Positions 1-64,000 of a stretch of 64,000 nt of DNA are shown here, piece by piece. Below the pieces are notes generated by a model that worked only from the letters and a program-made list of their open reading frames with translations, was not told the DNA's origin and did not search any database. Positions within the stretch are counted from its first letter, which is position 1. Each line of letters starts with the position of its first letter. A program made the translations under genes and the position numbers. This stretch comes from Streptomyces akebiae (GTDB lineage Bacteria; Actinomycetota; Actinomycetes; Streptomycetales; Streptomycetaceae): NCBI RefSeq assembly GCF_019599145.1, contig NZ_CP080647.1:3534001-3598000 (forward strand), read 5' to 3'.

Positions 1-38
1 TGTCAGTGGGCGCCGACGTCATGGCCGCCGGATTACGG

Positions 39-2450
39 TCAGTCGCCGCCGGACGAGCCGAGGGTGAGGGAGACCGTCCGCTCCCTGCCGTCGCGCAGCA
101 GGGTGAGCTCCAGGCGGTCGCCGGGCCGGTGCGCGCGGACCTTGACGATCAGTTCGTCGCCGGAGTGGACCCGCTGGCCGTCGACCTCGGTGATGACGTC
201 GCCCGAGCGCATGCCCGCCCGGTCGGCGGGGCCGCCCGAGGTCACCCCGGAGCCGTTGCCGTCGCCCCGGTCACCGATGCGGGCGCCGTCGCCCGAGTAG
301 TCCATGTCGAGGGTGACCCCGATCACCGGGTGGGTGGCCTTGCCGGTGTTGATCAGTTCCTCGGCGACGCGCTTGCCCTGGTTGATGGGTATCGCGAAGC
401 CCAGTCCGATGGAGCCGGCCTGCCCGCCGTCCGACTCGGAGCCGCTGCCGGCGGAGCGGATGGCGCTGTTGATGCCGATCACGCGGGCCTTGCCGTCGAG
501 GAGCGGGCCTCCGGAGTTGCCGGGGTTTATCGGCGCGTCGGTCTGCAGCGCGTCCACGTACGACACGTCGCTGACGTCGCCGCTCTCGCCGCCTGCGGTG
601 ATGGGCCGCTCCTTGGCGCTGATGATGCCGGAGGTGACGGTGTTGGCGAGGTCGAAGGGGGCTCCGATGGCGACGACCGGGTCACCGACCTGGACCTCCT
701 CGGAATTGCCGAGGGGCAGCGGCTTGAGTCCGCTGACGCCGGACACCTTGACCACGGCCAGGTCGTAGCCGGTGTCCCGGCCGACGATGCGCGCCTCGGC
801 GGTCTCACCGCCGCTGAAGGTCACCGATATGTCGCCGCCGGTGCCCGCGGGATCGACGACGTGGTTGTTGGTGAGGATGTGGCCGCGTTCGTCGAGCACG
901 AAGCCCGTGCCGGTGCCCTGTGCGCTGTCCCCGCTCACGTGCAGGGTCACGACGCTGGGCAGCGCGCTGGCGGCGATCCCGGCGACGCTGTCGGGCGCCC
1001 GGCCCGTCACCCCGTCGCTGGTCTGTGGCAGCTCTATGGCCCCGACTCCGCCGTTCCGCTCCAGGTACGCGCCCACGGCTCCGCCGATGCCGCCGGCCAC
1101 GACGGCGATCAGCAGGGCCCCGACCACGAGCGTCCTGCCCCTGCGCCGACGTCGCCGCGCCACGTCGTCCACCGCGGCCCCGTTCTGCTGCAGCGGCCCC
1201 GATGCGGCCCACGGGTCGTAGTTCTGCCAGGGCCCCTGCGAACCGTGCGGCGGCCGCCCGGGATCGGTGTGAGCTCCCGAGGGATGCTGACCTCCGGCTC
1301 CCTGCGAGGGCGGCACCGGCTGGTCTCCGCCCGCGTACGGGGGCGGCACCGGCCGCGCCGAATCCCCGAAGGGCGGAGGGCCCGGCTGGGACGGATAGGC
1401 GTAGGAGGCCACGGCGGGCTGAGAGGGGTCGGGGTAGGGCGCGGGGGTGGGCCGGGCCGTGTCCGGGAAGGGAGCCGCGGCGGCCACGGGCACCTCCGCG
1501 TACGAAGGCGCTGCGGCCGGTGCGGCCGCCGGTACGGCGGTGCCGTGGGCCGAGGTCACCGGCGTGGTCGGGTCGGCGTACTCATGCGCGGCCGCCGCCG
1601 GCGCTCCGGCGTGCGTCGAGGAAGCCGCCGACGCCGCTCCACCGCCGCTCAGGACTCCCGACGCGGTCGGCCCGTCGAGTGCCGGCTCCCCCGGCGCCGC
1701 GCGCACGCCGTGTGCCGGTGTCGTCGGCTGAACGTTCGTGCCGGGGACGGGAGTCGTCGCCGGATGCTGGACCGGCGGAGCGGGCGCCCAAGGGCCCGGC
1801 TCGCCATAGGGCGGGGTGCTGTAGGGATCGGGGTCATGCAGCGGCCTGGGGCGCTCAGAGGGCGCGTCAGGGGCGCTCAGGGCACCCTCCTCGCCCGAGG
1901 GCCGGCCATCGCCGACTGTGGCGGCAGTGGCAGCGGCTGCGGCACCACCGGTACCGACCCCGTCGGGCCCGGTCGGCGAGCTCGTCCCGCCCTCCGCGTC
2001 GTGCCCCGCGTTCCTCACGGCCGGTCGTTCCAGTTCGAAGTCGCCGTCCGTGTCACCGGCCGCGTCGGCGGTCGGCATGAGTGCGGCCCCGGGCGGAACC
2101 CCGACAACCGGGCGGGCCAGTTCGAAGTCGGAGTCGGAGTCGGTCTCGGTCTTGGTCTGGGTCCGTGGGTCGACCTCGTCGAGGGCCGGTGCCGCCACCG
2201 CCGTCGTCGCCGGACGCTCCAACGCGAAGTCGCCCTCGGGGTTTTCTTCACGAGGCGCGTTCGCGGACGACCCGAAGGTCTCCCCAGTCCCGACAGGCCG
2301 TCCGGAAGCGGCGGTTGCCGCCGATCCCGTGGTCCCCATGGGCTCGTCGGCCGCCGTCGCCCCGATGTGGTCCTCCGCCGTCTCGGCCCCCGCGCCGTGC
2401 GCTCGGGGGCGGCTCCACCACTTCGCCTTCGTGGGCTTCCCCTCGTTCAT
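39..2450 (-). CDS. htrA: HtrA/DegP-like membrane-anchored serine protease with PDZ domain
   Basis: About 803 aa. The ATG at 2450 is preceded by GGGGAGAAC; a start further upstream at 2498 has no such site. Residues 1 to about 430 are low-complexity Pro/Ala/Gly/Ser. An Arg run and one membrane helix (LVVGALLIAVVAGG) follow, then a trypsin-like domain and a C-terminal PDZ domain ending in VSLTLGSSGGD. The catalytic triad is visible as His530 in TNNHVV, Asp563 in GYDLAVVKV and Ser646 in NPGNSGGPL. The long cytoplasmic N-terminal tail is typical of streptomycete HtrA proteins, with the protease outside the membrane. It is third in the sigma factor / anti-sigma / htrA gene order, as in the mycobacterial sigE-rseA-htrA locus, so a role in envelope-stress proteolysis is inferred. 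Bases 1-38 are downstream flank with nothing recognisable. Confidence 0.93.
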   Translation of the reverse strand: MNEGKPTKAKWWSRPRAHGAGAETAEDHIGATAADEPMGTTGSAATAASGRPVGTGETFGSSANAPREENPEGDFALERPATTAVAAPALDEVDPRTQTKTETDSDSDFELARPVVGVPPGAALMPTADAAGDTDGDFELERPAVRNAGHDAEGGTSSPTGPDGVGTGGAAAAATAATVGDGRPSGEEGALSAPDAPSERPRPLHDPDPYSTPPYGEPGPWAPAPPVQHPATTPVPGTNVQPTTPAHGVRAAPGEPALDGPTASGVLSGGGAASAASSTHAGAPAAAAHEYADPTTPVTSAHGTAVPAAAPAAAPSYAEVPVAAAAPFPDTARPTPAPYPDPSQPAVASYAYPSQPGPPPFGDSARPVPPPYAGGDQPVPPSQGAGGQHPSGAHTDPGRPPHGSQGPWQNYDPWAASGPLQQNGAAVDDVARRRRRRGRTLVVGALLIAVVAGGIGGAVGAYLERNGGVGAIELPQTSDGVTGRAPDSVAGIAASALPSVVTLHVSGDSAQGTGTGFVLDERGHILTNNHVVDPAGTGGDISVTFSGGETAEARIVGRDTGYDLAVVKVSGVSGLKPLPLGNSEEVQVGDPVVAIGAPFDLANTVTSGIISAKERPITAGGESGDVSDVSYVDALQTDAPINPGNSGGPLLDGKARVIGINSAIRSAGSGSESDGGQAGSIGLGFAIPINQGKRVAEELINTGKATHPVIGVTLDMDYSGDGARIGDRGDGNGSGVTSGGPADRAGMRSGDVITEVDGQRVHSGDELIVKVRAHRPGDRLELTLLRDGRERTVSLTLGSSGGD

Positions 2451-2592
2451 GTTCTCCCCACACCTAGGGCCCGTCCCAAGGACCGGCCCGCCGCCCACCG
2501 TTCACCGAGCGCCGCGAGCCGGAACCGGCCCGAGCGGACACGGCCCACTCTGGATTCAACCAGGTTCGCGGGCCGGCGCGCAGAACTCGGGG

Positions 2593-3795
2593 TCAGCGAA
2601 GGACGGGCGAGGTGGGTGTGGGGGACGAGGTGGTGTCGGGGGCCGTCAGCAGGCCCGGTCCCGTGAGCTCGGGGGTCGGGGACCAGTCGGTCAGCTGCAG
2701 GGGCGGCGCGACGGTGAGCGGACGTATGAGCGGTGACATGACGGCGGCACCGGCCAACACGGGTGCGGTCAGCGGGTGTACGGACCGACGGTCCTGGCCG
2801 GCCGGAGCGGGGATCCCGGGCAGCAGGGGTGCGGAGATCTCCGTCGGGGCGACGGGCACGTTGCCCAGGGACTGCTGCCCCTGTCCGAGCAGCGGCCCGA
2901 CGGTTCCCCGGCGGCGCTGCGCCTCGGGCGTCGGAACCGTGCCCGACGCCTGGGTCCGCAGCGGCGTGACGTTGCTGCCGGCACCGGAACCGCCCCGGGC
3001 GTCCGCCGTCTCGACGGGCATGCCGTTGGTCACGCCGCCGAGGGCGATCGCGGCCAGCGACACCGCGCCCGCCGCCACGAAGGCGAACCGCATGCCGCGC
3101 GAGGCGGAACGCTCGGCCTCCTGCCTGCTCACGTCATGGATCCGAAAGCCCCGGTTGCCCGTGGCCCCTCTGTCATCCCTGTCGCCGGCGGTTCTCTCCT
3201 CCCGGTCCGGACGGTCGTCCGCACCGTCGGAGAGGCCGCGTGCGCCGCCCAGGAAGCCACGGTCGCCCAGCGCCCCCCGGTCACCGAGGAAGCCACGACC
3301 GCTCAGGAAACCCCGGTCACCGAGGAACCCACGGCCGCCGGACGCTCCTCGGCCGCCGCCGAGCAGCCCGCGGCCCTCCGACGGCGTCAGCACGCCGCGG
3401 TGCGGTCCCGACGGGACGTACCCGAAGGAGTCTCCGGAGCCGAAGACGGCGAAGTCCCGAGGGTCGGAGGGGTCGCCGGGCAGGCCCGGCACTCCGGCCG
3501 CACCTCCGAGTCTTCCGCCGAAGCCACCGGACAGCGGCGAGCCGCCGTCGCTGTCGCCGCCCGCCGGGAGCATCTGGAGACGGGCCAGGAAGCTCTCGGA
3601 GGGAGGCGGCGGAGCGGCCTCCGCGAAGACGTTCTTCAGGCGGCGCTGCTCGTCCGCCTCCGACTTGCACTTCGCGCAGGTGGCGAGGTGTGCCAGGACG
3701 CGGTCACGCGCCTCATGACCGAGTTCTCCGTCGACCAGGGCGGAGAGACGGTCTCCCAGGTGCTGCTCAGCAGGCGTAGGACGGGATCCACTCAC
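2593..3795 (-). CDS. rseA: Zinc-binding anti-sigma factor (RseA-like), membrane-anchored
   Basis: 400 aa from a GTG that overlaps the sigma-factor stop codon as GTGA, implying translational coupling. The N-terminus has the ZAS motif His36-x3-Cys40-x2-Cys43 (HLATCAKC), which sequesters ECF sigma factors. A Gly-rich middle follows with several copies of FLGDRG-like hexapeptides (bases about 3240-3400). A membrane helix ([20 protein letters not shown]) and a Pro/Thr-rich tail complete it. The position between the sigma factor and htrA matches mycobacterial rseA. The hexapeptide repeats are not part of the ordinary family architecture and may vary in number between strains. The gene symbol is by synteny and motif, not by a database match. 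Confidence 0.85.
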
Positions 3796-4580
3796 GCGGT
3801 CGCGCCCCCTCCTCCCAGCACGGCCACCTGCGGCACCACGAACCCGCGGCGCTGCTCGGCCCTGGCCTCCGGGGAGCGGTGCGCGAGGGCCTTGCGGAGC
3901 TGGGAGCGGCCGCGGTGGATCCGGGAGCGGACCGTGCCGAGCTTGACGCCCAGGGTCGCGGCGATCTCCTCGTACGACAGTCCTTCGATGTCGCAGAGGA
4001 CGACGGCGGCGCGGAACTCGGGTGCCAGGGTGTCGAGGGCCTGCTGGACGTCGGCGTCGAAGTGCGCGTCGTTGAAGATCTGCTGCGGGGTGGGCTCGCG
4101 GCTGGGCAGGCGCTCGGCCGCGTCGTCCCCGAGGGCGTCGAAGCGGATGCGCTGCTTGCGCCGGACCATGTCCAGGAAGAGGTTGGTGGTGATGCGGTGC
4201 AGCCAGCCCTCGAAGGTGCCGGGAGTGTAGGTCGACAGGGAGCGGAAGACGCGGACGAAGACCTCCTGGGTGAGGTCCTCGGCGTCGTGCTGGTTGCCGG
4301 TCAGACGGTAGGCGAGCCGGTAGACGCGGCCGCTGTGGGTGCTGACGATCTCCTCCCAGGTGGGCGGAGTCCACGCCTGTGCGTGCGCGTCCGTGGTGAA
4401 GGTCGCGGTCTGTACTCCGCCCGAGGCGGAAGCGTCGGCGTGGCTGTGGTCAGCGGTGTCGTTCACGGATTTCGGCCTGCCTGCCGATCCGAGAAAGCGC
4501 CGCAGCACTCCTCCCCGATCCACAGGCGCAGCCGCACCTCCCCTGTCGGCTCTGGTGGTGTCCAGTGGAGCCCCTACCAT
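3792..4580 (-). CDS. sigE: ECF sigma factor, SigE-like
   Basis: About 262 aa from the ATG at 4580, which has GAGGTGG just upstream. The frame stays open to 4721, so a longer form cannot be excluded. Region 2 is recognisable ([21 protein letters not shown], then [17 protein letters not shown]), as is region 4 ([23 protein letters not shown] with [11 protein letters not shown]). The distal end overlaps the anti-sigma gene by 4 bases. The divergent O-methyltransferase and downstream anti-sigma/htrA genes reproduce the mycobacterial sigE neighbourhood, so this is probably the SigE orthologue. Note that 'sigE' in S. coelicolor names a different cell-envelope sigma factor, so the symbol is used here in the mycobacterial sense. 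Confidence 0.88.
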
Positions 4581-4846
4581 AGCCACCTCGCCCGTTAGCT
4601 CCGGATAAGCGGTTTTATAAGAAATTGATGCGCGCCGATGTGGCTCATCCGGCTGACGCGGCCCATGTGGCTTGGTCAGCAGCTGCGTCGATGCGCGCAC
4701 CTGCTCGTCGGACCGATCCATACCGTGCCCCCCGTCGCGGCCCCGTCACTCACTCATCCCTTTAAACGACCGGTCCCATCAGCAGGTTCCCGACGGCAAC
4801 GGATACAGTCACGCCCAGGCAACCACGGGGACATAAGGAGAGGGTC

Positions 4847-5479
4847 ATTACCGGCAACCGGCTGACGAGCTGGGCGTTCGCCGACGCCTTTGTCGCCGAG
4901 GACGAGGCGCTGCGCTGGGCCCGGGAACGGGCCCGGGAGGCAGGGCTGCGCTCGGTGTCGCCCGGCACGGGCGCCGCGCTGCGGGTGCTCGCCGCCACCG
5001 TGGACGCCAAGGCGGTGGCGGAGATCGGGACCGGGACCGGCGTCTCCGGGATCCACCTGCTGCACGGTATGCGGCCCGACGGGGTGCTGACCACCGTGGA
5101 TCCGGAACCGGACCACCAGCAGTTCGCCCGGCAGGCGTTCCGCGCGGCGGGCTTCGCCAGCAACCGCGCGCGCTTCATCCCGGGCCACGCCCTGGACGTG
5201 CTCCCCCGGCTCGCGGACGCCGGGTACGACCTGGTCTTCTGCGACGGCGACCGGCTGGAGTGCCTGGACTACCTCGCTGAATCGTTGCGTCTGCTCAGGC
5301 CCGGTGGCCTCGTGGCGTTCGAGGGTGTGTTCGCCAGTGGCCGGACGGTGGATTCCAACCCTCAGCCCACGGAGGTCATACGCCTGCGGGAGCTGCTGCG
5401 CACGGTCCGGGAGAGCCCCGAGCTGGTGCCGTCCCTGCTCCCGGTGGGCGACGGCCTGCTGTGCGCGGTCAAGCGCTGA
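4847..5479 (+). CDS. O-methyltransferase, SAM-dependent (possible ATT start)
   Basis: About 210 aa. The Rossmann SAM-binding motif AEIGTGTGVSG and the later GGLVAFEGV and FCDGDRLE segments fit the class I O-methyltransferase family found divergent to sigE in mycobacteria. The first conventional in-frame start is a GTG at 4955, but that would remove an N-terminal helical segment (TSWAFADAFVAEDEALRWAR) that reads as real coding sequence. Upstream of it only ATT at 4847 has a ribosome-binding site (AAGGAG at 4835-4840, spacing 6). I have used ATT, a rare start best known from infC; the true start is uncertain. The substrate is unknown. Confidence 0.85.
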   Translation: MTGNRLTSWAFADAFVAEDEALRWARERAREAGLRSVSPGTGAALRVLAATVDAKAVAEIGTGTGVSGIHLLHGMRPDGVLTTVDPEPDHQQFARQAFRAAGFASNRARFIPGHALDVLPRLADAGYDLVFCDGDRLECLDYLAESLRLLRPGGLVAFEGVFASGRTVDSNPQPTEVIRLRELLRTVRESPELVPSLLPVGDGLLCAVKR

Positions 5480-5531
5480 GCGGCCACCCCGAACCCGGCC
5501 CGCCCCCGATCACACCCCCTGGCACAACAGC

Positions 5532-5565
5532 GCCCCGGCACCACCGAGTGCGGCGGTGCCGGGGC
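5532..5565. terminator. Bidirectional terminator hairpin
   Basis: The inverted repeat GCCCCGGCACC ... GGTGCCGGGGC lies between the convergent methyltransferase and DUF3117 genes and could terminate both. Confidence 0.75.
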
Positions 5566-5593
5566 AACTGAAAGGGTATGGTCGCTACGCGCG

Positions 5594-5761
5594 TCAGCCG
5601 ACGACCTTCTTGAGGGCGTCTCCGAGGGCGTCCGCCTCGTCCGGGGTCAGCTCGACGACGAGCCGACCGCCGCCTTCGAGCGGAACGCGCATGACGATGC
5701 CCCGCCCCTCCTTGGTCACCTCGAGCGGGCCATCGCCCGTCCGCGGCTTCATGGCCGCCAT
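5594..5761 (-). CDS. DUF3117 small conserved actinobacterial protein
   Basis: 55 aa beginning MAAMKPRTGDGPLEVTKEGR and ending ELTPDEADALGDALKKVVG. The ATG at 5761 is preceded by AAGGGG with good spacing. This short, very conserved family occurs across Actinobacteria next to tagA/sigE (Rv1211-like in Mycobacterium). Function is unknown, and I see no membrane or DNA-binding motif. It stands alone, convergent with the methyltransferase. Confidence 0.88.
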   Translation of the reverse strand: MAAMKPRTGDGPLEVTKEGRGIVMRVPLEGGGRLVVELTPDEADALGDALKKVVG

Positions 5762-6137
5762 GCTCGTACCCCTTCCTGAAACCAGCTCATCGCCAAAGCC
5801 GACGGCCCGGGAGGGCAGGCGCGGGCCCACCTGGGGACACGCGACACCGGCATCGAACACATTGCTTCCAGGCCATTATCCCGCATCTCATGACCCGATG
5901 ACCAACATCGGTCGGCATCGCTTGGGCAACGCGCGCGAGCAAAACCACCCAATTCGGCGGTGTGACTGCGATACTGCGCCACCGCACGGTCCCAGCCGGG
6001 TGCTCCCCCATTGGTGATTCTTTGACGCAGGTCACACGTCCGGGCCCGGCCGTCGCCCGTGAACTCCGCCATGCTGTGCTGTGACGAGGGCGTACTGATC
6101 AGTACGTCGCCTGCCGCGACACCGGAGGGGAACCGCC
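5762..6137. other. Divergent intergenic region, DUF3117 / enoyl-CoA hydratase
   Basis: 376 bases without a supported gene. It must hold the promoters for both flanking genes, and it contains the 16-bp palindrome listed separately. Several weak open frames here lack ribosome-binding sites. Confidence 0.6.
6091..6106. promoter_or_regulatory. Perfect 16-bp palindrome, candidate operator
   Basis: CGTACTGATCAGTACG is perfectly self-complementary and lies 31 bases before the enoyl-CoA hydratase start. It has the size and form of a TetR-type operator, and fatty-acid genes are often controlled by such repressors. No regulator gene is adjacent, so the regulator would act from elsewhere. Confidence 0.5.
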
Positions 6138-6929
6138 ATGGCCGACACCGTGCTCTACGAGGTGCACGACGGACTCGCGACGATCACTCTGAACCGCCCC
6201 GAGGCGATGAACGCGCTGAACATCGCGACGAAGGTCGCGCTGCGGGAGGCCGTGGAGGAGGCCGCCGGAGACGACGCGGTGCGGGCGGTGCTGCTGACGG
6301 CCGCCGGGGAGCGGGCGTTCTGTGTGGGCCAGGACCTCAAGGAGCACATCGGGCTGCTGATCGAGGACTCGGGGCAGGTCATGAGCACGGTCAAGGAGCA
6401 CTACAACCCCGTGGTGAAGGCGCTCACCGAGATGGCGAAGCCCGTGGTGGCCGGGGTCAACGGTGTCGCGGCCGGTGCCGGTCTGGGGTTCGCCCTCGCG
6501 GCGGACTACCGGGTGGTCGCCGACACGGCCTCCTTCAACACGTCCTTCGCCGGGGTGGCGCTCACGGCGGACTCCGGGGTCTCGTGGACCCTGCCGCGGG
6601 TGATCGGCCCCGGCCGTGCCGCCGATCTGCTGCTGTTCCCGCGCAGCATCAAGGCGCAGGAGGCGTACGAGCTGGGGATCGCCAACCGGGTCGTGCCGGC
6701 GGCCTCGCTGCACACCGCCGCCGAGGAGGTCGCGCGGATGCTGGCCGAGGGGCCGACCGTGGCGTACGCGGCGATCAAGGAGGCGGTGGCGTACGGGTTC
6801 ACGCACTCGCTGGCCGAGACGCTGGAGAAGGAGGACGAGCTCCAGACTCGGGCCGGGGCTTCGGAGGACCACCAGATCGCTGTGCGGGCCTTCGTGAACA
6901 AGGAAGAGCCGAAGTACCTGGGGCGGTGA
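6138..6929 (+). CDS. Enoyl-CoA hydratase/isomerase family protein
   Basis: 263 aa, start ATG with GGAGGGG upstream. It shows the crotonase fold signature: N-terminal VHDGLATITLNRPEAMNALN, oxyanion-hole segments ERAFCVGQDLKEH and VAGVNGVAAGAGLGFALAADY, and a C-terminal FVNKEEPKYLGR. Proteins of this type hydrate enoyl-CoA or isomerise double bonds in fatty-acid or phenylacetate breakdown. In the second oxyanion motif the usual catalytic Glu positions read as Ala/Ser-type residues (FNTSFAGVALTADSG), which is closer to PaaB/PaaG-like isomerases than to classical hydratases. The exact substrate is not assigned. It is monocistronic. Confidence 0.88.
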   Translation: MADTVLYEVHDGLATITLNRPEAMNALNIATKVALREAVEEAAGDDAVRAVLLTAAGERAFCVGQDLKEHIGLLIEDSGQVMSTVKEHYNPVVKALTEMAKPVVAGVNGVAAGAGLGFALAADYRVVADTASFNTSFAGVALTADSGVSWTLPRVIGPGRAADLLLFPRSIKAQEAYELGIANRVVPAASLHTAAEEVARMLAEGPTVAYAAIKEAVAYGFTHSLAETLEKEDELQTRAGASEDHQIAVRAFVNKEEPKYLGR

Positions 6930-6964
6930 CGGTCCGTGGGGAGCTGCGGGTTCGACGGGGTTGA

Positions 6965-6988
6965 TCGCGCAGTTCCCCGCGCCTCTCA
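6965..6988. repeat. Dispersed Streptomyces intergenic repeat, copy 1
   Basis: TCGCGCAGTTCCCCGCGCC core, in the gap between the enoyl-CoA hydratase and the glycosylase. The same core recurs at 9017, 16579, 47756 and, inverted, at 29947. Confidence 0.6.
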
Positions 6989-7573
6989 GGGGGCGCTTCT
7001 CGCGACGCATGTCTCCAAGTGGTCGTCGACCAGGCCGCACGCCTGCATCAGGGCGTACGCCGTCGTGGGGCCCACGAAGCGGATGCCTCGTTTCTTCAGG
7101 GCCTTGGACAGGGCCGTGGACTCGGGGGTGACCGCCGGGACGTCCGCGAGGGTTCTCGGGGCCGGGCGGGTCGTCGGGTCCGGGGCGTGGGACCAGATGA
7201 GTTCGTCCAGCTCGCCGGAGGTCCAGGTGGACAGCTCGCGGGCGTTGGCGACGGTCGCCTCGATCTTGGCGCGGTTGCGGATGATGCCGGTATCGGCGAG
7301 CAGGCGTTCCTGGTCGGCCTCGGTGAACAGGGCGACCGAGGCGATCTTGAAGTCGGCGAACGCGGAGCGGAAGCCCTCGCGGCGCCGCAGGATGGTGATC
7401 CAGGAGAGGCCGGACTGGAAGGCCTCCAGGCAGAGCCGTTCGTACAGGGCGTCGTCGCCGTGGACCGGGCGGCCCCACTCCTCGTCGTGGTAGGTGACGT
7501 AGTCGTCGGTGGACAGGGCCCAGGGGCAGCGCAGCGCGCCGTCGGGGCCGGGCAGGGCGGTGCCGTCACTCAC
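6986..7573 (-). CDS. tag: DNA-3-methyladenine glycosylase I
   Basis: 195 aa. The GTG start at 7573 overlaps the upstream gene's TGA as GTGA, so the two are translationally coupled. The family signature is clear: CPWALSTDDYVTYHDEEWG near the N-terminus, then QSGLSWITILRRREGFRSAF, and FVGPTTAYALMQACGLVDDH near the C-terminus. The enzyme excises 3-methyladenine from alkylated DNA (base-excision repair). It is the counterpart of mycobacterial tagA, which lies in the same neighbourhood. Confidence 0.93.
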   Translation of the reverse strand: MSDGTALPGPDGALRCPWALSTDDYVTYHDEEWGRPVHGDDALYERLCLEAFQSGLSWITILRRREGFRSAFADFKIASVALFTEADQERLLADTGIIRNRAKIEATVANARELSTWTSGELDELIWSHAPDPTTRPAPRTLADVPAVTPESTALSKALKKRGIRFVGPTTAYALMQACGLVDDHLETCVARSAP

Positions 7574-7920
7574 CGGTGGTCGCCCTCCTCCGGCTTGTGC
7601 AGCGAGGTCACGGTCGCCGCGCGGGCGCCCGCGAGCGCGGACTCCAGGTCGGCGATCCGGGCGTCCCGCTCGGAGATCTCGGCGCTGAGGCGGCCGAGGG
7701 CGTCGTCCACGTCCACCATGCGGTAGCCGCGGAGGGCGACCGGGAAACGGAGCGCCTCGACGTCCGCGCGGTTGACCGGGCGGTGCGCCGGAAGCGGGTC
7801 CTGGAGCCGCTCGCCCTCGGCCTCCGGCAGCACCGCGTTGTCGCCGCCGCCGACCACCGCGAGCGTCACCGCGGCGACCACGACGGCGAGCGCGACGACC
7901 AGGAACAAGAACATGAACAT
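7570..7920 (-). CDS. Small membrane protein with DivIVA-like coiled coil
   Basis: 116 aa from the ATG at 7920, with GAGGGG eight bases upstream; a second ATG lies two codons in. It has an N-terminal membrane helix (FLFLVVALAVVVAAVTLAVV), then a segment reading FPVALRGYRMVDVDDALGRL, the DivIVA N-terminal signature, followed by a short coiled coil (EISERDARIADLESALA). It corresponds to the DivIVA-domain protein between folP2 and tagA in Mycobacterium (Rv1209-like). A role at the membrane in polar growth is possible, but its function is not established. Coupled to tag. Confidence 0.8.
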   Translation of the reverse strand: MFMFLFLVVALAVVVAAVTLAVVGGGDNAVLPEAEGERLQDPLPAHRPVNRADVEALRFPVALRGYRMVDVDDALGRLSAEISERDARIADLESALAGARAATVTSLHKPEEGDHR

Positions 7921-8039
7921 CGCTGGGTCCCCTCGAGTGTGTTCGGCTCCGATCGTGCCATGCGAGTCTGACAGTTAAGGTCGCAGGCGGTCGGGCAAGG
8001 CCGGCAGTCGACGGGACGTACTGGGAGAGGTCACAGCGG

Positions 8040-8900
8040 ATGCTCAGGCTGGGCAAGCGGGAATTCGGCCCGCACGAGCCGGTGATCATGGCGATCGTGA
8101 ACCGGACGCCGGACTCCTTCTACGACCAGGGAGCCACCTTCCGTGACGAGCCGGCGCTCGCGCGTGTGGAGCAGGCGGTCGCCGACGGCGCGGCCATCAT
8201 CGACATCGGCGGGGTGAAGGCCGGCCCCGGGGAGGAAGTGACCGCAGCGGAGGAGGCGCGGCGGACCGTGGGGTTCGTGGCGGAGGTGCGGCGGCGGTTT
8301 CCCGAGGTGATCATCAGCGTCGACACCTGGCGGCACGAGGTCGGTGAGGCCGTGTGCGAGGCCGGGGCGGATCTGCTCAACGACGCGTGGGGTGGGGTCG
8401 ATCCCCGGCTCGCCGAGGTCGCGGCACGGTATCGGGTGGGGCTGGTGTGTACGCACGCGGGCGGGACCGAGCCGCGTACCCGGCCGCATCGGGTCGAGTA
8501 CGACGACGTGATGGCCGACGTGCTGCGGGTGACCGTGGGGTTGGCGGAGCGGGCGGTGGCGTTGGGGGTGCCCCGGGAGTCCGTGATGATCGATCCGGGG
8601 CATGACTTCGGGAAGAACACGCGGCACAGTCTGGAGGCGACGCGGCGGTTGGGGGAGATGGTCGCGACGGGGTGGCCGGTGCTGGTGTCCCTGTCCAACA
8701 AGGACTTCGTGGGGGAGACGCTGGACAAGCCGGTGAAGGAGCGGGTGGTGGGGACGTTGGCGACCACCGCTGTCTCGGCCTGGCTGGGGGCTCAGGTGTA
8801 TCGGGTGCATGAGGTGGCTGAGACCCGGCAGGTGGTGGAGATGGTGGGGGCGATCGCGGGGTGGCACGAGCCTGCCGTTGCCCGGCGGGGGCTTGCCTAG
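8040..8900 (+). CDS. folP2: Dihydropteroate synthase homologue, FolP2 type
   Basis: 286 aa. ATG with GGGAGAGG upstream. The DHPS TIM barrel is recognisable: MAIVNRTPDSFYDQG, SVDTWRHEVGEAV, LLNDAWGG, MIDPGHDFGKNT and a KPVKERVVGTLA end. The pterin/pABA loop, normally DIGGESTRPG, reads DIGGVKAGPG, so the Ser-Thr-Arg of functional DHPS is absent. Mycobacterial FolP2, in the same gene neighbourhood, is reported to lack DHPS activity, so true folate synthesis by this protein is doubtful. A separate folP presumably exists elsewhere in the genome. Confidence 0.88.
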   Translation: MLRLGKREFGPHEPVIMAIVNRTPDSFYDQGATFRDEPALARVEQAVADGAAIIDIGGVKAGPGEEVTAAEEARRTVGFVAEVRRRFPEVIISVDTWRHEVGEAVCEAGADLLNDAWGGVDPRLAEVAARYRVGLVCTHAGGTEPRTRPHRVEYDDVMADVLRVTVGLAERAVALGVPRESVMIDPGHDFGKNTRHSLEATRRLGEMVATGWPVLVSLSNKDFVGETLDKPVKERVVGTLATTAVSAWLGAQVYRVHEVAETRQVVEMVGAIAGWHEPAVARRGLA

Positions 8901-9016
8901 TTCTTTTTCGCCCCCGCCGCCCCTACCCGTCCCGTCCTCAAAGGGGCTGCGCCCCTTTGCCCCCCGGCTGTCCCCCCCCGGCCCACTGATTCCGGCTGCC
9001 GGTCCGGTGGGGGTTC

Positions 9017-9050
9017 TCGCGCAGTTCCCCGCGCCCCTGAAGGCGCGGGG
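9017..9050. repeat. Dispersed Streptomyces intergenic repeat, copy 2
   Basis: TCGCGCAGTTCCCCGCGCCCC core, preceded by TCCGGTGGGGGTT as also found at 47750. It lies between the convergent folP2 and LOG genes and could form a hairpin with the following GGCGCGGGG. A second short hairpin (AAGGGGCTGCGCCCCTT, about 8940-8957) precedes it. Confidence 0.6.
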
Positions 9051-9062
9051 GTCGTCCGGGAG

Positions 9063-9821
9063 TTATCTGCCCGCCTCCTTCGAGACCAGGGCCACCGCCT
9101 CGTCGACGTCGTCCGTGACGTGGAAGAGCGTCAGGTCCTTCTCCGCGGCCTTGCCCTGGGCGATGAGGGTGTTGGTCAGCCAGTCGACGAGGCCGCCCCA
9201 GTAGGACTCGCCGAAGAGGACGATGGGGAAGCGCGTGACCTTCTGGGTCTGGACGAGGGTGAGGGCCTCGAAGAGTTCGTCGAGAGTGCCGAGGCCGCCG
9301 GGCAGCACCACGAAGCCCTGGGCGTACTTGACGAACATCATCTTCCGGACGAAGAAGTAGCGGAAGTTGAGGCCGATGTCGACGTATTGGTTCAGGCCCT
9401 GTTCGAAGGGGAGCTCGATGCCGAGGCCGACGGAGGTGCCGCCCGCTTCCAGGGCACCCTTGTTGGCCGCCTCCATCGCGCCCGGGCCGCCGCCGGTGAT
9501 GACGGCGAAGCCGGCTTCCACCAGGCCGCGGCCGAGCCGGACGCCCGCCTCGTACTCCGGTGAGTCGGTGGGAGTGCGGGCGGAGCCGAAGACACTGATC
9601 GCGGGCGGGAGTTCGGCGAGGGTGCCGAAACCCTCGATGAACTCGGACTGGATGCGCAGGACCCGCCAGGGGTCCGTGTGGACCCAGTCCGAGGGACCGC
9701 CCGCGTCCAGCAGCCGCTGGTCCGTCGTGCTCGCCTGAACCTGGCCGCGTCTGCGCAGCACCGGTCCGAGCCGCTGCTCCTCGGGTGGCTGCTTCTTGCC
9801 CTCGGGGTTGCCGGTCGCCAT
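9063..9821 (-). CDS. LOG-family Rossmann protein (cytokinin-activating enzyme type)
   Basis: 252 aa, ATG with GGAGGGAG upstream. It carries the LOG signatures GGGPGAMEAANKGA and PGGLGTLDELFEA, the nucleotide-monophosphate-binding PGGxGTxxE motif of phosphoribohydrolases. Characterised members release the base from N6-modified AMP. The mycobacterial homologue at the same position (Rv1205) is a LOG protein that makes cytokinins and is a proteasome substrate. The N-terminal 40 residues are polar and probably flexible. It is not in an evident operon. Confidence 0.88.
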   Translation of the reverse strand: MATGNPEGKKQPPEEQRLGPVLRRRGQVQASTTDQRLLDAGGPSDWVHTDPWRVLRIQSEFIEGFGTLAELPPAISVFGSARTPTDSPEYEAGVRLGRGLVEAGFAVITGGGPGAMEAANKGALEAGGTSVGLGIELPFEQGLNQYVDIGLNFRYFFVRKMMFVKYAQGFVVLPGGLGTLDELFEALTLVQTQKVTRFPIVLFGESYWGGLVDWLTNTLIAQGKAAEKDLTLFHVTDDVDEAVALVSKEAGR

Positions 9822-9894
9822 GTCCGCTCCCTCCGCCGTGCTGGTGGTTCACCTCAGCGTAGATCCATACGGGTTACGGACGGGGGACGTCAGC

Positions 9895-9924
9895 GTGTCC
9901 GGCGCCATCCGCCGCGCCGGACAC
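9895..9924 (-). terminator. Terminator hairpin after dapE
   Basis: GTGTCCGGCGC and GCGCCGGACAC flank an eight-base loop immediately beyond the dapE stop. Confidence 0.75.
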
Positions 9925-9925
9925 T

Positions 9926-11005
9926 TCACGCCGTCAGCCAGGACCTCAGGCGTTCCTCGCCCTTCAGGATCTTCGCCGTCTCCACCCGTTCGTCGCGTCG
10001 GTGCGCCAAGTGCGGGTTGCCGGGGCCGTAGTTGACGGCCGGGACGCCGAGCGCGCTGAAGCGGGAGACGTCCGTCCAGCCGTACTTGGGATGTGCCGTG
10101 CCGCCGACCGCCTCGATGAACGCCGCGGCCGCCGGGTGGGACAGGCCGGGCAGTGCGCCGGGGCTGTGGTCGTCGACGACGAACTCCTCGACCCCGCAGT
10201 CGGCGAAGACCTCGCGCACGTGGGCGATGGCCTCCTCCTCGCTGCGGTCGGGCGCGTAGCGGAAGTTGACCGACACGACGCACGCGTCGGGGATGACGTT
10301 GCCTGCCACGCCGCCCGAGATGCCGACGGCGTTCAGACCCTCGCGGTACTCCAGGCCGTCGATCACCGGGTGGCGCGGCTCGTAGGCGGCCAGCTTCGCC
10401 AGGATCGGGGCTGCCGCGTGGATGGCGTTGGAGCCCATCCAGCCGCGGGCGGAGTGGGCGCGCTCGCCCTTGGTCGTCAGCAGGACCCGCAGGGTGCCCT
10501 GGCAGCCGCCCTCCACCTCGCCGTCGGTGGGCTCCAGGAGGACCGCGAAGTCGCCCGCGAGCCACTCGGGGTGCTCCTCGGAGACGTGCTTCAGGCCGTT
10601 CAGGTCCGCGGCGACCTCTTCGTTGTCGTAGAAGACGAAGGTCAGGTCGCGGTTGGGGGCCGGGACCGTGGCCGCGATGCGCAGCTGCACCGCGACGCCG
10701 GACTTCATGTCGCAGGTGCCGCAGCCCCACAGGACGCCGTCGTCGTCGAGGCGGGAGGGGACGTTGTCCGCGATGGGCACGGTGTCGATGTGGCCGGCCA
10801 GGATCACGCGCTCCGCGCGGCCGAGGTCGGTACGGGCGACGATGTTGTTGCCGTACCGGTCGACCGTGAGGTGCGGCAGGGCGCGCAGGGCGGTCTCGAT
10901 CGCGTCCGCGAGGGGCTTCTCGGTGCCGCTCTCGGAGGGGAAGTCGACGAGCTGCGCGGTCAGCCGCGCGGCGTCCAGCGTGAGGTCAATCGGGGTCTCG
11001 GCCAT
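9926..11005 (-). CDS. dapE: Succinyl-diaminopimelate desuccinylase
   Basis: 359 aa from ATG at 11005, preceded by GGTCGGGGAC. M20 metallopeptidase fold: GHIDTVP and CGTCDMKSGVA supply metal ligands, FYDNEEVAA the catalytic/metal Glu, then LLEPTDGEVEGGCQGTL, and GWTDVSRFSALGVPAVNYGPGNP near the end. It converts N-succinyl-LL-diaminopimelate to LL-diaminopimelate in lysine and peptidoglycan precursor synthesis. The preceding step is encoded by dapC 2 kb away on the same strand. It matches TIGR01900-type actinobacterial DapE in length. Confidence 0.92.
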   Translation of the reverse strand: MAETPIDLTLDAARLTAQLVDFPSESGTEKPLADAIETALRALPHLTVDRYGNNIVARTDLGRAERVILAGHIDTVPIADNVPSRLDDDGVLWGCGTCDMKSGVAVQLRIAATVPAPNRDLTFVFYDNEEVAADLNGLKHVSEEHPEWLAGDFAVLLEPTDGEVEGGCQGTLRVLLTTKGERAHSARGWMGSNAIHAAAPILAKLAAYEPRHPVIDGLEYREGLNAVGISGGVAGNVIPDACVVSVNFRYAPDRSEEEAIAHVREVFADCGVEEFVVDDHSPGALPGLSHPAAAAFIEAVGGTAHPKYGWTDVSRFSALGVPAVNYGPGNPHLAHRRDERVETAKILKGEERLRSWLTA

Positions 11006-11135
11006 GTCCCCGACCCTAACGCGCCGCAGGGTCCGGGCCTCCCGGCGAGTGGATCCGGTCACTTCCGCACCCCTGTTCACATCACTGTTCACAACTCCTG
11101 CACGAGTGCCATTACCGTCCAGTACCTTGGACCGC

Positions 11136-12143
11136 GTGTCGGAGCCGTACCCCTTCCCCCCAGGTCCCCGTCCCCGCCGTCGCGGCCGTCGTGTGCTGCA
11201 GTTCATGGCGGCCTTCGTCGTGCTCGCCGCGATCGGGGCGTATCTCACCGTGCAGTATCTGACCGGTGGAAACGGCACCCCGCGGTGTGTGGTCGTGTCC
11301 GGGGCCGGCGACGGGGCGTCGTACGAGTTCACGCCCGAGCAGGCGGCCAACGCGGCGACGATCTCGGCGGTCGGCACCGCGCGCGAGCTGCCCGAGCGGG
11401 CCGTGACGATCGCGCTGGCGACCGCACTGCAGGAGTCGAGCCTGCGCAACATCGCGCACGGCGACCGGGACTCGCTCGGCCTCTTCCAGCAGCGGCCGTC
11501 GCAGGGCTGGGGCACCGAGCAGCAGATCCAGGACCCGGTGTACGCGGCGGGTGAGTTCTACGAGCACCTCGTCAAGGTCGACGGCTACGAGCAGTTGCCG
11601 CTGACGGTGGCCGCCCAGCGCGTGCAGCGCAGCGGCTATCCGGAGGCGTACGCCAAGCACGAGCCCGACGCCACGCTGCTAGCCGCCGCGCTGACCGGGC
11701 GGTCGGCGGCCACGCTGACGTGCGAGGGGCGCCGGGACACGACCGGCACCGGCACCGCCTACGCGGGCGGCCCGGACGCCGTGCGCAGCGCGCTCGCCCG
11801 GGACTTCGGGGACGACGCGTTCGAGTCGGCCGCGGCGGTGGTGAGCTCCGAGGACGGCGCCTCCGCCGAGGCGAGTGCGGCACCGAGTCCGAGCGTCTCC
11901 CCCGCCGCCGGGACCGTGACCATCCCCCTCGGGGACGCCGAGGAGGCGGACCGGGCCCGGCGCGGCTGGAAGCTGGCCCACTGGGCCGTGGCCAACTCCT
12001 CCCGGCTCGGCGTCGAGCGCGTCTCCTACGCGGGCCGGGAGTGGGTCGCCGAAGGACGGGCCGGCGCGTGGCGCAAGGCCCGGGGCGCGGCGGGCGGTGC
12101 GGTGGGCACCACCACCGAGGTCCGAATCGTCACTGGACAGTAG
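11136..12143 (+). CDS. Membrane-anchored protein with lysozyme-like domain, function unproven
   Basis: 335 aa. GTG at 11136, because the frame becomes codon-biased and protein-like only from VSEPYPFPPG; no good Shine-Dalgarno is visible, so a leaderless transcript is possible. A Pro/Arg-rich start precedes one membrane helix (VLQFMAAFVVLAAIGAYLTVQYL). The outer region has ALATALQESSLRNIAHGDRDS and LGLFQQRPSQGWG, the Glu-bearing pattern of lysozyme-like/transglycosylase folds. A C-terminal segment WKLAHWAVANSSRLGVERVSY follows an Ala/Ser/Pro linker. The motif suggests peptidoglycan binding or cleavage, but this is an inference. Confidence 0.75.
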   Translation: MSEPYPFPPGPRPRRRGRRVLQFMAAFVVLAAIGAYLTVQYLTGGNGTPRCVVVSGAGDGASYEFTPEQAANAATISAVGTARELPERAVTIALATALQESSLRNIAHGDRDSLGLFQQRPSQGWGTEQQIQDPVYAAGEFYEHLVKVDGYEQLPLTVAAQRVQRSGYPEAYAKHEPDATLLAAALTGRSAATLTCEGRRDTTGTGTAYAGGPDAVRSALARDFGDDAFESAAAVVSSEDGASAEASAAPSPSVSPAAGTVTIPLGDAEEADRARRGWKLAHWAVANSSRLGVERVSYAGREWVAEGRAGAWRKARGAAGGAVGTTTEVRIVTGQ

Positions 12144-12144
12144 G

Positions 12145-12165
12145 CCGCACGGCTCACCCGTGCGG
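12145..12165 (+). terminator. Terminator hairpin
   Basis: CCGCACGG ... CCGTGCGG begins one base after the stop of the upstream lysozyme-like gene. Confidence 0.7.
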
Positions 12166-12455
12166 GGTAGGCGCGGCGCGTCGGGTGGACGGGGTGCACG
12201 GGTTTTCCCCTGCTCACCCCCGGTGTGCGGAATCCGTTGGGAACACAGGGCCGTAAGGATTCAGCAGACTGTCAGAGCGGGTGGCGTTTGTCCGACTGGA
12301 TCCACATTTGATCATGCGACGCATTGCAAACTCTTTACGTCGGGGCGCCGCAACCTTCGGGGACTTCGAGCGGTAGTCACTGCGTCCGAGCCCGGAACGA
12401 TCAACTCCCGGGCGCGGTCGGACACTTCAACGTTCTCTTCCGTCAAAGGAGCACC
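12166..12455. other. Intergenic/promoter region of secreted protein gene
   Basis: 290 bases with locally lower G+C around 12300-12350 (TTTGATCATGCGACGCATTG), probably the promoter of the next gene. A 20-codon open frame from 12314 lacks a ribosome-binding site and is not called. Confidence 0.4.
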
Positions 12456-12869
12456 ATGTCCCTCCCCCTGACCCGCCGGATCGCCCGTGCCGCGCTGCTG
12501 ACCGCAGCGGGAGCGGCCTCCGTGGTCGGTGCGGCCGGCTCCGCGAGTGCGGCGCCCGAACTCCCGGCCACCCCGAACCTCGGCGGCCTGTCCGCCGTGG
12601 ACGGGGCGAACGCCGGCAGCACCGTGGACGGCGCGACGCAGAACGTCACCGGGGTCGCGAGCGACGCCGGCACCAAGGCGTCCAAGCAGACCCTGCCGAC
12701 CGTGAGCAAGACCGGCGGGAAGGCCGTCAAGACGACGACGCCCGTCGCGCAGAAGGCCGCCGGGGAGGCTGCCGGATCCGCGGGCACCGTCCTGGGCGAC
12801 ACGACCAAGACGGCGACGAAGGGCGGGCTGCCGACGGGGCAGCTGCCGGCGAAGAGCCCGCTCGGCTGA
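12456..12869 (+). CDS. Small secreted Ala/Thr/Gly-rich protein
   Basis: 137 aa, ATG with AAAGGAG six bases upstream. Typical Sec signal peptide: RRIARA, then ALLTAAGAASVVGAAGSASA, with cleavage likely after ASA before APELPATPN. The mature part is about 100 residues, rich in Thr, Lys, Gly and Ala, with no Cys and no recognisable domain. It is abundant-codon coding sequence and ends at a strong terminator. I do not recognise its function; similar small exported proteins are common in Streptomyces. Confidence 0.75.
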   Translation: MSLPLTRRIARAALLTAAGAASVVGAAGSASAAPELPATPNLGGLSAVDGANAGSTVDGATQNVTGVASDAGTKASKQTLPTVSKTGGKAVKTTTPVAQKAAGEAAGSAGTVLGDTTKTATKGGLPTGQLPAKSPLG

Positions 12870-12877
12870 CCTGCCGT

Positions 12878-12919
12878 ACGTCGAAGGGGCCCGGGGAACT
12901 CCCCGGGCCCCTTCGACGT
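12878..12919. terminator. Strong bidirectional terminator
   Basis: ACGTCGAAGGGGCCCGGGG and its exact complement flank a two-to-three-base loop between the convergent secreted-protein gene and dapC. Confidence 0.9.
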
Positions 12920-12927
12920 CGTGTGCG

Positions 12928-14028
12928 CTACGCCCGGGACAGGCGTTCGACCGCTGTCGCCACGCGCTCGTCCGTCGCCGTGAAGGCCACACGGATGTGG
13001 TGGTCGCCCGCTGAGCCGTAGAAGTCGCCGGGGGCCACGAGGATGCCGAGGTCGGCGAGGTGGGCGACGGTGGTCCAGCAGGACTCGCCCCGGGTGGCCC
13101 AGAGGTAGAGGCTGGCCTCGCTGTGTTCGATGCGGAAGCCGTGGGCGACGAGGGCGTCGCGGAGGGCCGTGCGGCGGGCCGCGTAGCGGGCGCGCTGCTC
13201 CTGGACGTGGGCGTCGTCCCCGAGGGCGGCGACCACGGCGGCCTGGGTGGGGGCCGCGGTCATCATGCCGCCGTGCTTGCGGATCTGCAGGAGCGGGCCG
13301 AGGACGTCCGGGTCACCGGCGAGGAAGGCCGCGCGGTACCCGGCCAGGTTGGAGCGCTTGGAGAGGGAGTGGACGGCGACGATGCCCTCGTACGAGCCGC
13401 CGTTGACGTCCGGGTGGAGGACGGAGACCGGGTCGGCCTCCCAGCCCAGCTCCAGGTAGCACTCGTCGGAGAAGATCAGGATGCCGTGCGAGCGGGCCCA
13501 CGCCACGATCCGGGTCAGCTCGGCCTTGGACAGCACCCGGCCCGTGGGGTTGGACGGCGAGTTCAGCCAGAGGAGCTTCAGACCGGCCGGGTCCAGGGCC
13601 GTGGGGTCGTCGTAGACCTCGTGGTCCGCGCGGGCGAGCCGGGCGCCCACCTCGTACGTCGGGTAGGCCAGGCGCGGGTACGCCACCCGGTCGCCGGGGC
13701 CGAGGCCCAGCTGGGTGGGGAGCCAGGCCACCAGTTCCTTGGAACCGACGATCGGCAGGACGTGGTGGTGGGTGACGTCGCGGGCGCCGAGACGGCGCTC
13801 CAGCCAGCCCGTGATCGCGTCGCGCAGTCCGACGGTGCCCCAGACGGTGGGATAGCCGGGCGAGTCCGCCGCGGCGACCAGCGCTTTCTGGATCAGGTCG
13901 GGCACCGGGTCGACAGGGGTGCCGACGGAGAGGTCGACGATGCCACCGGGGTACGCGGCGGCCGTCGCCTTGTACGGCTCCAGCTTGTCCCAGGGGAAGG
14001 TGGGGAGGCGGTCGCTGACTGCGGACAC
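12928..14028 (-). CDS. dapC: N-succinyldiaminopimelate aminotransferase
   Basis: 366 aa. Class I/II PLP aminotransferase fold: VDLSVGTPVDPVPDLIQKAL, GSKELVAWLPTQLG, LLWLNSPSNPTGRVL, FSDECYLELGW, and the PLP-binding VHSLSKRSNLAGYR. The closing VAFTATDERVATAVERL is typical of the actinobacterial DapC subfamily. It transaminates N-succinyl-L-2-amino-6-oxopimelate with glutamate, one step before DapE. fdxA lies upstream on the same strand, but a hairpin at 14073-14105 separates them, so they are probably independent units. Confidence in DapC over other aminotransferases comes mainly from this gene order and sequence. Confidence 0.88.
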   Translation of the reverse strand: MSAVSDRLPTFPWDKLEPYKATAAAYPGGIVDLSVGTPVDPVPDLIQKALVAAADSPGYPTVWGTVGLRDAITGWLERRLGARDVTHHHVLPIVGSKELVAWLPTQLGLGPGDRVAYPRLAYPTYEVGARLARADHEVYDDPTALDPAGLKLLWLNSPSNPTGRVLSKAELTRIVAWARSHGILIFSDECYLELGWEADPVSVLHPDVNGGSYEGIVAVHSLSKRSNLAGYRAAFLAGDPDVLGPLLQIRKHGGMMTAAPTQAAVVAALGDDAHVQEQRARYAARRTALRDALVAHGFRIEHSEASLYLWATRGESCWTTVAHLADLGILVAPGDFYGSAGDHHIRVAFTATDERVATAVERLSRA

Positions 14029-14072
14029 GGGATCTGGCTCACTTTCTCACTGGCGAACGCCTCGGTCCCGTA

Positions 14073-14105
14073 CGGCGATCATGGTGATCGGGCCGTACGG
14101 GACCG
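14073..14105 (-). terminator. Terminator hairpin after fdxA
   Basis: CGGTCCCGTACGGC and GCCGTACGGGACCG form a 14-bp stem downstream of the ferredoxin gene. Confidence 0.8.
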
Positions 14106-14160
14106 GGGCGGCGCGGATGCGGGCCGCCGGGGCGTCACCCCGGGGCCTGCGGCGTCGCTC

Positions 14161-14478
14161 TCAGGCCTGCGGCGGGAGTGCGGCGACGAAGGGGTGGTCG
14201 CGCTCGATCAGACCGAGCTTGCTGGCACCACCGGGCGAGCCGAGCTCGTCGAAGAACTCGACGTTCGCCTTGTAGTAGTCCTTCCACTCCTCCGGGGTGT
14301 CGTCCTCGTAGAAGATCGCCTCGACCGGGCACACCGGCTCGCAGGCACCGCAGTCGACGCATTCATCCGGGTGGATGTAGAGGGATCGCTGCCCCTCGTA
14401 GATGCAGTCGACCGGGCACTCCTCGATGCACGCCTTGTCCTTGACGTCGACACAAGGCTGCGCGATGACGTAGGTCAC
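14161..14478 (-). CDS. fdxA: 7Fe ferredoxin
   Basis: 105 aa. Cluster ligands are explicit: Cys9-x7-Cys17-x3-Cys21-Pro and Cys40-x2-Cys43-x2-Cys46-x3-Cys50-Pro, followed by the 50-residue tail usual for FdxA (WKDYYKANVEFFDELGSPGG). This is the 3Fe-4S/4Fe-4S ferredoxin of Actinobacteria, a low-potential electron carrier in the cytoplasm. Adjacency to dapC is conserved in many actinomycetes, for no known biochemical reason. Confidence 0.95.
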   Translation of the reverse strand: MTYVIAQPCVDVKDKACIEECPVDCIYEGQRSLYIHPDECVDCGACEPVCPVEAIFYEDDTPEEWKDYYKANVEFFDELGSPGGASKLGLIERDHPFVAALPPQA

Positions 14479-14618
14479 GCTGTCGTTCCTCCTCGATAGG
14501 GCGCTGGCGGGCCTCCTCAGGCTCCGCCGCCTGGCGCGCGGGAGCGCGGCGTCGTCGATGCCCGCACCTAGTATCTCCGTTCCTGGGCATGATCCGAACA
14601 GGAGGGGTGGACAGACCT

Positions 14619-15686
14619 GTGGAAATCTCTGCCGGTGGACGGCTCGAGATCCGTGTCTCTGCTGCTGACGTGGGCAAACGCGTGTCCGTACGGTGCGTCG
14701 ACGACGCTGCCGCCGGGGGTGGGAAATTCACCGACACGGTCGGTGTTCTCACATCATGGGACGGCGGCGTGCTGTTGATCACCCGCCGGAACGGGGAGCG
14801 GGTACGGATCGAGGAGTCGTCCCTGGTCGCGGGGAAGGTCGTGCCCGCCGCCCCGGCCCGTCGGCGTGGGCCCGCCGCCTCGTACGAGGAGCTGGCGCGG
14901 GTCTCCGCGCGAGCCTGGCAGCCGGTCGAACGCGAGCTGCTCGGCGAGTGGGAGCTCCGGGCCGCCTCCGGCTTCACCCGGCGCGCCAACTCGGTGCTGC
15001 CGACGGGTGACCCCGGAATGCCCCTGGACGACGCGCTCACGGCCGTACGCGGCTGGTACGCGGCCCGGCGGCTGCCCGCCTACCTGCAGCTGGCCACGGG
15101 CGCCGAGGGCACGCAGGAGCTGCTGTGCGCGGAGGTGGCGGACCGCGGCTGGGTGCGTGAGGTGACCGCCGAGCTGTGGATCGGCGCGCTCGCGCCGGTC
15201 GCGGACCGGGAGTGTGCCGGGGTCGAGCTGTCGCGCTCGGCAGACGAGGCATGGCTCGGCCGTTACCAGCGCAAGGGGCTCGGCGAGGTCGCGCTGAAGG
15301 TGCTCGGGAGCGGGCCGTCGGTGTGGTTCGCGACCGTGGCGGGGGCCGGCGACGCGGGCCCGGCCGCCATCGGGCGGTGCGTCGTGGACGGGCGGTGGGC
15401 CGGTTTCGCGGCCGTCGAGGTCGATCCCGCCCAGCGGCGGCGGGGGCTCGCGACGACCGTGATGGCCGCACTGGCCCGGCGGGCGTTGGACGAAGGGGCC
15501 TCGGCCGGATGGCTCCAGGTGGAGACGGACAACGCGGGGGCGCGGGCGCTGTACGGGGGGATGGGGTTCGCGGCGCACCACGCGTACCACCACTACCGGG
15601 AGCCCCGGAACGCCGACCACGGTGACGCCGGTTCTGGTCCCGGATCCAGTCCGGGTTCCGGCTCCGCGCCGGATGGATCGTCGTGA
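14619..15686 (+). CDS. GNAT-family N-acetyltransferase
   Basis: About 355 aa from the GTG at 14619, chosen because GGAGGGG lies 11 bases upstream; an ATG at 14589 has no such site. The N-terminal 80 residues form a small beta-rich domain (GRLEIRVSAADVGKRVSVRC). The C-terminal half carries the GNAT acetyl-CoA motif (VEVDPAQRRRGLATTVMAAL) and LQVETDNAGARALYGGMGF. Substrate is unknown; the N-terminal extension is a recurring actinobacterial architecture. The last bases overlap the next gene (GTGA). Confidence 0.85.
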   Translation: MEISAGGRLEIRVSAADVGKRVSVRCVDDAAAGGGKFTDTVGVLTSWDGGVLLITRRNGERVRIEESSLVAGKVVPAAPARRRGPAASYEELARVSARAWQPVERELLGEWELRAASGFTRRANSVLPTGDPGMPLDDALTAVRGWYAARRLPAYLQLATGAEGTQELLCAEVADRGWVREVTAELWIGALAPVADRECAGVELSRSADEAWLGRYQRKGLGEVALKVLGSGPSVWFATVAGAGDAGPAAIGRCVVDGRWAGFAAVEVDPAQRRRGLATTVMAALARRALDEGASAGWLQVETDNAGARALYGGMGFAAHHAYHHYREPRNADHGDAGSGPGSSPGSGSAPDGSS

Positions 15687-16555
15687 GCGGGCATCACCCC
15701 GCCGTGCCGCCGCCCTTTCCCCCGGAGCCTGAGCGGGCGGGCGAGGTGCGGCGGCGGTTCGCGCAGGAGGCGCGGGCCGAGCGGCCCGACCTGGCCCTGC
15801 TGTGTCTGCTGGTGGGTGCCGCGGGCGACGGGACACTGGACGACGCGGGCGTCGACGCCGCCGAGATCGAGCTCGACCGGCTGGCCGGGCTGATGCCGTA
15901 CCGGCCGGGGGCGCCGCGCGCGTGGGCGGTCGCGGCGGCCGAGCTGCTCGGCGAGCGGTGCGGGTTCCGCGGGTCCGCCGGGGACTACCAGCGGCTGGAG
16001 TCGTCGCTGCTGCACCAGGTGCTCGTACGGCGGCGGGGGCTGCCGATCCTGTTGTCCGTGGTGTGGATGGAGGTGGCCCGGCGGGCGGGTGCGCCCGTGT
16101 ACGGGGTCGCGCTGCCGGGGCACTTCGTCGTGGGGTTCGGGCCGCGTGAGGACCAGGTCCTCGCCGATCCGTTCGACGGGGGGCGGGTGCTGAGCGGGAG
16201 CGACGCGGAGCTGCTGGTGGCCGGGGCGACGGGCGCCCCGCTGGACCCCGCGATGCTGAGTCCCGCCGATCCGCTCGACGTGGTGGTGCGGGTCCTCAAC
16301 AACGTGCGGGCCTGGGCGGCGGCGCGGCCCGAGCGGACGGATGTGGCGTTGTGGGCGCTGGAGTTGTCGTTGGCGATGCCTTCGCATCCGGGACGGTTGC
16401 GGTACGAGTGGGCGCGGTTGCTGGTGCAGCGTGGGGAGTTCGTGCGGGGGGCCGCCGCGCTGGAGGAGTACGCGGAGGTGGTGGCCGGGGTGGATGCCGG
16501 GGCCGCCGAGAAGATGCGCAGACAGGCGGAGGCGGCTCGGGCTCGGCTGAACTGA
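15683..16555 (+). CDS. SirB1/transglutaminase-like protein with TPR-like tail
   Basis: 290 aa, GTG overlapping the preceding stop as GTGA. The central part reads LLHQVLVRRRGLPILLSVVWMEVARRAGAP and GVALPGHFVVGFGP, the hallmark of the SirB1 (transglut_core2) family; the C-terminal 80 residues resemble TPR helices. Molecular function is unknown for the family, and whether it retains transglutaminase-like catalysis is unclear. It is coupled to the acetyltransferase. Confidence 0.85.
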   Translation: MSGHHPAVPPPFPPEPERAGEVRRRFAQEARAERPDLALLCLLVGAAGDGTLDDAGVDAAEIELDRLAGLMPYRPGAPRAWAVAAAELLGERCGFRGSAGDYQRLESSLLHQVLVRRRGLPILLSVVWMEVARRAGAPVYGVALPGHFVVGFGPREDQVLADPFDGGRVLSGSDAELLVAGATGAPLDPAMLSPADPLDVVVRVLNNVRAWAAARPERTDVALWALELSLAMPSHPGRLRYEWARLLVQRGEFVRGAAALEEYAEVVAGVDAGAAEKMRRQAEAARARLN

Positions 16556-16578
16556 GGGTGCGGGCGGGTTGTGGCCGG

Positions 16579-16601
16579 TCGCGCGGTTCTCCGCGCCCCT
16601 G
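16579..16601. repeat. Dispersed Streptomyces intergenic repeat, copy 3
   Basis: TCGCGCGGTTCTCCGCGCCCC, one base different from the core copy. It lies between the SirB1-like gene and the response-regulator remnant. Confidence 0.55.
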
Positions 16602-16624
16602 GCTCTTCCGCGGCGCGTCGGCGG

Positions 16625-16858
16625 TCACAGCCGGCCCTTCTCGCTCGCGATGCGGACCGCTTCCGTTCGGTTTCGCACCGCCAGTTTGTGGATCGCCGTC
16701 GACAGGTGGTTGCGGACCGTGCCCCGGGAGAGGTGGAGGGCCTCGGCCACTTCCGCGTCGGTCGAGCCGTCGGCCGCCGCTCGCAGGACCTCGCGTTCGC
16801 GGTCGGTCAGGGGGTTCGCGCCCTCGGACAGGGCCGCCGTCGCGAGCGTCGGGTCGAT
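16625..16858 (-). pseudogene. C-terminal remnant of a NarL/LuxR-type response regulator
   Basis: The minus strand encodes only the DNA-binding HTH of a two-component response regulator: LTDREREVLRAAADGSTDAE, then VAEALHLSRGTVRNHLSTAI and HKLAVRNRTEAVRIASEKGRL followed by TGA. No receiver domain, start codon or promoter precedes it. The sequence runs directly into the ABC-ATPase remnant at about 16858. In intact actinomycete loci the order is ATPase, permease, sensor kinase, regulator; here everything between the middle of the ATPase and the regulator HTH is missing, so a single deletion of roughly 3 kb is inferred. Confidence 0.8.
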
Positions 16859-17356
16859 GGACGATCAGGTCGCTGCCGCCGGCGGTGGCGAGGGCGAGGG
16901 CGAAGCGGACCCGCTGGACCTGGCCGCCGGAGAGCTTGTGCACCTTGCGGTCGGCGATCTGGGTGAGGCCGGCGCGGGCGACGACACGGAGACCGGGTAC
17001 GGCCTGGGGTGCAGGGCGCAGGCGAGCCGGACCAGTTCGGTGACCGTGACCTCGTCCATCAGGCCGCCGCTCTGCAGCATCGCGCCCACGCGTCCGGCAG
17101 TGATCGCCTCGCGCGGACCGGTGCCGAAGAGGTCGATCGCGCCGCTGTCGGCGCTCTTGAGGCCGAGCAGCAGGTCGAGGGTGGTGGACTTGCGGGCCCC
17201 GTTCGGGCCCAGCAGGGCCACCGTCTCCCCCGGGCACAGGGCGAGCGTCAGTCCGTGCACTGCCCGGACGTCGCCGTACGCCTTCGTCACGTTGTCGAAC
17301 CCCACCACCGCGGCGTGGGTGGCCGCGGCCGTGGTCGTCGTCGTGGTCGTCGTCAT
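16859..17356 (-). pseudogene. Truncated, frameshifted ABC transporter ATPase (drug-export type)
   Basis: From ATG at 17356 (MTTTTTTTTAAATHAAVVGF) the ATPase core reads VTKAYGDVRAVHGLTLALCPG and MLQSGGLMDEVTVTELVRLA. There are three defects. The Walker A reads GPNGARKSTT, with Arg replacing the Gly of GKST. The frame is lost near 17000, after CALHPRPYPV, and the signature KLSGGQVQRVRFALAL continues in another frame. The gene stops at GSDLIV, just before the Walker B LDEP, where it joins the response-regulator remnant. This is a dead gene of the DrrA/ABC-2 exporter class. Confidence 0.82.
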
Positions 17357-17447
17357 GGGCACCATCGTCGGCGCGCGGGGGGTGCGGGCGGCAGTGTCGG
17401 GTGTCCTCACCCCGGGATGACGGAAGTCATACCCGGAACGGCGGCGA

Positions 17448-17482
17448 GGGGGCACCCGGGATGTACCGGGTGCCCCCTCGTC
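17448..17482. terminator. Terminator hairpin after the YoaR-like gene
   Basis: GAGGGGGCACCCGG and CCGGGTGCCCCCTC with a six-base loop lie downstream of the minus-strand gene ending at 17577. Confidence 0.85.
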
Positions 17483-17576
17483 GTGCCGGCGCGATCAGCT
17501 CACCGGCGCCCGCCGGGTGCCGCCCGTGGCGCGGCAGGCAGCGTTTGCGACGGGGCGAACGTCGCCTGCCGCGGCA

Positions 17577-19754
17577 CTAGCTCGGGTCCGTCTCGATGAC
17601 CGCCGTGCGGTCGGTGGTGCTCTTCAGGGCGAGGCGGAGGGCGCCGTAGACGTCCTCGACGGTGACGGGGGTCTTCTCGCCGTTGCCCCGGGTGATGAGG
17701 ACGCCGTCGAAGGTGCCGCCGTAGAGCTCCTTGAGGGCCTTCTCGTCGTAGGAGTCGACGAGCTTGCCGTCGACGGCCTTGACGGTGAGGAACTTCCAGA
17801 GGGAGTTCTCCGGGCTCAGCGGGATGCTGTGCGCGGCGTCGGTCTGGACGGTCACGGTGCCCGACATGGCCGGCTCCGCGAACTCCTTCATGAACCGGTC
17901 GACCTCGGCCTTGTCGACCGACGGCTCCTTGGTGGTGGTCGGGAGCCGCACCGTGGCGGGCTTGCCGGTCTCGACCTGGGTGCGGTAGGCCTCCTCGACG
18001 GCGTCGGTGGACTCGTCGACCGCGATGCCCTTGCCCGCCTTGCCGTACACGGCGACGGCCTTGCCGGCCTCGTACTTGACCGTGCCGTCGCTCGCCGAGC
18101 CGGAGCTGCCTGCGGCGCGCCGCAGGGCGGCGTGGAGCTTCTCCTCGTCGACGGGCATGACGGGCTCGACGACGCGCTCCTGGCCGAAGAGCGCGCCGAT
18201 CACCGAGACCGGGTTGTAGTCGCTGACGGCGGCGGCGCTGACCGTGGCCTGCTTGTCGAACTGGAGTCCGGCCTGGTCGGGCTTGAGGGAGACGGTCTCG
18301 CCGTCGACCGCGAGCTTCAGCGCCTCGTTCGTGCTCTTGCCGAAGGCCACGTCGAGCTTGTTGACGGCCTCGTCACGGGTGCCGCCGCCGATGTCGACGC
18401 CGAGGACGGTGGTGCCCTTGGGGACGTCCGAGTGGTTCATCAGCAGACCGGCGCCGTAGACACCGCCGCCGAGGACGATCACACCGCCGACGAGCAGGCC
18501 GAGCTTGCTGCGGCCCTTCTTCTTGGCCGGCTTGGCGGACTTGGTGTTCTTCGCCGGGCCGGACTTCTGCTGCGGGCCGGGGTCGGGCAGCTTGGGCGGG
18601 GTGTGCTGCACGGCGCCGTCGGGGCCGCCCACGCCGAACGGCGCGCCCTGGGTGCCGGGGGGCACGACCGGGATGCCGCTGGTCAGGGTGTGGCCGGAGG
18701 GGTTGTCGACGACGGGGCCGGAGCCGCCGTAGCCCGGGGTGCCGGGTTCGGGGGCGGGCCGCTGCGGGGTGAGGACCGCGGTGTCGTCGCTGATGCCGCC
18801 GCCGGGGCGGGCGTAGGCGCCGGAGGCACCGGGCGCGGAGAAGTCGGCGTCGGGGCCGCCGAAGGGGTTGCCCTGGTAGCCGGGGCCACCGGGACCGCCC
18901 TGGGCGGGCGGCGGGCCGAGCGGGCTGTCGCCGGTGACGGGGCCGCCGGTCGGGCCCGCCGGGCCGGAGCGGCCGTTCGGGCCGCCGGGGCGGCCGCCGT
19001 CGCCCGAGAAGTACGGCAGGTCGTCGCGCTCGGGCTTGGTGCCGGCGAGCGCGGCCGAGACGTCGAAGGAGCCGGTGCCGCCGCCGTGGCCGGGAGCGAC
19101 CGGCTGACCGCCGGTGGCGCCGGGCAGCCCGCCGTTCGCGCCGCCGGGCCTGGAACCCGTGCTCGCGCCGGGGCGCGGTCCGCCGGGCTGGGCACCCGGA
19201 CCGCCGGCCGTCGGGCCGGGTCCGCCCGCACCGCCGGGGCGGGCACCCGTGCCGGGACCGCCGGGCGCACCGGTGCCGGGACCGCCGATCGAGCCGGTGG
19301 AGAAGCCCGCGCCGTTGCTGCCGCCGGTGCTCGTGCCCTTGGCGGGGGTTGCGCCCTTGCGGGGCGCGAACCAGTCGCTGGTGGGCTTGTTGTCGTCGGC
19401 GGGCGCGGCGGACTCCGGCGCGGGCGCCGGGGTGTCCGTGAACACGGGCATGGCCGTGGTGCCGGTGGTCTCCGACTCGGACCCGGTGTCGTCCGCGGTG
19501 CCGTCGCCGTCACCGACCGGCTTGCGGACGACGACCGGCGGGATGGGGCGCGAGCCGGGGATGTTGATCCGGACCCGCGTCGTCAGTGTGGTCTCGGTCT
19601 TGGGTCCGTCCGGCCGCTCGCCGGCGGCCGACCGGGCCGCGTCGGCACCGGCCTGGGTGGCCATGGGTGTGCCGTACGGCGGTGTCCCCGACGGGTACGC
19701 GGTGCTGCCGCGCCCATTGGCCCCGGAGGACGAAGTGTCAGTTTCACGACTCAA
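17577..19754 (-). CDS. YoaR/VanW-like cell-wall-binding membrane protein
   Basis: 725 aa. Residues 1 to about 400 are a Gly/Pro-rich disordered cytoplasmic region. After a Lys-rich stretch (SAKPAKKKGRSK) comes one membrane helix (LGLLVGGVIVLGGGVYGAGLL). The extracellular part has two copies of a putative peptidoglycan-binding (PG_binding_4-like) unit: VLGVDIGGGTRDEAVNKLDV, then LKLAVDGETVSLKPDQAGLQ, and later SWKF-type LWKFLTVKAVDGKLVDS. The C-terminal VanW domain of the family is not present. A role in anchoring to or sensing the cell wall is inferred. It is monocistronic and ends at a strong terminator. Confidence 0.78.
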   Translation of the reverse strand: MSRETDTSSSGANGRGSTAYPSGTPPYGTPMATQAGADAARSAAGERPDGPKTETTLTTRVRINIPGSRPIPPVVVRKPVGDGDGTADDTGSESETTGTTAMPVFTDTPAPAPESAAPADDNKPTSDWFAPRKGATPAKGTSTGGSNGAGFSTGSIGGPGTGAPGGPGTGARPGGAGGPGPTAGGPGAQPGGPRPGASTGSRPGGANGGLPGATGGQPVAPGHGGGTGSFDVSAALAGTKPERDDLPYFSGDGGRPGGPNGRSGPAGPTGGPVTGDSPLGPPPAQGGPGGPGYQGNPFGGPDADFSAPGASGAYARPGGGISDDTAVLTPQRPAPEPGTPGYGGSGPVVDNPSGHTLTSGIPVVPPGTQGAPFGVGGPDGAVQHTPPKLPDPGPQQKSGPAKNTKSAKPAKKKGRSKLGLLVGGVIVLGGGVYGAGLLMNHSDVPKGTTVLGVDIGGGTRDEAVNKLDVAFGKSTNEALKLAVDGETVSLKPDQAGLQFDKQATVSAAAVSDYNPVSVIGALFGQERVVEPVMPVDEEKLHAALRRAAGSSGSASDGTVKYEAGKAVAVYGKAGKGIAVDESTDAVEEAYRTQVETGKPATVRLPTTTKEPSVDKAEVDRFMKEFAEPAMSGTVTVQTDAAHSIPLSPENSLWKFLTVKAVDGKLVDSYDEKALKELYGGTFDGVLITRGNGEKTPVTVEDVYGALRLALKSTTDRTAVIETDPS

Positions 19755-19914
19755 GGCAGGTTCTCCCGGTTTGCTCCGCCGCCCGTCACGACCTCAACTC
19801 AGCGGGCAGCTCGGCGGCGCGCACCACCATACTGGCCACTTCCGGCGCGTATCCCACGACCGCGTGGGAAACCCACACGGGACCCGCACCCCCGCGCTGC
19901 GGCGAAGTGGTACG

Positions 19915-20346
19915 TCACTTCCCAAGTCGGGCGTCGGGCCCGGTCGGTTGCCACCCCCGCCCAAGGGTGGCGCACATCACAGCCACGGCCATGCCGCCGA
20001 GCAGGAAAAGGTACGAGCCCGCTCCCGCGCCGAAAAGGAAGTCTCCCTCCGGCCGCGTGGACGTCAGCAGGACGACGGAGATCATCCAGCCGGCGGCCGG
20101 CGCAACGGCCCCGGCCCGGCCGCCCGTCGCCCGGGCGCCGCCCAGGAACAGCCCGGCCGCGCCGAGCAGCGCGAGCAGCAACCCCCCGGGGAACCAGGCG
20201 GCTTGGAGCAGTCCGCCGGCCAACCCGACCACGGCTCCCAGCACGAAGAGTCCCAGGTGTGCGGCGGCCCGCCCCAGCGGGGGGAACGTCAACGGCTGGG
20301 CGAGCGCGCTGCCTTGCCCGCCCGTCGGCCGGTCCTTCGCGGTCAT
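19915..20346 (-). CDS. DUF6113-type four-helix membrane protein
   Basis: 143 aa. Four hydrophobic segments: HLGLFVLGAVVGLAGGLLQA, GGLLLALLGAAGLFLGGA, VAPAAGWMISVVLLTS and GSYLFLLGGMAVAVMCATLG. It lies just downstream of mshB on the same strand with a 64-base gap, an arrangement common in Streptomyces. It is probably an integral membrane protein of unknown function; no catalytic residues are obvious. Confidence 0.75.
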   Translation of the reverse strand: MTAKDRPTGGQGSALAQPLTFPPLGRAAAHLGLFVLGAVVGLAGGLLQAAWFPGGLLLALLGAAGLFLGGARATGGRAGAVAPAAGWMISVVLLTSTRPEGDFLFGAGAGSYLFLLGGMAVAVMCATLGRGWQPTGPDARLGK

Positions 20347-20410
20347 CGCCGGCTCTCCTCTCGGCGGCCGTGCGCGCGCACCACTCGTGTGTCATACCCA
20401 TGCGTACGCA

Positions 20411-21361
20411 TCACAGGGCCGTTCCGTTCTGCTGTTCGCCGAAAGTCTGCCGTTCGTCGAAAGAATCGCCGGGAATCCCCTCGAACAAGTCGCTCTCCCG
20501 GCTTCCGCCTTCGCGTCTGCCGCGCACCAACTCGTAGTACTCGGTCGTCAGGAGCGGCTGGGCCAGCCGGTTGGAGAGGACGAAGTACGGCTCGGCGACC
20601 TCGATCTGGGTGGCGTGCGCGCGCATCGCGGCGGCCTTCGCTGCCGCGAAGTCGGTGCCGTCGATCTCGGTGGTGACGATGTGGTCGTCCACCACTCCGG
20701 GCACATCGGTCACGCTCGCGGCCCGCTCGAACGGCAGCCGTCCGGGCTCGGCGAGATCGCGGCGGAGCCGGCCGAAGCCCTCCAGGAGCACCCCGCGCGG
20801 CACCCGGTTCCAGTAGACCTTGGCGATCTCCCAGGGCTCGCCCAGATCGGGGCGGTGGTCCGGGTCGGGGCTCAGGTCGGCGGCGCGCATGGCGACGCGG
20901 TGGGCCTGGATGTGGTCGGGGTGGCCGTAGCCGCCGTTCGGGTCGTAGGTGACGAGGACCTGGGGGCGTACCTCGCGGATCACCTCGACCAGGTGAGCGG
21001 CGGCCTCGTCGACGTCGGCGGACCAGAAGGCGCCGGGCCGCTCGTTCTGTTCGACGCCCATCATCCCGGAGTCGCGGTAGCGGCCGGGGCCGCCGAGGAA
21101 GCGGTGGTCGGTGACGCCGAGCTTCTTCATGGCCGCGGCCAGTTCGTCCACCCGGTGCGGGCCCAGTGTGTCGTCGCGGTCGGGCGCGAGGTGGGCGAGG
21201 CCGGGCGGGATGACCTCGCCCTCCTCGCCGAGGGTGCAGGTCACCAGCGTCACCCGCGCTCCCTCGGCCGCGTACCTGGCCATGGTCGCGCCGTTGTTGA
21301 TCGACTCGTCGTCCGGGTGCGCGTGCACCAGGAGCAGTCGGCGGGTGAGCAGATCCGTCAT
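20411..21361 (-). CDS. mshB: Mycothiol biosynthesis deacetylase MshB
   Basis: 316 aa. LmbE-like metal-dependent deacetylase: the zinc/catalytic motif [17 protein letters not shown] at the N-terminus and [14 protein letters not shown] (second His-bearing motif), followed by [21 protein letters not shown]. It deacetylates GlcNAc-myo-inositol to GlcN-inositol in the second step of mycothiol synthesis, the actinobacterial counterpart of glutathione. The length and motif spacing are as in mycobacterial MshB. It appears to be expressed with the downstream DUF6113 gene. Confidence 0.93.
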
Positions 21362-21488
21362 GGGGCCACCCTACGAGGCCCCTGGTCCGCGCCCGTGCCG
21401 GGCGCGGTCATTCACAGGAACGGTCGGCCGCGGGGGTCGCGGGCCCGGTGGGACGGGCCCTGGGAGAGGCCCCCGGCGGCCGGAGGTG

Positions 21489-21683
21489 TCAGAACTTGAT
21501 ACTGCCGATCATGCCCGCGATGTTGGTCGTCAGCTCGCTGATCGTCGGCGCGATGGTCGAGGAGGCGAGATAGAACCCGAGCAGGATGCAGATGATCGCG
21601 TGTGGTGCCTTCAGCCCTGACTTCTTGATCAGGATGAAGACGATGATCGCCAGCAGCACCACCGCCGAAATCGAGAGTGCCAC
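21489..21683 (-). CDS. Small membrane protein (64 aa)
   Basis: GTG start at 21683 with GGAGGTGAG six bases upstream, a strong site. Two hydrophobic helices: ALSISAVVLLAIIVFILI and APHAIICILLGFYLASSTIA. The sequence KKSGLKAPHAIICILLGFYL resembles small proteins widespread in Streptomyces chromosomes and plasmids near transfer genes, but no function is known. It stands 127 bases upstream of mshB on the same strand. Confidence 0.75.
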   Translation of the reverse strand: MALSISAVVLLAIIVFILIKKSGLKAPHAIICILLGFYLASSTIAPTISELTTNIAGMIGSIKF

Positions 21684-21758
21684 GGCGGCTCACCTCCAAA
21701 AGTTCCCTGGGACCTGGGGAGCGAAGCAGTTGTCGAAGGCTGACGGCGGGGACCGTCG

Positions 21759-21848
21759 TCAACCGGTGACGTGGGTGACGCAGTTGTAAATCCATACAGC
21801 GGCCAGCAGGTTCATACCCACCCAGCGGTAGTGATCATAACTATCCAT
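21759..21848 (-). CDS. Possible 29-aa membrane peptide (uncertain)
   Basis: From an ATG at 21848, 29 codons: MDSYDHYRWVGMNLL then AAVWIYNCVTHVTG. It would form one membrane helix. No Shine-Dalgarno is visible, but third positions are G/C-rich in the second half. It could be a small-protein gene or chance; listed only because it lies directly upstream of the small membrane protein gene. Confidence 0.25.
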   Translation of the reverse strand: MDSYDHYRWVGMNLLAAVWIYNCVTHVTG

Positions 21849-21908
21849 ACGCGCGCATCGGTCGGCGCACGGCCGCACAAGGGGGCGCATGGCCAATATG
21901 GTCGGGGC

Positions 21909-24026
21909 ATGACGACCCAGCCCGAGTCCTTCCCTCGCCGACACGCCCGGACCCAACGTTTCTCCCTCGGCGCGCCGAGGGCTTTCTCCGTCGCACCGGA
22001 CGGTTCCCGCGTGGCGTTTCTGCGGTCCTCGTCCGGCACCGACCGGGCCAACAAGCTGTGGGTGTTGGACCTCGGGGACGGCGCGGAGAGGGTGGCGGCC
22101 GACCCGGGCGCACTGCTCGCCGGCTCCTCGGAGGAGTTGTCGGCCGAGGAGCGCGCGCGCCGCGAGCGCCTGCGTGAGGGCGGCGCCGGGATTGTCGGCT
22201 ACGCCACTGACGCGGCCGTGGAGTTGGCCTCTTTCGCCTTGTCAGGGCGGCTTTTCGTGGCCGAGCTGCGGGCCGGGACGGCACGTGAACTGGACGTTCC
22301 CGGGCCGGTGATCGACCCCCGTCCCTCGCCCGACGGCCGGTGCGTGGCGTACGTCGCCCGCGGCGGGCTGCGGGTGGTCGGTATCGAGGGCGGTGAGGAC
22401 CTGGCGCTCAGCGAGGAGGGGGCGGGGAACGTCACCCACGGTCTGGCGGAGTTCATCGCGGCCGAGGAAATGGGCCGTTCACGTGGTTTCTGGTGGTCGC
22501 CGGAGTCGGACCGGCTGCTGGTGGCGCGTGTGGACGACACGCCGGTGCGCCGCTGGTGGATCTCGGACCCGGCGCAGCCGGAAAGGGACCCGCAGCAGGT
22601 GGCGTACCCGGTGGCCGGGACCGCCAACGCGGAGGTGCGGCTCTTCGTGATCGACCTCGCCGGGGCACGCACGGAGGTCGTGTGGGACCGGGCCCGTTAC
22701 CCGTATCTGGCGCATGTGCACTGGTCAGCGGCGGGTGCGCCGCTGATCCTGGTGCAGGCGCGGGACCAGCTCAGCCAGTTGTTCCTGGCCGTGGACCCGG
22801 ACTCCGGGGCGACTCGGATGGTGCACGCCGACGAAGATCCACATTGGCTTGATCTTTTCCCTGGAGCGCCCGCGTGGAGTCCGTCGGGCCGGCTCGTGCG
22901 TGTCGCGGACGAGGGCGGCGCGCGGGTGCTGGCGGTCGGCGAACGCCCGCTGACCGGGCCGCAGTTGCACGTCCGCGCGGTGCTCGACGTCGCGGACGCG
23001 GATGTGCTGGTCTCCGCCTCGGCGGGTGAGGCGGCGGCCGATCCGGAGATCGGCGAGATCCACGTCTACCGCGTGAACGAGCTGGGCATGGAGCGCGTCT
23101 CCCAGGAGCCCGGCGTGCACTCCGCCGTGCGCGCCGGGGGCGTGACCGTGCTCGTCTCGGCCGTTCCGGGGCAGGCCGGCGCCCGGGTTCAGGTATTGCG
23201 CGACGGCAAGCGGGTGGCGACCGTGGCGTCTTGCGCGGAAGATCCCGGTATGTCACCGCGCGTGCACTTCACACAGGGGGGCGCACGCCGCGTACCGTGC
23301 GCCCTGCTTATGCCGAGCGACTACGACGGGGTCACACCCCTCCCGGTGCTCATGGACCCCTACGGCGGTCCGCACGGCCCCCGGGTGCTCGCCGCGCACA
23401 ACGCGCACCTCACCTCGCAGTGGTTCGCCGACCAGGGTTTCGCGGTGGTCGTGGCCGACGGACGCGGCACCCCCGGCCGCTCCCCCGCCTGGGAGAAGGA
23501 GATCGACGGAGACTTCACGCTCTCCCTGGACGACCAGGTGGAGGCGCTGCACGACCTGGCGAAGTCGCATCCGCTGGACCTCACGCGGGTCGCGATCCGC
23601 GGCTGGTCGTACGGCGGCTGGCTGGCGGCCCTCGCGGTGCTCCGCCGCCCGGACGTCTTCCACGCCGGCATCGCGGGCGCCCCGGTCACCGACTGGCGGC
23701 TGTACGACACGCACTACACCGAGCGGTATCTGGGCGATCCGGCGAAGAACGCGGCGGCCTACGCGAAGAGTTCACTGATCACGGACGAGGGCCTGTCCTC
23801 GCCCGCCGAGCCGCACCGCCCGCTGATGATCGTGCACGGCACCGCCGACGACAACGTGGTCTTCGCCCACGCGCTGCGCCTGTCCTCCGCGCTCCTCGCG
23901 GCCGGCCGCCCCCACGAGGTGCTGCCGCTCTCGGGTGTCACCCACATCACCCCGCAGGAACAGGTCGCGGAGAACCTGTTGTTGCTCCAGGTCGACTTCC
24001 TGAAGCGTTCGCTGGGCCCTGCCTAG
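21909..24026 (+). CDS. S9 family prolyl oligopeptidase (DPP IV-like)
   Basis: 705 aa from ATG at 21909. The N-terminal half is a beta-propeller of the dipeptidyl-peptidase IV type (SVAPDGSRVAFLRSSSGTDR, AEFIAAEEMGRSRGFWWSPE). The C-terminal alpha/beta-hydrolase has the nucleophile in GWSYGGWLA, Asp in HGTADDNVVF and His in SGVTHITPQEQ. It probably cleaves Pro- or Ala-dipeptides from the N-terminus of peptides in the cytoplasm, as no signal peptide is present. The next downstream operon is a peptide ABC importer on the opposite strand. Confidence 0.92.
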   Translation: MTTQPESFPRRHARTQRFSLGAPRAFSVAPDGSRVAFLRSSSGTDRANKLWVLDLGDGAERVAADPGALLAGSSEELSAEERARRERLREGGAGIVGYATDAAVELASFALSGRLFVAELRAGTARELDVPGPVIDPRPSPDGRCVAYVARGGLRVVGIEGGEDLALSEEGAGNVTHGLAEFIAAEEMGRSRGFWWSPESDRLLVARVDDTPVRRWWISDPAQPERDPQQVAYPVAGTANAEVRLFVIDLAGARTEVVWDRARYPYLAHVHWSAAGAPLILVQARDQLSQLFLAVDPDSGATRMVHADEDPHWLDLFPGAPAWSPSGRLVRVADEGGARVLAVGERPLTGPQLHVRAVLDVADADVLVSASAGEAAADPEIGEIHVYRVNELGMERVSQEPGVHSAVRAGGVTVLVSAVPGQAGARVQVLRDGKRVATVASCAEDPGMSPRVHFTQGGARRVPCALLMPSDYDGVTPLPVLMDPYGGPHGPRVLAAHNAHLTSQWFADQGFAVVVADGRGTPGRSPAWEKEIDGDFTLSLDDQVEALHDLAKSHPLDLTRVAIRGWSYGGWLAALAVLRRPDVFHAGIAGAPVTDWRLYDTHYTERYLGDPAKNAAAYAKSSLITDEGLSSPAEPHRPLMIVHGTADDNVVFAHALRLSSALLAAGRPHEVLPLSGVTHITPQEQVAENLLLLQVDFLKRSLGPA

Positions 24027-24043
24027 CCGGGAGCGGCACGGCA

Positions 24044-24077
24044 ACGGGCCGGGGCTACATGGCGAGCCCCGGCCCGT
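24044..24077. terminator. Bidirectional terminator hairpin
   Basis: ACGGGCCGGGGCT and AGCCCCGGCCCGT flank an eight-base loop between the convergent peptidase gene and dppF. Confidence 0.88.
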
Positions 24078-24185
24078 TTACGGCACCCGCACGGCCGTAC
24101 GCGTTGTAGATTCGCGCGTCCGTATATCGGAACCGCGTCAGCCAAGTTGCCTGCGTGTTAAAGCATTTGGTGTGGATTTGTAGGC

Positions 24186-25265
24186 TTATTCCGCCTCATC
24201 CGCAAGATCGTCCGTCGGCTCCTCCGGCGGCACCACCTGTTTCTCCTCCGCGAAATGGCAGGCCGAGTCATGGGCGGCCGGGCCGGTGGTGAGCCGGAAC
24301 TCCGCGGGGACCGCCAGCAGCGGCACCTCCAGCGCACAGCGCTCCTGGGCCTTCCAGCACCGCGTGCGGAAGCGGCACCCGGACGGAATGTTCGTCGGGG
24401 AGGGCACGTCGCCGAAGAGGATGATCCGTTCCCGGTGCTCGCGGGCCTCGGGGTCCGGGACGGGCACGGCGGACAGCAGCGCCTGCGTGTAGGGATGCGT
24501 CGGATGGTCGTAGATCTCGGCGTCGCGGCCGATCTCCACGATCCGCCCCAGGTACATGACACCGACCCGGTCGGAGATGTGCCGCACGATGGACAGGTCG
24601 TGGGCGATGAAGACGTACGACAGTCCGAACTCGCCCTGGAGGCGGTCCAGCAGGTTGATGACCTGGGCCTGGACGGAGACGTCCAGGGCGGAGACGGGTT
24701 CGTCGGCGACGATGATCTCGGGGCGGAGCGCCAACCCCCGGGCGATGCCGATGCGTTGGCGCTGGCCGCCGGAGAACTGGTGCGGATAGCGGTTGATGTA
24801 CTCGGGGTTGAGGCCGACCACGTCGAGGAGTTCCTGCACCCGCCGCCGACGGTCGCCCTTGGGTGCGACCTCGGGGTGGATGTCGTACGGCTCCCCGATG
24901 ATGTCGCCCACGGTCATCCGGGGGTTGAGGGAGGTGTACGGGTCCTGGAAGACCATCTGGATGTTGCGGCGGACGGTTTTGAGCGCCCTGCCGGAGAGCT
25001 TGGTGATGTCCTCGCCCTTGTAGCGGATCGATCCGGCGGTCGGCCGCTCCAGGTGGACCAGCATCTTGGCGACCGTGGACTTGCCGCAGCCGGACTCGCC
25101 GACGATGCCGAGGGTCTCGCCCCTGCCGAGGGCGAAGTCGACGCCGTCGACCGCCTTCACGGCGCCCACCTGCTTCTTGAAGAGGATGCCCTCGGTGAGC
25201 GGGTAGTGCTTGACCAGGCCGCTGACCTCCAGGATCGGCTCGGCCTCAGCGGTGGTGGTGGTCAT
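24186..25265 (-). CDS. dppF: Peptide ABC importer, ATPase F
   Basis: 359 aa. Walker [10 protein letters not shown], signature [17 protein letters not shown], Walker [15 protein letters not shown], plus the C-terminal oligopeptide-transporter extension ([14 protein letters not shown]) with its Cys motif (Fe-S or structural role proposed for the OppF/DppF group). It powers uptake together with DppD. The coding start overlaps dppD by 20 bases. It is the last gene of the dppABCDF operon. Confidence 0.93.
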
Positions 25266-26241
25266 CGAGGCACTCCCTCCAGAAGTGGCAGGCGCTCATC
25301 CGGATCCCGTCCGCCGGCTCCACGTCGTACAGCGGGGGCACGTCGGTCCGGCACAGGTCGCGGGCCATCGGGCAGCGGGGGTTGAAGGCGCAGCCTGGCG
25401 GGATGTTCATCAGGTTGGGCGGCAGGCCCTTGATCGCGTACAGCTCCTGGCCCTTCTGGTCCAGGCGCGGGATCGAGTCGAGCAGGCCGCGCGTGTACGG
25501 GTGGGCCGGGGCCTTGTAGATGTCGTGGACGGGGGCGGACTCCACGATCCGGCCCGCGTACATCACGGCGATGCGGTCGGCGACGTCCGCTACCACACCG
25601 AGGTCGTGGGTGATGAGGATGAGCCCCATGTTCAGCTCACGCCGGAGTTCGGCGAGGAGGTCCATGACCTGGGCCTGGACGGTGACGTCCAGTGCGGTCG
25701 TCGGCTCGTCGGCGATGATCAGCTGGGGTTCGAGGGCCAGCGCCATGGCGATCATGATGCGCTGGCGCATACCGCCGGAGAACTGGTGCGGGTAGTCCCG
25801 TACGCGCTCCTTGGCGGCCGGGATGCGGACCCTGTCCATCAGCTCGACGGCCCTGGCCCGGGCGTCCTTCTTCGACATGCCCCGGTGCACGACGAACATC
25901 TCGCCGAGCTGGTCGCCGACGGAGAGGACGGGATTGAGGGAGGACAGGGCGTCCTGGAAGATCATCGCCATCTCGGCGCCCCGGACCTTGCGGCGTTCGT
26001 CCTCCTTGAGCTTCAGCAGGTCCCGGCCCTTGAAGAGGATCTCGCCGCCGGTGATCCTGCCGGGCGGCATGTCGAGGATGCCCATGATCGCCTGCGCGGT
26101 GACCGACTTCCCCGAGCCGGACTCCCCCAGCACGGCCAGCGTCTGCCCTTCGTCCACCCCGTAGTCGACCCCGTTGACGGCCTTGGCGATCCCGTCCCGG
26201 GTGCGGAACTCCACGTGCAGACCACGCACTTCGAGCAGCAT
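25246..26241 (-). CDS. dppD: Peptide ABC importer, ATPase D
   Basis: 331 aa. GESGSGKSV (Walker A), [16 protein letters not shown] (signature), [14 protein letters not shown] (Walker B), and a C-terminal [14 protein letters not shown] motif. It lacks a membrane segment. It sits between dppC (9-base gap) and dppF (20-base overlap), with GAGGTGAG upstream of its ATG. Confidence 0.93.
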
Positions 26242-26250
26242 GACGGCGGC

Positions 26251-27264
26251 TCACCTCAGCTTCGGATCGAGGGCGTCACGCACCGCGTCGCCCAGCATGA
26301 TGAACGCCAGGACGGTGATCGCCAGGGCCCCGGAGGGCCACAGCAGGGCGTGGGGGGCGTTGCGGATGTACGGGGAGGCGGCGGAGATGTCGATGCCCCA
26401 GGAGACGCTGGGCGGTTTCAGCCCGACGCCGAGGTAGGACAGGGTCGCCTCCAGGGCGATGTAGGTGCCGAGGGCGATGGTGGCCACGACGATGACCGGG
26501 GCGACGGCGTTGGGCGTGATGTGGCGCAGCAGCATGCGGGAGTTGGAGGCGCCGAGGGCACGGGCGGCCTGGACGTAGTCGTTCTGTTTGGCGGTGATGA
26601 CCGAGCCCCGGGCGATACGCGAGATCTGCGGCCAGCCCAGCAGCACCATGAAGCCGATCACGGGCCAGACACTGTTGCTGGTGACCACGGAGAGCAGCAC
26701 CAGACCGCCGAGGACCACCGGGATCGCGAAGAAGACGTCGGTGATCCGGGACAGGATCGAGTCCGAGAAGCCACCGAAGAACCCGGCGAGCCCGCCCAGC
26801 ACCGACCCGAGGATCGCGACACCGAGCGTGGCGCAGACACCGACGGCGATGGAGATCCGCGCCCCGTAGACGGTACGGGTGTACACGTCGCAGCCCTGGC
26901 CGTCGTACCCGAACGGGTGGCCGGGTTGCGCGCCCTCCTGGGCCTTGGACAGGTCGCACTTGAGGGGGTTGCCGGAGGCGATCAACGACGGCCACAGGGA
27001 GATGACGACCAGGAAGAGGATCACCAGGGCCGAGATGATGAAGACGGGGTTGCGCCGCAGGTCGCGCCAGGCGTCGGACCAGAGGCTGCGCGCCTTGTCG
27101 GAGGGTCCGCCCAGGTCGGCGTCGCCGAGCCCCTTCTCCAAGGTCTCCCCCTCGGTGGTGGCGAGGTCCATCGTGCCGTCCAGCCCCGTCGCGGCGATCG
27201 CCCCGTCCTCGGCGGCGCGCTGACCGCCCGAGACGTGCGGCTCCTCGGGCAGCGGCTCAGGCAT
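26251..27264 (-). CDS. dppC: Peptide ABC importer, permease C
   Basis: 337 aa. N-terminal 80 residues are cytoplasmic and acidic, then six membrane segments including VFIISALVILFLVVISLWPS. The EAA loop is recognisable (QAARALGASNSRMLLRHITP). The ligand-facing loop contains a Cys-bearing KCDLSKAQEGAQPGHPFGYDG. It overlaps dppB by 8 bases, consistent with coupling. Confidence 0.92.
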   Translation of the reverse strand: MPEPLPEEPHVSGGQRAAEDGAIAATGLDGTMDLATTEGETLEKGLGDADLGGPSDKARSLWSDAWRDLRRNPVFIISALVILFLVVISLWPSLIASGNPLKCDLSKAQEGAQPGHPFGYDGQGCDVYTRTVYGARISIAVGVCATLGVAILGSVLGGLAGFFGGFSDSILSRITDVFFAIPVVLGGLVLLSVVTSNSVWPVIGFMVLLGWPQISRIARGSVITAKQNDYVQAARALGASNSRMLLRHITPNAVAPVIVVATIALGTYIALEATLSYLGVGLKPPSVSWGIDISAASPYIRNAPHALLWPSGALAITVLAFIMLGDAVRDALDPKLR

Positions 27265-28180
27265 AGCGGATCCTCGGGTCGAGTACGGCGTAGAGGAGGT
27301 CGACGAGCAGGTTGGCGATGAGGAACACCAGGACGAGGACGGTCACGAAGCCGACGACTGTCTGGGTGTTCTGGCGGAGGATGCCCTGGTAGAGCTGGTA
27401 TCCGACGCCGTGGATGTTGAAGATCCGCTCGGTGACGATGGCGCCGCCCATCAGCGCGCCGATGTCGGTGCCGATGAAGGTGACCACGGGGATCAGGGAG
27501 TTCCGCAGGAGGTGTTTGCGAATCACCCGGTGCCGGGGCAGTCCCTTGGCGACGGCGGTGCGGACGTAGTCGGCGCGGGTGTTCTCCGCGATGGACGTCC
27601 GGGTCAGGCGCGTCACGTACGCGAGGGAGACGGAGGCGAGGACGAGCCCGGGGACGATCAGCTCGTCGAAGGTGGCGTCGGAGGAGACCGACGGACTGAT
27701 CCAGCCCCACTCCACGCCGAGCAGCAGCTGGAGCAGCAGACCCGTGACGAAGGTGGGGACCGAGATGACGACCAGGGTGATCACCAGGGCCCCGGTGTCG
27801 ACGGGCCGCCCGCGCCGCAGGCCGGTGACGACACCGAGGGTGATGCCGATGACGATCTCGAAGAGGATCGCGACGATCGTCAGCCGGATGGTGACGGGGA
27901 AGGCGGAGGCCATCAGCTCGGTGACCTCCTGCCCGTTGAACGCGGTGCCGAAGTCGCCGGTGAAGACGTTGCCCATGTAGGTCAGGTACTGCTGCCCCAC
28001 GGGCTTGTCGAGGCCGAACTCCCGTCTGAGCTGGGCGGCCGTCGCCGGATCGCACTCCCGGTCGCCGCAGAGGCCCGCGATGGGGTCGCCCATCACGTTC
28101 ACCATCAGGAAGATCAGGAGGGTGGCGCCCACGAAGACCGGGATCATCTGGAGCAGGCGCCGGGCGACGTACCGTCCCAT
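27257..28180 (-). CDS. dppB: Peptide ABC importer, permease B
   Basis: 307 aa. Six membrane segments, first YVARRLLQMIPVFVGATLLIF. The periplasmic-type loop has CGDRECDPATAAQLRREFGL, and the EAA loop YVRTAVAKGLPRHRVIRKHL. It lies 6 bases downstream of dppA. Confidence 0.92.
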   Translation of the reverse strand: MGRYVARRLLQMIPVFVGATLLIFLMVNVMGDPIAGLCGDRECDPATAAQLRREFGLDKPVGQQYLTYMGNVFTGDFGTAFNGQEVTELMASAFPVTIRLTIVAILFEIVIGITLGVVTGLRRGRPVDTGALVITLVVISVPTFVTGLLLQLLLGVEWGWISPSVSSDATFDELIVPGLVLASVSLAYVTRLTRTSIAENTRADYVRTAVAKGLPRHRVIRKHLLRNSLIPVVTFIGTDIGALMGGAIVTERIFNIHGVGYQLYQGILRQNTQTVVGFVTVLVLVFLIANLLVDLLYAVLDPRIRYA

Positions 28181-28186
28181 GGGACG

Positions 28187-29830
28187 TCAGCCGACCTTGA
28201 TCTGGTCGTACACCGGCACGCTGAACGGGTTCAGGGCGACGTCGGAGAGGCGCGCCGAGTAGCCCGCGCTGCCGTTCTGGTACCAGAGCGGGATGGCGGC
28301 CATGTTGTCCCGGACGACCTCCTCGGCCTTCTGGAACGTCTCCACGGCCTTGGTGGTGTCGGACTCGGCGTTGGCCTGGTCGACGAGCTTGTCGAACTCG
28401 GCGTTGGACCACTTGCCGTCGTTGGAGGAGGCGTTGGTGTAGTACAGCGGCTGCAGGAAGTTCTGGATGAGCGGGTAGTCCATCTGCCAGCCGGCCCGGA
28501 ACGGGCCGCTCATCTTCCGCTGGGTGATCTGGTTGCGGTAGTCGGCGAAGGTGCCGACCGGGTTGCCGACGCACGCCTTGTCGTTGTCGAGGGCGTTGTT
28601 GATGGAGTTGCAGACGGCGTCGACCCACTGCTTGTGGGAGCCGGTGTCCGCGTTGTACGTGATCTTGACCTGGCCGCCGGGGAGGCCGCCGCCCTCCTGG
28701 ATCAGCTTCTTGGCCGCGTCCGCGTCGTACTCGCAGGCGTCACCGCACAGGCCCTCCTTGTAGCCGCCCTCCTCGCCGAGGACGGGGGAGGTCCAGTCGG
28801 TGGCGGGGGTGCGGGTCTTCTGGAAGATGGTGTCGGTGATCTGGTCGCGGTCGATGGCCCGGGAGAGCCCTTCACGGACCTTGTCCGAGCCCTCCTTGTT
28901 CCAGTTCTCGTCGTAGAACGGGAAGGACAGGGTCTGGATGATGCCGGCCGGGGTGTTGATGTACCGGTCGCCGAGATCGGCCTCGACGTTCTTCAGCTGG
29001 GCGGCGGGGACGTCGTCGACGAGGTCGAGGTTGCCCGCCATCAGGTCGGTGTAGGCGGTGTTGTTGTCGGTGTAGACCTTGAGGTCCACGCCGCCGTTCT
29101 GCGCCTTGTCCTCGCCCGGGTAGTCGTCCCACTTGCGCACCGACAGCTGGGAGCCCTTGGTGTAGGAGTCGACGGCGTAGGGGCCGTTGCCGACGGGCTT
29201 GGCGAGCCAGGCGTCGTGGTCGGTGAAGAACGACTGCGGCAGCGGGGCGAAGGCGTTGTAGCCGAGGGTGTCGGGGAAGGTCGAGAACTTCTGGGTGAGC
29301 TTGACCGTGAAGGTGTTCTCGTCGACGACCTTCAGCCCCGAGAGGGTGTCGGCGGTCTGCTTGCTGCCGTCGTCCGGGTGGGTCTTGTCGTAGCCCTCGA
29401 TGTACTCGAAGAAGTACGCGTTCTTCTGGTTGTTCTTCAGGCTCGCCCCGTAGTTCCAGGCGTCCACGAAGGACTTGGCGGTGACCTTCTCGCCGTTCTG
29501 GAAGGTCCAGCCGTCCTTGACGGTGATGGTGAAGTTCTGCGAGTCGGTCGTCTCGATGTCCTCGGCGAGCATGTCCTTCGCCTCGCCGGTCTTGGGGTCG
29601 TACCGCTTCAGCCCGCGGAAGATCATGTCCAGCACCTTGCCGCCCTGCACCTCGTTGGTGTTGGCCGGCTCCAGCGGGTTCTGCGGGTCGCCCCAGGAGG
29701 AGCTGAGCACCGCGCCGGCGTCACCGCTGCCGCTGCCGCCGTCGCTGTCGTCCCCGCCCCCGCAGGCGGTCGCGGCGAGAGCCATCGCCGCCGCGCAGGC
29801 GATCCATCGGGCGTGCGTGGCTCCACGCAT
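28187..29830 (-). CDS. dppA: Peptide ABC importer, solute-binding lipoprotein
   Basis: 547 aa. Lipoprotein signal peptide with lipobox ATAC at the Cys, and GAGGAGGCACCC before the ATG. SBP family 5: WTFQNGEKVTAKSFVDAWNY and VREGLSRAIDRDQITDTIF are characteristic. It captures oligopeptides outside the membrane and delivers them to DppBC. It is first in the operon, as usual for highly expressed binding proteins. The ligand range is not predictable from sequence. Confidence 0.92.
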   Translation of the reverse strand: MRGATHARWIACAAAMALAATACGGGDDSDGGSGSGDAGAVLSSSWGDPQNPLEPANTNEVQGGKVLDMIFRGLKRYDPKTGEAKDMLAEDIETTDSQNFTITVKDGWTFQNGEKVTAKSFVDAWNYGASLKNNQKNAYFFEYIEGYDKTHPDDGSKQTADTLSGLKVVDENTFTVKLTQKFSTFPDTLGYNAFAPLPQSFFTDHDAWLAKPVGNGPYAVDSYTKGSQLSVRKWDDYPGEDKAQNGGVDLKVYTDNNTAYTDLMAGNLDLVDDVPAAQLKNVEADLGDRYINTPAGIIQTLSFPFYDENWNKEGSDKVREGLSRAIDRDQITDTIFQKTRTPATDWTSPVLGEEGGYKEGLCGDACEYDADAAKKLIQEGGGLPGGQVKITYNADTGSHKQWVDAVCNSINNALDNDKACVGNPVGTFADYRNQITQRKMSGPFRAGWQMDYPLIQNFLQPLYYTNASSNDGKWSNAEFDKLVDQANAESDTTKAVETFQKAEEVVRDNMAAIPLWYQNGSAGYSARLSDVALNPFSVPVYDQIKVG

Positions 29831-30150
29831 GGGTGCCTCCTCGTCCTACGTGCGCGATCTTCTTGTTACCGGACAATATCGACGCGTTTCGCCCATACCG
29901 CACATTTGGGGGGCCGTATGGGGTGCGTTGTCGGGTGCGGGTGCGTGGGGAACTGCGCGAGAAGCCCCACCGGGCCGGCGCTCGCCGACGCACCGCAGGC
30001 CCCCACCCCTCTCGCGTCTGAAAAAATCCCGAAGAGCCGGTAAGAGAAGGGTTCGCCCCCGTAAGAGCGCGTTCGGCAATCCCCCTCCCCTTGGTCAAAG
30101 CCCCCACGAACGCATTGACCCACCACCGCGGCCGGTTGAAGGGTCACGTC
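29831..30150. other. Divergent intergenic region dppA / permease
   Basis: 320 bases without a gene. It carries an inverted copy of the dispersed repeat (29947-29968) and a lower-GC stretch near 29860-29910 that probably holds the dppA promoter. Nothing else is recognised. Confidence 0.5.
29947..29968. repeat. Dispersed Streptomyces intergenic repeat, copy 4 (inverted)
   Basis: GGGGAACTGCGCGAG followed by AAGCCCC, the complement of the repeat arm seen at 9017 and 47756. Confidence 0.6.
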
Positions 30151-31155
30151 ATGGGGACCACGCCAACACTCACCGCCGCCCCCTTCGAGACGGCACCCAC
30201 CACCCCGCCACAAACCGGCGGCACCAGCTCACCCGGCCGCATCGCCTGGCGCCGTTTCCGCCGGGACCGCGCCGGCGTCATGTCGGCGTACGTCGTCGTC
30301 CTGTTCTTCGTCACCGCGATCGCCGCCCCCCTGATCGCGAAGCTCTACGGCAAGAACCCGTACACCACGTACGGCCAGAACCAGCCCGGGCTGCTGAACC
30401 AGTTCGGCTTCCCCGTTGCCCCGAACGGCGGCGTGAGCGGCGACTTCTGGTTCGGCGTCGAACCACAGCTCGGCCGTGACGTCTTCACCCTCCTCCTCTA
30501 CGGCATCCGCAATTCCCTGCTGATCGCCACGGTGACGACCCTGCTGGTCACGGGCCTCGGCATCGTGGTGGGAGTGACGGCGGGCTATCTCGGCGGCCGG
30601 ATCGACAACCTCGTCGGCCGGATCGTCGACATCCTGCTGGCCTTCCCCTCCACGCTGTTCTTCATCGCCATGTGGCCGGTGCTGATCTCGATCCTGGTCC
30701 CGCCCGACGAGAACACCCCGACCTGGCTGACGGTGGTAAGCCTGATCTCGGTGATGACCGCCTTCGGCTGGGCGCCCATCGCCCGGCTGCTGCGCGGCGA
30801 GGTACTGGCCCTGCGCGAGCGGGAGTTCGTCGAGGCGGCCAAGGTCACCGGCGCCTCCCCCGCCCGGATCGTCTTCCGGGAGCTGCTGCCCAACCTGTGG
30901 ACGCCGGTCCTCATCCAGGCGACCCTCGCGCTGCCGATGTACGTCACGACCGAGGCGGCCCTCGCCTTCCTCGGCGTCGGCCTCAGCGACCCCACCCCGG
31001 ACTGGGGCGTGATGATCCAGCGCGGCGCGCAGGTCTACCAGAGCGACATCACGTACATGCTCTTCCCCGGCCTCTCGATGGTGATCTTCGTGATCGCCTT
31101 CAACCTCCTCGGCGACTCGGTCCGCGACGCGTTGGACCCGAAAGCGGGGCGCTGA
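30151..31155 (+). CDS. BldKA-like peptide permease (orphan trio)
   Basis: 334 aa from ATG at 30151 with AAGGG upstream. It is a DppC-type permease: six membrane segments, EAA loop EFVEAAKVTGASPARIVFRE. It is closely similar to BldKA at 41249, for example YGKNPYTTYGQ against YGKNPYTLYAQ and SGDFWFGVEP in both, ending NLLGDSVRDALDPKAGR against NLLGDSVRDAFDPKTGR. It begins a three-gene plus-strand unit (permease, binding protein, permease) in the bldKA-B-C order but with no ATPase gene after it. Confidence 0.9.
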   Translation: MGTTPTLTAAPFETAPTTPPQTGGTSSPGRIAWRRFRRDRAGVMSAYVVVLFFVTAIAAPLIAKLYGKNPYTTYGQNQPGLLNQFGFPVAPNGGVSGDFWFGVEPQLGRDVFTLLLYGIRNSLLIATVTTLLVTGLGIVVGVTAGYLGGRIDNLVGRIVDILLAFPSTLFFIAMWPVLISILVPPDENTPTWLTVVSLISVMTAFGWAPIARLLRGEVLALREREFVEAAKVTGASPARIVFRELLPNLWTPVLIQATLALPMYVTTEAALAFLGVGLSDPTPDWGVMIQRGAQVYQSDITYMLFPGLSMVIFVIAFNLLGDSVRDALDPKAGR

Positions 31156-31232
31156 ACCCCGTTCCAGAGGCTTCCCGTTCCAGAAGCTCCCCGTTACTGA
31201 AGCTCCTTCTCCCTGATTCAGGCAGGACAACC

Positions 31233-33023
31233 ATGTCGATCTCCCGCAGAAACTTCGTCATAGCGAGCTCGGTCGCGACGGCCGGCGGCGCCCTGGTCCT
31301 CAGCGCGTGCAGCAGCGGGGGCGGGGGAGGCACGGCGGGAGGCGGCGCGGCCTCCGGCTCCGCCGCCACGTACTCCAAGGTCGCGGTGGGCACCGCGGCG
31401 GACTCCACCGGTCCCGCGCCGGAGATCGCGGGCGCCCGCAAGGGCGGCACGATCCATCCGATCGGCCCGGACGACTTCTCCCATCTGGACCCGCAGCGCA
31501 TCTACTTCGCGTGGAACTCCACGGTCGCGAACCTCTACGTCCGCTGCCTCACCGGCTACAAGATCGCCTCCGACGGCTCGATGAAGCTCGTCGGCGATCT
31601 CGCCACCGACGCCGGGACCATGACGGACGGTGGCAGGACCTGGACGTTCACCCTCAAGGACGGCCTGAAGTGGGAGGACGGCAGCGAGCTGACCGTCGAG
31701 GACGTACGGCACGGCATCGAGCGCGGTTTCGCGAGCTTCACCACCGAGGGCGCCACCTACGTCCAGACCTGGCTGACCGGCTCGCACGACTTCCGGTCCG
31801 TCTACAAGGGCCCGTACGGCGGCAAGCACCTCTCCTCCGTCGTCACGGACACCGCGAAGAGGACCATCACCTTCCACCTGAAGACGGCCCGTCCCGACCT
31901 CAACTGGGCGTTGGCGATGCACTCCTACGGTGCCGTGCCGGTCGCGCACGACAGCAAGGAGAAGTACGACAAGGACCCGGTCTCCTGCGGCCCGTACCGG
32001 ATCAGGCAGCACTCGGTCGACAAGTCCCTGACGCTGGTGCGCAACACCCACTGGGACCCGAGGACGGACGCGATCCGCAACGCCTACCCGGACTCCGTGG
32101 TCTTCGAGTTCGGCCCCGAGTCCCTCCCGGCCACCGACCGGCTGATCGCCGACTCGGGAACCGACCGGTACGCGGTCATGGCCTACAGCGGGGTGCCGGC
32201 CGAGCGCATCCAGAAGGTGATCAGCGACGGCGAACTGGAGCCCCGCACGATCGACGGGCTGCTGACCGGCCTGTACTACTACGCCATCAACTGCCGCCGC
32301 ATCAAGGACGTCCGGGTCCGCCAGGCCCTCAACCACGCCTGGCCGCTGGAGCAGATCCGCTCCATCTACGGCGGCCCGTCGGCCGGTGACTACGCGACGA
32401 CCATCCTCAGCCCGGACATCGCGGGCCGGGTGAAGTTCGACGTCTACGGCAAACTGAAGAACCCGCGCGGCGACACGGCGAAGGCGAAGGCGCTGCTCAA
32501 GTCGGCCGGCAAGCTGGGCCAGAAGATCGTCTACACCTATCCGCAGGGCGCCAACGACGCCTACGACAAGACCAAGGTCGTCATCGTCAACGCCCTGAAG
32601 GAGGCGGGCTTCGACCCGGTGGTCAAGGCCGTGGAGTCGACGAGCTACTACGACCAAGTGGGCCAGATAGACAACCAGTTCGACGTGATGTGGTACGGCT
32701 GGTCCCCCGACTGGCCCGCCGCCTACACCCTCATCCAGCCGCTCTTCGACGGCACCACGATCGCCGACAACGCCCCCAACGTCTCCCAGCTGAACGTGGG
32801 CTGGGTCAACGCGGCGATCAAGAAGGACGCGACCCTCACGGACACCGCGAAGGAGAACGCCGCCTGGGCGGCACTGGACAAGGAGATCATGGCCAAGGAG
32901 GCGCCGATCATCCCGGAGACCTACCAGCGGCGCTACTACCTGTACGGCTCGAAGGTGGGCGGCGCCCAGTTCGACCCGCTCTTCTCGGCGTTCATCATCT
33001 ACAAGCTGTACGCCAAGGCCTGA
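31233..33023 (+). CDS. BldKB-like solute-binding lipoprotein (orphan trio)
   Basis: 596 aa. Tat-type signal (SRRNFVIASS) with lipobox LSAC, then a Ser/Gly linker. SBP family 5, clearly a paralogue of BldKB: ADSTGPAPEIAGARKGGTI against AASTGPAEEVKGAKSGGVI, and DGGRTWTFTLKDGLKWEDG against DGGKTWTYTLKDGIKDEDG. BldKB itself has a Sec-type signal without twin Arg, so export route differs. It captures peptides outside the membrane; the ligand is unknown. It is flanked by its own permeases. Confidence 0.9.
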   Translation: MSISRRNFVIASSVATAGGALVLSACSSGGGGGTAGGGAASGSAATYSKVAVGTAADSTGPAPEIAGARKGGTIHPIGPDDFSHLDPQRIYFAWNSTVANLYVRCLTGYKIASDGSMKLVGDLATDAGTMTDGGRTWTFTLKDGLKWEDGSELTVEDVRHGIERGFASFTTEGATYVQTWLTGSHDFRSVYKGPYGGKHLSSVVTDTAKRTITFHLKTARPDLNWALAMHSYGAVPVAHDSKEKYDKDPVSCGPYRIRQHSVDKSLTLVRNTHWDPRTDAIRNAYPDSVVFEFGPESLPATDRLIADSGTDRYAVMAYSGVPAERIQKVISDGELEPRTIDGLLTGLYYYAINCRRIKDVRVRQALNHAWPLEQIRSIYGGPSAGDYATTILSPDIAGRVKFDVYGKLKNPRGDTAKAKALLKSAGKLGQKIVYTYPQGANDAYDKTKVVIVNALKEAGFDPVVKAVESTSYYDQVGQIDNQFDVMWYGWSPDWPAAYTLIQPLFDGTTIADNAPNVSQLNVGWVNAAIKKDATLTDTAKENAAWAALDKEIMAKEAPIIPETYQRRYYLYGSKVGGAQFDPLFSAFIIYKLYAKA

Positions 33024-33046
33024 GCGGCCCCGGGACCCGCGCGGCC

Positions 33047-34030
33047 ATGCTCCGTTTCATCGCACGCAGGACACTGAGCGCGCTGCTGATCCTGCTGATC
33101 ATCAGCGCCATCACGTTCCTCCTCTTCTACGTCGCCCCGCGCGACCCCGCCCGCGCCGCCTGCGGCAAGCTGTGCACCCCGCAGACGCTCGCACTGGTCC
33201 GGCACAACCTCGGCATCGCCGATCCGCTGCCCGTCCAGTACTGGCACTGGCTGGTCGGGGTCTTCGCGGGCCGCGACTACGCCGGCCTCGGCCACTGCCC
33301 AGCCCCCTGCCTCGGCTACTCCTTCACCAACCACGAACCGGTGCTCGGCCTGATCACCGACCGCTTTCCGACCACGCTCTCCCTCGCCCTCGGCAGCACG
33401 GTCGTCTTCGTCGTGTTCGGCGTGGGCACCGGCATGATCGCGGCGGTCAAGCAGGGCAGGGCACTGGACAAGATCGCCTCGTCGGTGTCCCTGGTCGGCT
33501 CGTCGCTCCAGATCTACATCGTCGGCGTGGTGGCCATGTACTACCTCTCCGACCAGTGGGGCCTGCTCCCCCGCCCCTCGGACGCCGTGGGGCTCACCCA
33601 GGACCCGCTGGCCTGGCTCAAGGGCCTGCTCCTGCCCTGGCTGGTCCTCGCGATCATCTTCACCGCCAACTACACGAGGATGACCCGCTCCCAACTGGTC
33701 GAGAGCCTCGCCGAGGACTACGTCCGCACGGCCCGCGCCAAGGGCATGTCCCGGCCCACGGTCTTCTTCCGCCACGCCTGGCGCGGCGCCATGGGCCCCA
33801 TCGTCACCATTCTCGGCCTCGACATCGGCTACCTCCTGGGCGGCGCCATCATCACCGAGGAGACCTTCGGCCTGCACGGCATCGGCGCCCTGTCCATCAA
33901 GGCCGTCCGCGACAACGACCTGCCCCTGCTCCTCGGCGTCGTCCTCGTCGCGGCCACGGCGATCGTCATCGCGAACATCGTGGTGGACGCGGTGTACGCG
34001 CTGATCGATCCTCGGGTGCGGCTGGCGTAA
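33047..34030 (+). CDS. BldKC-like peptide permease (orphan trio)
   Basis: 327 aa. DppB-type permease: first helix LLILLIISAITFLLFYVAP, extracellular CGKLCTPQTLALVRHNLGI with paired Cys also seen in BldKC (CGKNCSPENIAVIRENLGL), EAA loop DYVRTARAKGMSRPTVFFRH. It begins 23 bases after the binding-protein stop and ends at a strong terminator, so the unit has three genes and no ATPases. Confidence 0.9.
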   Translation: MLRFIARRTLSALLILLIISAITFLLFYVAPRDPARAACGKLCTPQTLALVRHNLGIADPLPVQYWHWLVGVFAGRDYAGLGHCPAPCLGYSFTNHEPVLGLITDRFPTTLSLALGSTVVFVVFGVGTGMIAAVKQGRALDKIASSVSLVGSSLQIYIVGVVAMYYLSDQWGLLPRPSDAVGLTQDPLAWLKGLLLPWLVLAIIFTANYTRMTRSQLVESLAEDYVRTARAKGMSRPTVFFRHAWRGAMGPIVTILGLDIGYLLGGAIITEETFGLHGIGALSIKAVRDNDLPLLLGVVLVAATAIVIANIVVDAVYALIDPRVRLA

Positions 34031-34042
34031 ACGGCGAAGAAA

Positions 34043-34080
34043 AGGGCCCGGGTCCGTGGAGAGACGGACCCGGGCCTTTC
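34043..34080 (+). terminator. Terminator hairpin of the orphan permease trio
   Basis: GGCCCGGGTCCGT and ACGGACCCGGGCC with a six-base loop, starting 13 bases after the permease stop and ending in a short T run. Confidence 0.88.
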
Positions 34081-34160
34081 CGCAGTGCGCATTCCCGGTG
34101 GATCCCCCGTTGACCCACCAGTGAATTCACCTTGCGAGCACGACCGAGAAATCGGTCACT

Positions 34161-34230
34161 TCAGGGAGTACTTGACGATGTAGGTCATCTTCTTGATGTT
34201 CTTCGGGCGCTTCGTGCGGACGACGCCGGA
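34161..34230 (-). pseudogene. Short C-terminal gene remnant (23 codons)
   Basis: Reading minus, the frame ends VRTKRPKNIKKMTYIVKYSLK, then stop, and is closed by a stop 23 codons upstream. The lysine/tyrosine-rich tail is protein-like but too short to assign. It is probably the end of a lost gene. Confidence 0.3.
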
Positions 34231-34314
34231 AATTCATGGAGGTGAACCGGAAGGTGTCCTCTTTCTATCAGCGAACTCACGGGCCTCGCACGCAACTTGA
34301 GCAACAACTGAGCT

Positions 34315-34689
34315 TCAGCCCAACTCCCCGCGCTCCACGCAGAATTCATTGCCCTCGGGGTCGGCCATCAGCACCCAGCCGCCGCCGTCGGGGCGGGTGT
34401 GGTCGGCGACCACCCGGGCGCCCAGCGCGACCGCCCGCTCGACTTCCTCGGCACGGGTACGGCCTCGGGGCTTGAGGTCGACGTGGATCCGGTTCTTGAC
34501 CGTCTTGCCCTCGGGCACCCGGACGAACAGCAACCGCGGCCCACCGGCCGGATCGGCGATCAGCGCCTCCGGGTCACCGGGCTTGTCGTCGTCGGCCAGC
34601 GGTCGGCCGAGCAGCTCGCTCCAGAAGAGAGCGACGTCGTACGGGTCGCCCGTGCAGTCGAAGGTGATGCTGTGGATGGCGGGGTGCAT
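34315..34689 (-). CDS. VOC-superfamily (glyoxalase-like) protein
   Basis: 124 aa from ATG at 34689. It has the tandem beta-alpha-beta-beta-beta pattern of vicinal-oxygen-chelate proteins: HSITFDCTGDPYDVALFWSE, then HVDLKPRGRTRAEEVERAVA and WVLMADPEGNEFCVERGELG. Possible roles include glyoxalase-like chemistry or drug resistance, but no metal-ligand set is certain. It is alone on its strand next to the broken HAD gene. Confidence 0.8.
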   Translation of the reverse strand: MHPAIHSITFDCTGDPYDVALFWSELLGRPLADDDKPGDPEALIADPAGGPRLLFVRVPEGKTVKNRIHVDLKPRGRTRAEEVERAVALGARVVADHTRPDGGGWVLMADPEGNEFCVERGELG

Positions 34690-34828
34690 GGGGCTCAAGT
34701 GGGTTCTCCGTCGTAAGTGGGTGTGCGAGTGGGGCGTCCGTGGTCCGCCGGCCTGGGTCGGGACGGCGTCGCCGACCGGGCCTCGCGGACCAGGGTCTCG
34801 CCGCCCGCCACGGCCCGCCACCGATTTC

Positions 34829-35440
34829 CTACCGGGCACAGGCTCCGCCCATGGCCCGCAGCACGGCCTCCGCCGCCTCCCTCAGCGACCCGAAACACCC
34901 GTGCGCGCCCCGGAGTTCATCTGGGCGGTGCGTGGACGCCACCGCGTACACCGTGCAGCCGGCCGCGAGCCCCGCCGCTACGCCCGCCGGCGCGTCCTCG
35001 ACGACCAGGCACCGGCGCGGATCGACACCCAGACGCGCGGCGGCGGTCGGACAGCCCTCGGGCGACGGCTTGCCCTCGGAGACGTCCTCGGCACACACCC
35101 GGACCTCGGGCACGATGAGCCCCGTACGCGCCAGCCGGGCGGCAGTCGGCTCGGCACGGCTGGAGGTGACGACGGCCCGGCGGCAGGGCACGCAGCAGCC
35201 CGGCGGCCCCGTCGAAGGCCCGGATGCCGGGCTCCTCGGCGGCCATCAGCCGGTCCAGGGCTCGGTGTTCGCCGGCCGGGTCCCGCTCCGGGGCCAGCGA
35301 TCTCAGGATGTCGGCCCGTCGGCGCCCCTGCGTGGCCTGCCACACGGCCTCGGGGTCCAGCCCCCGCTCCCGTGCCCAGGCCCGCCAGACCCTGCCGTGC
35401 GAGTCGGCCGAACGGTCTTGGGCGAGCTGGTCCCCGGCGT
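34829..35440 (-). pseudogene. HAD-family phosphatase, frameshifted and missing its nucleophile motif
   Basis: The C-terminal part is good HAD sequence (AVVTSSRAEPTAARLARTGL, then VCAEDVSEGKPSPEGCPTAA, CLVVEDAPAGVAAGLAAGC). The N-terminal part (HGRVWRAWARERGLDPEAVW, then ATQGRRRADILRSLAPERDP) is in a different frame, with the break near 35185. Upstream of 35440 the N-terminal DxDGT nucleophile motif is not present in frame. Two separate lesions indicate decay. An FDVDG string in a third frame, about 35734-35757, may be the displaced N-terminus or another relic. Confidence 0.7.
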
Positions 35441-36027
35441 ACTCGACCCCGGGGCGGCGACACGCATCCTGTGCGTGGTCCGATCCCGGGAGGCCGGTTC
35501 CCTGCGCGACCCGGCCATATGGATACGGCCAGAGGCGACGGGCAGGCCCTGCGCCATCACACCGGTGAAACAGGGGCCCCGCACGCTGCCGCCGTACCCG
35601 GCGTCCCAGGTCGCACGATCACGCCAACCCGAACGGCCCAGGACACCGCACACCGCAAGCCCGGAATTCGACCATCACACCATCGAGCTGCTTCGACCTC
35701 GCTCGCACTCCTCGGCAAGCAGCTCATACCCCCGTCCACGTCGAAGAGGACGGCGGCGGCCGTACCGTCGCCGATCGGTCCTCCGGAAGCCGTCCTCATC
35801 TGCTCGCACGCCCCGTCGACAGCAGCTCTGCGCAGAAGAGGGCCCGCCGTACCGCGCCGACGGCCCCGTCACCGGGACCACCACCGTCGTACGACGAGCC
35901 CTCGAAGACTCGAACGAGCCGTACTCGAACCGATCGGACTCGGTCGGCCGAACCCGATCGGGCCGAACCCGATCGAGACCAACTCGCCCCGCCGGTCCAC
36001 CCCTCAGGGCCGGTCCGAGCCTTGGCG
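35441..36027. other. Gene-free, degenerate strip beside bldKE
   Basis: 587 bases with no supported gene. Open frames exist only as read-through of high GC, without ribosome-binding sites or protein families. The end (35920-35990) has short repeats of GAACCCGATC/GATCGG. The FDVDG string noted above lies here. Confidence 0.45.
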
Positions 36028-37170
36028 TCAGTCCTTGGCGACCTTCGCGCCCGACTCCTCCGGCGCGCTGTCCTCCAAGGCCTTGAGCGCCGGGTCCAAC
36101 ACGACATCCTCGGCGCGGGCCTCGGTCGTCGGGTCCTCCGGGAAGTGGCAGGCCGTCAGGTGGCCGGCCAGGTTGCCGGAGAGCTGGACCAGCGGCGGCT
36201 CCTCGGAGGCGCACTTGTCCTGGGCCTTCCAGCAGCGCGTGCGGAAGCGGCAGCCGGACGGCGGCGCGATCGGCGAGGGCACGTCACCGGCGAGCCGGAT
36301 CCGCTCCTTCACCTCGACCTCGTCGTCGATCGCGACCTCGGGCACCGCCGAGAGCAGCGCGTGGGTGTACGGGTGCCGGGGCCGGTTGTAGAGCGAGTCA
36401 CGGTCGGCGACCTCGACGATCTTGCCGAGGTACATCACCGCGACGCGCTTCGAGAAGTGCCGGACGATGGCGAGGTCGTGGGCGATGAACAGGAACGCGA
36501 TGCCCAGCTCGTCCTGGACCTTCTGGAGCAGGTTGACGACCTGCGCCTGGATCGACACGTCCAGCGCCGAGACCGGCTCGTCCGCGACGATCAGCTTCGG
36601 GTTCAGGGCGAGCGCGCGGGCCACACCGATGCGCTGGCGCTGACCGCCGGAGAACTCGTGCGGGAAGCGGTTGTAGTGCTCGGGGTTGAGGCCGACCAGC
36701 TCCAGCAGCTCGCGGACCTTCTTCTCCCGGCCGCCCGCGGGTTCGATCCCGTTGACCTCCATCGGCGACTTGATGATCGTGCCGACCGTCTGCCGCGGGT
36801 TGAGGGAGGAGTAGGGGTCCTGGAAGATCATCTGGATCTCGGACCGCACCGGCGCCAACTGCTTGCGCGAGGCGTGCGTGATGTCCTGGTCCTTGTAGGT
36901 GATCTTCCCGCCGGTGGGCTCCAGGAGCCGGGTGATCAGCCGCCCGGTCGTGGACTTGCCACAGCCGGACTCACCGACCAGACCGACGCTCTCGCCGGCC
37001 CCGACGGTCAGGTCGATGCCGTCCACGGCCTGGACCGCACCGACCTTGCGTTTGATCGGGAAACCGCCGTAGATGGGGAAGTGCTTCGTCAGCCCCTCGA
37101 CCCTGAGCAGCGTCTCGGCCGCGGTGTCCTGGGAGCCCTGCTGTGTGGGGAGGGTGAGGTTGTCGCTCAT
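36028..37170 (-). CDS. bldKE: BldK oligopeptide importer ATPase E
   Basis: 380 aa. Walker [11 protein letters not shown], signature [19 protein letters not shown], Walker [16 protein letters not shown]-terminal [14 protein letters not shown]. Start ATG has GGGAGAACC upstream, 14 bases after bldKD. In S. coelicolor this operon (SCO5112-5116) imports the extracellular signal needed for aerial mycelium formation; bald mutants result from its loss. The assignment rests on gene order (permease, binding protein, permease, two ATPases) and its neighbours. Confidence 0.9.
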
Positions 37171-37184
37171 GATCTCGGTTCTCC

Positions 37185-38246
37185 CTAGCGCAGCCGGGGC
37201 TGGATCTTGTCGATGAAGATGGTCTGCTTCTGGTCCGCCGTCAGGTGGCAGGCAGAGGCACGCCCCTCGCCGAGCGGCGGCCGCTCCGTGCTGCAGCGGT
37301 TGCCGGTGACCTCACCGGTGAACGCGCAACGCGGGTGGAACGGGCAGCCGGTGGGCGGGTTGAGCAGGCTGGGCGGGGAGCCCGGGATCGGGGTGAGCGC
37401 CTGCCCGGTGTCGCCGCCGAGGCGGGGCATCGAGCTGAGCAGACCCCAGGTGTAGGGGTGCTTGGGGTTGCGCAGCACCTCACGGACGCTGCCGCGCTCC
37501 ACGGCCCGGCCCGAGTACATCACCAGCAGGTCGTCGGCCATGTCGGAGATGACGCCGAGGTCGTGGGTGATGAAGATGATCGCGGAGCCGAACTCCTGCT
37601 GGAGGTCCTTGAGCAGGTCGAGGATCTGCGCCTGGACGGTCACGTCGAGCGCGGTGGTCGGCTCGTCCGCGATCAGCAGGTCGGGGTCGCAGACCAGGGC
37701 CATGGCGATCATGGCGCGCTGGCGCATACCGCCGGAGAACTGGTGCGGGTAGTCGTCCACGCGGGTCTGCGGATGGGGGATGCCGACCTTGGCCAGCATC
37801 TCGATCGTCCGCTGCCGGGCCTCTTTCTTGGAGGCGCCGGTGTGCTTCATGTACGGCTCGGCGATCTGCCGGCCCACCGTGTAGTACGGCGAGAGCGCCG
37901 TCAGCGGGTCCTGGAAGATCATCGCCACCTTGTTGCCGCGGAGCTGCTCCAGCTCCTTCTCCTTGGCGGTGACGAGTTCCTTCCCGTCGAGGATGATCTC
38001 CCCCTCGACGGTGGTGCTCTTGGGGTTGTGCAGACCGAGGACGGTCAGGTTGGTCACGGACTTGCCGGAGCCCGACTCACCCACGATGCCCAGCGTCTTG
38101 CCGCGCTCGACGTCGAAGGAGAGCCCGTCGACGGCCTTGACTATGCCGTCCTCGGTGGAGAACCGCACCCGCAGGTCGCGGACCGAGAGGAAGGCCTCCG
38201 GCCCGGTCGGGGCCTTCTCACCTTCGGTCTTGGTCAGAGTGGTCAC
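37185..38246 (-). CDS. bldKD: BldK oligopeptide importer ATPase D
   Basis: 353 aa from GTG at 38246 with AGGAGAAA upstream. [20 protein letters not shown] (Walker A), [20 protein letters not shown] (signature), [14 protein letters not shown] (Walker B), C-terminal CPFHPRCAF. It pairs with BldKE and overlaps neither neighbour (10- and 14-base gaps). Confidence 0.9.
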
Positions 38247-38256
38247 GGTATTTCTC

Positions 38257-39234
38257 CTAGCTGAGGCGCACGCGCGGGTCGATGTAGGCGTAGGCGATGT
38301 CCACGATGATGTTCAGCATCAGGATGAAGAAGGCGCCGAACAGCATCACGCCCATCGTCAGCGGGATGTCCTTGTCCAGCGACGATTTGACCGCGAGACG
38401 GCCGACCCCCGCGAGGTCGAAGGTGAACTCCGTGACGACCGCGCCGGACAGCAATGCGCTCAAATCCATGCCGATGATGGTGACGATCGGGATGAGTGAA
38501 CCACGCCAGGCATAACGGAAGAATACGTACCGCTGCTTCATGCCCTTCGCGCGGGCCGTGCGGACGTGTTCCTCCGAGAGCTGCTCGATCATGGTCGAGC
38601 GGGCCATACGCGTGTACTGGGCGGTGAAGATGGTGGCCATCACGGCCCAGGGGATCAGCAGGCCCATGCCCCAGCCCGCCGGGTCCTCGGTGAACGGCAC
38701 GTACTTGGGGCTCTCCATCCAGCCGGTGCTGTAGACGAAGATGCCGAGGACGATCGGGCCGAGGAAGTAGATCTGGAACGAGCTGAGCACCATCGAGGCG
38801 CCGCTGACGGCCTTGTCGACGGCGGTGCCGCGCTTCCAGGCGGCGATCAGGCCGGCGCCGAGACCCAGCACCAGGAAGATGATCAGACCACCGATGGTCA
38901 GCGACAGGGTGAGCGGGAAGCTGTCGACGATGGAGTCCCAGACGAAGTCACCGCTCTGGAAGGACACTCCCAGACACGGGGCCGAGCAGTGCCCCACCGG
39001 GAAGTCCCGGCCGAGGACGATGCCCGACATGAACTCCCAGAACTGCGTGGTGATGGGCTTGTCGAGGCCGAGGTTCTCTCTGATGACCGCGATGTTCTCG
39101 GGGGAGCAGTTCTTGCCGCAGGACAGCTGCGCGAAGTCTTGGGGGATCGTATAGAACAGGAAGAACGTGAATGCGCCGATCAGGAACATGATGACGACGG
39201 CGCCGATCAGCCTGCGGATGAGGAACTGAAGCAT
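38257..39234 (-). CDS. bldKC: BldK oligopeptide importer permease C
   Basis: 325 aa. Six membrane segments, first GAVVIMFLIGAFTFFLFYTI. The outside loop has CGKNCSPENIAVIRENLGL and CSAPCLGVSF, and the EAA loop HVRTARAKGMKQRYVFFRYA. A strong stem-loop separates it from bldKB, which probably lowers its expression relative to the binding protein. Confidence 0.9.
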   Translation of the reverse strand: MLQFLIRRLIGAVVIMFLIGAFTFFLFYTIPQDFAQLSCGKNCSPENIAVIRENLGLDKPITTQFWEFMSGIVLGRDFPVGHCSAPCLGVSFQSGDFVWDSIVDSFPLTLSLTIGGLIIFLVLGLGAGLIAAWKRGTAVDKAVSGASMVLSSFQIYFLGPIVLGIFVYSTGWMESPKYVPFTEDPAGWGMGLLIPWAVMATIFTAQYTRMARSTMIEQLSEEHVRTARAKGMKQRYVFFRYAWRGSLIPIVTIIGMDLSALLSGAVVTEFTFDLAGVGRLAVKSSLDKDIPLTMGVMLFGAFFILMLNIIVDIAYAYIDPRVRLS

Positions 39235-39286
39235 GGCGGGTGGATGCTCTCTTCGAAAACGCGGCGGTCGGAGGGGGTGGAACCGA

Positions 39287-39324
39287 CCGCGGGGGTGCGC
39301 TCCGCCTGGCGCACACCCCCGCGG
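39287..39324 (-). promoter_or_regulatory. Intercistronic stem-loop bldKB/bldKC
   Basis: CCGCGGGGGTGCGC pairs with GCGCACACCCCCGCGG, with one two-base bulge and an eight-base loop. Its position after the binding-protein gene inside an operon fits a partial terminator or 3' RNA stabiliser. Confidence 0.65.
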
Positions 39325-39342
39325 ATCAGCCGGGCTGACGGA

Positions 39343-41145
39343 TTACGGCTGCTTCAGGAACAGGTCGTTGATGTCGATGTAGCTCGACTCCGTGCTGTAC
39401 CGGGCACCACCGATGTTCGATCCGAAGAGCTGGATCTGCTTCGAGTAGTAGACCGGGGCGGCCGGGTTGATCTCCTCCACGATGCGGTGGTGAGCCTCTT
39501 CCCACGTCTTGGCGGCGGCCTCGGGCTCCTCGGTCAGAGCCTTCTTGATCAGCGCGTCGACCTTGGCGTCCTTGATGTGGGAGTAGTTCGAGCCACCGTC
39601 GGCGACCAGCGTGCCGTCGTAGACCGGGGTGATGACCGTGGACGGGGAAGACCAGTCCTGGCCCCAGCCGGTCATGTAGATGTCGTACGGGTTGTCCAGC
39701 TTGCCGACCTGCTCGTAGAAGCTGGCCCGGTCGATCTCCTTGGCCTGGACGTCGAAGCCGATCTTGCCCAGCGCGTCCTTGATGATCACCTGCTGGGCCT
39801 GGCCGCGCGGGGTGTTGGAGTAGGCGTAGGTGAGCTTCGTGCCCTCCTTGACACCCGCCTCCTTCAGCAGCTCCTTGGCCTTGTCCAGGTCACCGTTGGG
39901 CTTCTTGGTCTTGCCGAACGGGTCGTAGGACGCGTCGTAACCCGGCAGGGTCGGCGCCATCAGACCACCGGCGACCTCACCGCCGTAGCGGCCACCGTCG
40001 GCCTGGACCATGGCCTGGGACGGGATCGCGTAGGTGATCGCGTCGCGGACCTTCTTGTCCTTCACGGCGGCGGCGTCGAGGTTGAAGGTCAGCTGCCACA
40101 CGTAGGGCTGGTAGCCCTGAATGGTGCGCTTCTTGGTCGCGGCGTTGCCGATGACCGTCGACATCTGCGCCGGGTCCACGGAGTCCGTGAACTGGATGGC
40201 GTTCTTGGCCTCGCCCTGGTCGGCGATCAGACGCTTGGTCTGGCTGGCCTGGTCGATGGTGTTGGTGAAGTTGTAGCCGTCGACGTACTGGTGGCGCACC
40301 GAGTCCGTCTTCGGGTCCCACTGGTCGTTCTTGACCAACTTCAGCGACTTGCCGGCCTTGAGCTCGGAGATCTTGTAGGGGCCGAGGGAGGCCGGCGCCT
40401 TGTCGTACTTCTCCTTGGTGTCCTGCTTCTCGGGCACGATGGCGTAGCCGGCCATGGCCAGGGCCTGCGGCAGGTCCGGGCGCGCCTGGTCGAAGTGGAA
40501 GACGACCGTCTTGTCGTCCGGGGTCTCCAGGACGGAGTCCGGCAGGTGCTTGCCCTTGTACGGGCCGTCCGGCAGCGCCTTGCGGTAGTCGGCGCCCGAC
40601 AGCCAGCTCTGGATGTACGTCGGGCCGTCGAAGATGACCTTGGAGTACTGGCGCTCGATGGTGTGACGGACGTCGGCCGAGGTGATGGCGTTGCCGTCCT
40701 CGTCCTTGATGCCGTCCTTGAGCGTGTACGTCCAGGTCTTGCCGCCGTCGGAGGACTTGCCGGAGTCGGTGGCGATGTCACCGACGACCGTCAGGTTGCC
40801 CTTGTCGTCCTCCTGGTAGTTCGTCAGACCGCGGTGGATCAGGTTCGCGAGCTGACCGGCGTCGGAGACGTAGATCTGACCCGGGTCCAGGTGGGTGATG
40901 TCCGACTGCTGGTAGACGTTGATGACACCGCCGGACTTGGCGCCCTTGACCTCCTCGGCCGGGCCGGTGGACGCCGCGGCGTCGCCGTACTCGACAGGCT
41001 TCGACTGCTCGGCGGCGTCCTCCTTGTTCTGGGAGGTGTCCTTCGAGTTGCTCTTGCCGTTGTCCGCGCAGCCGGCCAGCGCGAGCGAGCCGGCCACGAG
41101 GGCGACGGCCACGGCGCGCGTGGTGCGGTTTCTGATGGGCTTCAT
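39343..41145 (-). CDS. bldKB: BldK oligopeptide-binding lipoprotein
   Basis: 600 aa from ATG at 41145. Lipobox LAGC in VALVAGSLALAGCADNG. SBP family 5, with TWTYTLKDGIKDEDGNAITS and FHFDQARPDLPQALAMAGYA. This is the binding subunit that recognises the developmental peptide signal in S. coelicolor. It is flanked by hairpins on both sides, and is the second gene of the operon. Confidence 0.9.
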   Translation of the reverse strand: MKPIRNRTTRAVAVALVAGSLALAGCADNGKSNSKDTSQNKEDAAEQSKPVEYGDAAASTGPAEEVKGAKSGGVINVYQQSDITHLDPGQIYVSDAGQLANLIHRGLTNYQEDDKGNLTVVGDIATDSGKSSDGGKTWTYTLKDGIKDEDGNAITSADVRHTIERQYSKVIFDGPTYIQSWLSGADYRKALPDGPYKGKHLPDSVLETPDDKTVVFHFDQARPDLPQALAMAGYAIVPEKQDTKEKYDKAPASLGPYKISELKAGKSLKLVKNDQWDPKTDSVRHQYVDGYNFTNTIDQASQTKRLIADQGEAKNAIQFTDSVDPAQMSTVIGNAATKKRTIQGYQPYVWQLTFNLDAAAVKDKKVRDAITYAIPSQAMVQADGGRYGGEVAGGLMAPTLPGYDASYDPFGKTKKPNGDLDKAKELLKEAGVKEGTKLTYAYSNTPRGQAQQVIIKDALGKIGFDVQAKEIDRASFYEQVGKLDNPYDIYMTGWGQDWSSPSTVITPVYDGTLVADGGSNYSHIKDAKVDALIKKALTEEPEAAAKTWEEAHHRIVEEINPAAPVYYSKQIQLFGSNIGGARYSTESSYIDINDLFLKQP

Positions 41146-41184
41146 GATGCCTATGCACCTACCTGTCGATAGTTGTCCACGAGT

Positions 41185-41226
41185 ACTGCCTGTCGGCCCG
41201 GGTGAACCCGGGTCGGGGGCGGCAGT
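41185..41226 (-). promoter_or_regulatory. Intercistronic hairpin bldKA/bldKB
   Basis: An outer ACTGCC/GGCAGT pair encloses CCCGGG-TGAA-CCCGGG. It could stabilise the downstream bldKB transcript or reduce read-through from bldKA. Confidence 0.5.
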
Positions 41227-41248
41227 CCCCCCACCCACCAATGGACGA

Positions 41249-42289
41249 TTACCGTCCGGTCTTGGGGTCGAATGCGTCCCGGACGGAGTCGCCGAGAAGG
41301 TTGAAGCAGAGCACGAAGACGACCATCGCCACGCCCGGGAAGAACATGAACATCGGGTCCTGCTCGTAGACCTCGGCGCCGACGGCGAACATGCGGCCCC
41401 AGTCGGGGGTGGGCTCGGTGAAGCCGACGCCGACGAACGAGAGGAAGGCGATGGAGAGAATCGTGCTGGGCAGGATGTACGTGCCCTGCACCAGGATCGG
41501 GGTGACGATGTTCGGCAGGATCTCCTTGCGGACGATGCGCCAGGGCGAGGCCCCGGACACCTTGGCCGCCTCGACGAACTCGCGTTCGCGCAGGGAGAGT
41601 ACCGAGCTGCGCACTAGACGGGCGAGGCCCATCCAGCCGAGGAACCACATCACGAGGATGATGGCCACGGCTCGGACATAGGTCGGCGTCTCGTCACGCG
41701 GGTCGACGAACAGCGCGGTGACGATGGGCATGAAGGCGATGAAGAACAATTGCTGCGGGAAGCCCAGGAAGAAGTCGGTGACCCGGCCCACCCAGTAGTC
41801 GACCCGACCGCCGAAGTAGCCGCCGATCAGGCCGATGACGACACCGGTCACCACGCTGGCGATGGTGACGAGCACCGCCATGTACAGCGACGTCCGCATC
41901 CCGTACAGCAGCATCGTGAACACGTCGCGGCCCAGCTTCGGCTCGACGCCGAACCAGAAGTCACCCGACATGCCACCGAAGGAACCGGTGGGCATCGCGA
42001 AGTCGTCGAGCAGGAACGGGTAGTCGGGCTCCTGCGCGTACAGCGTGTAGGGGTTCTTGCCGTACAGCGCCGAGATGACCGGCGCGAGCGCCGCGATGAC
42101 GAAGAAGAAAATCACTACGCACGCGGAGATGACTCCAGTACGGTCCCGCTTGAACCGTTGCCACATCAACTGCCCGGGGGAACGACCCTCAAGCTTCTTC
42201 TCACCCTTGGCGACCTCGGCGGTCGTCTCGAGCTCGGGGTCCAAGGCGACCGCGGACCCGGAGCCCTCGGCCTTGGTTGGACTGGTCAT
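41249..42289 (-). CDS. bldKA: BldK oligopeptide importer permease A
   Basis: 346 aa from ATG at 42289 (MTSPTKAEGSGSAVALDPEL). DppC-type permease with six helices; EAA loop EFVEAAKVSGASPWRIVRKE. First gene of the bldK operon; upstream is a 680-base leader/promoter region. Its paralogue starts at 30151. Confidence 0.9.
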   Translation of the reverse strand: MTSPTKAEGSGSAVALDPELETTAEVAKGEKKLEGRSPGQLMWQRFKRDRTGVISACVVIFFFVIAALAPVISALYGKNPYTLYAQEPDYPFLLDDFAMPTGSFGGMSGDFWFGVEPKLGRDVFTMLLYGMRTSLYMAVLVTIASVVTGVVIGLIGGYFGGRVDYWVGRVTDFFLGFPQQLFFIAFMPIVTALFVDPRDETPTYVRAVAIILVMWFLGWMGLARLVRSSVLSLREREFVEAAKVSGASPWRIVRKEILPNIVTPILVQGTYILPSTILSIAFLSFVGVGFTEPTPDWGRMFAVGAEVYEQDPMFMFFPGVAMVVFVLCFNLLGDSVRDAFDPKTGR

Positions 42290-42927
42290 GTCTGTTCTTC
42301 CCCCGGGGGGTTGGAGAGTTGAGCGCAGCACAGATACCGGCAGGTTCTGTGGTTTGGGGGAACTTTCGCCAAACGGGTCAACGCGCGTCAAGGGCGGAAG
42401 ACATAGGGATCTCCCTACCGTCCATATTTTGAGCAAAAATTGCAAAGATTGACACCTGGTCGCGCTTGACAGGTGAGACAAGAAACCGGCGAATCGGACA
42501 TACGCGGAACGATTTTTGTTTACATGTCCGAAACTTGATCGCTGCAACACCGATATCCGAACAGCGCTCCACAGCCGACAGACAGTCAACCGAAGGATCC
42601 CGGCCGGAAGTCCAGCCTCCCTTGCGCGCTCTTCGCAACCTCCCCGGAATCCCCAGTTTCCCCATGGGACCTCCCCTGTATGCGAATACACCTGAAGCCC
42701 GACCCTCCACGGGCCGGGGAACCGGTACTTGACGCTTCGACAGATGGCTCGGTGGCGCACTGGTGAGCACTGCGGTCGAGTCAGTCTACACGCGTAGCGT
42801 CGTTGGGAGGATCCTTGGGAACCGATCAACACCGGAGCCGGCACGGCGGGCGACCACCACCACGGCGGCAGCGTGGTGGTCCTGCCCGGCACGCGACCAC
42901 GCAGCCGCCACCGGACGCGACATGGTG
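42290..42927 (-). promoter_or_regulatory. Long bldK promoter/leader region
   Basis: 638 bases between the typA terminator and bldKA. A strikingly AT-rich part (42415-42560, with ATATTTTGAGCAAAAATTGC and TTTTTGTTTACATG) stands out in this GC-rich genome and probably holds promoter or regulator sites. It contains the inverted repeat CACCTG/CAGGTG about 42451-42475, and a possible upstream reading frame (42378-42665, minus) that has GGGGAGG five bases before its ATG. I cannot place the transcription start. Confidence 0.5.
42378..42665 (-). CDS. Possible upstream ORF in the bldK leader (uncertain)
   Basis: 95 codons from ATG (MGKLGIPGRLRRARKGGW...), with a good ribosome-binding site GGGGAGGTCCC. 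Codon bias is poor, particularly in the AT-rich half, and no family is recognisable. It may be a leader peptide that affects bldKA expression, or chance. Confidence 0.2.
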   Translation of the reverse strand: MGKLGIPGRLRRARKGGWTSGRDPSVDCLSAVERCSDIGVAAIKFRTCKQKSFRVCPIRRFLVSPVKRDQVSIFAIFAQNMDGREIPMSSALDAR

Positions 42928-42953
42928 CCGGCCCCCGCAGAAGCGGGGACCGG
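42928..42953 (-). terminator. Terminator hairpin after typA
   Basis: CCGGCCCCCGC-AGAA-GCGGGGACCGG is a GC-rich stem with a four-base loop starting just downstream of the typA stop. Confidence 0.75.
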
Positions 42954-42970
42954 ACCAGGTCCGCGCTCTG

Positions 42971-44878
42971 TCAGCCGTGCTTGGCGCGGCTCGCGGCACG
43001 TGCGCGCTCGCGGGCGTCCAGGTTGACCTTGCGGATGCGCACGGCCTCCGGGGTCACCTCGACACACTCGTCGTCGCGGCAGAACTCCAGGGACTGCTCC
43101 AGGGAGAGCTTGCGCGGCGGCACGATGGCCTCGAACGAGTCGGCCGAGGAGGACCGCATGTTCGTCAGCTTCTTCTCCTTGGTGATGTTCACGTCCATGT
43201 CGTCGGAGCGGGAGTTCTCACCGACGATCATGCCCTCGTAGACCTCGGTACCGGGGTCGGTGAACAGCACACCGCGCTCCTGGAGGTTCGTCATCGCGAA
43301 CGCGGTGACGGCGCCGGCGCGGTCGGCGACGAGCGAACCGTTGTTACGGGTCGTCAGCGTGCCGAACCACGGCTCGTGGCCCTCGTGGATGGAGTGCGCG
43401 ATGCCCGTGCCGCGCGTGCCGGTCAGGAACTCGGTACGGAAGCCGATGAGGCCGCGGGACGGGACGACGAACTCCATGCGGACCCAGCCGGAGCCGTGGT
43501 TCGACATGTTGTCCATCCGGCCCTTGCGGACGCCCATGAGCTGCGTGACGGCGCCCATGTGCTCCTCGGGGACGTCGATCGTCATGCGCTCGACCGGCTC
43601 GTAGACCTTGCCGTCGACCTCCTTGGTGACCACCTGCGGCTTGCCGATGGTCAGCTCGAAGCCCTCACGGCGCATCTGCTCGACCAGGATGGCCAGCGCC
43701 AACTCGCCACGCCCCTGGACCTCCCAGGCGTCGGGACGCTCGGTGTCGAGGACACGGAGGCTGACGTTACCGACCAGCTCGCGGTCCAGGCGGTCCTTGA
43801 CCTGGCGGGCGGTGACCTTGCGGTCCTTGACCGCGGCCTTGTTGTCCGCGCCCTTGCCCGTGCCGCCGCGGCCGACCAGCGGCGAGGTGTTCGTGCCGAT
43901 GGTCATCGAGATCGCCGGCTCGTCGACGGTGATCAGCGGCAGCGCGATCGGGTTCTCGGTGTCGGCGAGGGTCTCGCCGATCATGATGTCCGGGATACCG
44001 GCGACGGCACAGATGTCACCGGGGCCCGCCACCTCGGCGGGCTTGCGGGTGAGCGCCTCGGTCATCATCAGCTCGGTGATGCGGACGTTGGACATCGTGC
44101 CGTCACGCTTGATCCACGTGACGGTCTGGCCCTTGCGCAGTTCGCCCTGCTCGACGCGGAGCAGCGCGATACGGCCGAGGAAGTTGTCGGCGTCCAGGTT
44201 GGTGACGTGGGCCTGGAGCGGGGCCTCCTCGTCGTACGACGGGGCCGGGACGTGCGACAGGATCGTGGAGAAGAACGGCTCCAGGCTGTTGCTGTCGGCC
44301 GGGACCGTGCCGTCCTCCGGCTTGGTCAGCGAGGCGACACCGTCACGCGCACACGCGTAGACGATGGGGAACTCGATCTGGTCCTCGTCGGCGTCGAGGT
44401 CGAGGAAGAGGTCGTAGGTCTCGTTGACGACCTCGTCGATGCGCGAGTCCGCGCGGTCCGTCTTGTTGATGCACAGAATGACGGGCAGGCGCTGCTGGAG
44501 CGCCTTGCGGAGCACGAAGCGGGTCTGCGGCAGCGGGCCCTCGGAGGCGTCGACGAGCAGGACCACCGCGTCGACCATCGACAGACCGCGCTCGACCTCG
44601 CCACCGAAGTCGGCGTGGCCGGGGGTGTCGATGATGTTGATGGTGATGACGTCGCCGCCATCCTTCGGGTGGTACTTCACCGCCGTGTTCTTGGCGAGGA
44701 TCGTGATGCCCTTCTCACGCTCCAGGTCGTTCGAGTCCATCATGCGGTCGTCGAGCGACTCGGCGGCGTGCGCGGCGAAGGCACCGGCCTGCTTGAGCAT
44801 GGCGTCGACCAGAGTGGTCTTGCCGTGGTCGACGTGGGCGACGATGGCAACGTTGCGGATGTCGTGGCGCGTGGCCAT
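42971..44878 (-). CDS. typA: Translational GTPase TypA/BipA
   Basis: 635 aa from ATG at 44878 with GGGAGAAG upstream. GTPase motifs: G1 AHVDHGKTTL, G2 NDLEREKGITI, G3 DTPGHADFGGEV, G4 NKTDRADSRID. The EF-G-like domains and the C-terminal region with SHGSGWVRMEFVVPSRGLIG, typical of TypA, follow. It binds ribosomes under stress or low temperature. It is monocistronic. Confidence 0.95.
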   Translation of the reverse strand: MATRHDIRNVAIVAHVDHGKTTLVDAMLKQAGAFAAHAAESLDDRMMDSNDLEREKGITILAKNTAVKYHPKDGGDVITINIIDTPGHADFGGEVERGLSMVDAVVLLVDASEGPLPQTRFVLRKALQQRLPVILCINKTDRADSRIDEVVNETYDLFLDLDADEDQIEFPIVYACARDGVASLTKPEDGTVPADSNSLEPFFSTILSHVPAPSYDEEAPLQAHVTNLDADNFLGRIALLRVEQGELRKGQTVTWIKRDGTMSNVRITELMMTEALTRKPAEVAGPGDICAVAGIPDIMIGETLADTENPIALPLITVDEPAISMTIGTNTSPLVGRGGTGKGADNKAAVKDRKVTARQVKDRLDRELVGNVSLRVLDTERPDAWEVQGRGELALAILVEQMRREGFELTIGKPQVVTKEVDGKVYEPVERMTIDVPEEHMGAVTQLMGVRKGRMDNMSNHGSGWVRMEFVVPSRGLIGFRTEFLTGTRGTGIAHSIHEGHEPWFGTLTTRNNGSLVADRAGAVTAFAMTNLQERGVLFTDPGTEVYEGMIVGENSRSDDMDVNITKEKKLTNMRSSSADSFEAIVPPRKLSLEQSLEFCRDDECVEVTPEAVRIRKVNLDARERARAASRAKHG

Positions 44879-45079
44879 AGTGAGGCGCTTCTCCCGGAGT
44901 GTGAGGACGGCCTGCGCTGACATCTGTGTCGCGCGGACCCTGCCGGGCTGGACACGCCACGGCCTCACCCCATGGTACGGGGCCGCGGGCACCGAGGCTC
45001 CCCGGGCCGCTCCCGCCCGGCTCGCACCGGCCCAGCCCCAGCTCAGACGGGTCCCGGTCGCCCCGGCCCACGAGAAGGG

Positions 45080-45111
45080 GGCCGCCGCCCCGGTCGTACG
45101 GGGCGGCGGCC
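45080..45111 (-). terminator. Terminator hairpin
   Basis: GGCCGCCGCCCC and GGGGCGGCGGCC with an eight-base loop, 24 bases beyond the stop of the lipoprotein gene. Confidence 0.85.
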
Positions 45112-45134
45112 TGAGTCCGTCGGGGACGGTCCCG

Positions 45135-47540
45135 TCACTTCTCGGCGGACTGCCTCGGGTCCGACTGCTTCCCGGTGGGCCGCGCCGGTCCCTTCGCGCC
45201 CTTCTTCAGAAAGCCCATGTCCTCGTAGAACGGGGTCTGGAAGCCGAAGGCGCCCGCGTTCGCGAGGTCGGTGCGGGCGGCGACGAGCTGGGGCCGCTGG
45301 TAGAGGGGGATGGACCCGGCGGCGGCCCAGATGCGGGCGTCCGCCTTGCGGATCAAGGAGCGCGTCTTGGCCTCGTCGAGGGTGGAGACCGCCTGGTCGA
45401 AGAGCTGGTCGACCCGGTCGGTGCCGACGCGCGTGTAGTTCTGCTCGACGCTCAGCGAGCCGTCGGCCGCGGGCACCGGCTTGGCGTAGATCGGCCGGGC
45501 GTCGGTGGCGGGGTACGCGGAGGTCGGCCAGGAGTACAGCGCGAGGTCGTACTGCCCGTTCGCGATGTGGTCCTTGAAGTAGCTCTCGTCCGCGACCTTG
45601 GAGATCTCCGTACGGATCCCGACGCGCTCCAGCATCGCCGCGATCCGCCCGCCGACGGCCCGCAGCGACTCCGTGCCCGGCCCCGACGGCAGCACGAACC
45701 GCAGTGTCAACAGCTTGCCGTTCTTGGCGAGCGGACCCCTGGCGGCATCGGCGGGCGCCCGTGTCCCCTGCGGCGCGTACGCGCCGGGCGCGCCGCCCGG
45801 CTGGAACTGCCTGCCGTCCTGGGCGAGGTTCGCGCCCTCCTCGCCCTCCTTCTCGTCAGCGTCGCGGGGCTTGTCGTCCTGGCCGACGCTGTACGTGCTC
45901 TCGTCCTCGGCGGAGCCGGATTCGCCGGAGGCGGGCTTGGACGAGCCGGAGGCGGGCTTGGCCGAGCTGGAGGCGGGCTTGTCGGAGCTGGGCTCGGCTG
46001 AGCCGGAGGCGGGCTTGGCCGAGCCGGAGGCGGGCCTGTCGGAGCTGGGCTCGGCTGAGCCGGAGCCGGGCTTGGCCGAGCCGGAGGCGGGCTTGTCGGA
46101 GCTGGGCTCGGCTGAGCCGGAGGCGTCCTTCGTCGCGGTCGTCTCCCCCTCCGCGCCGGCCGCCTTCTTCCCGGGCGCGAGAGGGCCACCCTGCTCCCAG
46201 CCCGCGTCGGCGAGGAGGGCGCGCGCCTCGTCGGTGTCCTGGCCGCCGAGAGCGCCACTGCTGTCGGCGTAGGCGGCCTGGCCGGCGAGGGCGAGGTGGC
46301 TGCCCACGGGGACGGCGGGCAGGCCGAGGGGTTCCAGGACCAGGGCGGCGAGCTTCTCACGGTCGATCGCACGGGCCACGGCGCGGCGGACCCGCTCGTC
46401 GGCGAGGGGGCCGTCGGAACCGTTCAGGGCGAGCTGGGTGAAGGCGGGTTCCAGGGAGCGGCGGACGGTGAAGCCGCGCAGGGCGGACCGCTGGGCGGTG
46501 TACTCGGCGATCGCCGCGCGCCGCTTCTTCCGGGCGCTGATCTCGTCTCCGGCGGCCTCCTCGTCCGAGCCGTGCGCGACGGCCCAGGAACGCAGCGCTT
46601 TCGCGGAGTCGCTCTGCGAGAGCGGCCCGGCGGCCCCTGTCTCCTTCTTGTCACGGGTGGCGAGCATGATCCGCTCGGCCTGGACCGAGTCGATCTCGGC
46701 GATGTCGACCTTGTCCTCGGCCAGCGCCTCGACCCGCTCGGTACGCGGCACGGCACGCAGCACCAGGGTGGAGAGCTTGGCGGTGCGGCCCCACCAGCGG
46801 GGGTTGCGGGTGAGCGTGACCGCGCCGCCCTTGCGGTCGATGTCCTTCAGCGCGAACGGACCGGCGGTGACTTTGAGCTTCTTGCGGGCTCCGTCGTTGA
46901 AGGCGTCCGGGGTGCCCATCACCTGCTTCGGGTACAGCGGTGTGAACAGCGACTTCCAGTCGGCGTACGGGCGGGCGAAGGTGACCCGGACCTCCAGGTC
47001 GTTGTCGCCCCGTTCGATCTTCTCGATGCGTTCGTAGCCGGCGTTCCGGGCCGTCCAGTACGCGGAGTCCTTGCCGGACAGGGCCCGCCACTGCGCGGCG
47101 AAGTCGGCTGCGCCGATCTCCCGGCCGTCGCTCCAGACCGCCTGCTGGTTGAGCTTGTAGAGGACGACCTGCCGGGGCTCGTGCTCGACGACCTTCGCGG
47201 ACTCCACGTAGTCGGAGTTGAGCTCCGGGCGTCCACTGGCGTCGAGGCGGTACATCGACGGCAGTACGGCGCCGGCGATCCGTGCGGTGGCCGGATCGGC
47301 GTCCGCCTGGAACGTGTTCAGCGTCTCCGGTACGGCGTCCACGGCCCAGCGGAGCGTGCCGCCGTCGGCGACCAGGTCCCGGGCGGCGGGGGCGATGTCC
47401 TGTCCGGCGACGGGCCTGCCCGCCGGATCCTCCTCACCGCATCCGCTCAGCGCGGGCATGGTGAGCACGCCGGCGACGAGGAACACCAGCGAGCGGCGCG
47501 GGGCGCGCGGTCGAACGCGGTCGTGGGGAATCGGCGTCAT
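45135..47540 (-). CDS. Family 5 solute-binding lipoprotein with repeat insertion
   Basis: 801 aa from ATG at 47540 with GAGGAGG upstream. Lipobox MPALSGC in the N-terminal signal. SBP family 5: TLRWAVDAVPETLNTFQADA, WSDGREIGAADFAAQWRALS and VRRAVARAIDREKLAALVLE. It is longer than the family norm (about 550 aa) because a low-complexity segment of roughly 120 residues, including three 19-aa repeats, is inserted after LLADAGWEQGG. No permease or ATPase gene is next to it, so it either uses another transporter or acts as a receptor. It is monocistronic. Confidence 0.85.
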   Translation of the reverse strand: MTPIPHDRVRPRAPRRSLVFLVAGVLTMPALSGCGEEDPAGRPVAGQDIAPAARDLVADGGTLRWAVDAVPETLNTFQADADPATARIAGAVLPSMYRLDASGRPELNSDYVESAKVVEHEPRQVVLYKLNQQAVWSDGREIGAADFAAQWRALSGKDSAYWTARNAGYERIEKIERGDNDLEVRVTFARPYADWKSLFTPLYPKQVMGTPDAFNDGARKKLKVTAGPFALKDIDRKGGAVTLTRNPRWWGRTAKLSTLVLRAVPRTERVEALAEDKVDIAEIDSVQAERIMLATRDKKETGAAGPLSQSDSAKALRSWAVAHGSDEEAAGDEISARKKRRAAIAEYTAQRSALRGFTVRRSLEPAFTQLALNGSDGPLADERVRRAVARAIDREKLAALVLEPLGLPAVPVGSHLALAGQAAYADSSGALGGQDTDEARALLADAGWEQGGPLAPGKKAAGAEGETTATKDASGSAEPSSDKPASGSAKPGSGSAEPSSDRPASGSAKPASGSAEPSSDKPASSSAKPASGSSKPASGESGSAEDESTYSVGQDDKPRDADEKEGEEGANLAQDGRQFQPGGAPGAYAPQGTRAPADAARGPLAKNGKLLTLRFVLPSGPGTESLRAVGGRIAAMLERVGIRTEISKVADESYFKDHIANGQYDLALYSWPTSAYPATDARPIYAKPVPAADGSLSVEQNYTRVGTDRVDQLFDQAVSTLDEAKTRSLIRKADARIWAAAGSIPLYQRPQLVAARTDLANAGAFGFQTPFYEDMGFLKKGAKGPARPTGKQSDPRQSAEK
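45945..46115 (-). repeat. Three 57-bp coding tandem repeats
   Basis: Three copies of a 19-residue unit beginning SAEPSSDKPASGSAKP in the lipoprotein gene, with single-residue differences (D/K/R, S/G). The copies then degrade (SSKPASGESGS). Confidence 0.85.
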
Positions 47541-48026
47541 TGCGACCTCCTCGCTCCGCGGTGGGAGAACGGGGACGGGGGCGGCTCTGATCACGTTCGG
47601 CGGTATATGGAGCTGATCAGACGGACGCGGCCCACTGAAGAGGACGAGGTTCGCGCGGGGCCGCCGACACGACGGGGACACCCTGGAACCCACCCGTTCG
47701 GACGCGGGTCCCCCGGGAGAGGGCCGGTCGCATGGAGACTGTGTCGGGTCCGGTGGGGGTTGCTCGCGCGGTTCCCCGCGCCCCTGAGAAGCAGGGACTG
47801 CGCCCCCTGCTTCTCAGGGGCGCGGGCCCTGGTCTTCCAGGGGCGCGGGGAACCGCGCGAGCAACCCCACGCACCCGCGCCCGACCGCCAACCCACCCGC
47901 CCCCACCCCACCCGCGCAAAAGAAAACCGCAAACCGCTTCCCACCGGCAGGTGTGACGCGCGACACTCGCAGGCGCATGAACGTTGCCGCCTTGGGGCCC
48001 ACACCCCGTGAAAGCGAGGGCAAGTC
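47541..48026. other. Intergenic region with long inverted repeat
   Basis: 486 bases between two divergent genes. It holds the 113-bp inverted repeat described separately; the lipoprotein promoter presumably lies in 47541-47740. No gene is supported. Confidence 0.5.
47756..47868. repeat. Nested inverted repeat with dispersed-repeat arms
   Basis: Two 31-nt perfect arms (47756-47786 and 47838-47868; GGGGTTGCTCGCGCGGTTCC ... ) enclose an inner hairpin AGAAGCAGGG/CCCTGCTTCT at 47787-47814. Arms are copies of the dispersed repeat, here meeting head to head. It can form a cruciform or, if transcribed, a large hairpin. Confidence 0.85.
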
Positions 48027-48317
48027 ATGTCCGTGCACGACGACTTGACGTCGGTCCGGCGCTGCCTGGACGAACTGACCCGGTCCGTACGTCGCCTGGA
48101 ACAACAGCTCGGCGGCAGCGGCCTGGAGATACGCCGCGTCCGCACCGACGCCGACCACCTGCGCGAGAGCATCGCGCTGCTCAGCGAGGCCGCCGCCTCC
48201 CTGGCCAAGCCGCGCCGCCCCGACCTCGTCCCCATCCCCGACACCCCGTACGACAGCTCCCTGTGGACGGACTCGGACGACGAGGGCCTCGGCTCCCGCG
48301 ACCGCCGCGCCCCCTGA
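48027..48317 (+). CDS. Small coiled-coil protein (96 aa), function unknown
   Basis: ATG at 48027 with GAGGGCAAG upstream. Residues 8-60 (LTSVRRCLDELTRSVRRLEQ, then RTDADHLRESIALLSEAAAS) form a probable coiled coil; the acidic tail ends SDDEGLGSRDRRAP. It lies 66 bases before the succinate dehydrogenase anchor gene and may be cotranscribed. No family is recognised. Confidence 0.65.
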   Translation: MSVHDDLTSVRRCLDELTRSVRRLEQQLGGSGLEIRRVRTDADHLRESIALLSEAAASLAKPRRPDLVPIPDTPYDSSLWTDSDDEGLGSRDRRAP

Positions 48318-48383
48318 CCGCCGTCGTCCGCCCACCCCCGAGTCCGCCCACCCCCGACAACCAACCCGACCGGGAGTCCCCCG

Positions 48384-49220
48384 TTGGCCACTGGTACGGA
48401 ACCACCGGCAACAGAACCCCTTCCACAGCGCGGCGGCGTGCGGGCCCGTACGCGCGCCGCGATCTCCGCCCCGCATCTGCGCACCGACCGCTGGTGGCTG
48501 GCCCCCGCCGCCACCGCCGCCGGACTGCTCGCCTTCATCGTCTACTCGACCTGGCGGGCCTTCGCGGACGCGCACTACTACGCGGCCCCGTACGTCTCGC
48601 CGTTCTACTCGCCCTGTCTGGCGGAACGCTGCGAACCCATGCGGGGCGGCCCCAACTGGGAGATCTTCGGCGGCTGGTGGGGCATCTCACCGGCGATCAT
48701 CATCCTGATCTTCCCGCTCGGCTTCCGCCTGACCTGCTACTACTACCGCAAGGCCTACTACCGCGGCTTCTGGGCCTCCCCGCCGGCCTGCGCCGTGGCC
48801 GAGCCGCACCAGAAGTACTCGGGCGAGACCCGCTTCCCGCTGATCCTGCAGAACCTGCACCGGTACTTCTTCTACGCCGCCCTGCTGGTCGCCGGCATCC
48901 TCACCTACGACACGGTCCTCGCCTTCCGCGACGAGCACTACGAGTGGGGCCACATGGGCCTCGGCACCCTCGTGTTCCTCCTCAACATCGTGCTGATCTG
49001 GGCGTACACCCTCTCCTGCCACTCGTGCCGGCACATCGTCGGCGGCAAGCTCAAGCACTTCTCCAAGCACCCCGTGCGCTACCGGATGTGGCAGTGGGTC
49101 GGGAAGCTCAATGCCCGTCACATGCAGCTGGCCTGGGCCTCGTTGGTGAGCGTGGCACTCGCCGACTTCTATGTGTACCTGGTCGCGTCCGGCGCCTTCG
49201 ACGATCCGAGGTTGTTCTGA
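48384..49220 (+). CDS. Succinate dehydrogenase membrane anchor (Sdh1-type)
   Basis: 278 aa from a TTG start with GGGAG upstream; no ATG or GTG is suitably placed. Five or so membrane segments (WLAPAATAAGLLAFIVYST, ISPAIIILIFPLGF, YFFYAALLVAGILTYDTVL, LGTLVFLLNIVLIWAYTL), with His residues (HRYF, HSCRH) that could bind heme. Its stop codon shares a base with the SdhA start. It is the counterpart of Rv0249c, the anchor of mycobacterial Sdh1, rather than classical SdhC/D. Confidence 0.82.
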   Translation: MATGTEPPATEPLPQRGGVRARTRAAISAPHLRTDRWWLAPAATAAGLLAFIVYSTWRAFADAHYYAAPYVSPFYSPCLAERCEPMRGGPNWEIFGGWWGISPAIIILIFPLGFRLTCYYYRKAYYRGFWASPPACAVAEPHQKYSGETRFPLILQNLHRYFFYAALLVAGILTYDTVLAFRDEHYEWGHMGLGTLVFLLNIVLIWAYTLSCHSCRHIVGGKLKHFSKHPVRYRMWQWVGKLNARHMQLAWASLVSVALADFYVYLVASGAFDDPRLF

Positions 49221-51187
49221 TGTCCGTGGTCGAGCGACAGGAGTGGGACGTCGTCGTGATCGGCGCCGGCGGCGCCGGGCTGCGCGCCGCGATCGAGGCC
49301 CGCGAGCGGGGCGCCCGTACGGCCGTGATCTGCAAGTCCCTGTTCGGCAAAGCCCACACGGTGATGGCCGAGGGCGGCATCGCGGCCGCCATGGGCAACG
49401 TCAACTCCGGTGACAACTGGCAGGTCCACTTCCGCGACACCATGCGCGGCGGCAAGTTCCTCAACCAGTGGCGGATGGCCGAGCTGCACGCCAAGGAGGC
49501 CCCCGACCGGGTCTGGGAGCTGGAGACGTGGGGTGCCCTCTTCGACCGTACGAAGGACGGCCGGATCTCGCAGCGCAACTTCGGTGGCCACGAGTACCCG
49601 CGCCTCGCCCACGTCGGCGACCGTACGGGCCTGGAGCTGATCCGCACCCTCCAGCAGAAGATCGTCGCCCTCCAGCAGGAGGACCACAAGGAGACCGGTG
49701 ACTACGAGTCCCGGCTGAAGGTCTTCCAGGAGTGCACGGTCACCCGGGTCCTCAAGGACGGCGAACGGGTCTCCGGGGCCTTCGCGTACGAGCGCGAGTC
49801 GGGGCGCTTCTTCGTGCTCGAAGCACCCGCCGTCGTCATCGCCACCGGGGGGATCGGCAAGTCCTTCAAGGTGACGTCGAACTCGTGGGAGTACACGGGC
49901 GACGGCCACGCGCTGGCGCTGCTCGCGGGCGCGCCGCTGCTGAACATGGAGTTCGTGCAGTTCCATCCGACGGGCATGGTCTGGCCGCCGTCGGTGAAGG
50001 GCATCCTCGTCACCGAGTCGGTGCGCGGCGACGGCGGTGTCCTGCGCAACTCCGAGGGCAAGCGGTTCATGTTCGACTACATCCCGGACGTCTTCAAGGA
50101 GAAGTACGCGCAGTCCGAGGAGGAGGGCGACCGCTGGTACGAGGACCCGGACCACAACCGGCGCCCGCCCGAACTGCTGCCGCGCGACGAGGTGGCGCGG
50201 GCCATCAACGCCGAGGTGAAAGCGGGCCGGGGCTCGCCGCACGGCGGGGTCTTCCTGGACGTGTCCACGCGGATGCCGGCGGAGACCATCCGGCGCCGAC
50301 TGCCGTCCATGTACCACCAGTTCAAGGAGCTGGCGGACGTCGACATCACGGCGGAGGCGATGGAGGTCGGGCCCACCTGTCACTACGTGATGGGCGGGAT
50401 CGCGGTCGAGTCGGACACGGCGGCGGCGCGCGGGGTGCCGGGTCTGTTCGCGGCCGGTGAGGTGGCCGGCGGGATGCACGGCTCCAACCGGCTGGGCGGC
50501 AACTCCCTCTCCGACCTGCTGGTCTTCGGCCGCCGGGCGGGTGTGCACGCGGCCGAGTACGCGGCGGGCCTGGCCGGTGCGCGCCCTCCGGTGGACGACA
50601 TCGAGGTCGACACGGCCGCCGCCGAGGCGCTGCGCCCGTTCTCCGCCGAAGGCCCGGCGCCCGGGCAGCCCGAGGCGGCGGGTGGCCGGCCGCCGGAGAA
50701 CCCGTACACCCTGCACCAGGAACTCCAGCAGGCCATGAACGACCTGGTCGGCATCATCCGCCGCGAGGGCGAGATGGAACAGGCGCTGGAGAAGCTCGCC
50801 GATCTGCGGGTCCGGGCGGGCCGGGCGGGTGTCGAGGGGCACCGGCAGTTCAACCCCGGCTGGCATCTCGCCCTGGACCTGCGGAACATGCTGCTGGTCA
50901 GCGAGTGCGTGGCGAGGGCGGCGCTGGAGCGCACGGAGTCCCGGGGCGGCCACACCCGCGAGGACCATCCGACGATGGACCGCGACTGGCGTCGGATCAA
51001 TCTGCTCTGCCGGCTCACCGATCCGGCGGCCGGTCCGGTGCCCGCTCAGGCGGCCGGAGAGGCAGAAGTCGTCGGCCCGATCATCCTCACCCGCGAGACC
51101 ACCGAAGCCATCCGTCCCGACCTGCTCGCCCTCTTCGAGAAGGAGGAGCTGGTCAAGTACCTCGCCGAAGAGGAGCTGTACGAGTGA
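49220..51187 (+). CDS. sdhA: Succinate dehydrogenase flavoprotein subunit
   Basis: 655 aa from ATG at 49220 (TGATG overlap with the anchor gene). FAD-binding GAGGAGLRAAIEA; covalent-FAD His46 in KAHTVMAEGG; active-site segments QFHPTGMVWP, RSEG-type NSEGKRFM and the HxxM-like SNRLGGNSLSDLL. It oxidises succinate to fumarate. With SdhB and the anchor it forms a complete Sdh1-type complex. Confidence 0.94.
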   Translation: MSVVERQEWDVVVIGAGGAGLRAAIEARERGARTAVICKSLFGKAHTVMAEGGIAAAMGNVNSGDNWQVHFRDTMRGGKFLNQWRMAELHAKEAPDRVWELETWGALFDRTKDGRISQRNFGGHEYPRLAHVGDRTGLELIRTLQQKIVALQQEDHKETGDYESRLKVFQECTVTRVLKDGERVSGAFAYERESGRFFVLEAPAVVIATGGIGKSFKVTSNSWEYTGDGHALALLAGAPLLNMEFVQFHPTGMVWPPSVKGILVTESVRGDGGVLRNSEGKRFMFDYIPDVFKEKYAQSEEEGDRWYEDPDHNRRPPELLPRDEVARAINAEVKAGRGSPHGGVFLDVSTRMPAETIRRRLPSMYHQFKELADVDITAEAMEVGPTCHYVMGGIAVESDTAAARGVPGLFAAGEVAGGMHGSNRLGGNSLSDLLVFGRRAGVHAAEYAAGLAGARPPVDDIEVDTAAAEALRPFSAEGPAPGQPEAAGGRPPENPYTLHQELQQAMNDLVGIIRREGEMEQALEKLADLRVRAGRAGVEGHRQFNPGWHLALDLRNMLLVSECVARAALERTESRGGHTREDHPTMDRDWRRINLLCRLTDPAAGPVPAQAAGEAEVVGPIILTRETTEAIRPDLLALFEKEELVKYLAEEELYE

Positions 51188-51209
51188 GCAGCTACGAGGA
51201 GCCGCGGTC

Positions 51210-51986
51210 ATGAGCGGCTACGAGGCCCGCTTCAAGGTGTGGCGCGGCGATGTCGAGGGCGGTGACCTGAAGGACTTCAGGGTCGAGGTGAACGAGGGCG
51301 AGGTGGTCCTCGACATCATCCACCGCCTCCAGGCGACCCAGGCCCCCGACCTCGCCGTCCGCTGGAACTGCAAGGCGGGCAAGTGCGGTTCCTGTTCGGC
51401 GGAGATCAACGGTCGTCCCCGGCTGATGTGCATGACCCGCATGTCGGTGTTCGAGCGGGACGAGACGATCACCGTGACACCGCTGCGCGCCTTCCCGGTG
51501 GTCCGTGACCTGGTCACGGACGTGGGATTCAACTACACCAAGGCGCGCGAGGTCCCGGCCTTCGTGGCGCCGGAGAAGCTCGGCCCGGGCGAGTACCGGA
51601 TGATGCAGGAGGACGTGGACCGCCCGCAGGAGTTCCGGAAGTGCATCGAGTGCTTCCTCTGCCAGGACACCTGCCACGTCGTCCGTGACCACGAGGAGAA
51701 CAAGCCCGCCTTCGCGGGCCCCCGGTTCCTGATGCGTGTCGCGGAACTGGACATGCACCCGCTCGACGCGGCCGAGGACACCGGCCTGGACCGCAAGAAG
51801 ACGGCTCAGGACGAACACGGTCTCGGCTACTGCAACATCACCAAATGCTGCACCGAGGTGTGCCCGGAGGGCATCAAGATCACGGACAACGCGTTGATCC
51901 CCCTCAAGGAACGTGCCGTCGACCGCAAGTACGACCCGCTGGTGTGGCTGGGCTCGAAGATCAGGAGGCGCTCCTCGGCGGGGTGA
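51210..51986 (+). CDS. sdhB: Succinate dehydrogenase iron-sulfur subunit
   Basis: 258 aa. The [2Fe-2S] motif CKAGKCGSCSAEINGRPRLMC-type arrangement at the N-terminal plant-ferredoxin domain, and the C-terminal domain with CIECFLCQDTCHV and CNITKCCTEVCPEG. The ATG at 51210 has GAGGAG 11 bases upstream. It transfers electrons from SdhA to quinone via the anchor. Confidence 0.94.
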   Translation: MSGYEARFKVWRGDVEGGDLKDFRVEVNEGEVVLDIIHRLQATQAPDLAVRWNCKAGKCGSCSAEINGRPRLMCMTRMSVFERDETITVTPLRAFPVVRDLVTDVGFNYTKAREVPAFVAPEKLGPGEYRMMQEDVDRPQEFRKCIECFLCQDTCHVVRDHEENKPAFAGPRFLMRVAELDMHPLDAAEDTGLDRKKTAQDEHGLGYCNITKCCTEVCPEGIKITDNALIPLKERAVDRKYDPLVWLGSKIRRRSSAG

Positions 51987-52105
51987 GGTTCCGGGCGTGA
52001 GGTTCCGGGCGGGCGGTCGGCACCCCGCCCGCCGCACACGGGCGGCTTGCCCACTCCGGCCCACCCCGCTCGCGGGCGCCCGGCACCGGCCATACGCTCC
52101 CGAAT

Positions 52106-53893
52106 GTGACGTCGCGTCTGAGCAGGAGCCGAGCGCGCGGGGCCACGTCCCACATAGCCGTGCGCGTGGCCCACACCGCGTTCGGGGGGCTCGTGGCCCT
52201 GGCGTGGCTCCTGCTGCCCACGGCGACGGAGACGGCCGCCGAGGGGCGCCCCAGGGGTCCGTACGCCCCCGAGGGGTCCGTCATCAGGGTCATGGGACCG
52301 CCCGTCGGCGAGTGGCCCGCGGCCGCCGCCCCCGGCCGGCTCGTCGTGCCCCCGTCCGCCGACGGGTTCGCGGCTCCGGCGGACGACAGCTCCGGCTCGG
52401 ATCTGATCCTGCCGGTGGCCGCCGCGGGCACGGCTGTTGCCGTCGCCGCGTACTCCCTCGTACGACGCAGGCGCCGCGCCCGGCTGCGCACGACCCCGAC
52501 CGGCGTCTTCGACCCCCCTACGACCCCGCTGCCCGACCTGCGCCGCCGCGCCCGGCGCCTGCTCGTCGAGACCGACGACAGTGTCCGCACCAGCACCGAG
52601 GAACTCGGTTTCGCGGCGGCCCGGCCGGGACACGGCGAGGCAGAAGCACCTTCAGCGGGTCCCTCCAACCGCGGTGACGCGGACGGGCCGGGCGCGGGGA
52701 AGCCGCACGCGGACCCGCAGGCCCCGAGCACCCCGGACGCGGAGAAGCCGGACGTAGACGAGCAGGACGTAGACGAGCAGGACGTAGACGAGCCGGAGGC
52801 GACGAACCCGACGCGGCAGCCCGGCCCCGTCGGACCGCACGCGGCGACGCCGTTCACGCTCGATCCGACTCAGCCCTTCGCGGAGACGCCGGCGATGCGG
52901 GACGCGGTGCGCCCGTTCGTGGAGGCCCTGGCCGACGCGCGGGGTGAACTGGTGGCCGCGTTCGAGGCGGGCCAGCGGCTGGACGAGGCGAGCGGATCCC
53001 TGTCGCCCGACGAGGAGCGCGCGCTGCTGGAGAAGATCCTCGTCCGGTGCACGACGGCACAGCGGCGGCTCGACACGGCGACCCCGGCCTTCGACCAACT
53101 CCGGGCCCTGGAGTGGGACATCGCCCCCGCCCTGGAGTGCGCGGAGGCCCGCTTCCGTGAGCTGACCGGCCGTACGGCGAACGCGGCCACCACCCTCACC
53201 GCCCTCCGCCACACCTACGCCCCCGCCGCCTCCCTCCCCGTCACCGGCCACGTCGAGCAGGCCAAGGACCGCCTGGTCTTCGCCACCACCGAACTGAACC
53301 GGGCCCGTCAGTCCGCCTACCCCGGTGACCTGGACACCGCGGCCGTGCACCTACGGGCGGCCGAGGGCGCGATCGACCAGGCGGATCTGTTCGTGACGGG
53401 CGTGGAGCGGCTCTCCGCCGAGTTGGCCCGCGCCACCGAGCTCGTGAAGGAGGGCGCTCCGTACACGGGCCCGGACGACGACCCCCTCGACGTCCTGCGC
53501 CGCCAGAGCCGCTGGTCCCTGCCGTCCCGCAGCGCCGTCGCGGCCGCGGCCGACTTCGTCACCACGCACCGGGCGGCGGTCGGCGTACGGGCCAGGACAC
53601 GGCTGTCGGAGGCGGAACGGCACCTGGCGCTCGACGACGAGGCCGAGAACGGCGACCACGCCCGACGCGCGGACTCCCTCGCCCAGGAGGCACGCCACCT
53701 GGCCGAGCAGGACGTGCGGGCGTACGGCAACCCGTACGGCGGCCCCGGCGGCGACGGCCTCTCCGGCGCCCTCCTGGGCGGCATCATCCTCGGCGAGCCC
53801 CCGGACGGCACCGGCCGGGCAGACCTACGAGGCCCCGCCTGCTACGGGGGATCCGCCACCCGGGCCCGCAGAGCGATGAGCGGCCAGTTCTGA
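52106..53893 (+). CDS. Membrane protein with coiled-coil outer region, unknown function
   Basis: 595 aa from GTG at 52106. Signal-like N-terminus (TAFGGLVALAWLLLPTATE), then a membrane helix near residue 100 (LILPVAAAGTAVAVAAYSLV) followed by RRRRR, and a large cytoplasmic alpha-helical region (DLRRRARRLLVETDDSV, AEQHLALDDEAENGDHARR). The end NPYGGPGGDGLSGALLGGII resembles the C-termini of TPM-domain membrane proteins of Streptomyces, but no TPM domain is seen at the N-terminus. A 15-bp, three-copy repeat (DVDEQ) lies at residues about 216-230. Confidence 0.65.
   Translation: MTSRLSRSRARGATSHIAVRVAHTAFGGLVALAWLLLPTATETAAEGRPRGPYAPEGSVIRVMGPPVGEWPAAAAPGRLVVPPSADGFAAPADDSSGSDLILPVAAAGTAVAVAAYSLVRRRRRARLRTTPTGVFDPPTTPLPDLRRRARRLLVETDDSVRTSTEELGFAAARPGHGEAEAPSAGPSNRGDADGPGAGKPHADPQAPSTPDAEKPDVDEQDVDEQDVDEPEATNPTRQPGPVGPHAATPFTLDPTQPFAETPAMRDAVRPFVEALADARGELVAAFEAGQRLDEASGSLSPDEERALLEKILVRCTTAQRRLDTATPAFDQLRALEWDIAPALECAEARFRELTGRTANAATTLTALRHTYAPAASLPVTGHVEQAKDRLVFATTELNRARQSAYPGDLDTAAVHLRAAEGAIDQADLFVTGVERLSAELARATELVKEGAPYTGPDDDPLDVLRRQSRWSLPSRSAVAAAADFVTTHRAAVGVRARTRLSEAERHLALDDEAENGDHARRADSLAQEARHLAEQDVRAYGNPYGGPGGDGLSGALLGGIILGEPPDGTGRADLRGPACYGGSATRARRAMSGQF
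52751..52795 (+). repeat. Three 15-bp tandem repeats (DVDEQ)
   Basis: GACGTAGACGAGCAG in three adjoining copies, the last ending CCG, inside the membrane protein gene. Confidence 0.9.
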
Positions 53894-53951
53894 GCGGCCG
53901 GGCCGCCCCGTGCCCTCGGGGACGCGGGAAGCGCGGCGGCGAAAGCCGGCC

Positions 53952-54058
53952 CTAGGGGGTGTTGCGAAAGTCCCGCACAGCACCCACGGCGCCCGGCACG
54001 CCGAGAGCACGCACCGGACACCGCGAGCACCGCACAGGACTTTCGAAACACCCCCTAG
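53952..54058. mobile_element. MITE-like element with terminal inverted repeats (CTAG ends)
   Basis: Left end CTAGGGGGTGTTGCGAAAGTCC and right end, read inverted, CTAGGGGGTGTTTCGAAAGTCC: 21 of 22 bases match. About 60 bases lie between. The right end CTAG overlaps the stop codon (TAG) of the adjacent gene. No transposase is encoded, so it is a non-autonomous element. Confidence 0.7.
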
Positions 54059-56829
54059 AACAAGCTCAGCAAGGCCTCCGCCGGATCCGTCAGCCCATGC
54101 TCCCCACCCGGCAACGGCAGTTCGAACCACACCGTCTTGCCGCGAGGTGTGCGGCGGGAGCCCCACGCGGCGGAGAGCAGTCCGACCAGCTGCAGTCCGC
54201 GTCCGCCCTCGTCCGTGTCCCGGGCACGACGTCGGCGCGGCTGCACGAGCCCGGCGTCCCACACCTCGCACACCAGCGTTCTGTCCAGCAGCAGCCGGAG
54301 CCGGATCTCGCCCTCGCCGTACCGCAGCGCGTTGGTGACCAGCTCGCTGACCAGGAGTTCCGCCGTGTCGACGAGCGGTTCCAGATCCCACGCCTGCAGT
54401 CGTCCGCGCGCGTACTCCCGGGCACGCCCCACGCTGCGCGGCTCACGCGGCAGGGTCCAGTCGCCGACGGAGTCCTCCGGCAGGCCCTGCACACGGGCCA
54501 TCAGCAGCGCGATGTCGTCCTCGCCGTGGTGGGTGTCGAGGGTGTTGAGGACGTGGTCGCACACGTCCTCCAGGGACCGCGGCGTGTCCGCCCGGAGCGT
54601 GGTCGGCGGCTGACCGGGGTCGGTGAGCGCGCCGACGAACGCCTGGAGGCCCTCGTCGAGTGGATGGTCGCGGGATTCGACCAGTCCATCCGTGTAGAGC
54701 GCCAACAGTGCCCCTTCGGGCAGTTCGACCTCCACCTCCTCGAACGGCTCGCCGCCGACGCCGAGCGGCATGCCGGGCGGCACGTCGAGCATCAGCGCGC
54801 TCTCGCCCGGCTCGACCAGCACCGGCGGCAGATGGCCGGCGTTGGCGAAGGTGCACCGGCGGGTCACCGAGTCGTAGACGGCGTAGACGCACGTCGCGAG
54901 GTAGACCTCGGAGAGGTCCTTGTCGCTGGGCCGGCTGGCGGCGGTGCGGGAGGCCGACTGGACGCCACCGGGGGTGCCGAGGCCACGGGCGATCTCGTCG
55001 AGCGCCGAGAGGACCTCGGCGGGCTCCAGGTCCAGCAGGGCCAACGTGCGAACGGCCGTACGAAGTTCACCCATCGCCACCGCTGCCCGCAGCCCGCGGC
55101 CCATCACGTCGCCGACGACGAGTGCCGTGCGGTGACCGGGGAGTTCGATGACGTCGAACCAGTCGCCGCCGACCTCGGTGGCCGCGTTGCCCGGCAGATA
55201 GCGGCAGGCGATGTCGAGCCCGGAGGCCTCGGGGTCGCCCGGCGGCAGCAGGGAGCGCTGCAGGATGAGGGCGCGTTCGTGTTCGCGGCGGTAGAGGCGC
55301 GCGTTGTCGATGCAGACGGCGGCGCGGGCGGCCAGCTCGACGGCGAGTCCCCGGTCGCGTTCACCGAACGGCTCGCTGCCCTTGGTCCGGGAGAACTGCA
55401 CGAGCCCGACGACGGTGTCGTGCGCGACCATCGGCACGGCGAGCGTCGACTGGATCAGGTTGCCCTCCTCGGGCACCTCCTGGGGGCGGGCGGTGCGCAG
55501 GGCGTCCGAACAGGCCGAGTTGAACGGGTAGTGGTGGACGGCCCCGACGCGCACGGGGGCGGGTCCGCCGACGAACGGCGCGTCGGAGACGGCGCTGGCG
55601 AAGGCGACCCGGCGCAGCTCGGCGCTGCCGTCGGCGAGTCCGGGCGGGGTCTCGTCGCCCGCCAGCAGGCCCTGATAGAGGTCGACGGTCGCCAGGTCGC
55701 AGAAGCCGGGGACGACGACGTCGAGGAGTTCGCGGGCGGTGGTCTCCAGATCGAGGGAGTTGCCGATGCGTGAGCCCGCCTCGTTGAGGAGGGCGAGATT
55801 CCGCCGGGCCGCGGCGGCCTCGCGGGCGGCCGAACGGCGGGCCGTGATGTCGATGGCGAGCCAGGCGATGCCGATGGGACGGCCGGTGCCGCTGTGCACG
55901 CGGTAGAGGTTGACGGACCAGTGGCGGCGCTCTTCGGAGCCGGGCACGAAGCCCGTGATGTGCATGTCGGTGATCGAGTCGCCGGTCTCCATGACCCGGC
56001 GCAGGGTCGCCTCGACCCGCTCGGCCTCCGGGGACTGGAGATAGTCGTGGACGCCCCGGCCGCGGTGGTCGTCGACCTCGCCTCCGTAGATGGCGGCGAA
56101 CCGCTGGTTGGCGCGCCTCACCCGGAGATCGGCGTCTATCAGAAGGAAACCGAAAGGAGATTGGCCGAAAATGGCCTGCGAAGCAGCAAGGTCGGTCTCT
56201 ATCCGGCGCAGGGTCCGGACGTCCACGACGATGCACACGGCGGCCCGTTCACCGCCCTCCACGGTGGTGGGCATCACATAGACCTCGGCGAGCCCCTCCT
56301 CCCCACCGGGCTCCGGCACACGGAAGGGGACGACCCCGGTCCACTCCCGGCCGTCGAGGACCTCGGCCATCTTCCGCTGGCCCTCCGCGCGCCGATCGGG
56401 GTCGACGAAGGTCTCGATGGGGTCCATCCCCACGGCCCGTTCCGCCGAGATACCGAACAACTGCTCGGCCCGCAGACTCCACTGGTCGACGAGTCCGTCC
56501 GGACCGATCGAGAACGAGGCGACCTTGATGTAGTCGTACATGGACCCGGGAGGGCTGGTCTGCCACACGGGGTCACCGACCCCGTAACCACCCAGGACAC
56601 CCGTGCCACCGGAGGATTCGCCGACGCCGCCGATGGATCCGCCCGCGCCGTGGCCACGCGCGTCGGTGCGGCCGCCGCCGTTCGGCCCGTCGCCCGCACT
56701 GTCGCGTGCGGCGCCGCTGTCGCGAGTGGCTCCGCCCAGGCCGGAATCGTCTGCGGCCTCGGGCCTCGCGCGGTCCGACGGGTTCCCTGACCCCGTGGAC
56801 TTCGTGGCCTTCGCTGGTATCTCGCTCAC
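54055..56829 (-). CDS. PAS-PAS-GAF-PP2C-HATPase regulator (SpoIIE/RsbU type)
   Basis: 924 aa from GTG at 56829 with GGAGGGG upstream. In order: a Gly/Ser-rich start; PAS 1 (about 98-215, VDQWSLRAEQLFGISAERAV); PAS 2 (about 225-345, FGFLLIDADLRVRRANQRFA); GAF (about 360-520); PP2C/SpoIIE phosphatase (about 540-745, VGGDWFDVIELPGHRTALVVG with its metal-binding Asp, then LLALYTDGLVESRD); RsbW-like HATPase_c kinase (about 760-900, SELVTNALRYGEGEIR with GRGLQLVGLLSAAWG). It would dephosphorylate an anti-anti-sigma factor and phosphorylate via the kinase domain, coupling a signal to a sigma factor. The TAG stop belongs to the CTAG of the neighbouring repeat element. Confidence 0.9.
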   Translation of the reverse strand: MSEIPAKATKSTGSGNPSDRARPEAADDSGLGGATRDSGAARDSAGDGPNGGGRTDARGHGAGGSIGGVGESSGGTGVLGGYGVGDPVWQTSPPGSMYDYIKVASFSIGPDGLVDQWSLRAEQLFGISAERAVGMDPIETFVDPDRRAEGQRKMAEVLDGREWTGVVPFRVPEPGGEEGLAEVYVMPTTVEGGERAAVCIVVDVRTLRRIETDLAASQAIFGQSPFGFLLIDADLRVRRANQRFAAIYGGEVDDHRGRGVHDYLQSPEAERVEATLRRVMETGDSITDMHITGFVPGSEERRHWSVNLYRVHSGTGRPIGIAWLAIDITARRSAAREAAAARRNLALLNEAGSRIGNSLDLETTARELLDVVVPGFCDLATVDLYQGLLAGDETPPGLADGSAELRRVAFASAVSDAPFVGGPAPVRVGAVHHYPFNSACSDALRTARPQEVPEEGNLIQSTLAVPMVAHDTVVGLVQFSRTKGSEPFGERDRGLAVELAARAAVCIDNARLYRREHERALILQRSLLPPGDPEASGLDIACRYLPGNAATEVGGDWFDVIELPGHRTALVVGDVMGRGLRAAVAMGELRTAVRTLALLDLEPAEVLSALDEIARGLGTPGGVQSASRTAASRPSDKDLSEVYLATCVYAVYDSVTRRCTFANAGHLPPVLVEPGESALMLDVPPGMPLGVGGEPFEEVEVELPEGALLALYTDGLVESRDHPLDEGLQAFVGALTDPGQPPTTLRADTPRSLEDVCDHVLNTLDTHHGEDDIALLMARVQGLPEDSVGDWTLPREPRSVGRAREYARGRLQAWDLEPLVDTAELLVSELVTNALRYGEGEIRLRLLLDRTLVCEVWDAGLVQPRRRRARDTDEGGRGLQLVGLLSAAWGSRRTPRGKTVWFELPLPGGEHGLTDPAEALLSLF

Positions 56830-57147
56830 GCGAACCGTCCCCTCCAGCTCACCGCGTCCGGCTTCGGTCACCAGGGGCGGCTGCCCGCAGTATCCAGCAC
56901 TACGGCGCCGCGCAACACGGTGTTCACGATCACAGCACGGTCCCGATCGTTTTTGGACCGGCTGCGACATACTCCCAAGTCTTCTAACCAGGCGTTGCCC
57001 CCTCGAATCAAAGACTCCAGCCAGCGCTACTGGCTTGAACCAGTCGGTCGCACGCGCGCCCCCGGTAGCCGCCCCCTCCCCCCCTGCCGTACGCCGTGAA
57101 CCCCCGCCGTGCACCCGGACCTTCGGTTCGTACGTGGACGGAGGCCT

Positions 57148-57555
57148 TCAGCCGGGAACCGCCAGCTCGAACCAGACGGTCTTGCCCGTCTCCCCGGGGC
57201 GGGTACCCCAGGCCCGGGAGGACCAGGCCACCAACTGAAGCCCCCGGCCGCTCTCGTCGTCGGCATCGGCCGCGCGTTCGCGCGGTGGATCGGGCAACGG
57301 GTCGGAGACCTCGACCAAGAGGGTCCCCGAGGGGTCGGCGGGGCGCACGAGCCGCACTCCGATGGGTCCCGTCGCGTGCCGCAGCGCGTTGGTCACCAAC
57401 TCGCTCACCAACAGGGCGGTGATGTCGGCGAGGACCTCCAGCCGCCACTCGCGCAGCTGCCCTCGCACCACCGCACGAGCGTCCCGCACCGCCCCTGGTT
57501 GCGCGGGGAAGGTCCACTCGGCGCAGTCGTCTCCGCTGTCGATCACGCCGATCAC
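57148..57555 (-). CDS. RsbW-like HATPase kinase/anti-sigma factor
   Basis: 135 aa from GTG at 57555. It shows the HATPase_c N box SELVTNALRHATGPI and G box SGRGLQLVAWSSRAWG, and ends GKTVWFELAVPG. It closely resembles the C-terminal domain of the gene at 54055 (GKTVWFELPLPG), implying a duplication. Such proteins bind and phosphorylate STAS anti-anti-sigma factors. No sigma factor or STAS gene is nearby, so the target is unknown. Confidence 0.85.
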   Translation of the reverse strand: MIGVIDSGDDCAEWTFPAQPGAVRDARAVVRGQLREWRLEVLADITALLVSELVTNALRHATGPIGVRLVRPADPSGTLLVEVSDPLPDPPRERAADADDESGRGLQLVAWSSRAWGTRPGETGKTVWFELAVPG

Positions 57556-57777
57556 TTCCCAGTCCAGAAGCAGACCCTGTCCGGTTTCATGGGGTTAATG
57601 GGCACATACCCGATATCAAGCCCGAAGTACCGCGCACGAGGGCGCACTGTGGCACAAACGGCGTAGGGGCGACAACCCTCAACCTTCGGCCCAGCTCGTA
57701 GGGGGCGCGCGGAACCGCGCACACGGGTCCGGCGCGGAGCGCCGAGTCTTCGACTGGCCCGAGGAGGGGACGAGGGG
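57556..57777. other. Intergenic region with partial dispersed repeat
   Basis: 222 bases without a gene; includes a GGGGGCGCGCGGAACCGCGC segment (57701-57720) related to the dispersed repeat, and probably the kinase promoter. Confidence 0.4.
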
Positions 57778-57900
57778 TCAGCGTTCCTGGGGTGGGACGG
57801 GGTCGCCGGGCAGCACCCTCCGGGCGGGGACGGCAACCGAGGGGCCCCGGACGGGACGGACAGGGGCGGCGGAGGCGAGGGAACGCATCCGGCGCGACAT
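57778..57900 (-). CDS. Possible small basic protein (40 aa) downstream of NUDIX gene
   Basis: The ATG at 57900 shares a base with the NUDIX stop (TGATG), a coupling typical of real genes. The product is MSRRMRSLASAAPVRPVRGP followed by a Val/Pro-rich tail ending VPPQER. No domain or membrane segment is recognisable. The overlap arrangement argues for it; the length argues for caution. Confidence 0.35.
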   Translation of the reverse strand: MSRRMRSLASAAPVRPVRGPSVAVPARRVLPGDPVPPQER

Positions 57901-58307
57901 CACGCGCCCCCGTCCCCCCAAGCCAGCCGCGCCGCCTCCATCACCGCCGGCACATCCTGATCCAGCCAGTCGACATCCCACACCTCGTCCACGGTCAGCC
58001 AACGCAGCTCGTCATGATCCTCCAGCGCCCGAGGCTCACCGGACAGCAGATGCGCGATCCACACCCGCAGCACATAGCCCGGCCGCACCACCCACTCACC
58101 GGGCACCCGCTCCGCGGACTTCGCCTCGACACCCAACTCCTCCCGCAGCTCACGCACGAGCGCCTGCTCGGGAGACTCGTCGGGCTCCACCTTGCCACCC
58201 GGCAGCTCCCACCGTCCGGCCAGCTCAGGCGGTGCGCTGCGGCGCGCGGCGAGCAGTCGGCCGCCGCTCAGCAGAGCGGCTCCCACCACCACGATCGGTT
58301 CGGTCAT
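57900..58307 (-). CDS. NUDIX hydrolase (MutT-like)
   Basis: 135 aa. NUDIX box G-x5-E-x7-REUxEExGU visible as GGKVEPDESPEQALVRELRE then ELGVEA. It hydrolyses nucleoside diphosphates linked to another group, with Mg2+. The leader MTEPIVVVGAALLSGGRLLA is MutT-like, so removal of oxidised dGTP is possible. ATG start at 58307. Confidence 0.92.
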   Translation of the reverse strand: MTEPIVVVGAALLSGGRLLAARRSAPPELAGRWELPGGKVEPDESPEQALVRELREELGVEAKSAERVPGEWVVRPGYVLRVWIAHLLSGEPRALEDHDELRWLTVDEVWDVDWLDQDVPAVMEAARLAWGDGGA

Positions 58308-58352
58308 GCGCGGGAGCCTACGGGAGCGGACACGAGCGCCGGGCGGGGTGCG

Positions 58353-58553
58353 TCACTTGCTCCCACTCATCCCGTTCTGGCCGTTCTGCCCGATACGTTC
58401 GACCCAGTAGAGCTGCTTGTGGCCGCGAGCGTCGAGACTGTCCGCGATCTTCTGCGCTTCGGCGCGCGTCGCGTACCTGCCCACCCGGTAGCGGTTGCCG
58501 TTGTCGTCCTGCCTTATGACGAGCCAGGGAAGAGTGATCGTGCCGTCGTTCAT
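58353..58553 (-). CDS. Small SPOR-like protein
   Basis: 66 aa from ATG at 58553 with AAGGAG upstream. RYRVGRYATRAEAQKIADSL and WLVIRQDDNGN match the beta-alpha-beta pattern of SPOR-type peptidoglycan-binding domains. It lacks a signal peptide, so the function is uncertain. It is next to the NUDIX gene on the same strand, 45 bases upstream. Confidence 0.75.
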   Translation of the reverse strand: MNDGTITLPWLVIRQDDNGNRYRVGRYATRAEAQKIADSLDARGHKQLYWVERIGQNGQNGMSGSK

Positions 58554-58997
58554 CGACCCCCACCGCTCCTTCCCGCCCCGGCCCCTCCAGGTCCCGCCCC
58601 CGGATGCCGCCGCGCCCCGCCACCTAAGGAAACCGCAATCCGCATATGCCCGAGCGTACGCCCAACCTTTACACAGCGAATCCGACTTCTCACAAAGAGG
58701 TACGCAACCAGCCAAGACGAGGGGGGCGCACCCCGTCGAACGCGCCGTCGATCACCACCCGCGCGCCCCCCTGTGCACCGACGAGCAGCGGTCCCGTGCC
58801 GTTCGCGCGAAACGGGCACCTACCGGGCGCCATGACGACCCGTCGCAGAGAACGACCGAATTCGAACTACGTTCGGACGGATCCTCCGAGGCTGAGACGA
58901 CTTCAACTTCCCCCTGGCAAAGGCCACTTGACCCATGCCCACGTCACCGTCCGATACACGCGCTCAGCCGGATTCCCGAACGGGCCGCGCCCCGGCC
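58554..58997. other. Long intergenic region; weak small ORF
   Basis: 444 bases. I find no solid gene. A minus-strand frame of 47 codons (58690-58833; MAPGRCPFRANGTGPLLVGA...) ends RPPRLGWLRTSL, but has only a weak upstream site. It also contains a GAATTCGAA-like palindrome near 58858-58868. Probably promoter and spacer DNA for the SPOR-like gene. Confidence 0.4.
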
Positions 58998-59750
58998 TCA
59001 CTTCACCGGCAGGTGGTACGCCACCTGGTAGCGGTCCGCCGGCACCACCACGTCCGCCGTCTCCACCGGGCGCCCGGAGGCGAAGTAGGTGCGGTGGACG
59101 ACCAGGACGACATGCCCGGGGACACCGCCGAGGGCGAGCAACTCCTCGGCCAGGCCGGGGCGGGCACCCACCTCCTCGGTGACGTTGTCGACGACGACGT
59201 CGATGGCCGCCATGCGCTCGACGACGCCCATACCGCCGAGAGGACCCTCCTCGGGAAGCATCACGGGCGTGCGACCGGTGAGGGCGAGGGGCTCCCAGGA
59301 GGTGGACAGCATCATCGCCTCCCCCGCGTCCCGGAAGGTGTACCTGGTGCACATCACGCGGTCACCGGGCTGGATCTCCAGCCGCTCGGCGACCGTCCGT
59401 CCCGCCTCGACCTGTTCGCTGCGCGACTCCCAGGTGCCGCGCGCCGCGGCGTCGGCCTGTTCCTGCCGGAAGGGCGTGGCCCCCCCGGCGGGCCGGAATC
59501 CGGAGCGCGCCACCCGACGCGGCACCGGCCGCTCCCGCACATAGGTACCCGACCCCGAGCGGCCTTCCACCAGCCCCTCGGCCATGAGCACCTTGCGGGC
59601 CTCCAGCGCGACCGTGTCCGAGACGCCGTACTCCTCGCGGATACGGGCCTGGGAAGGGAGGCGGGTGTGCGGCGGCAGCGATCCGTTCACGATCTTCCTG
59701 CGGAGATCACCCGCGACACGCAAGTACGCCGGCTGCTCACCGAAAGTCAC
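58998..59750 (-). CDS. GntR-family transcriptional regulator with UTRA domain
   Basis: 250 aa from GTG at 59750. Winged HTH (AGDLRRKIVNGSLPPHTRLP, then SQARIREEYGVSDTVALEAR) and C-terminal UTRA ligand-binding domain (RYTFRDAGEAMMLSTSWEPL, VVHRTYFASGRPVETADVVV, PADRYQVAYHLPVK). This HutC-subfamily repressor binds an operator and is released by a small effector, often a sugar derivative or, in Streptomyces, a carbohydrate phosphate. The target gene is not evident from the neighbours. Confidence 0.9.
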   Translation of the reverse strand: MTFGEQPAYLRVAGDLRRKIVNGSLPPHTRLPSQARIREEYGVSDTVALEARKVLMAEGLVEGRSGSGTYVRERPVPRRVARSGFRPAGGATPFRQEQADAAARGTWESRSEQVEAGRTVAERLEIQPGDRVMCTRYTFRDAGEAMMLSTSWEPLALTGRTPVMLPEEGPLGGMGVVERMAAIDVVVDNVTEEVGARPGLAEELLALGGVPGHVVLVVHRTYFASGRPVETADVVVPADRYQVAYHLPVK

Positions 59751-59899
59751 TGGCCGCTCCCATCTGGATGTACAGACAGCAACAGCGTGGCAACCCTGGG
59801 TTCAGCCAGGCAAGCAAAGGCCAGAGAATCACTCGATGTGATGACATGCACCCGGGGAGGGCTTTACGCAGGCACTTTCTCCCCACTATGGGGGGCGTC

Positions 59900-61126
59900 T
59901 CACACCTCCGCTTTGGGCCCGTCCTCGCCGTCGCCCCCGCCGGTGTCCTCGTCGTCGTACGTCGGCGGTCCGGTGGCCAGCCCCAGAGCCTCGCGCGCGG
60001 TGATGGCCATGGTGCCGTCCGTCAATCGGTGCGCCTCGTCCCAGTGGTCGTTGAAGTCCTCCGCGTCGCGCGCCCCGTGCGCCGCCTCCCACTCCTCGCG
60101 CGCCTCGTCCAGGGCGTCGGCGTAGTCGATCACGGCCTGCTCGGCGGCGGGCTCCCAGTCGTGTGCGCGCAGGGCGGTCGTCTGCTGGTCCAGGGCGTCG
60201 ACCACCTGTGACGCCCACGCCTTGTGCCCCGCCAGATCGTCCTCCACGTAGTCCGTGTCGGGCATCTCGTCGAAGGCGTCGTTCAGGACCGCGTCGGCCT
60301 CCAGGAAGGCGAACTGGTCGCTGTCGAGGGTCGTCGCGTCCTGCCGCAGCGAGCCCGTCAGGCCGGCCTCGGGGTCCACGTTGCCGAACATGCAGGTGAT
60401 CTCGCGGTCGCCTTGGCGCCAGCTCTCCCGCGTGGGAATGAAGTAGTAGACGTCGACGTCGCCAGGGAGCGCCCAGACGTCCATCGCGTACGCCTCCGAT
60501 AGCTCGAAGCACCGGTCGTCGGCCACATCCGTGATCGCGTCGTCGCCGGGGAAGTCACCGTCCGCGCGGTCGCCGTCCGGCATCGGGAAGCCGGCGAACA
60601 CCTCGGCGTCGTGCTCACCGTCGCACGGCACGATGTCGACGTCGTACGCGTACCCCTCAAGGGAGCCGCTGACCGAGTCGAAGCACTCGCCCTTCGCCAC
60701 CGAGAAGGTGCCACCCGCGCCGCTCGCCGCGCCGCGGAAGCCGTCCCACGCGTCGCGTGCGCCGCCCGTGGTCGAGGCGAGGGTGATCAGCAGCGCGCCG
60801 ACCGTCGACAGGACGATTCCGGCCACCGCCATACCCTTGCCGCGTTCCCCCTTCTTCCTGATCTGCGCCAGCGCGACGATGCCCAGCACCAGCCCGACCC
60901 CCGGCAGGAAGCAGAGCACTCCGAGCACGAGCGAGGCGATCGCGAGCCCGTTGACGGGCGGGGTGGGCACCCACGCCGGATACGCCTGTCCCCAGGACCG
61001 GCCCCAGGGCTCGGCTGCCGCCCCGTACGGGTAGGGCTGCCCGCCCCCCGCCTGCGGCTGGCCCGCCGACGGGAACGGGCCACCTCCGTGAGGTGGCTGG
61101 GGCCCGAAGGGCGGGGGTGTGGCCAC
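59900..61126 (-). CDS. DUF4190 and septum-formation domain protein
   Basis: About 408 aa from GTG at 61126 with AAGGAG 11 bases upstream. Pro/Gly-rich N-terminus, then DUF4190 with two helices (LAIASLVLGVLCFLPGVGLV, GMAVAGIVLSTVGALLITLA) and the RKKGERGKG turn between. The outer part (FSVAKGECFDSVSGSLEGYA, PCDGEHDAEVFAGF) matches the 'septum formation' domain (PF13845), repeated once as DVADDRCFELSEAYAMDVW. The tail is an Asp/Glu-rich helix. It is a membrane-anchored extracytoplasmic protein; involvement in division is inferred from domain naming only. Confidence 0.78.
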   Translation of the reverse strand: MATPPPFGPQPPHGGGPFPSAGQPQAGGGQPYPYGAAAEPWGRSWGQAYPAWVPTPPVNGLAIASLVLGVLCFLPGVGLVLGIVALAQIRKKGERGKGMAVAGIVLSTVGALLITLASTTGGARDAWDGFRGAASGAGGTFSVAKGECFDSVSGSLEGYAYDVDIVPCDGEHDAEVFAGFPMPDGDRADGDFPGDDAITDVADDRCFELSEAYAMDVWALPGDVDVYYFIPTRESWRQGDREITCMFGNVDPEAGLTGSLRQDATTLDSDQFAFLEADAVLNDAFDEMPDTDYVEDDLAGHKAWASQVVDALDQQTTALRAHDWEPAAEQAVIDYADALDEAREEWEAAHGARDAEDFNDHWDEAHRLTDGTMAITAREALGLATGPPTYDDEDTGGGDGEDGPKAEV

Positions 61127-61517
61127 GGATGCGGATACTCCTTGCGCAGAGCAGAGGGGAACTGACGTACGACTGGGCGCATGGTAAGCGGGTGGCGGGG
61201 GCGGGCGATACGCCGGGCGGCCCAGAACGTCCACGGGGGCCACGGGCATCCCTGGCGGCACGCATCTCCCCGGGCGTCACGGACCTCCCCTGGCGACATG
61301 TGCCGCACGGCCTGCATGGGCTTCCCCTGGCCTGCATGGGCTGCCCCGGCCTGCACGGGCTTCCCCGGCCGGGCATGGGCTGCCCCGGGCGGCACGGGCT
61401 TCCCCGGCCGGGCATGGGCTTCCCCGGGCGGCACGGGCTGCCCCCCGGCCGACACCAGCCTCGGAACGCGCCCCGGCCGCCCCTGCCGACCCGCCCCACC
61501 CGAACTAATCTTCGTTC
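61127..61517. other. Divergent intergenic region with 39-bp tandem repeats
   Basis: 391 bases. A long tandem-repeat array (61300-61450) separates the divergent promoters of the DUF4190 gene and the PLP enzyme gene. Confidence 0.6.
61300..61450. repeat. 39-bp tandem repeats with half-unit sub-repeats
   Basis: Copies of a 39-bp unit (GCACGGGCTTCCCCGGCC ...) begin at 61353, 61392 and 61431, with diverged half-units from 61300 (GCATGGGCTGCCCCGG, GCATGGGCTTCCCC). No spacer sequence separates them. Confidence 0.85.
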
Positions 61518-62624
61518 ATGACCCCTCTGCCGGATCGCTTCTGCCCGACGGACGGCACGCGCGTCCCCGCCGCCTCCCTCGCCTGGTGCTGCCCGGCCTG
61601 CCGAGGCCCCCTGGACCTGGACTTCGCGCCCACACCGGCATCGCTCAAGTCCCTCTCCGGCCGGGTGAACTCGCTCTGGCGCTACGCGGAATGCCTCCCG
61701 CTGGCGTCGCCCACCGTCTCTTTGGGCGAGGGCCGGACCCCGCTCGTCGAGCTGCGCGAGGGCATCCGGGCCAAGCTGGACTTCCTGATGCCGACGCTGT
61801 CCTTCAAGGACCGGGGCGCGGTGCTCCTCGCCGAACTGGCCCTGCGGCTCGGGCCCCGGCAGGTGATCGCCGACAGCAGCGGCAACGCGGGCACGGCGGT
61901 CGCCGCGTACTGCGCACGGGCCGCGCTGCCCTGCACGGTGTACGTCCCGGCCGGCACGTCGGACAAGAAGCTGGAGCAGATCGGGGCGCACGGCGCGCAG
62001 CTCCACCTCGTCGACGGCGACCGCGAGGCCACGGCCCGGGTCGCCCGCGCGGCGGCGGACGAGGACGGTGTCTTCTACGCGTCGCACGTCTACAACCCGT
62101 ACTTCCTGCACGGCACCAAGACGTACGTCCACGAGTTGTGGGAGGACCTCGGCGGCCGCCTCCCCGACGTGATAGTGGTCCCGGTGGGCAACGGCACGCT
62201 GCTGCTGGGCGCGGCCCTCGCCGTCGCGGAACTGCACGCCGCGGGCCTCATCGACCGCCGCCCCGCCCTCTACGCCGTCCAGTCCGCCGCCGTGGCACCG
62301 CTCGCCCACGCCTGGACCGAGGGCGCCGACGACCTCGTCGGGACCACGCCCACCGCACCCACCTTCGCCGAGGGCATCGCCATCCCCCGCCCGCCCCGGG
62401 CCCGCCAGATCCTCCGCGCCGTCCGCGACTCCGGCGGCGCCTTCCTCACCGTGACGGAGGATCAGATCCGCCACGCCCAACGCGACCTGGCCTCCCGCGG
62501 CCTGTACGTCGAGTCCACGGGCGTGGCCTGCTGGGCGGCGGTGCGTGACGGAGCGCTGGGGTCGCGCACGGCGGTGGTGCCGTTGTGCGGCGCGGGCGTG
62601 AAGACGGGGCTGGCGGGGAGCTGA
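61518..62624 (+). CDS. Threonine synthase-like PLP enzyme
   Basis: 368 aa. N-terminal zinc-ribbon-like CPTDGTRVPAASLAWCCPAC, then PLP domain: FLMPTLSFKDRGAVLLAELA carries the PLP-Lys in SFKDRGA, DSSGNAGTAVAAYCARAALP the phosphate-binding region, VIVVPVGNGTLLLG the second PLP motif. Threonine synthase (class II short form) is the closest assignment, but related cysteate/diaminopropionate synthases share these features. No other threonine genes are near. Confidence 0.8.
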   Translation: MTPLPDRFCPTDGTRVPAASLAWCCPACRGPLDLDFAPTPASLKSLSGRVNSLWRYAECLPLASPTVSLGEGRTPLVELREGIRAKLDFLMPTLSFKDRGAVLLAELALRLGPRQVIADSSGNAGTAVAAYCARAALPCTVYVPAGTSDKKLEQIGAHGAQLHLVDGDREATARVARAAADEDGVFYASHVYNPYFLHGTKTYVHELWEDLGGRLPDVIVVPVGNGTLLLGAALAVAELHAAGLIDRRPALYAVQSAAVAPLAHAWTEGADDLVGTTPTAPTFAEGIAIPRPPRARQILRAVRDSGGAFLTVTEDQIRHAQRDLASRGLYVESTGVACWAAVRDGALGSRTAVVPLCGAGVKTGLAGS

Positions 62625-62859
62625 GGACCGAACGGCCGGAGGACCCGAACGGCCGCAGGACCGGCAGGGCCCGCGGGCCTCTGGGCCAGTACGCCGCGTA
62701 CAGCATCAGCGCCAGGAATCCCGCGCCGACCGCCGTCAGCAGCATGCTGCCGCGCCTGTGTCCGGCCCACAACAGGAGCGCTCCGGCTGCGACCGCCAGC
62801 ACACGGAACTCACCGTTGAACACGACGAGCACACCGAGAATCGCCCATGCCACCCACAT
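62446..62859 (-). CDS. Small membrane protein with antisense tail overlapping the PLP gene
   Basis: 137 aa from ATG at 62859 with GGGGAGG upstream. Helices WVAWAILGVLVVFNGEFRVL and MLLTAVGAGFLALMLYAAYW are present; the C-terminal half is Pro/Arg-rich and lies antisense to the last 179 bases of the PLP enzyme gene, so it is unlikely to be conserved. Function unknown. The convergent genes share their 3' ends. Confidence 0.6.
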   Translation of the reverse strand: MWVAWAILGVLVVFNGEFRVLAVAAGALLLWAGHRRGSMLLTAVGAGFLALMLYAAYWPRGPRALPVLRPFGSSGRSVLSSPPAPSSRPRRTTAPPPCATPALRHAPPPSRPRPWTRRTGRGRPGRVGRGGSDPPSR

Positions 62860-63169
62860 GTGGTTCCCCTCCCCAACCTGATGTGCCGACCTGCTGAAGA
62901 ACTGCCCACCCCAAGAGATTGACACCCCAAACCCGCATGTTCTCGACAGGACGGCATCAGGACGTGCTACCGACCGAGCGGGAGGTCCCTCGGCCCGCGC
63001 CGACAGGTGCCGTGCCGACATAGGGCACGAATTTCCCTCCGGGGAGCCTCCCGAATGCGTAACAGGGCTGCTCTACGACTAGGCTCTGTCCCGCCGCCCG
63101 GTGCCCCGGCGTGGCACCGGCAACAAGCACGCCCCACGGTCGGCGCATGCGAGGAGAAAGGCACGGCAG
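62860..63169. other. Intergenic region upstream of fxsA
   Basis: 310 bases; probably holds the promoter of the fxs locus. Only weak open frames are present; no motif can be named. Confidence 0.4.
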
Positions 63170-63340
63170 GTGCTGAGAGAAACGAGCGGCCCCGAGTACG
63201 TCTCGGGCCTGGTGGACATCACCGACCTGCCCATGGACGCGCTGGAGGACCTGCCGGACACGGTCCTCGCTTCGGTGCTCCACGATGTGCGATTCCCGTC
63301 GGGCGAGAGCTTCGCCGCGTTCGCGTCGGCGCTTCTCTGA
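63170..63340 (+). CDS. fxsA: Putative FxsA RiPP precursor peptide
   Basis: 56 aa from GTG at 63170 with GGAGAAAGG upstream. It reads SGLVDITDLPMDALEDLPDT, then VLASVLHDVRFPSGESFAAF and ends FASALL. This has the layout of FxSxx-COOH precursors: an acidic leader with conserved LVDI/VPLDxL-type segments and a C-terminal F-x-S core. In most precursors F is five residues from the end; here it is six, one Leu extra. The following gene encodes the TIR-like FxsC, which supports the identification. The modifying radical-SAM enzyme FxsB is not within the window. Confidence 0.72.
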   Translation: MLRETSGPEYVSGLVDITDLPMDALEDLPDTVLASVLHDVRFPSGESFAAFASALL

Positions 63341-63502
63341 CACGCCGGCATCCCCCTCCTCGCTGCCTTTCGGCCAACTACGATCCGTTCCCCCGTGGTG
63401 AGTTGAGCACCGGCCCAGCGGGGTATCACGTTGCCACGCACGTATCCCGGCTCATAGGCGCGGTGAAACGCCTGCGGCCGGATACGACGGCCGGGGGGTG
63501 CT

Positions 63503-64000
63503 TTGGAGCGAGAGCCGTACTTTTTCCTCAGCTACGCGCGCCGGGACGACCGGGGTAGCGCCTTCGTGCGTCGTTTCTACGACGATCTGTTGGCGGAGCT
63601 GGGCCGCCTGGGTGCGGACTGCAGCGGACAACAGCCGTTCCTCGACATCGAGCGGATCGGCCTGGGCATGGACTGGGAGAGCGCGCTCGGCAGCGAGATC
63701 GGGCACTGTCGGGCCCTGGTGGCCCTCTGCTCGCCCGCTTATGTCAACAGTCCCTACTGCGGCAAGGAATGGGCCGCCTTCGAATCCCGGCTGCTGAGGT
63801 ATCGCGAGCAGACCGACATCGAGGTACCGGCGCTCATACCGGTCCTGTGGGTCCCCCTGCACAACGCGATGCCGCCGGAGATCAGCAAGTACCAGTACTT
63901 CGAACCGCCGATGGGTCAGGAGTACCTGGAGCAGGGGCTGATGGGACTGTTGCGTTCCGCTCCGGGCGGCCGCGCCTACCGCGCCGTCCTGGAACTCGTC
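63503..64000 (+). CDS. fxsC: FxsC-like TIR-domain protein (partial, cut by window end)
   Basis: 166 codons to the window edge, from a TTG at 63503, because the frame is closed upstream at 63464 and no ATG/GTG is available. It reads EREPYFFLSYARRDDRGSAF, then FYDDLLAELGRLGADC and CRALVALCSPAYVNSPYCGK followed by EWAAFESRLLRYREQTDIEV. This is the TIR-like core of FxsC proteins, which accompany FxSxx precursors and radical-SAM FxsB. Its role in the system is not established. It is 162 bases downstream of fxsA. Confidence 0.8.
   Translation, partial: MEREPYFFLSYARRDDRGSAFVRRFYDDLLAELGRLGADCSGQQPFLDIERIGLGMDWESALGSEIGHCRALVALCSPAYVNSPYCGKEWAAFESRLLRYREQTDIEVPALIPVLWVPLHNAMPPEISKYQYFEPPMGQEYLEQGLMGLLRSAPGGRAYRAVLELV

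Follow-up and report, generated by a model that had tools for sequence, protein, structure and literature searches.

A predicted five-gene Fxs cassette of Streptomyces akebiae whose precursor ends one residue beyond the canonical FxSxx terminus

Does a peptide precursor that carries its F-x-S motif one residue too far from the C-terminus belong to a complete Fxs locus, and does the extra residue set it apart from its relatives? The question is raised by the right edge of a 64,000-nucleotide stretch of DNA from the soil bacterium Streptomyces akebiae (G000:C1:3534001-3598000 of a 10.5 Mb genome; here called the window), where a preliminary description had placed an Fxs locus. Fxs loci are common in the genus, and their purpose is not settled in the literature found. 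A search with most subscription journals outside its scope found no described product for this class and, in titles and abstract openings, nothing on a link to AAC(3) or on tail length in Fxs systems.

The locus has the gene order of an Fxs cassette, fxsA-fxsC-fxsT-fxsB-fxsH, on the + strand, starting at the right window edge. Features past 64000 are given in continued window numbering, which is the position in the window's own locus (L004) plus 58000:

63155..63161, + strand: AGAAAGG, the likely ribosome-binding site of fxsA (inferred role), 8 bases before the GTG
63170..63340, + strand: fxsA, 56-aa FxSxx-COOH-type precursor, GTG start (TIGR04268, 40.9 bits, cut-off 28)
63320..63328, + strand: F-A-S, predicted three-residue cyclophane site (Phe to Ser), from the sequence, family names and ChlB homology
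63329..63337, + strand: A-L-L after FxS, three residues versus the canonical two
63503..64804, + strand: fxsC, TTG start, TIR domain N-terminal; the window edge at 64000 cuts the gene
63767..63769, + strand: codon of FxsC Glu89, aligned with the Glu of the plant TIR motif S-x-W-C-x-x-E
64794-68765 (continued numbering), + strand: fxsT, ATPase-TIR-NB-ARC-TPR
68856-70118 (continued numbering), + strand: fxsB, radical SAM/SPASM
70115-71911 (continued numbering), + strand: fused HExxH-AAC(3) gene (fxsH), 598 codons

A gap of 162 bases separates the end of fxsA from the TTG of fxsC, and the ATG of the HExxH-AAC(3) gene lies on the fxsB stop in a 4-base ATGA overlap. Promoter and terminator scans returned nothing upstream of fxsA or between fxsA and fxsC.

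Curated models identify these genes well beyond the precursor. FxsB passes TIGR04269 (450 bits, cut-off 370) and FxsT passes NF040586, the model for the FxSxx system TPR protein (974 bits, cut-off 300). FxsC matches NF040588 with 180.6 bits up to the window edge and 190.9 in full (cut-off 130) and, when the gene is read past the edge, TIGR04276 with 178.6 bits (cut-off 55). A KGGVGR ATPase model was also passed in the NCBIfam scan of the locus (127 bits, cut-off 90), and the Pfam domains are Radical_SAM, TIR_2 (in both FxsC and FxsT), NB-ARC, TPR and Antibiotic_NAT. The preliminary description had proposed an FxSxx-style precursor followed directly by a TIR-like FxsC, had expected fxsB past 64000, and had called for model searches for FxsA, FxsB and FxsC and for an FxsT-like NTPase; all of this held. 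The FxsB-family gene lies 5.5 kb downstream of the fxsA stop, fxsC and fxsT filling the interval, well inside the roughly 10 kb over which a missing radical SAM gene would have counted against the locus, and a lone precursor locus without a maturase is thereby ruled out. A TIR protein foreign to Fxs is likewise ruled out, because TIR_2 scores only 52 bits on FxsC. Judged by these models, the window locus is a complete five-gene cassette and a member of the Fxs system, variant in its layout: three residues follow FxS instead of two, and the HExxH domain sits on its own chain, fused to AAC(3) rather than to FxsB.

Comparable loci were described by Kaur et al. 2020 (PMC7159879). In the accessible part of that paper they are stand-alone peptide-processing systems with an FxSxx protein, a radical SAM-SPASM enzyme, a zincin-like protein and an AP-ATPase with TPR and a MinD/ParA-like domain; the window shares with them the small FxSxx protein, the radical SAM-SPASM enzyme, the zincin-like protein and the AP-ATPase with its TPR and MinD/ParA-like parts. 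The zincin-like protein is there termed a peptidase, whereas the available text of the later PMC12636437 describes such proteins as aKG hydroxylases. The acetyltransferase and aminoglycoside passages in the accessible main text of PMC7159879 concern proteins other than AAC(3).

The precursor gene is real and under protein-level constraint. After its start residue FxsA reads LRETSGPEYVSGLVDITDLPMDALEDLPDTVLASVLHDVRFPSGESFAAFASALL and ends F-A-S-A-L-L, that is F-x-S-x-x-x-COOH, one residue off the canonical end as first noticed, and the literal end F-x-S-x-x-COOH is absent. The reading frame runs from the GTG at 63170 to the stop at 63338-63340, and both are the same in all seven strains aligned, while the DNA upstream of the GTG varies in length out of frame among them. 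AGAAAGG is identical in five of the seven and differs by one base in L114 and L121. These alignments fit the GTG at 63170 as the start of fxsA. Comparison of the window with five relatives gives a pN of 0.02-0.11 and a pS of 0.09-0.36, and it is this excess of pS over pN that points to constraint on the protein; against L122, which is one codon shorter and whose N-terminus is compared out of register, the values are 0.16 and 0.21. A frameshift or a wrong stop behind the extra residue is ruled out, because 7/7 strains share both the stop and the residue.

To place the locus among its relatives, 150 genus genomes were sampled; FxsA matches occur in 67 and exceed the cut-off in 54. The 90 matches comprise 71 over the cut-off and 19 below it, and surroundings of up to 18 kb were taken for 76 of them (69 of the 71 and 7 of the 19); the two over-cut-off matches not among the 69 are G028:C166, which was left out, and that of the window itself, which entered the sample as L004. 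Together with L004 and 33 loci found via the HExxH-AAC(3) protein this gave 110 loci, or 108 without the duplicates L118 and L126 (L040 is the same contig as L118). The loci were classified by domains, and a precursor was assigned in 90 of the 108. The 18 without one are L038, L064, L067, L075, L076, L078, L088, L090, L091, L098, L099, L107, L113, L137, L138, L139, L141 and L144; the precursor end of L038 was read separately, from the alignment. A tree of the 110 radical SAM domains was built with a quick IQ-TREE run and rooted at the midpoint. The window-type rows form a single branch of 28 (SH-aLRT 94), within which the window lies in a branch of 17 rows (SH-aLRT 99), and a branch of 32 (SH-aLRT 99) encloses these 28 and two pairs from loci with two radical SAM genes. 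The class in which FxsB and HExxH share one chain is the neighbouring branch of 43 rows, 40 of them fused and 3 unfused, two of the latter being truncated at contig ends.

Several loci depart from these layouts. L038 and L090 carry two radical SAM genes around fxsC-fxsT, the two proteins branch separately, and the stretch examined holds no HExxH match. The S. fulvoviolaceus locus L113 looks like a rearranged or decayed copy: at 8193-11803 a tblastn match to window FxsB covers no more than residues 234-420, and the stretch examined yielded no fxsC, fxsT or fxsA. The window genome itself has four FxsA genes, at G000:C1 1104094, 2221366, 3597212 and 5200136, with the ends FESAL (L038), FQSSL (L036), FASALL (the window) and FQSSV (L037); the four loci show at least three layouts.

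Against this sample the ending no longer appears atypical, as the preliminary description had called it. A search of 5.8 billion proteins gave 13 close FxsA homologues, partly from species also represented among the loci (S. canus, S. turgidiscabies, S. geranii) and hence not an independent sample, of which 12 end SALL and one SALV; the extra residue is thus present in 13/13. Across the 26 precursors of the window clade, 2 residues follow FxS in 5, 3 in 7, 4 in 7, 5 in 5, 9 in one and 10 in one, which makes the tail 3 to 10 residues long in 21/26. The SALL ending is therefore normal for its own branch on the sequences compared, and a variable tail is the rule in the clade. In the fused class with FxsC, exactly two residues follow FxS in 31/31, a figure to be read with the sampling in mind, since TIGR04268 drew nearly all fused-class loci and may favour two-residue tails by its own C-terminus, whereas window-type loci were mostly drawn via the HExxH-AAC(3) protein; 18 of the 31 precursors came from a pattern search that accepted 1 to 9 residues behind FxS, and the other 13 from an HMM search with an overhang of at most 12. 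The 32 rows without FxsC, mostly of FxsA-FxsB-H-TPR arrangement, have two-residue tails in 23, three-residue tails in 7, seven residues after a doubtful motif in one and no motif in one; several carry F-x-N or F-x-A, and L105 and L106 have no clear FxS. On the tree, tail length must have changed at least 8 times within the window clade and 9 times across 87 rows. One clade precursor, at L140:1377-1610, ends FQSALDHSALDH, as if its tail had been duplicated.

Because TIGR04268 is passed and longer tails are frequent in relatives, we take the literal F-x-S-x-x-COOH to be a name and not a defining feature. Because tail length varies in this branch, a carboxylate at exactly two residues from the Ser should be required neither by its maturation enzymes nor by a receptor, unless the tail is trimmed. 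Under trimming, FxSAL would be the end of the mature peptide in every clade and the rest a follower removed by a host carboxypeptidase, with a canonical FxSxx-COOH product. The window clade is consistent with this in that F-x is followed by SAL in 21, SSI in 3 and SSL in 2 of the 26 precursors, with variation starting beyond. However, NCBIfam and Pfam searches matched none of the five genes to a carboxypeptidase model, nor to exporter or leader-peptidase models, and the last Leu is kept in 12 of the 13 homologues (Val in the other), which a discarded residue need not be. We consider trimming unlikely.

The reading that we prefer, and hold to be probable, is that FxsB forms a cyclophane in F-A-S, that the H protein hydroxylates the peptide and that the product acts inside the cell as a ligand or guard signal for FxsC and FxsT. 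FxsB residues 24-406 align with the radical SAM domain of ChlB (9gm3; 225 bits), with the CxxxCxxC of the first stretch kept; TIGR04268 is named for a cyclophane-containing RiPP peptide and TIGR04269 for a cyclophane-forming maturase. According to Morishita 2024, as cited in the accessible part of PMC12636437, ChlB and ChlH are a radical SAM cyclophane synthase and an aKG-HExxH hydroxylase. As a ChlB-type radical SAM/SPASM enzyme, FxsB would close a three-residue cyclophane in F-A-S by bonding the side chain of the Phe to that of the Ser. Hydroxylation of the peptide by the separate HExxH protein would follow. The similarity of this protein to ChlH is weak (23 bits), the nearest solved chain to the HExxH part being 22nu (170 bits), and the window carries its radical SAM and HExxH domains as two proteins, unlike the fused FxsBH/ChlBH type.

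The hydroxylase appears to be retained at the window locus. It passes mod_HExxH (TIGR04267; 150 bits, cut-off 40) with the conserved motif positions intact, and HEFLH is present in 29/29 window-type H proteins; a second His, an Arg and further positions are invariant across 57 intact HExxH domains on separate chains. In the fused class with FxsC, by comparison, HE..H is lost in 27/31, and the other His and the Arg are gone in those 27 as well, a state that NCBIfam names FxsBH with inactivated beta-hydroxylase extension. The predicted aKG-HExxH peptide hydroxylase has thus persisted at the window locus and disappeared from most of the fused relatives. For the HExxH-AAC(3) protein of S. canus, AlphaFold2 gave a model with a mean pLDDT of 54.3 and values below 50 over much of the hydroxylase part, and the model was set aside. 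Eight loci from Kitasatospora and some Streptomyces (L129-L133, L135, L138 and L140) carry the window-type set followed by a second FxsB, fused to HExxH, and by an AAC(3) gene; in these second copies HEFQH is intact in 8/8.

That the modified peptide remains intracellular and serves FxsC and the NLR-like FxsT is the weaker part of the preferred reading; it is suggested by the lack of a transporter or peptidase among the five genes, although leader removal or export could be carried out by proteins encoded elsewhere. A predicted model of an S. canus relative has a TIR fold at the FxsC N-terminus, and the Glu of its S-x-x-C-x-x-E motif is invariant in 24 aligned relatives, which together indicate a TIR fold with a catalytic-type Glu. 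A structure search with the FxsC profile of these 24 gave a weak TIR match (best E 0.00035), and one with the single FxsC sequence found no TIR structure. The likeness to TIR-NB-ARC immune receptors and SPARTA TIR-APAZ lies in this fold and motif and in the TIR, NB-ARC and TPR parts of FxsT; the window differs from them in having TIR domains on two proteins and a second alpha/beta domain in FxsC. A defence or signalling role would be plausible. PADLOC aligned the FxsT N-terminus with PDC-M28B, FxsC with RTasHEPN (E 0.0054) and FxsB with viperin; these matches are partial or marginal and were not counted as evidence of defence.

Were the peptide instead a secreted antibacterial RiPP, FxsC and FxsT would be immunity or regulatory proteins. 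Some other RiPPs cross-linked by radical SAM enzymes, darobactin among them, are antibacterial according to the accessible text of PMC9055067, but no exporter model is matched by the five genes, and six flanking genes are common to only one of 17 related loci. That locus is L136, which shares the upstream neighbours (98% and 81%); in L112, L116 and L119 the flanking dehydrogenase genes find one distant match each (38-52%), and 13 of the 17 have no flank match, L120 and L040 being short contigs with the flank mostly out of view. With flanking genes so seldom shared, the travelling unit seems to be the five genes, and secretion as an antibacterial is in our judgement distinctly improbable. Elsewhere in the window, imperfect GC-rich tandem units like GGCACGGGCTTCCCCGGCCGGGCATGG lie at window:61290-61450, 5' of a threonine-synthase-like gene at 61518.

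The fused AAC(3) domain could be taken as a working acetyltransferase, active in N-acetylation of the peptide or in self-protection and essential to the product. It matches PF02522 (Antibiotic_NAT) with 191 bits (cut-off 25) and NCBIfam AAC_3 with 154, under the cut-off of 270. Eleven distinct loci besides the window (L112-L117, L119, L121, L123, L124 and L040) likewise carry HExxH and AAC(3) on a single chain; HLAE and S-x-HP are kept in all 11 aligned fused relatives, and stand-alone AAC(3) genes occur in 15 of the 31 fused-FxsBH loci with FxsC, though in none of the four with intact HExxH. Against a working enzyme, deletions of 21 and 15 residues relative to the other eight compared mark the AAC(3) part in the window, L112 and L121, and dN/dS of this part among the three is 0.57, 0.54 and 0.65, while their hydroxylase parts give 0.34, 0.34 and 0.39; the corresponding ranges for five pairs of intact forms are 0.23-0.28 and 0.20-0.38. 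The ratio is also raised in L113-L114 (0.47 versus 0.30), where the deletions are absent, and in L004-L114 (0.49 versus 0.30), and relaxation thus seems to precede the deletions. L122 has no AAC(3) match in the stretch examined, L136 a 35-residue remnant, and L120 its AAC(3) and HExxH parts in different frames. Lys is absent from the last 34 precursor residues in all 11 loci that have both the fusion and a precursor, the window included, which would leave only the N-terminus or a hydroxyl for an acetyl group; this does not single out the fusion, because Lys is also absent in 5/7 clade loci without a detected AAC(3) and in 8/8 with a separate one. An essential, working AAC(3) therefore seems rather improbable to us. 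On the few strains compared, the window's domain looks to be decaying. Among 392 genus genomes, with at most three candidates scored per genome and figures that are lower bounds, a match over both H parts in one stretch occurs in at least three (the window's own, G323 and G014), at least two more (G223 and G343) reach partly into the AAC(3) part, and a window-type H match without AAC(3) occurs in at least six (G222, G079, G182, G158, G065 and G261, perhaps also G273). AAC(3) would have been fused to the hydroxylase in an ancestor and would now be undergoing loss in the window's subclade, where its loss marks it as probably dispensable at this locus. A possible source of the fusion is a stand-alone AAC(3)-like gene that is widespread in the genus (e.g. 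G000:C1:7930925-7931671) and shares about 53% identity with the fused domain.

Very unlikely, finally, is oxidative removal of the tail by the HExxH enzyme at the small residue after FxS, as by PflC and PosC, which would leave an FxS amide and make tail length neutral: 86 of 88 precursors have A, S or G directly behind F-x-S (or its N/A variants), and the clade varies in tail length while its hydroxylase is intact, but Ser stands there in 22 of the 88, and the four fused FxsBH loci with FxsC and intact HExxH (L036, L037, L068 and L079) have two-residue tails in 4/4. The accessible part of PMC12636437 treats HExxH proteins of this sort as aKG hydroxylases and attributes oxidative cleavage of peptide tails to two of them as well; PflC and PosC cut at the Ala of ARMD, before that residue, an extended tail being no obstacle, and Ser at the PosA cleavage position led to hydroxylation, not cleavage. 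We would give equally little credence to a broader proposal in which Fxs peptides are intracellular guard ligands of a TIR/NLR pair that reads the cyclophane F-x-S-A-L and not the free C-terminus, with the intact aKG-HExxH enzyme of the window clade perhaps cutting the tail oxidatively at the small residue that follows the cyclophane.

With a Lys-free precursor and an eroding acetyltransferase domain, the window locus should be chemically easier to test than its relatives. A tail that is fixed in one class and free in its neighbour gives a handle on which enzyme or receptor of the Fxs family reads the C-terminus, and the contrast in HExxH, lost in most of the fused class and intact throughout the window type, is part of the same handle.
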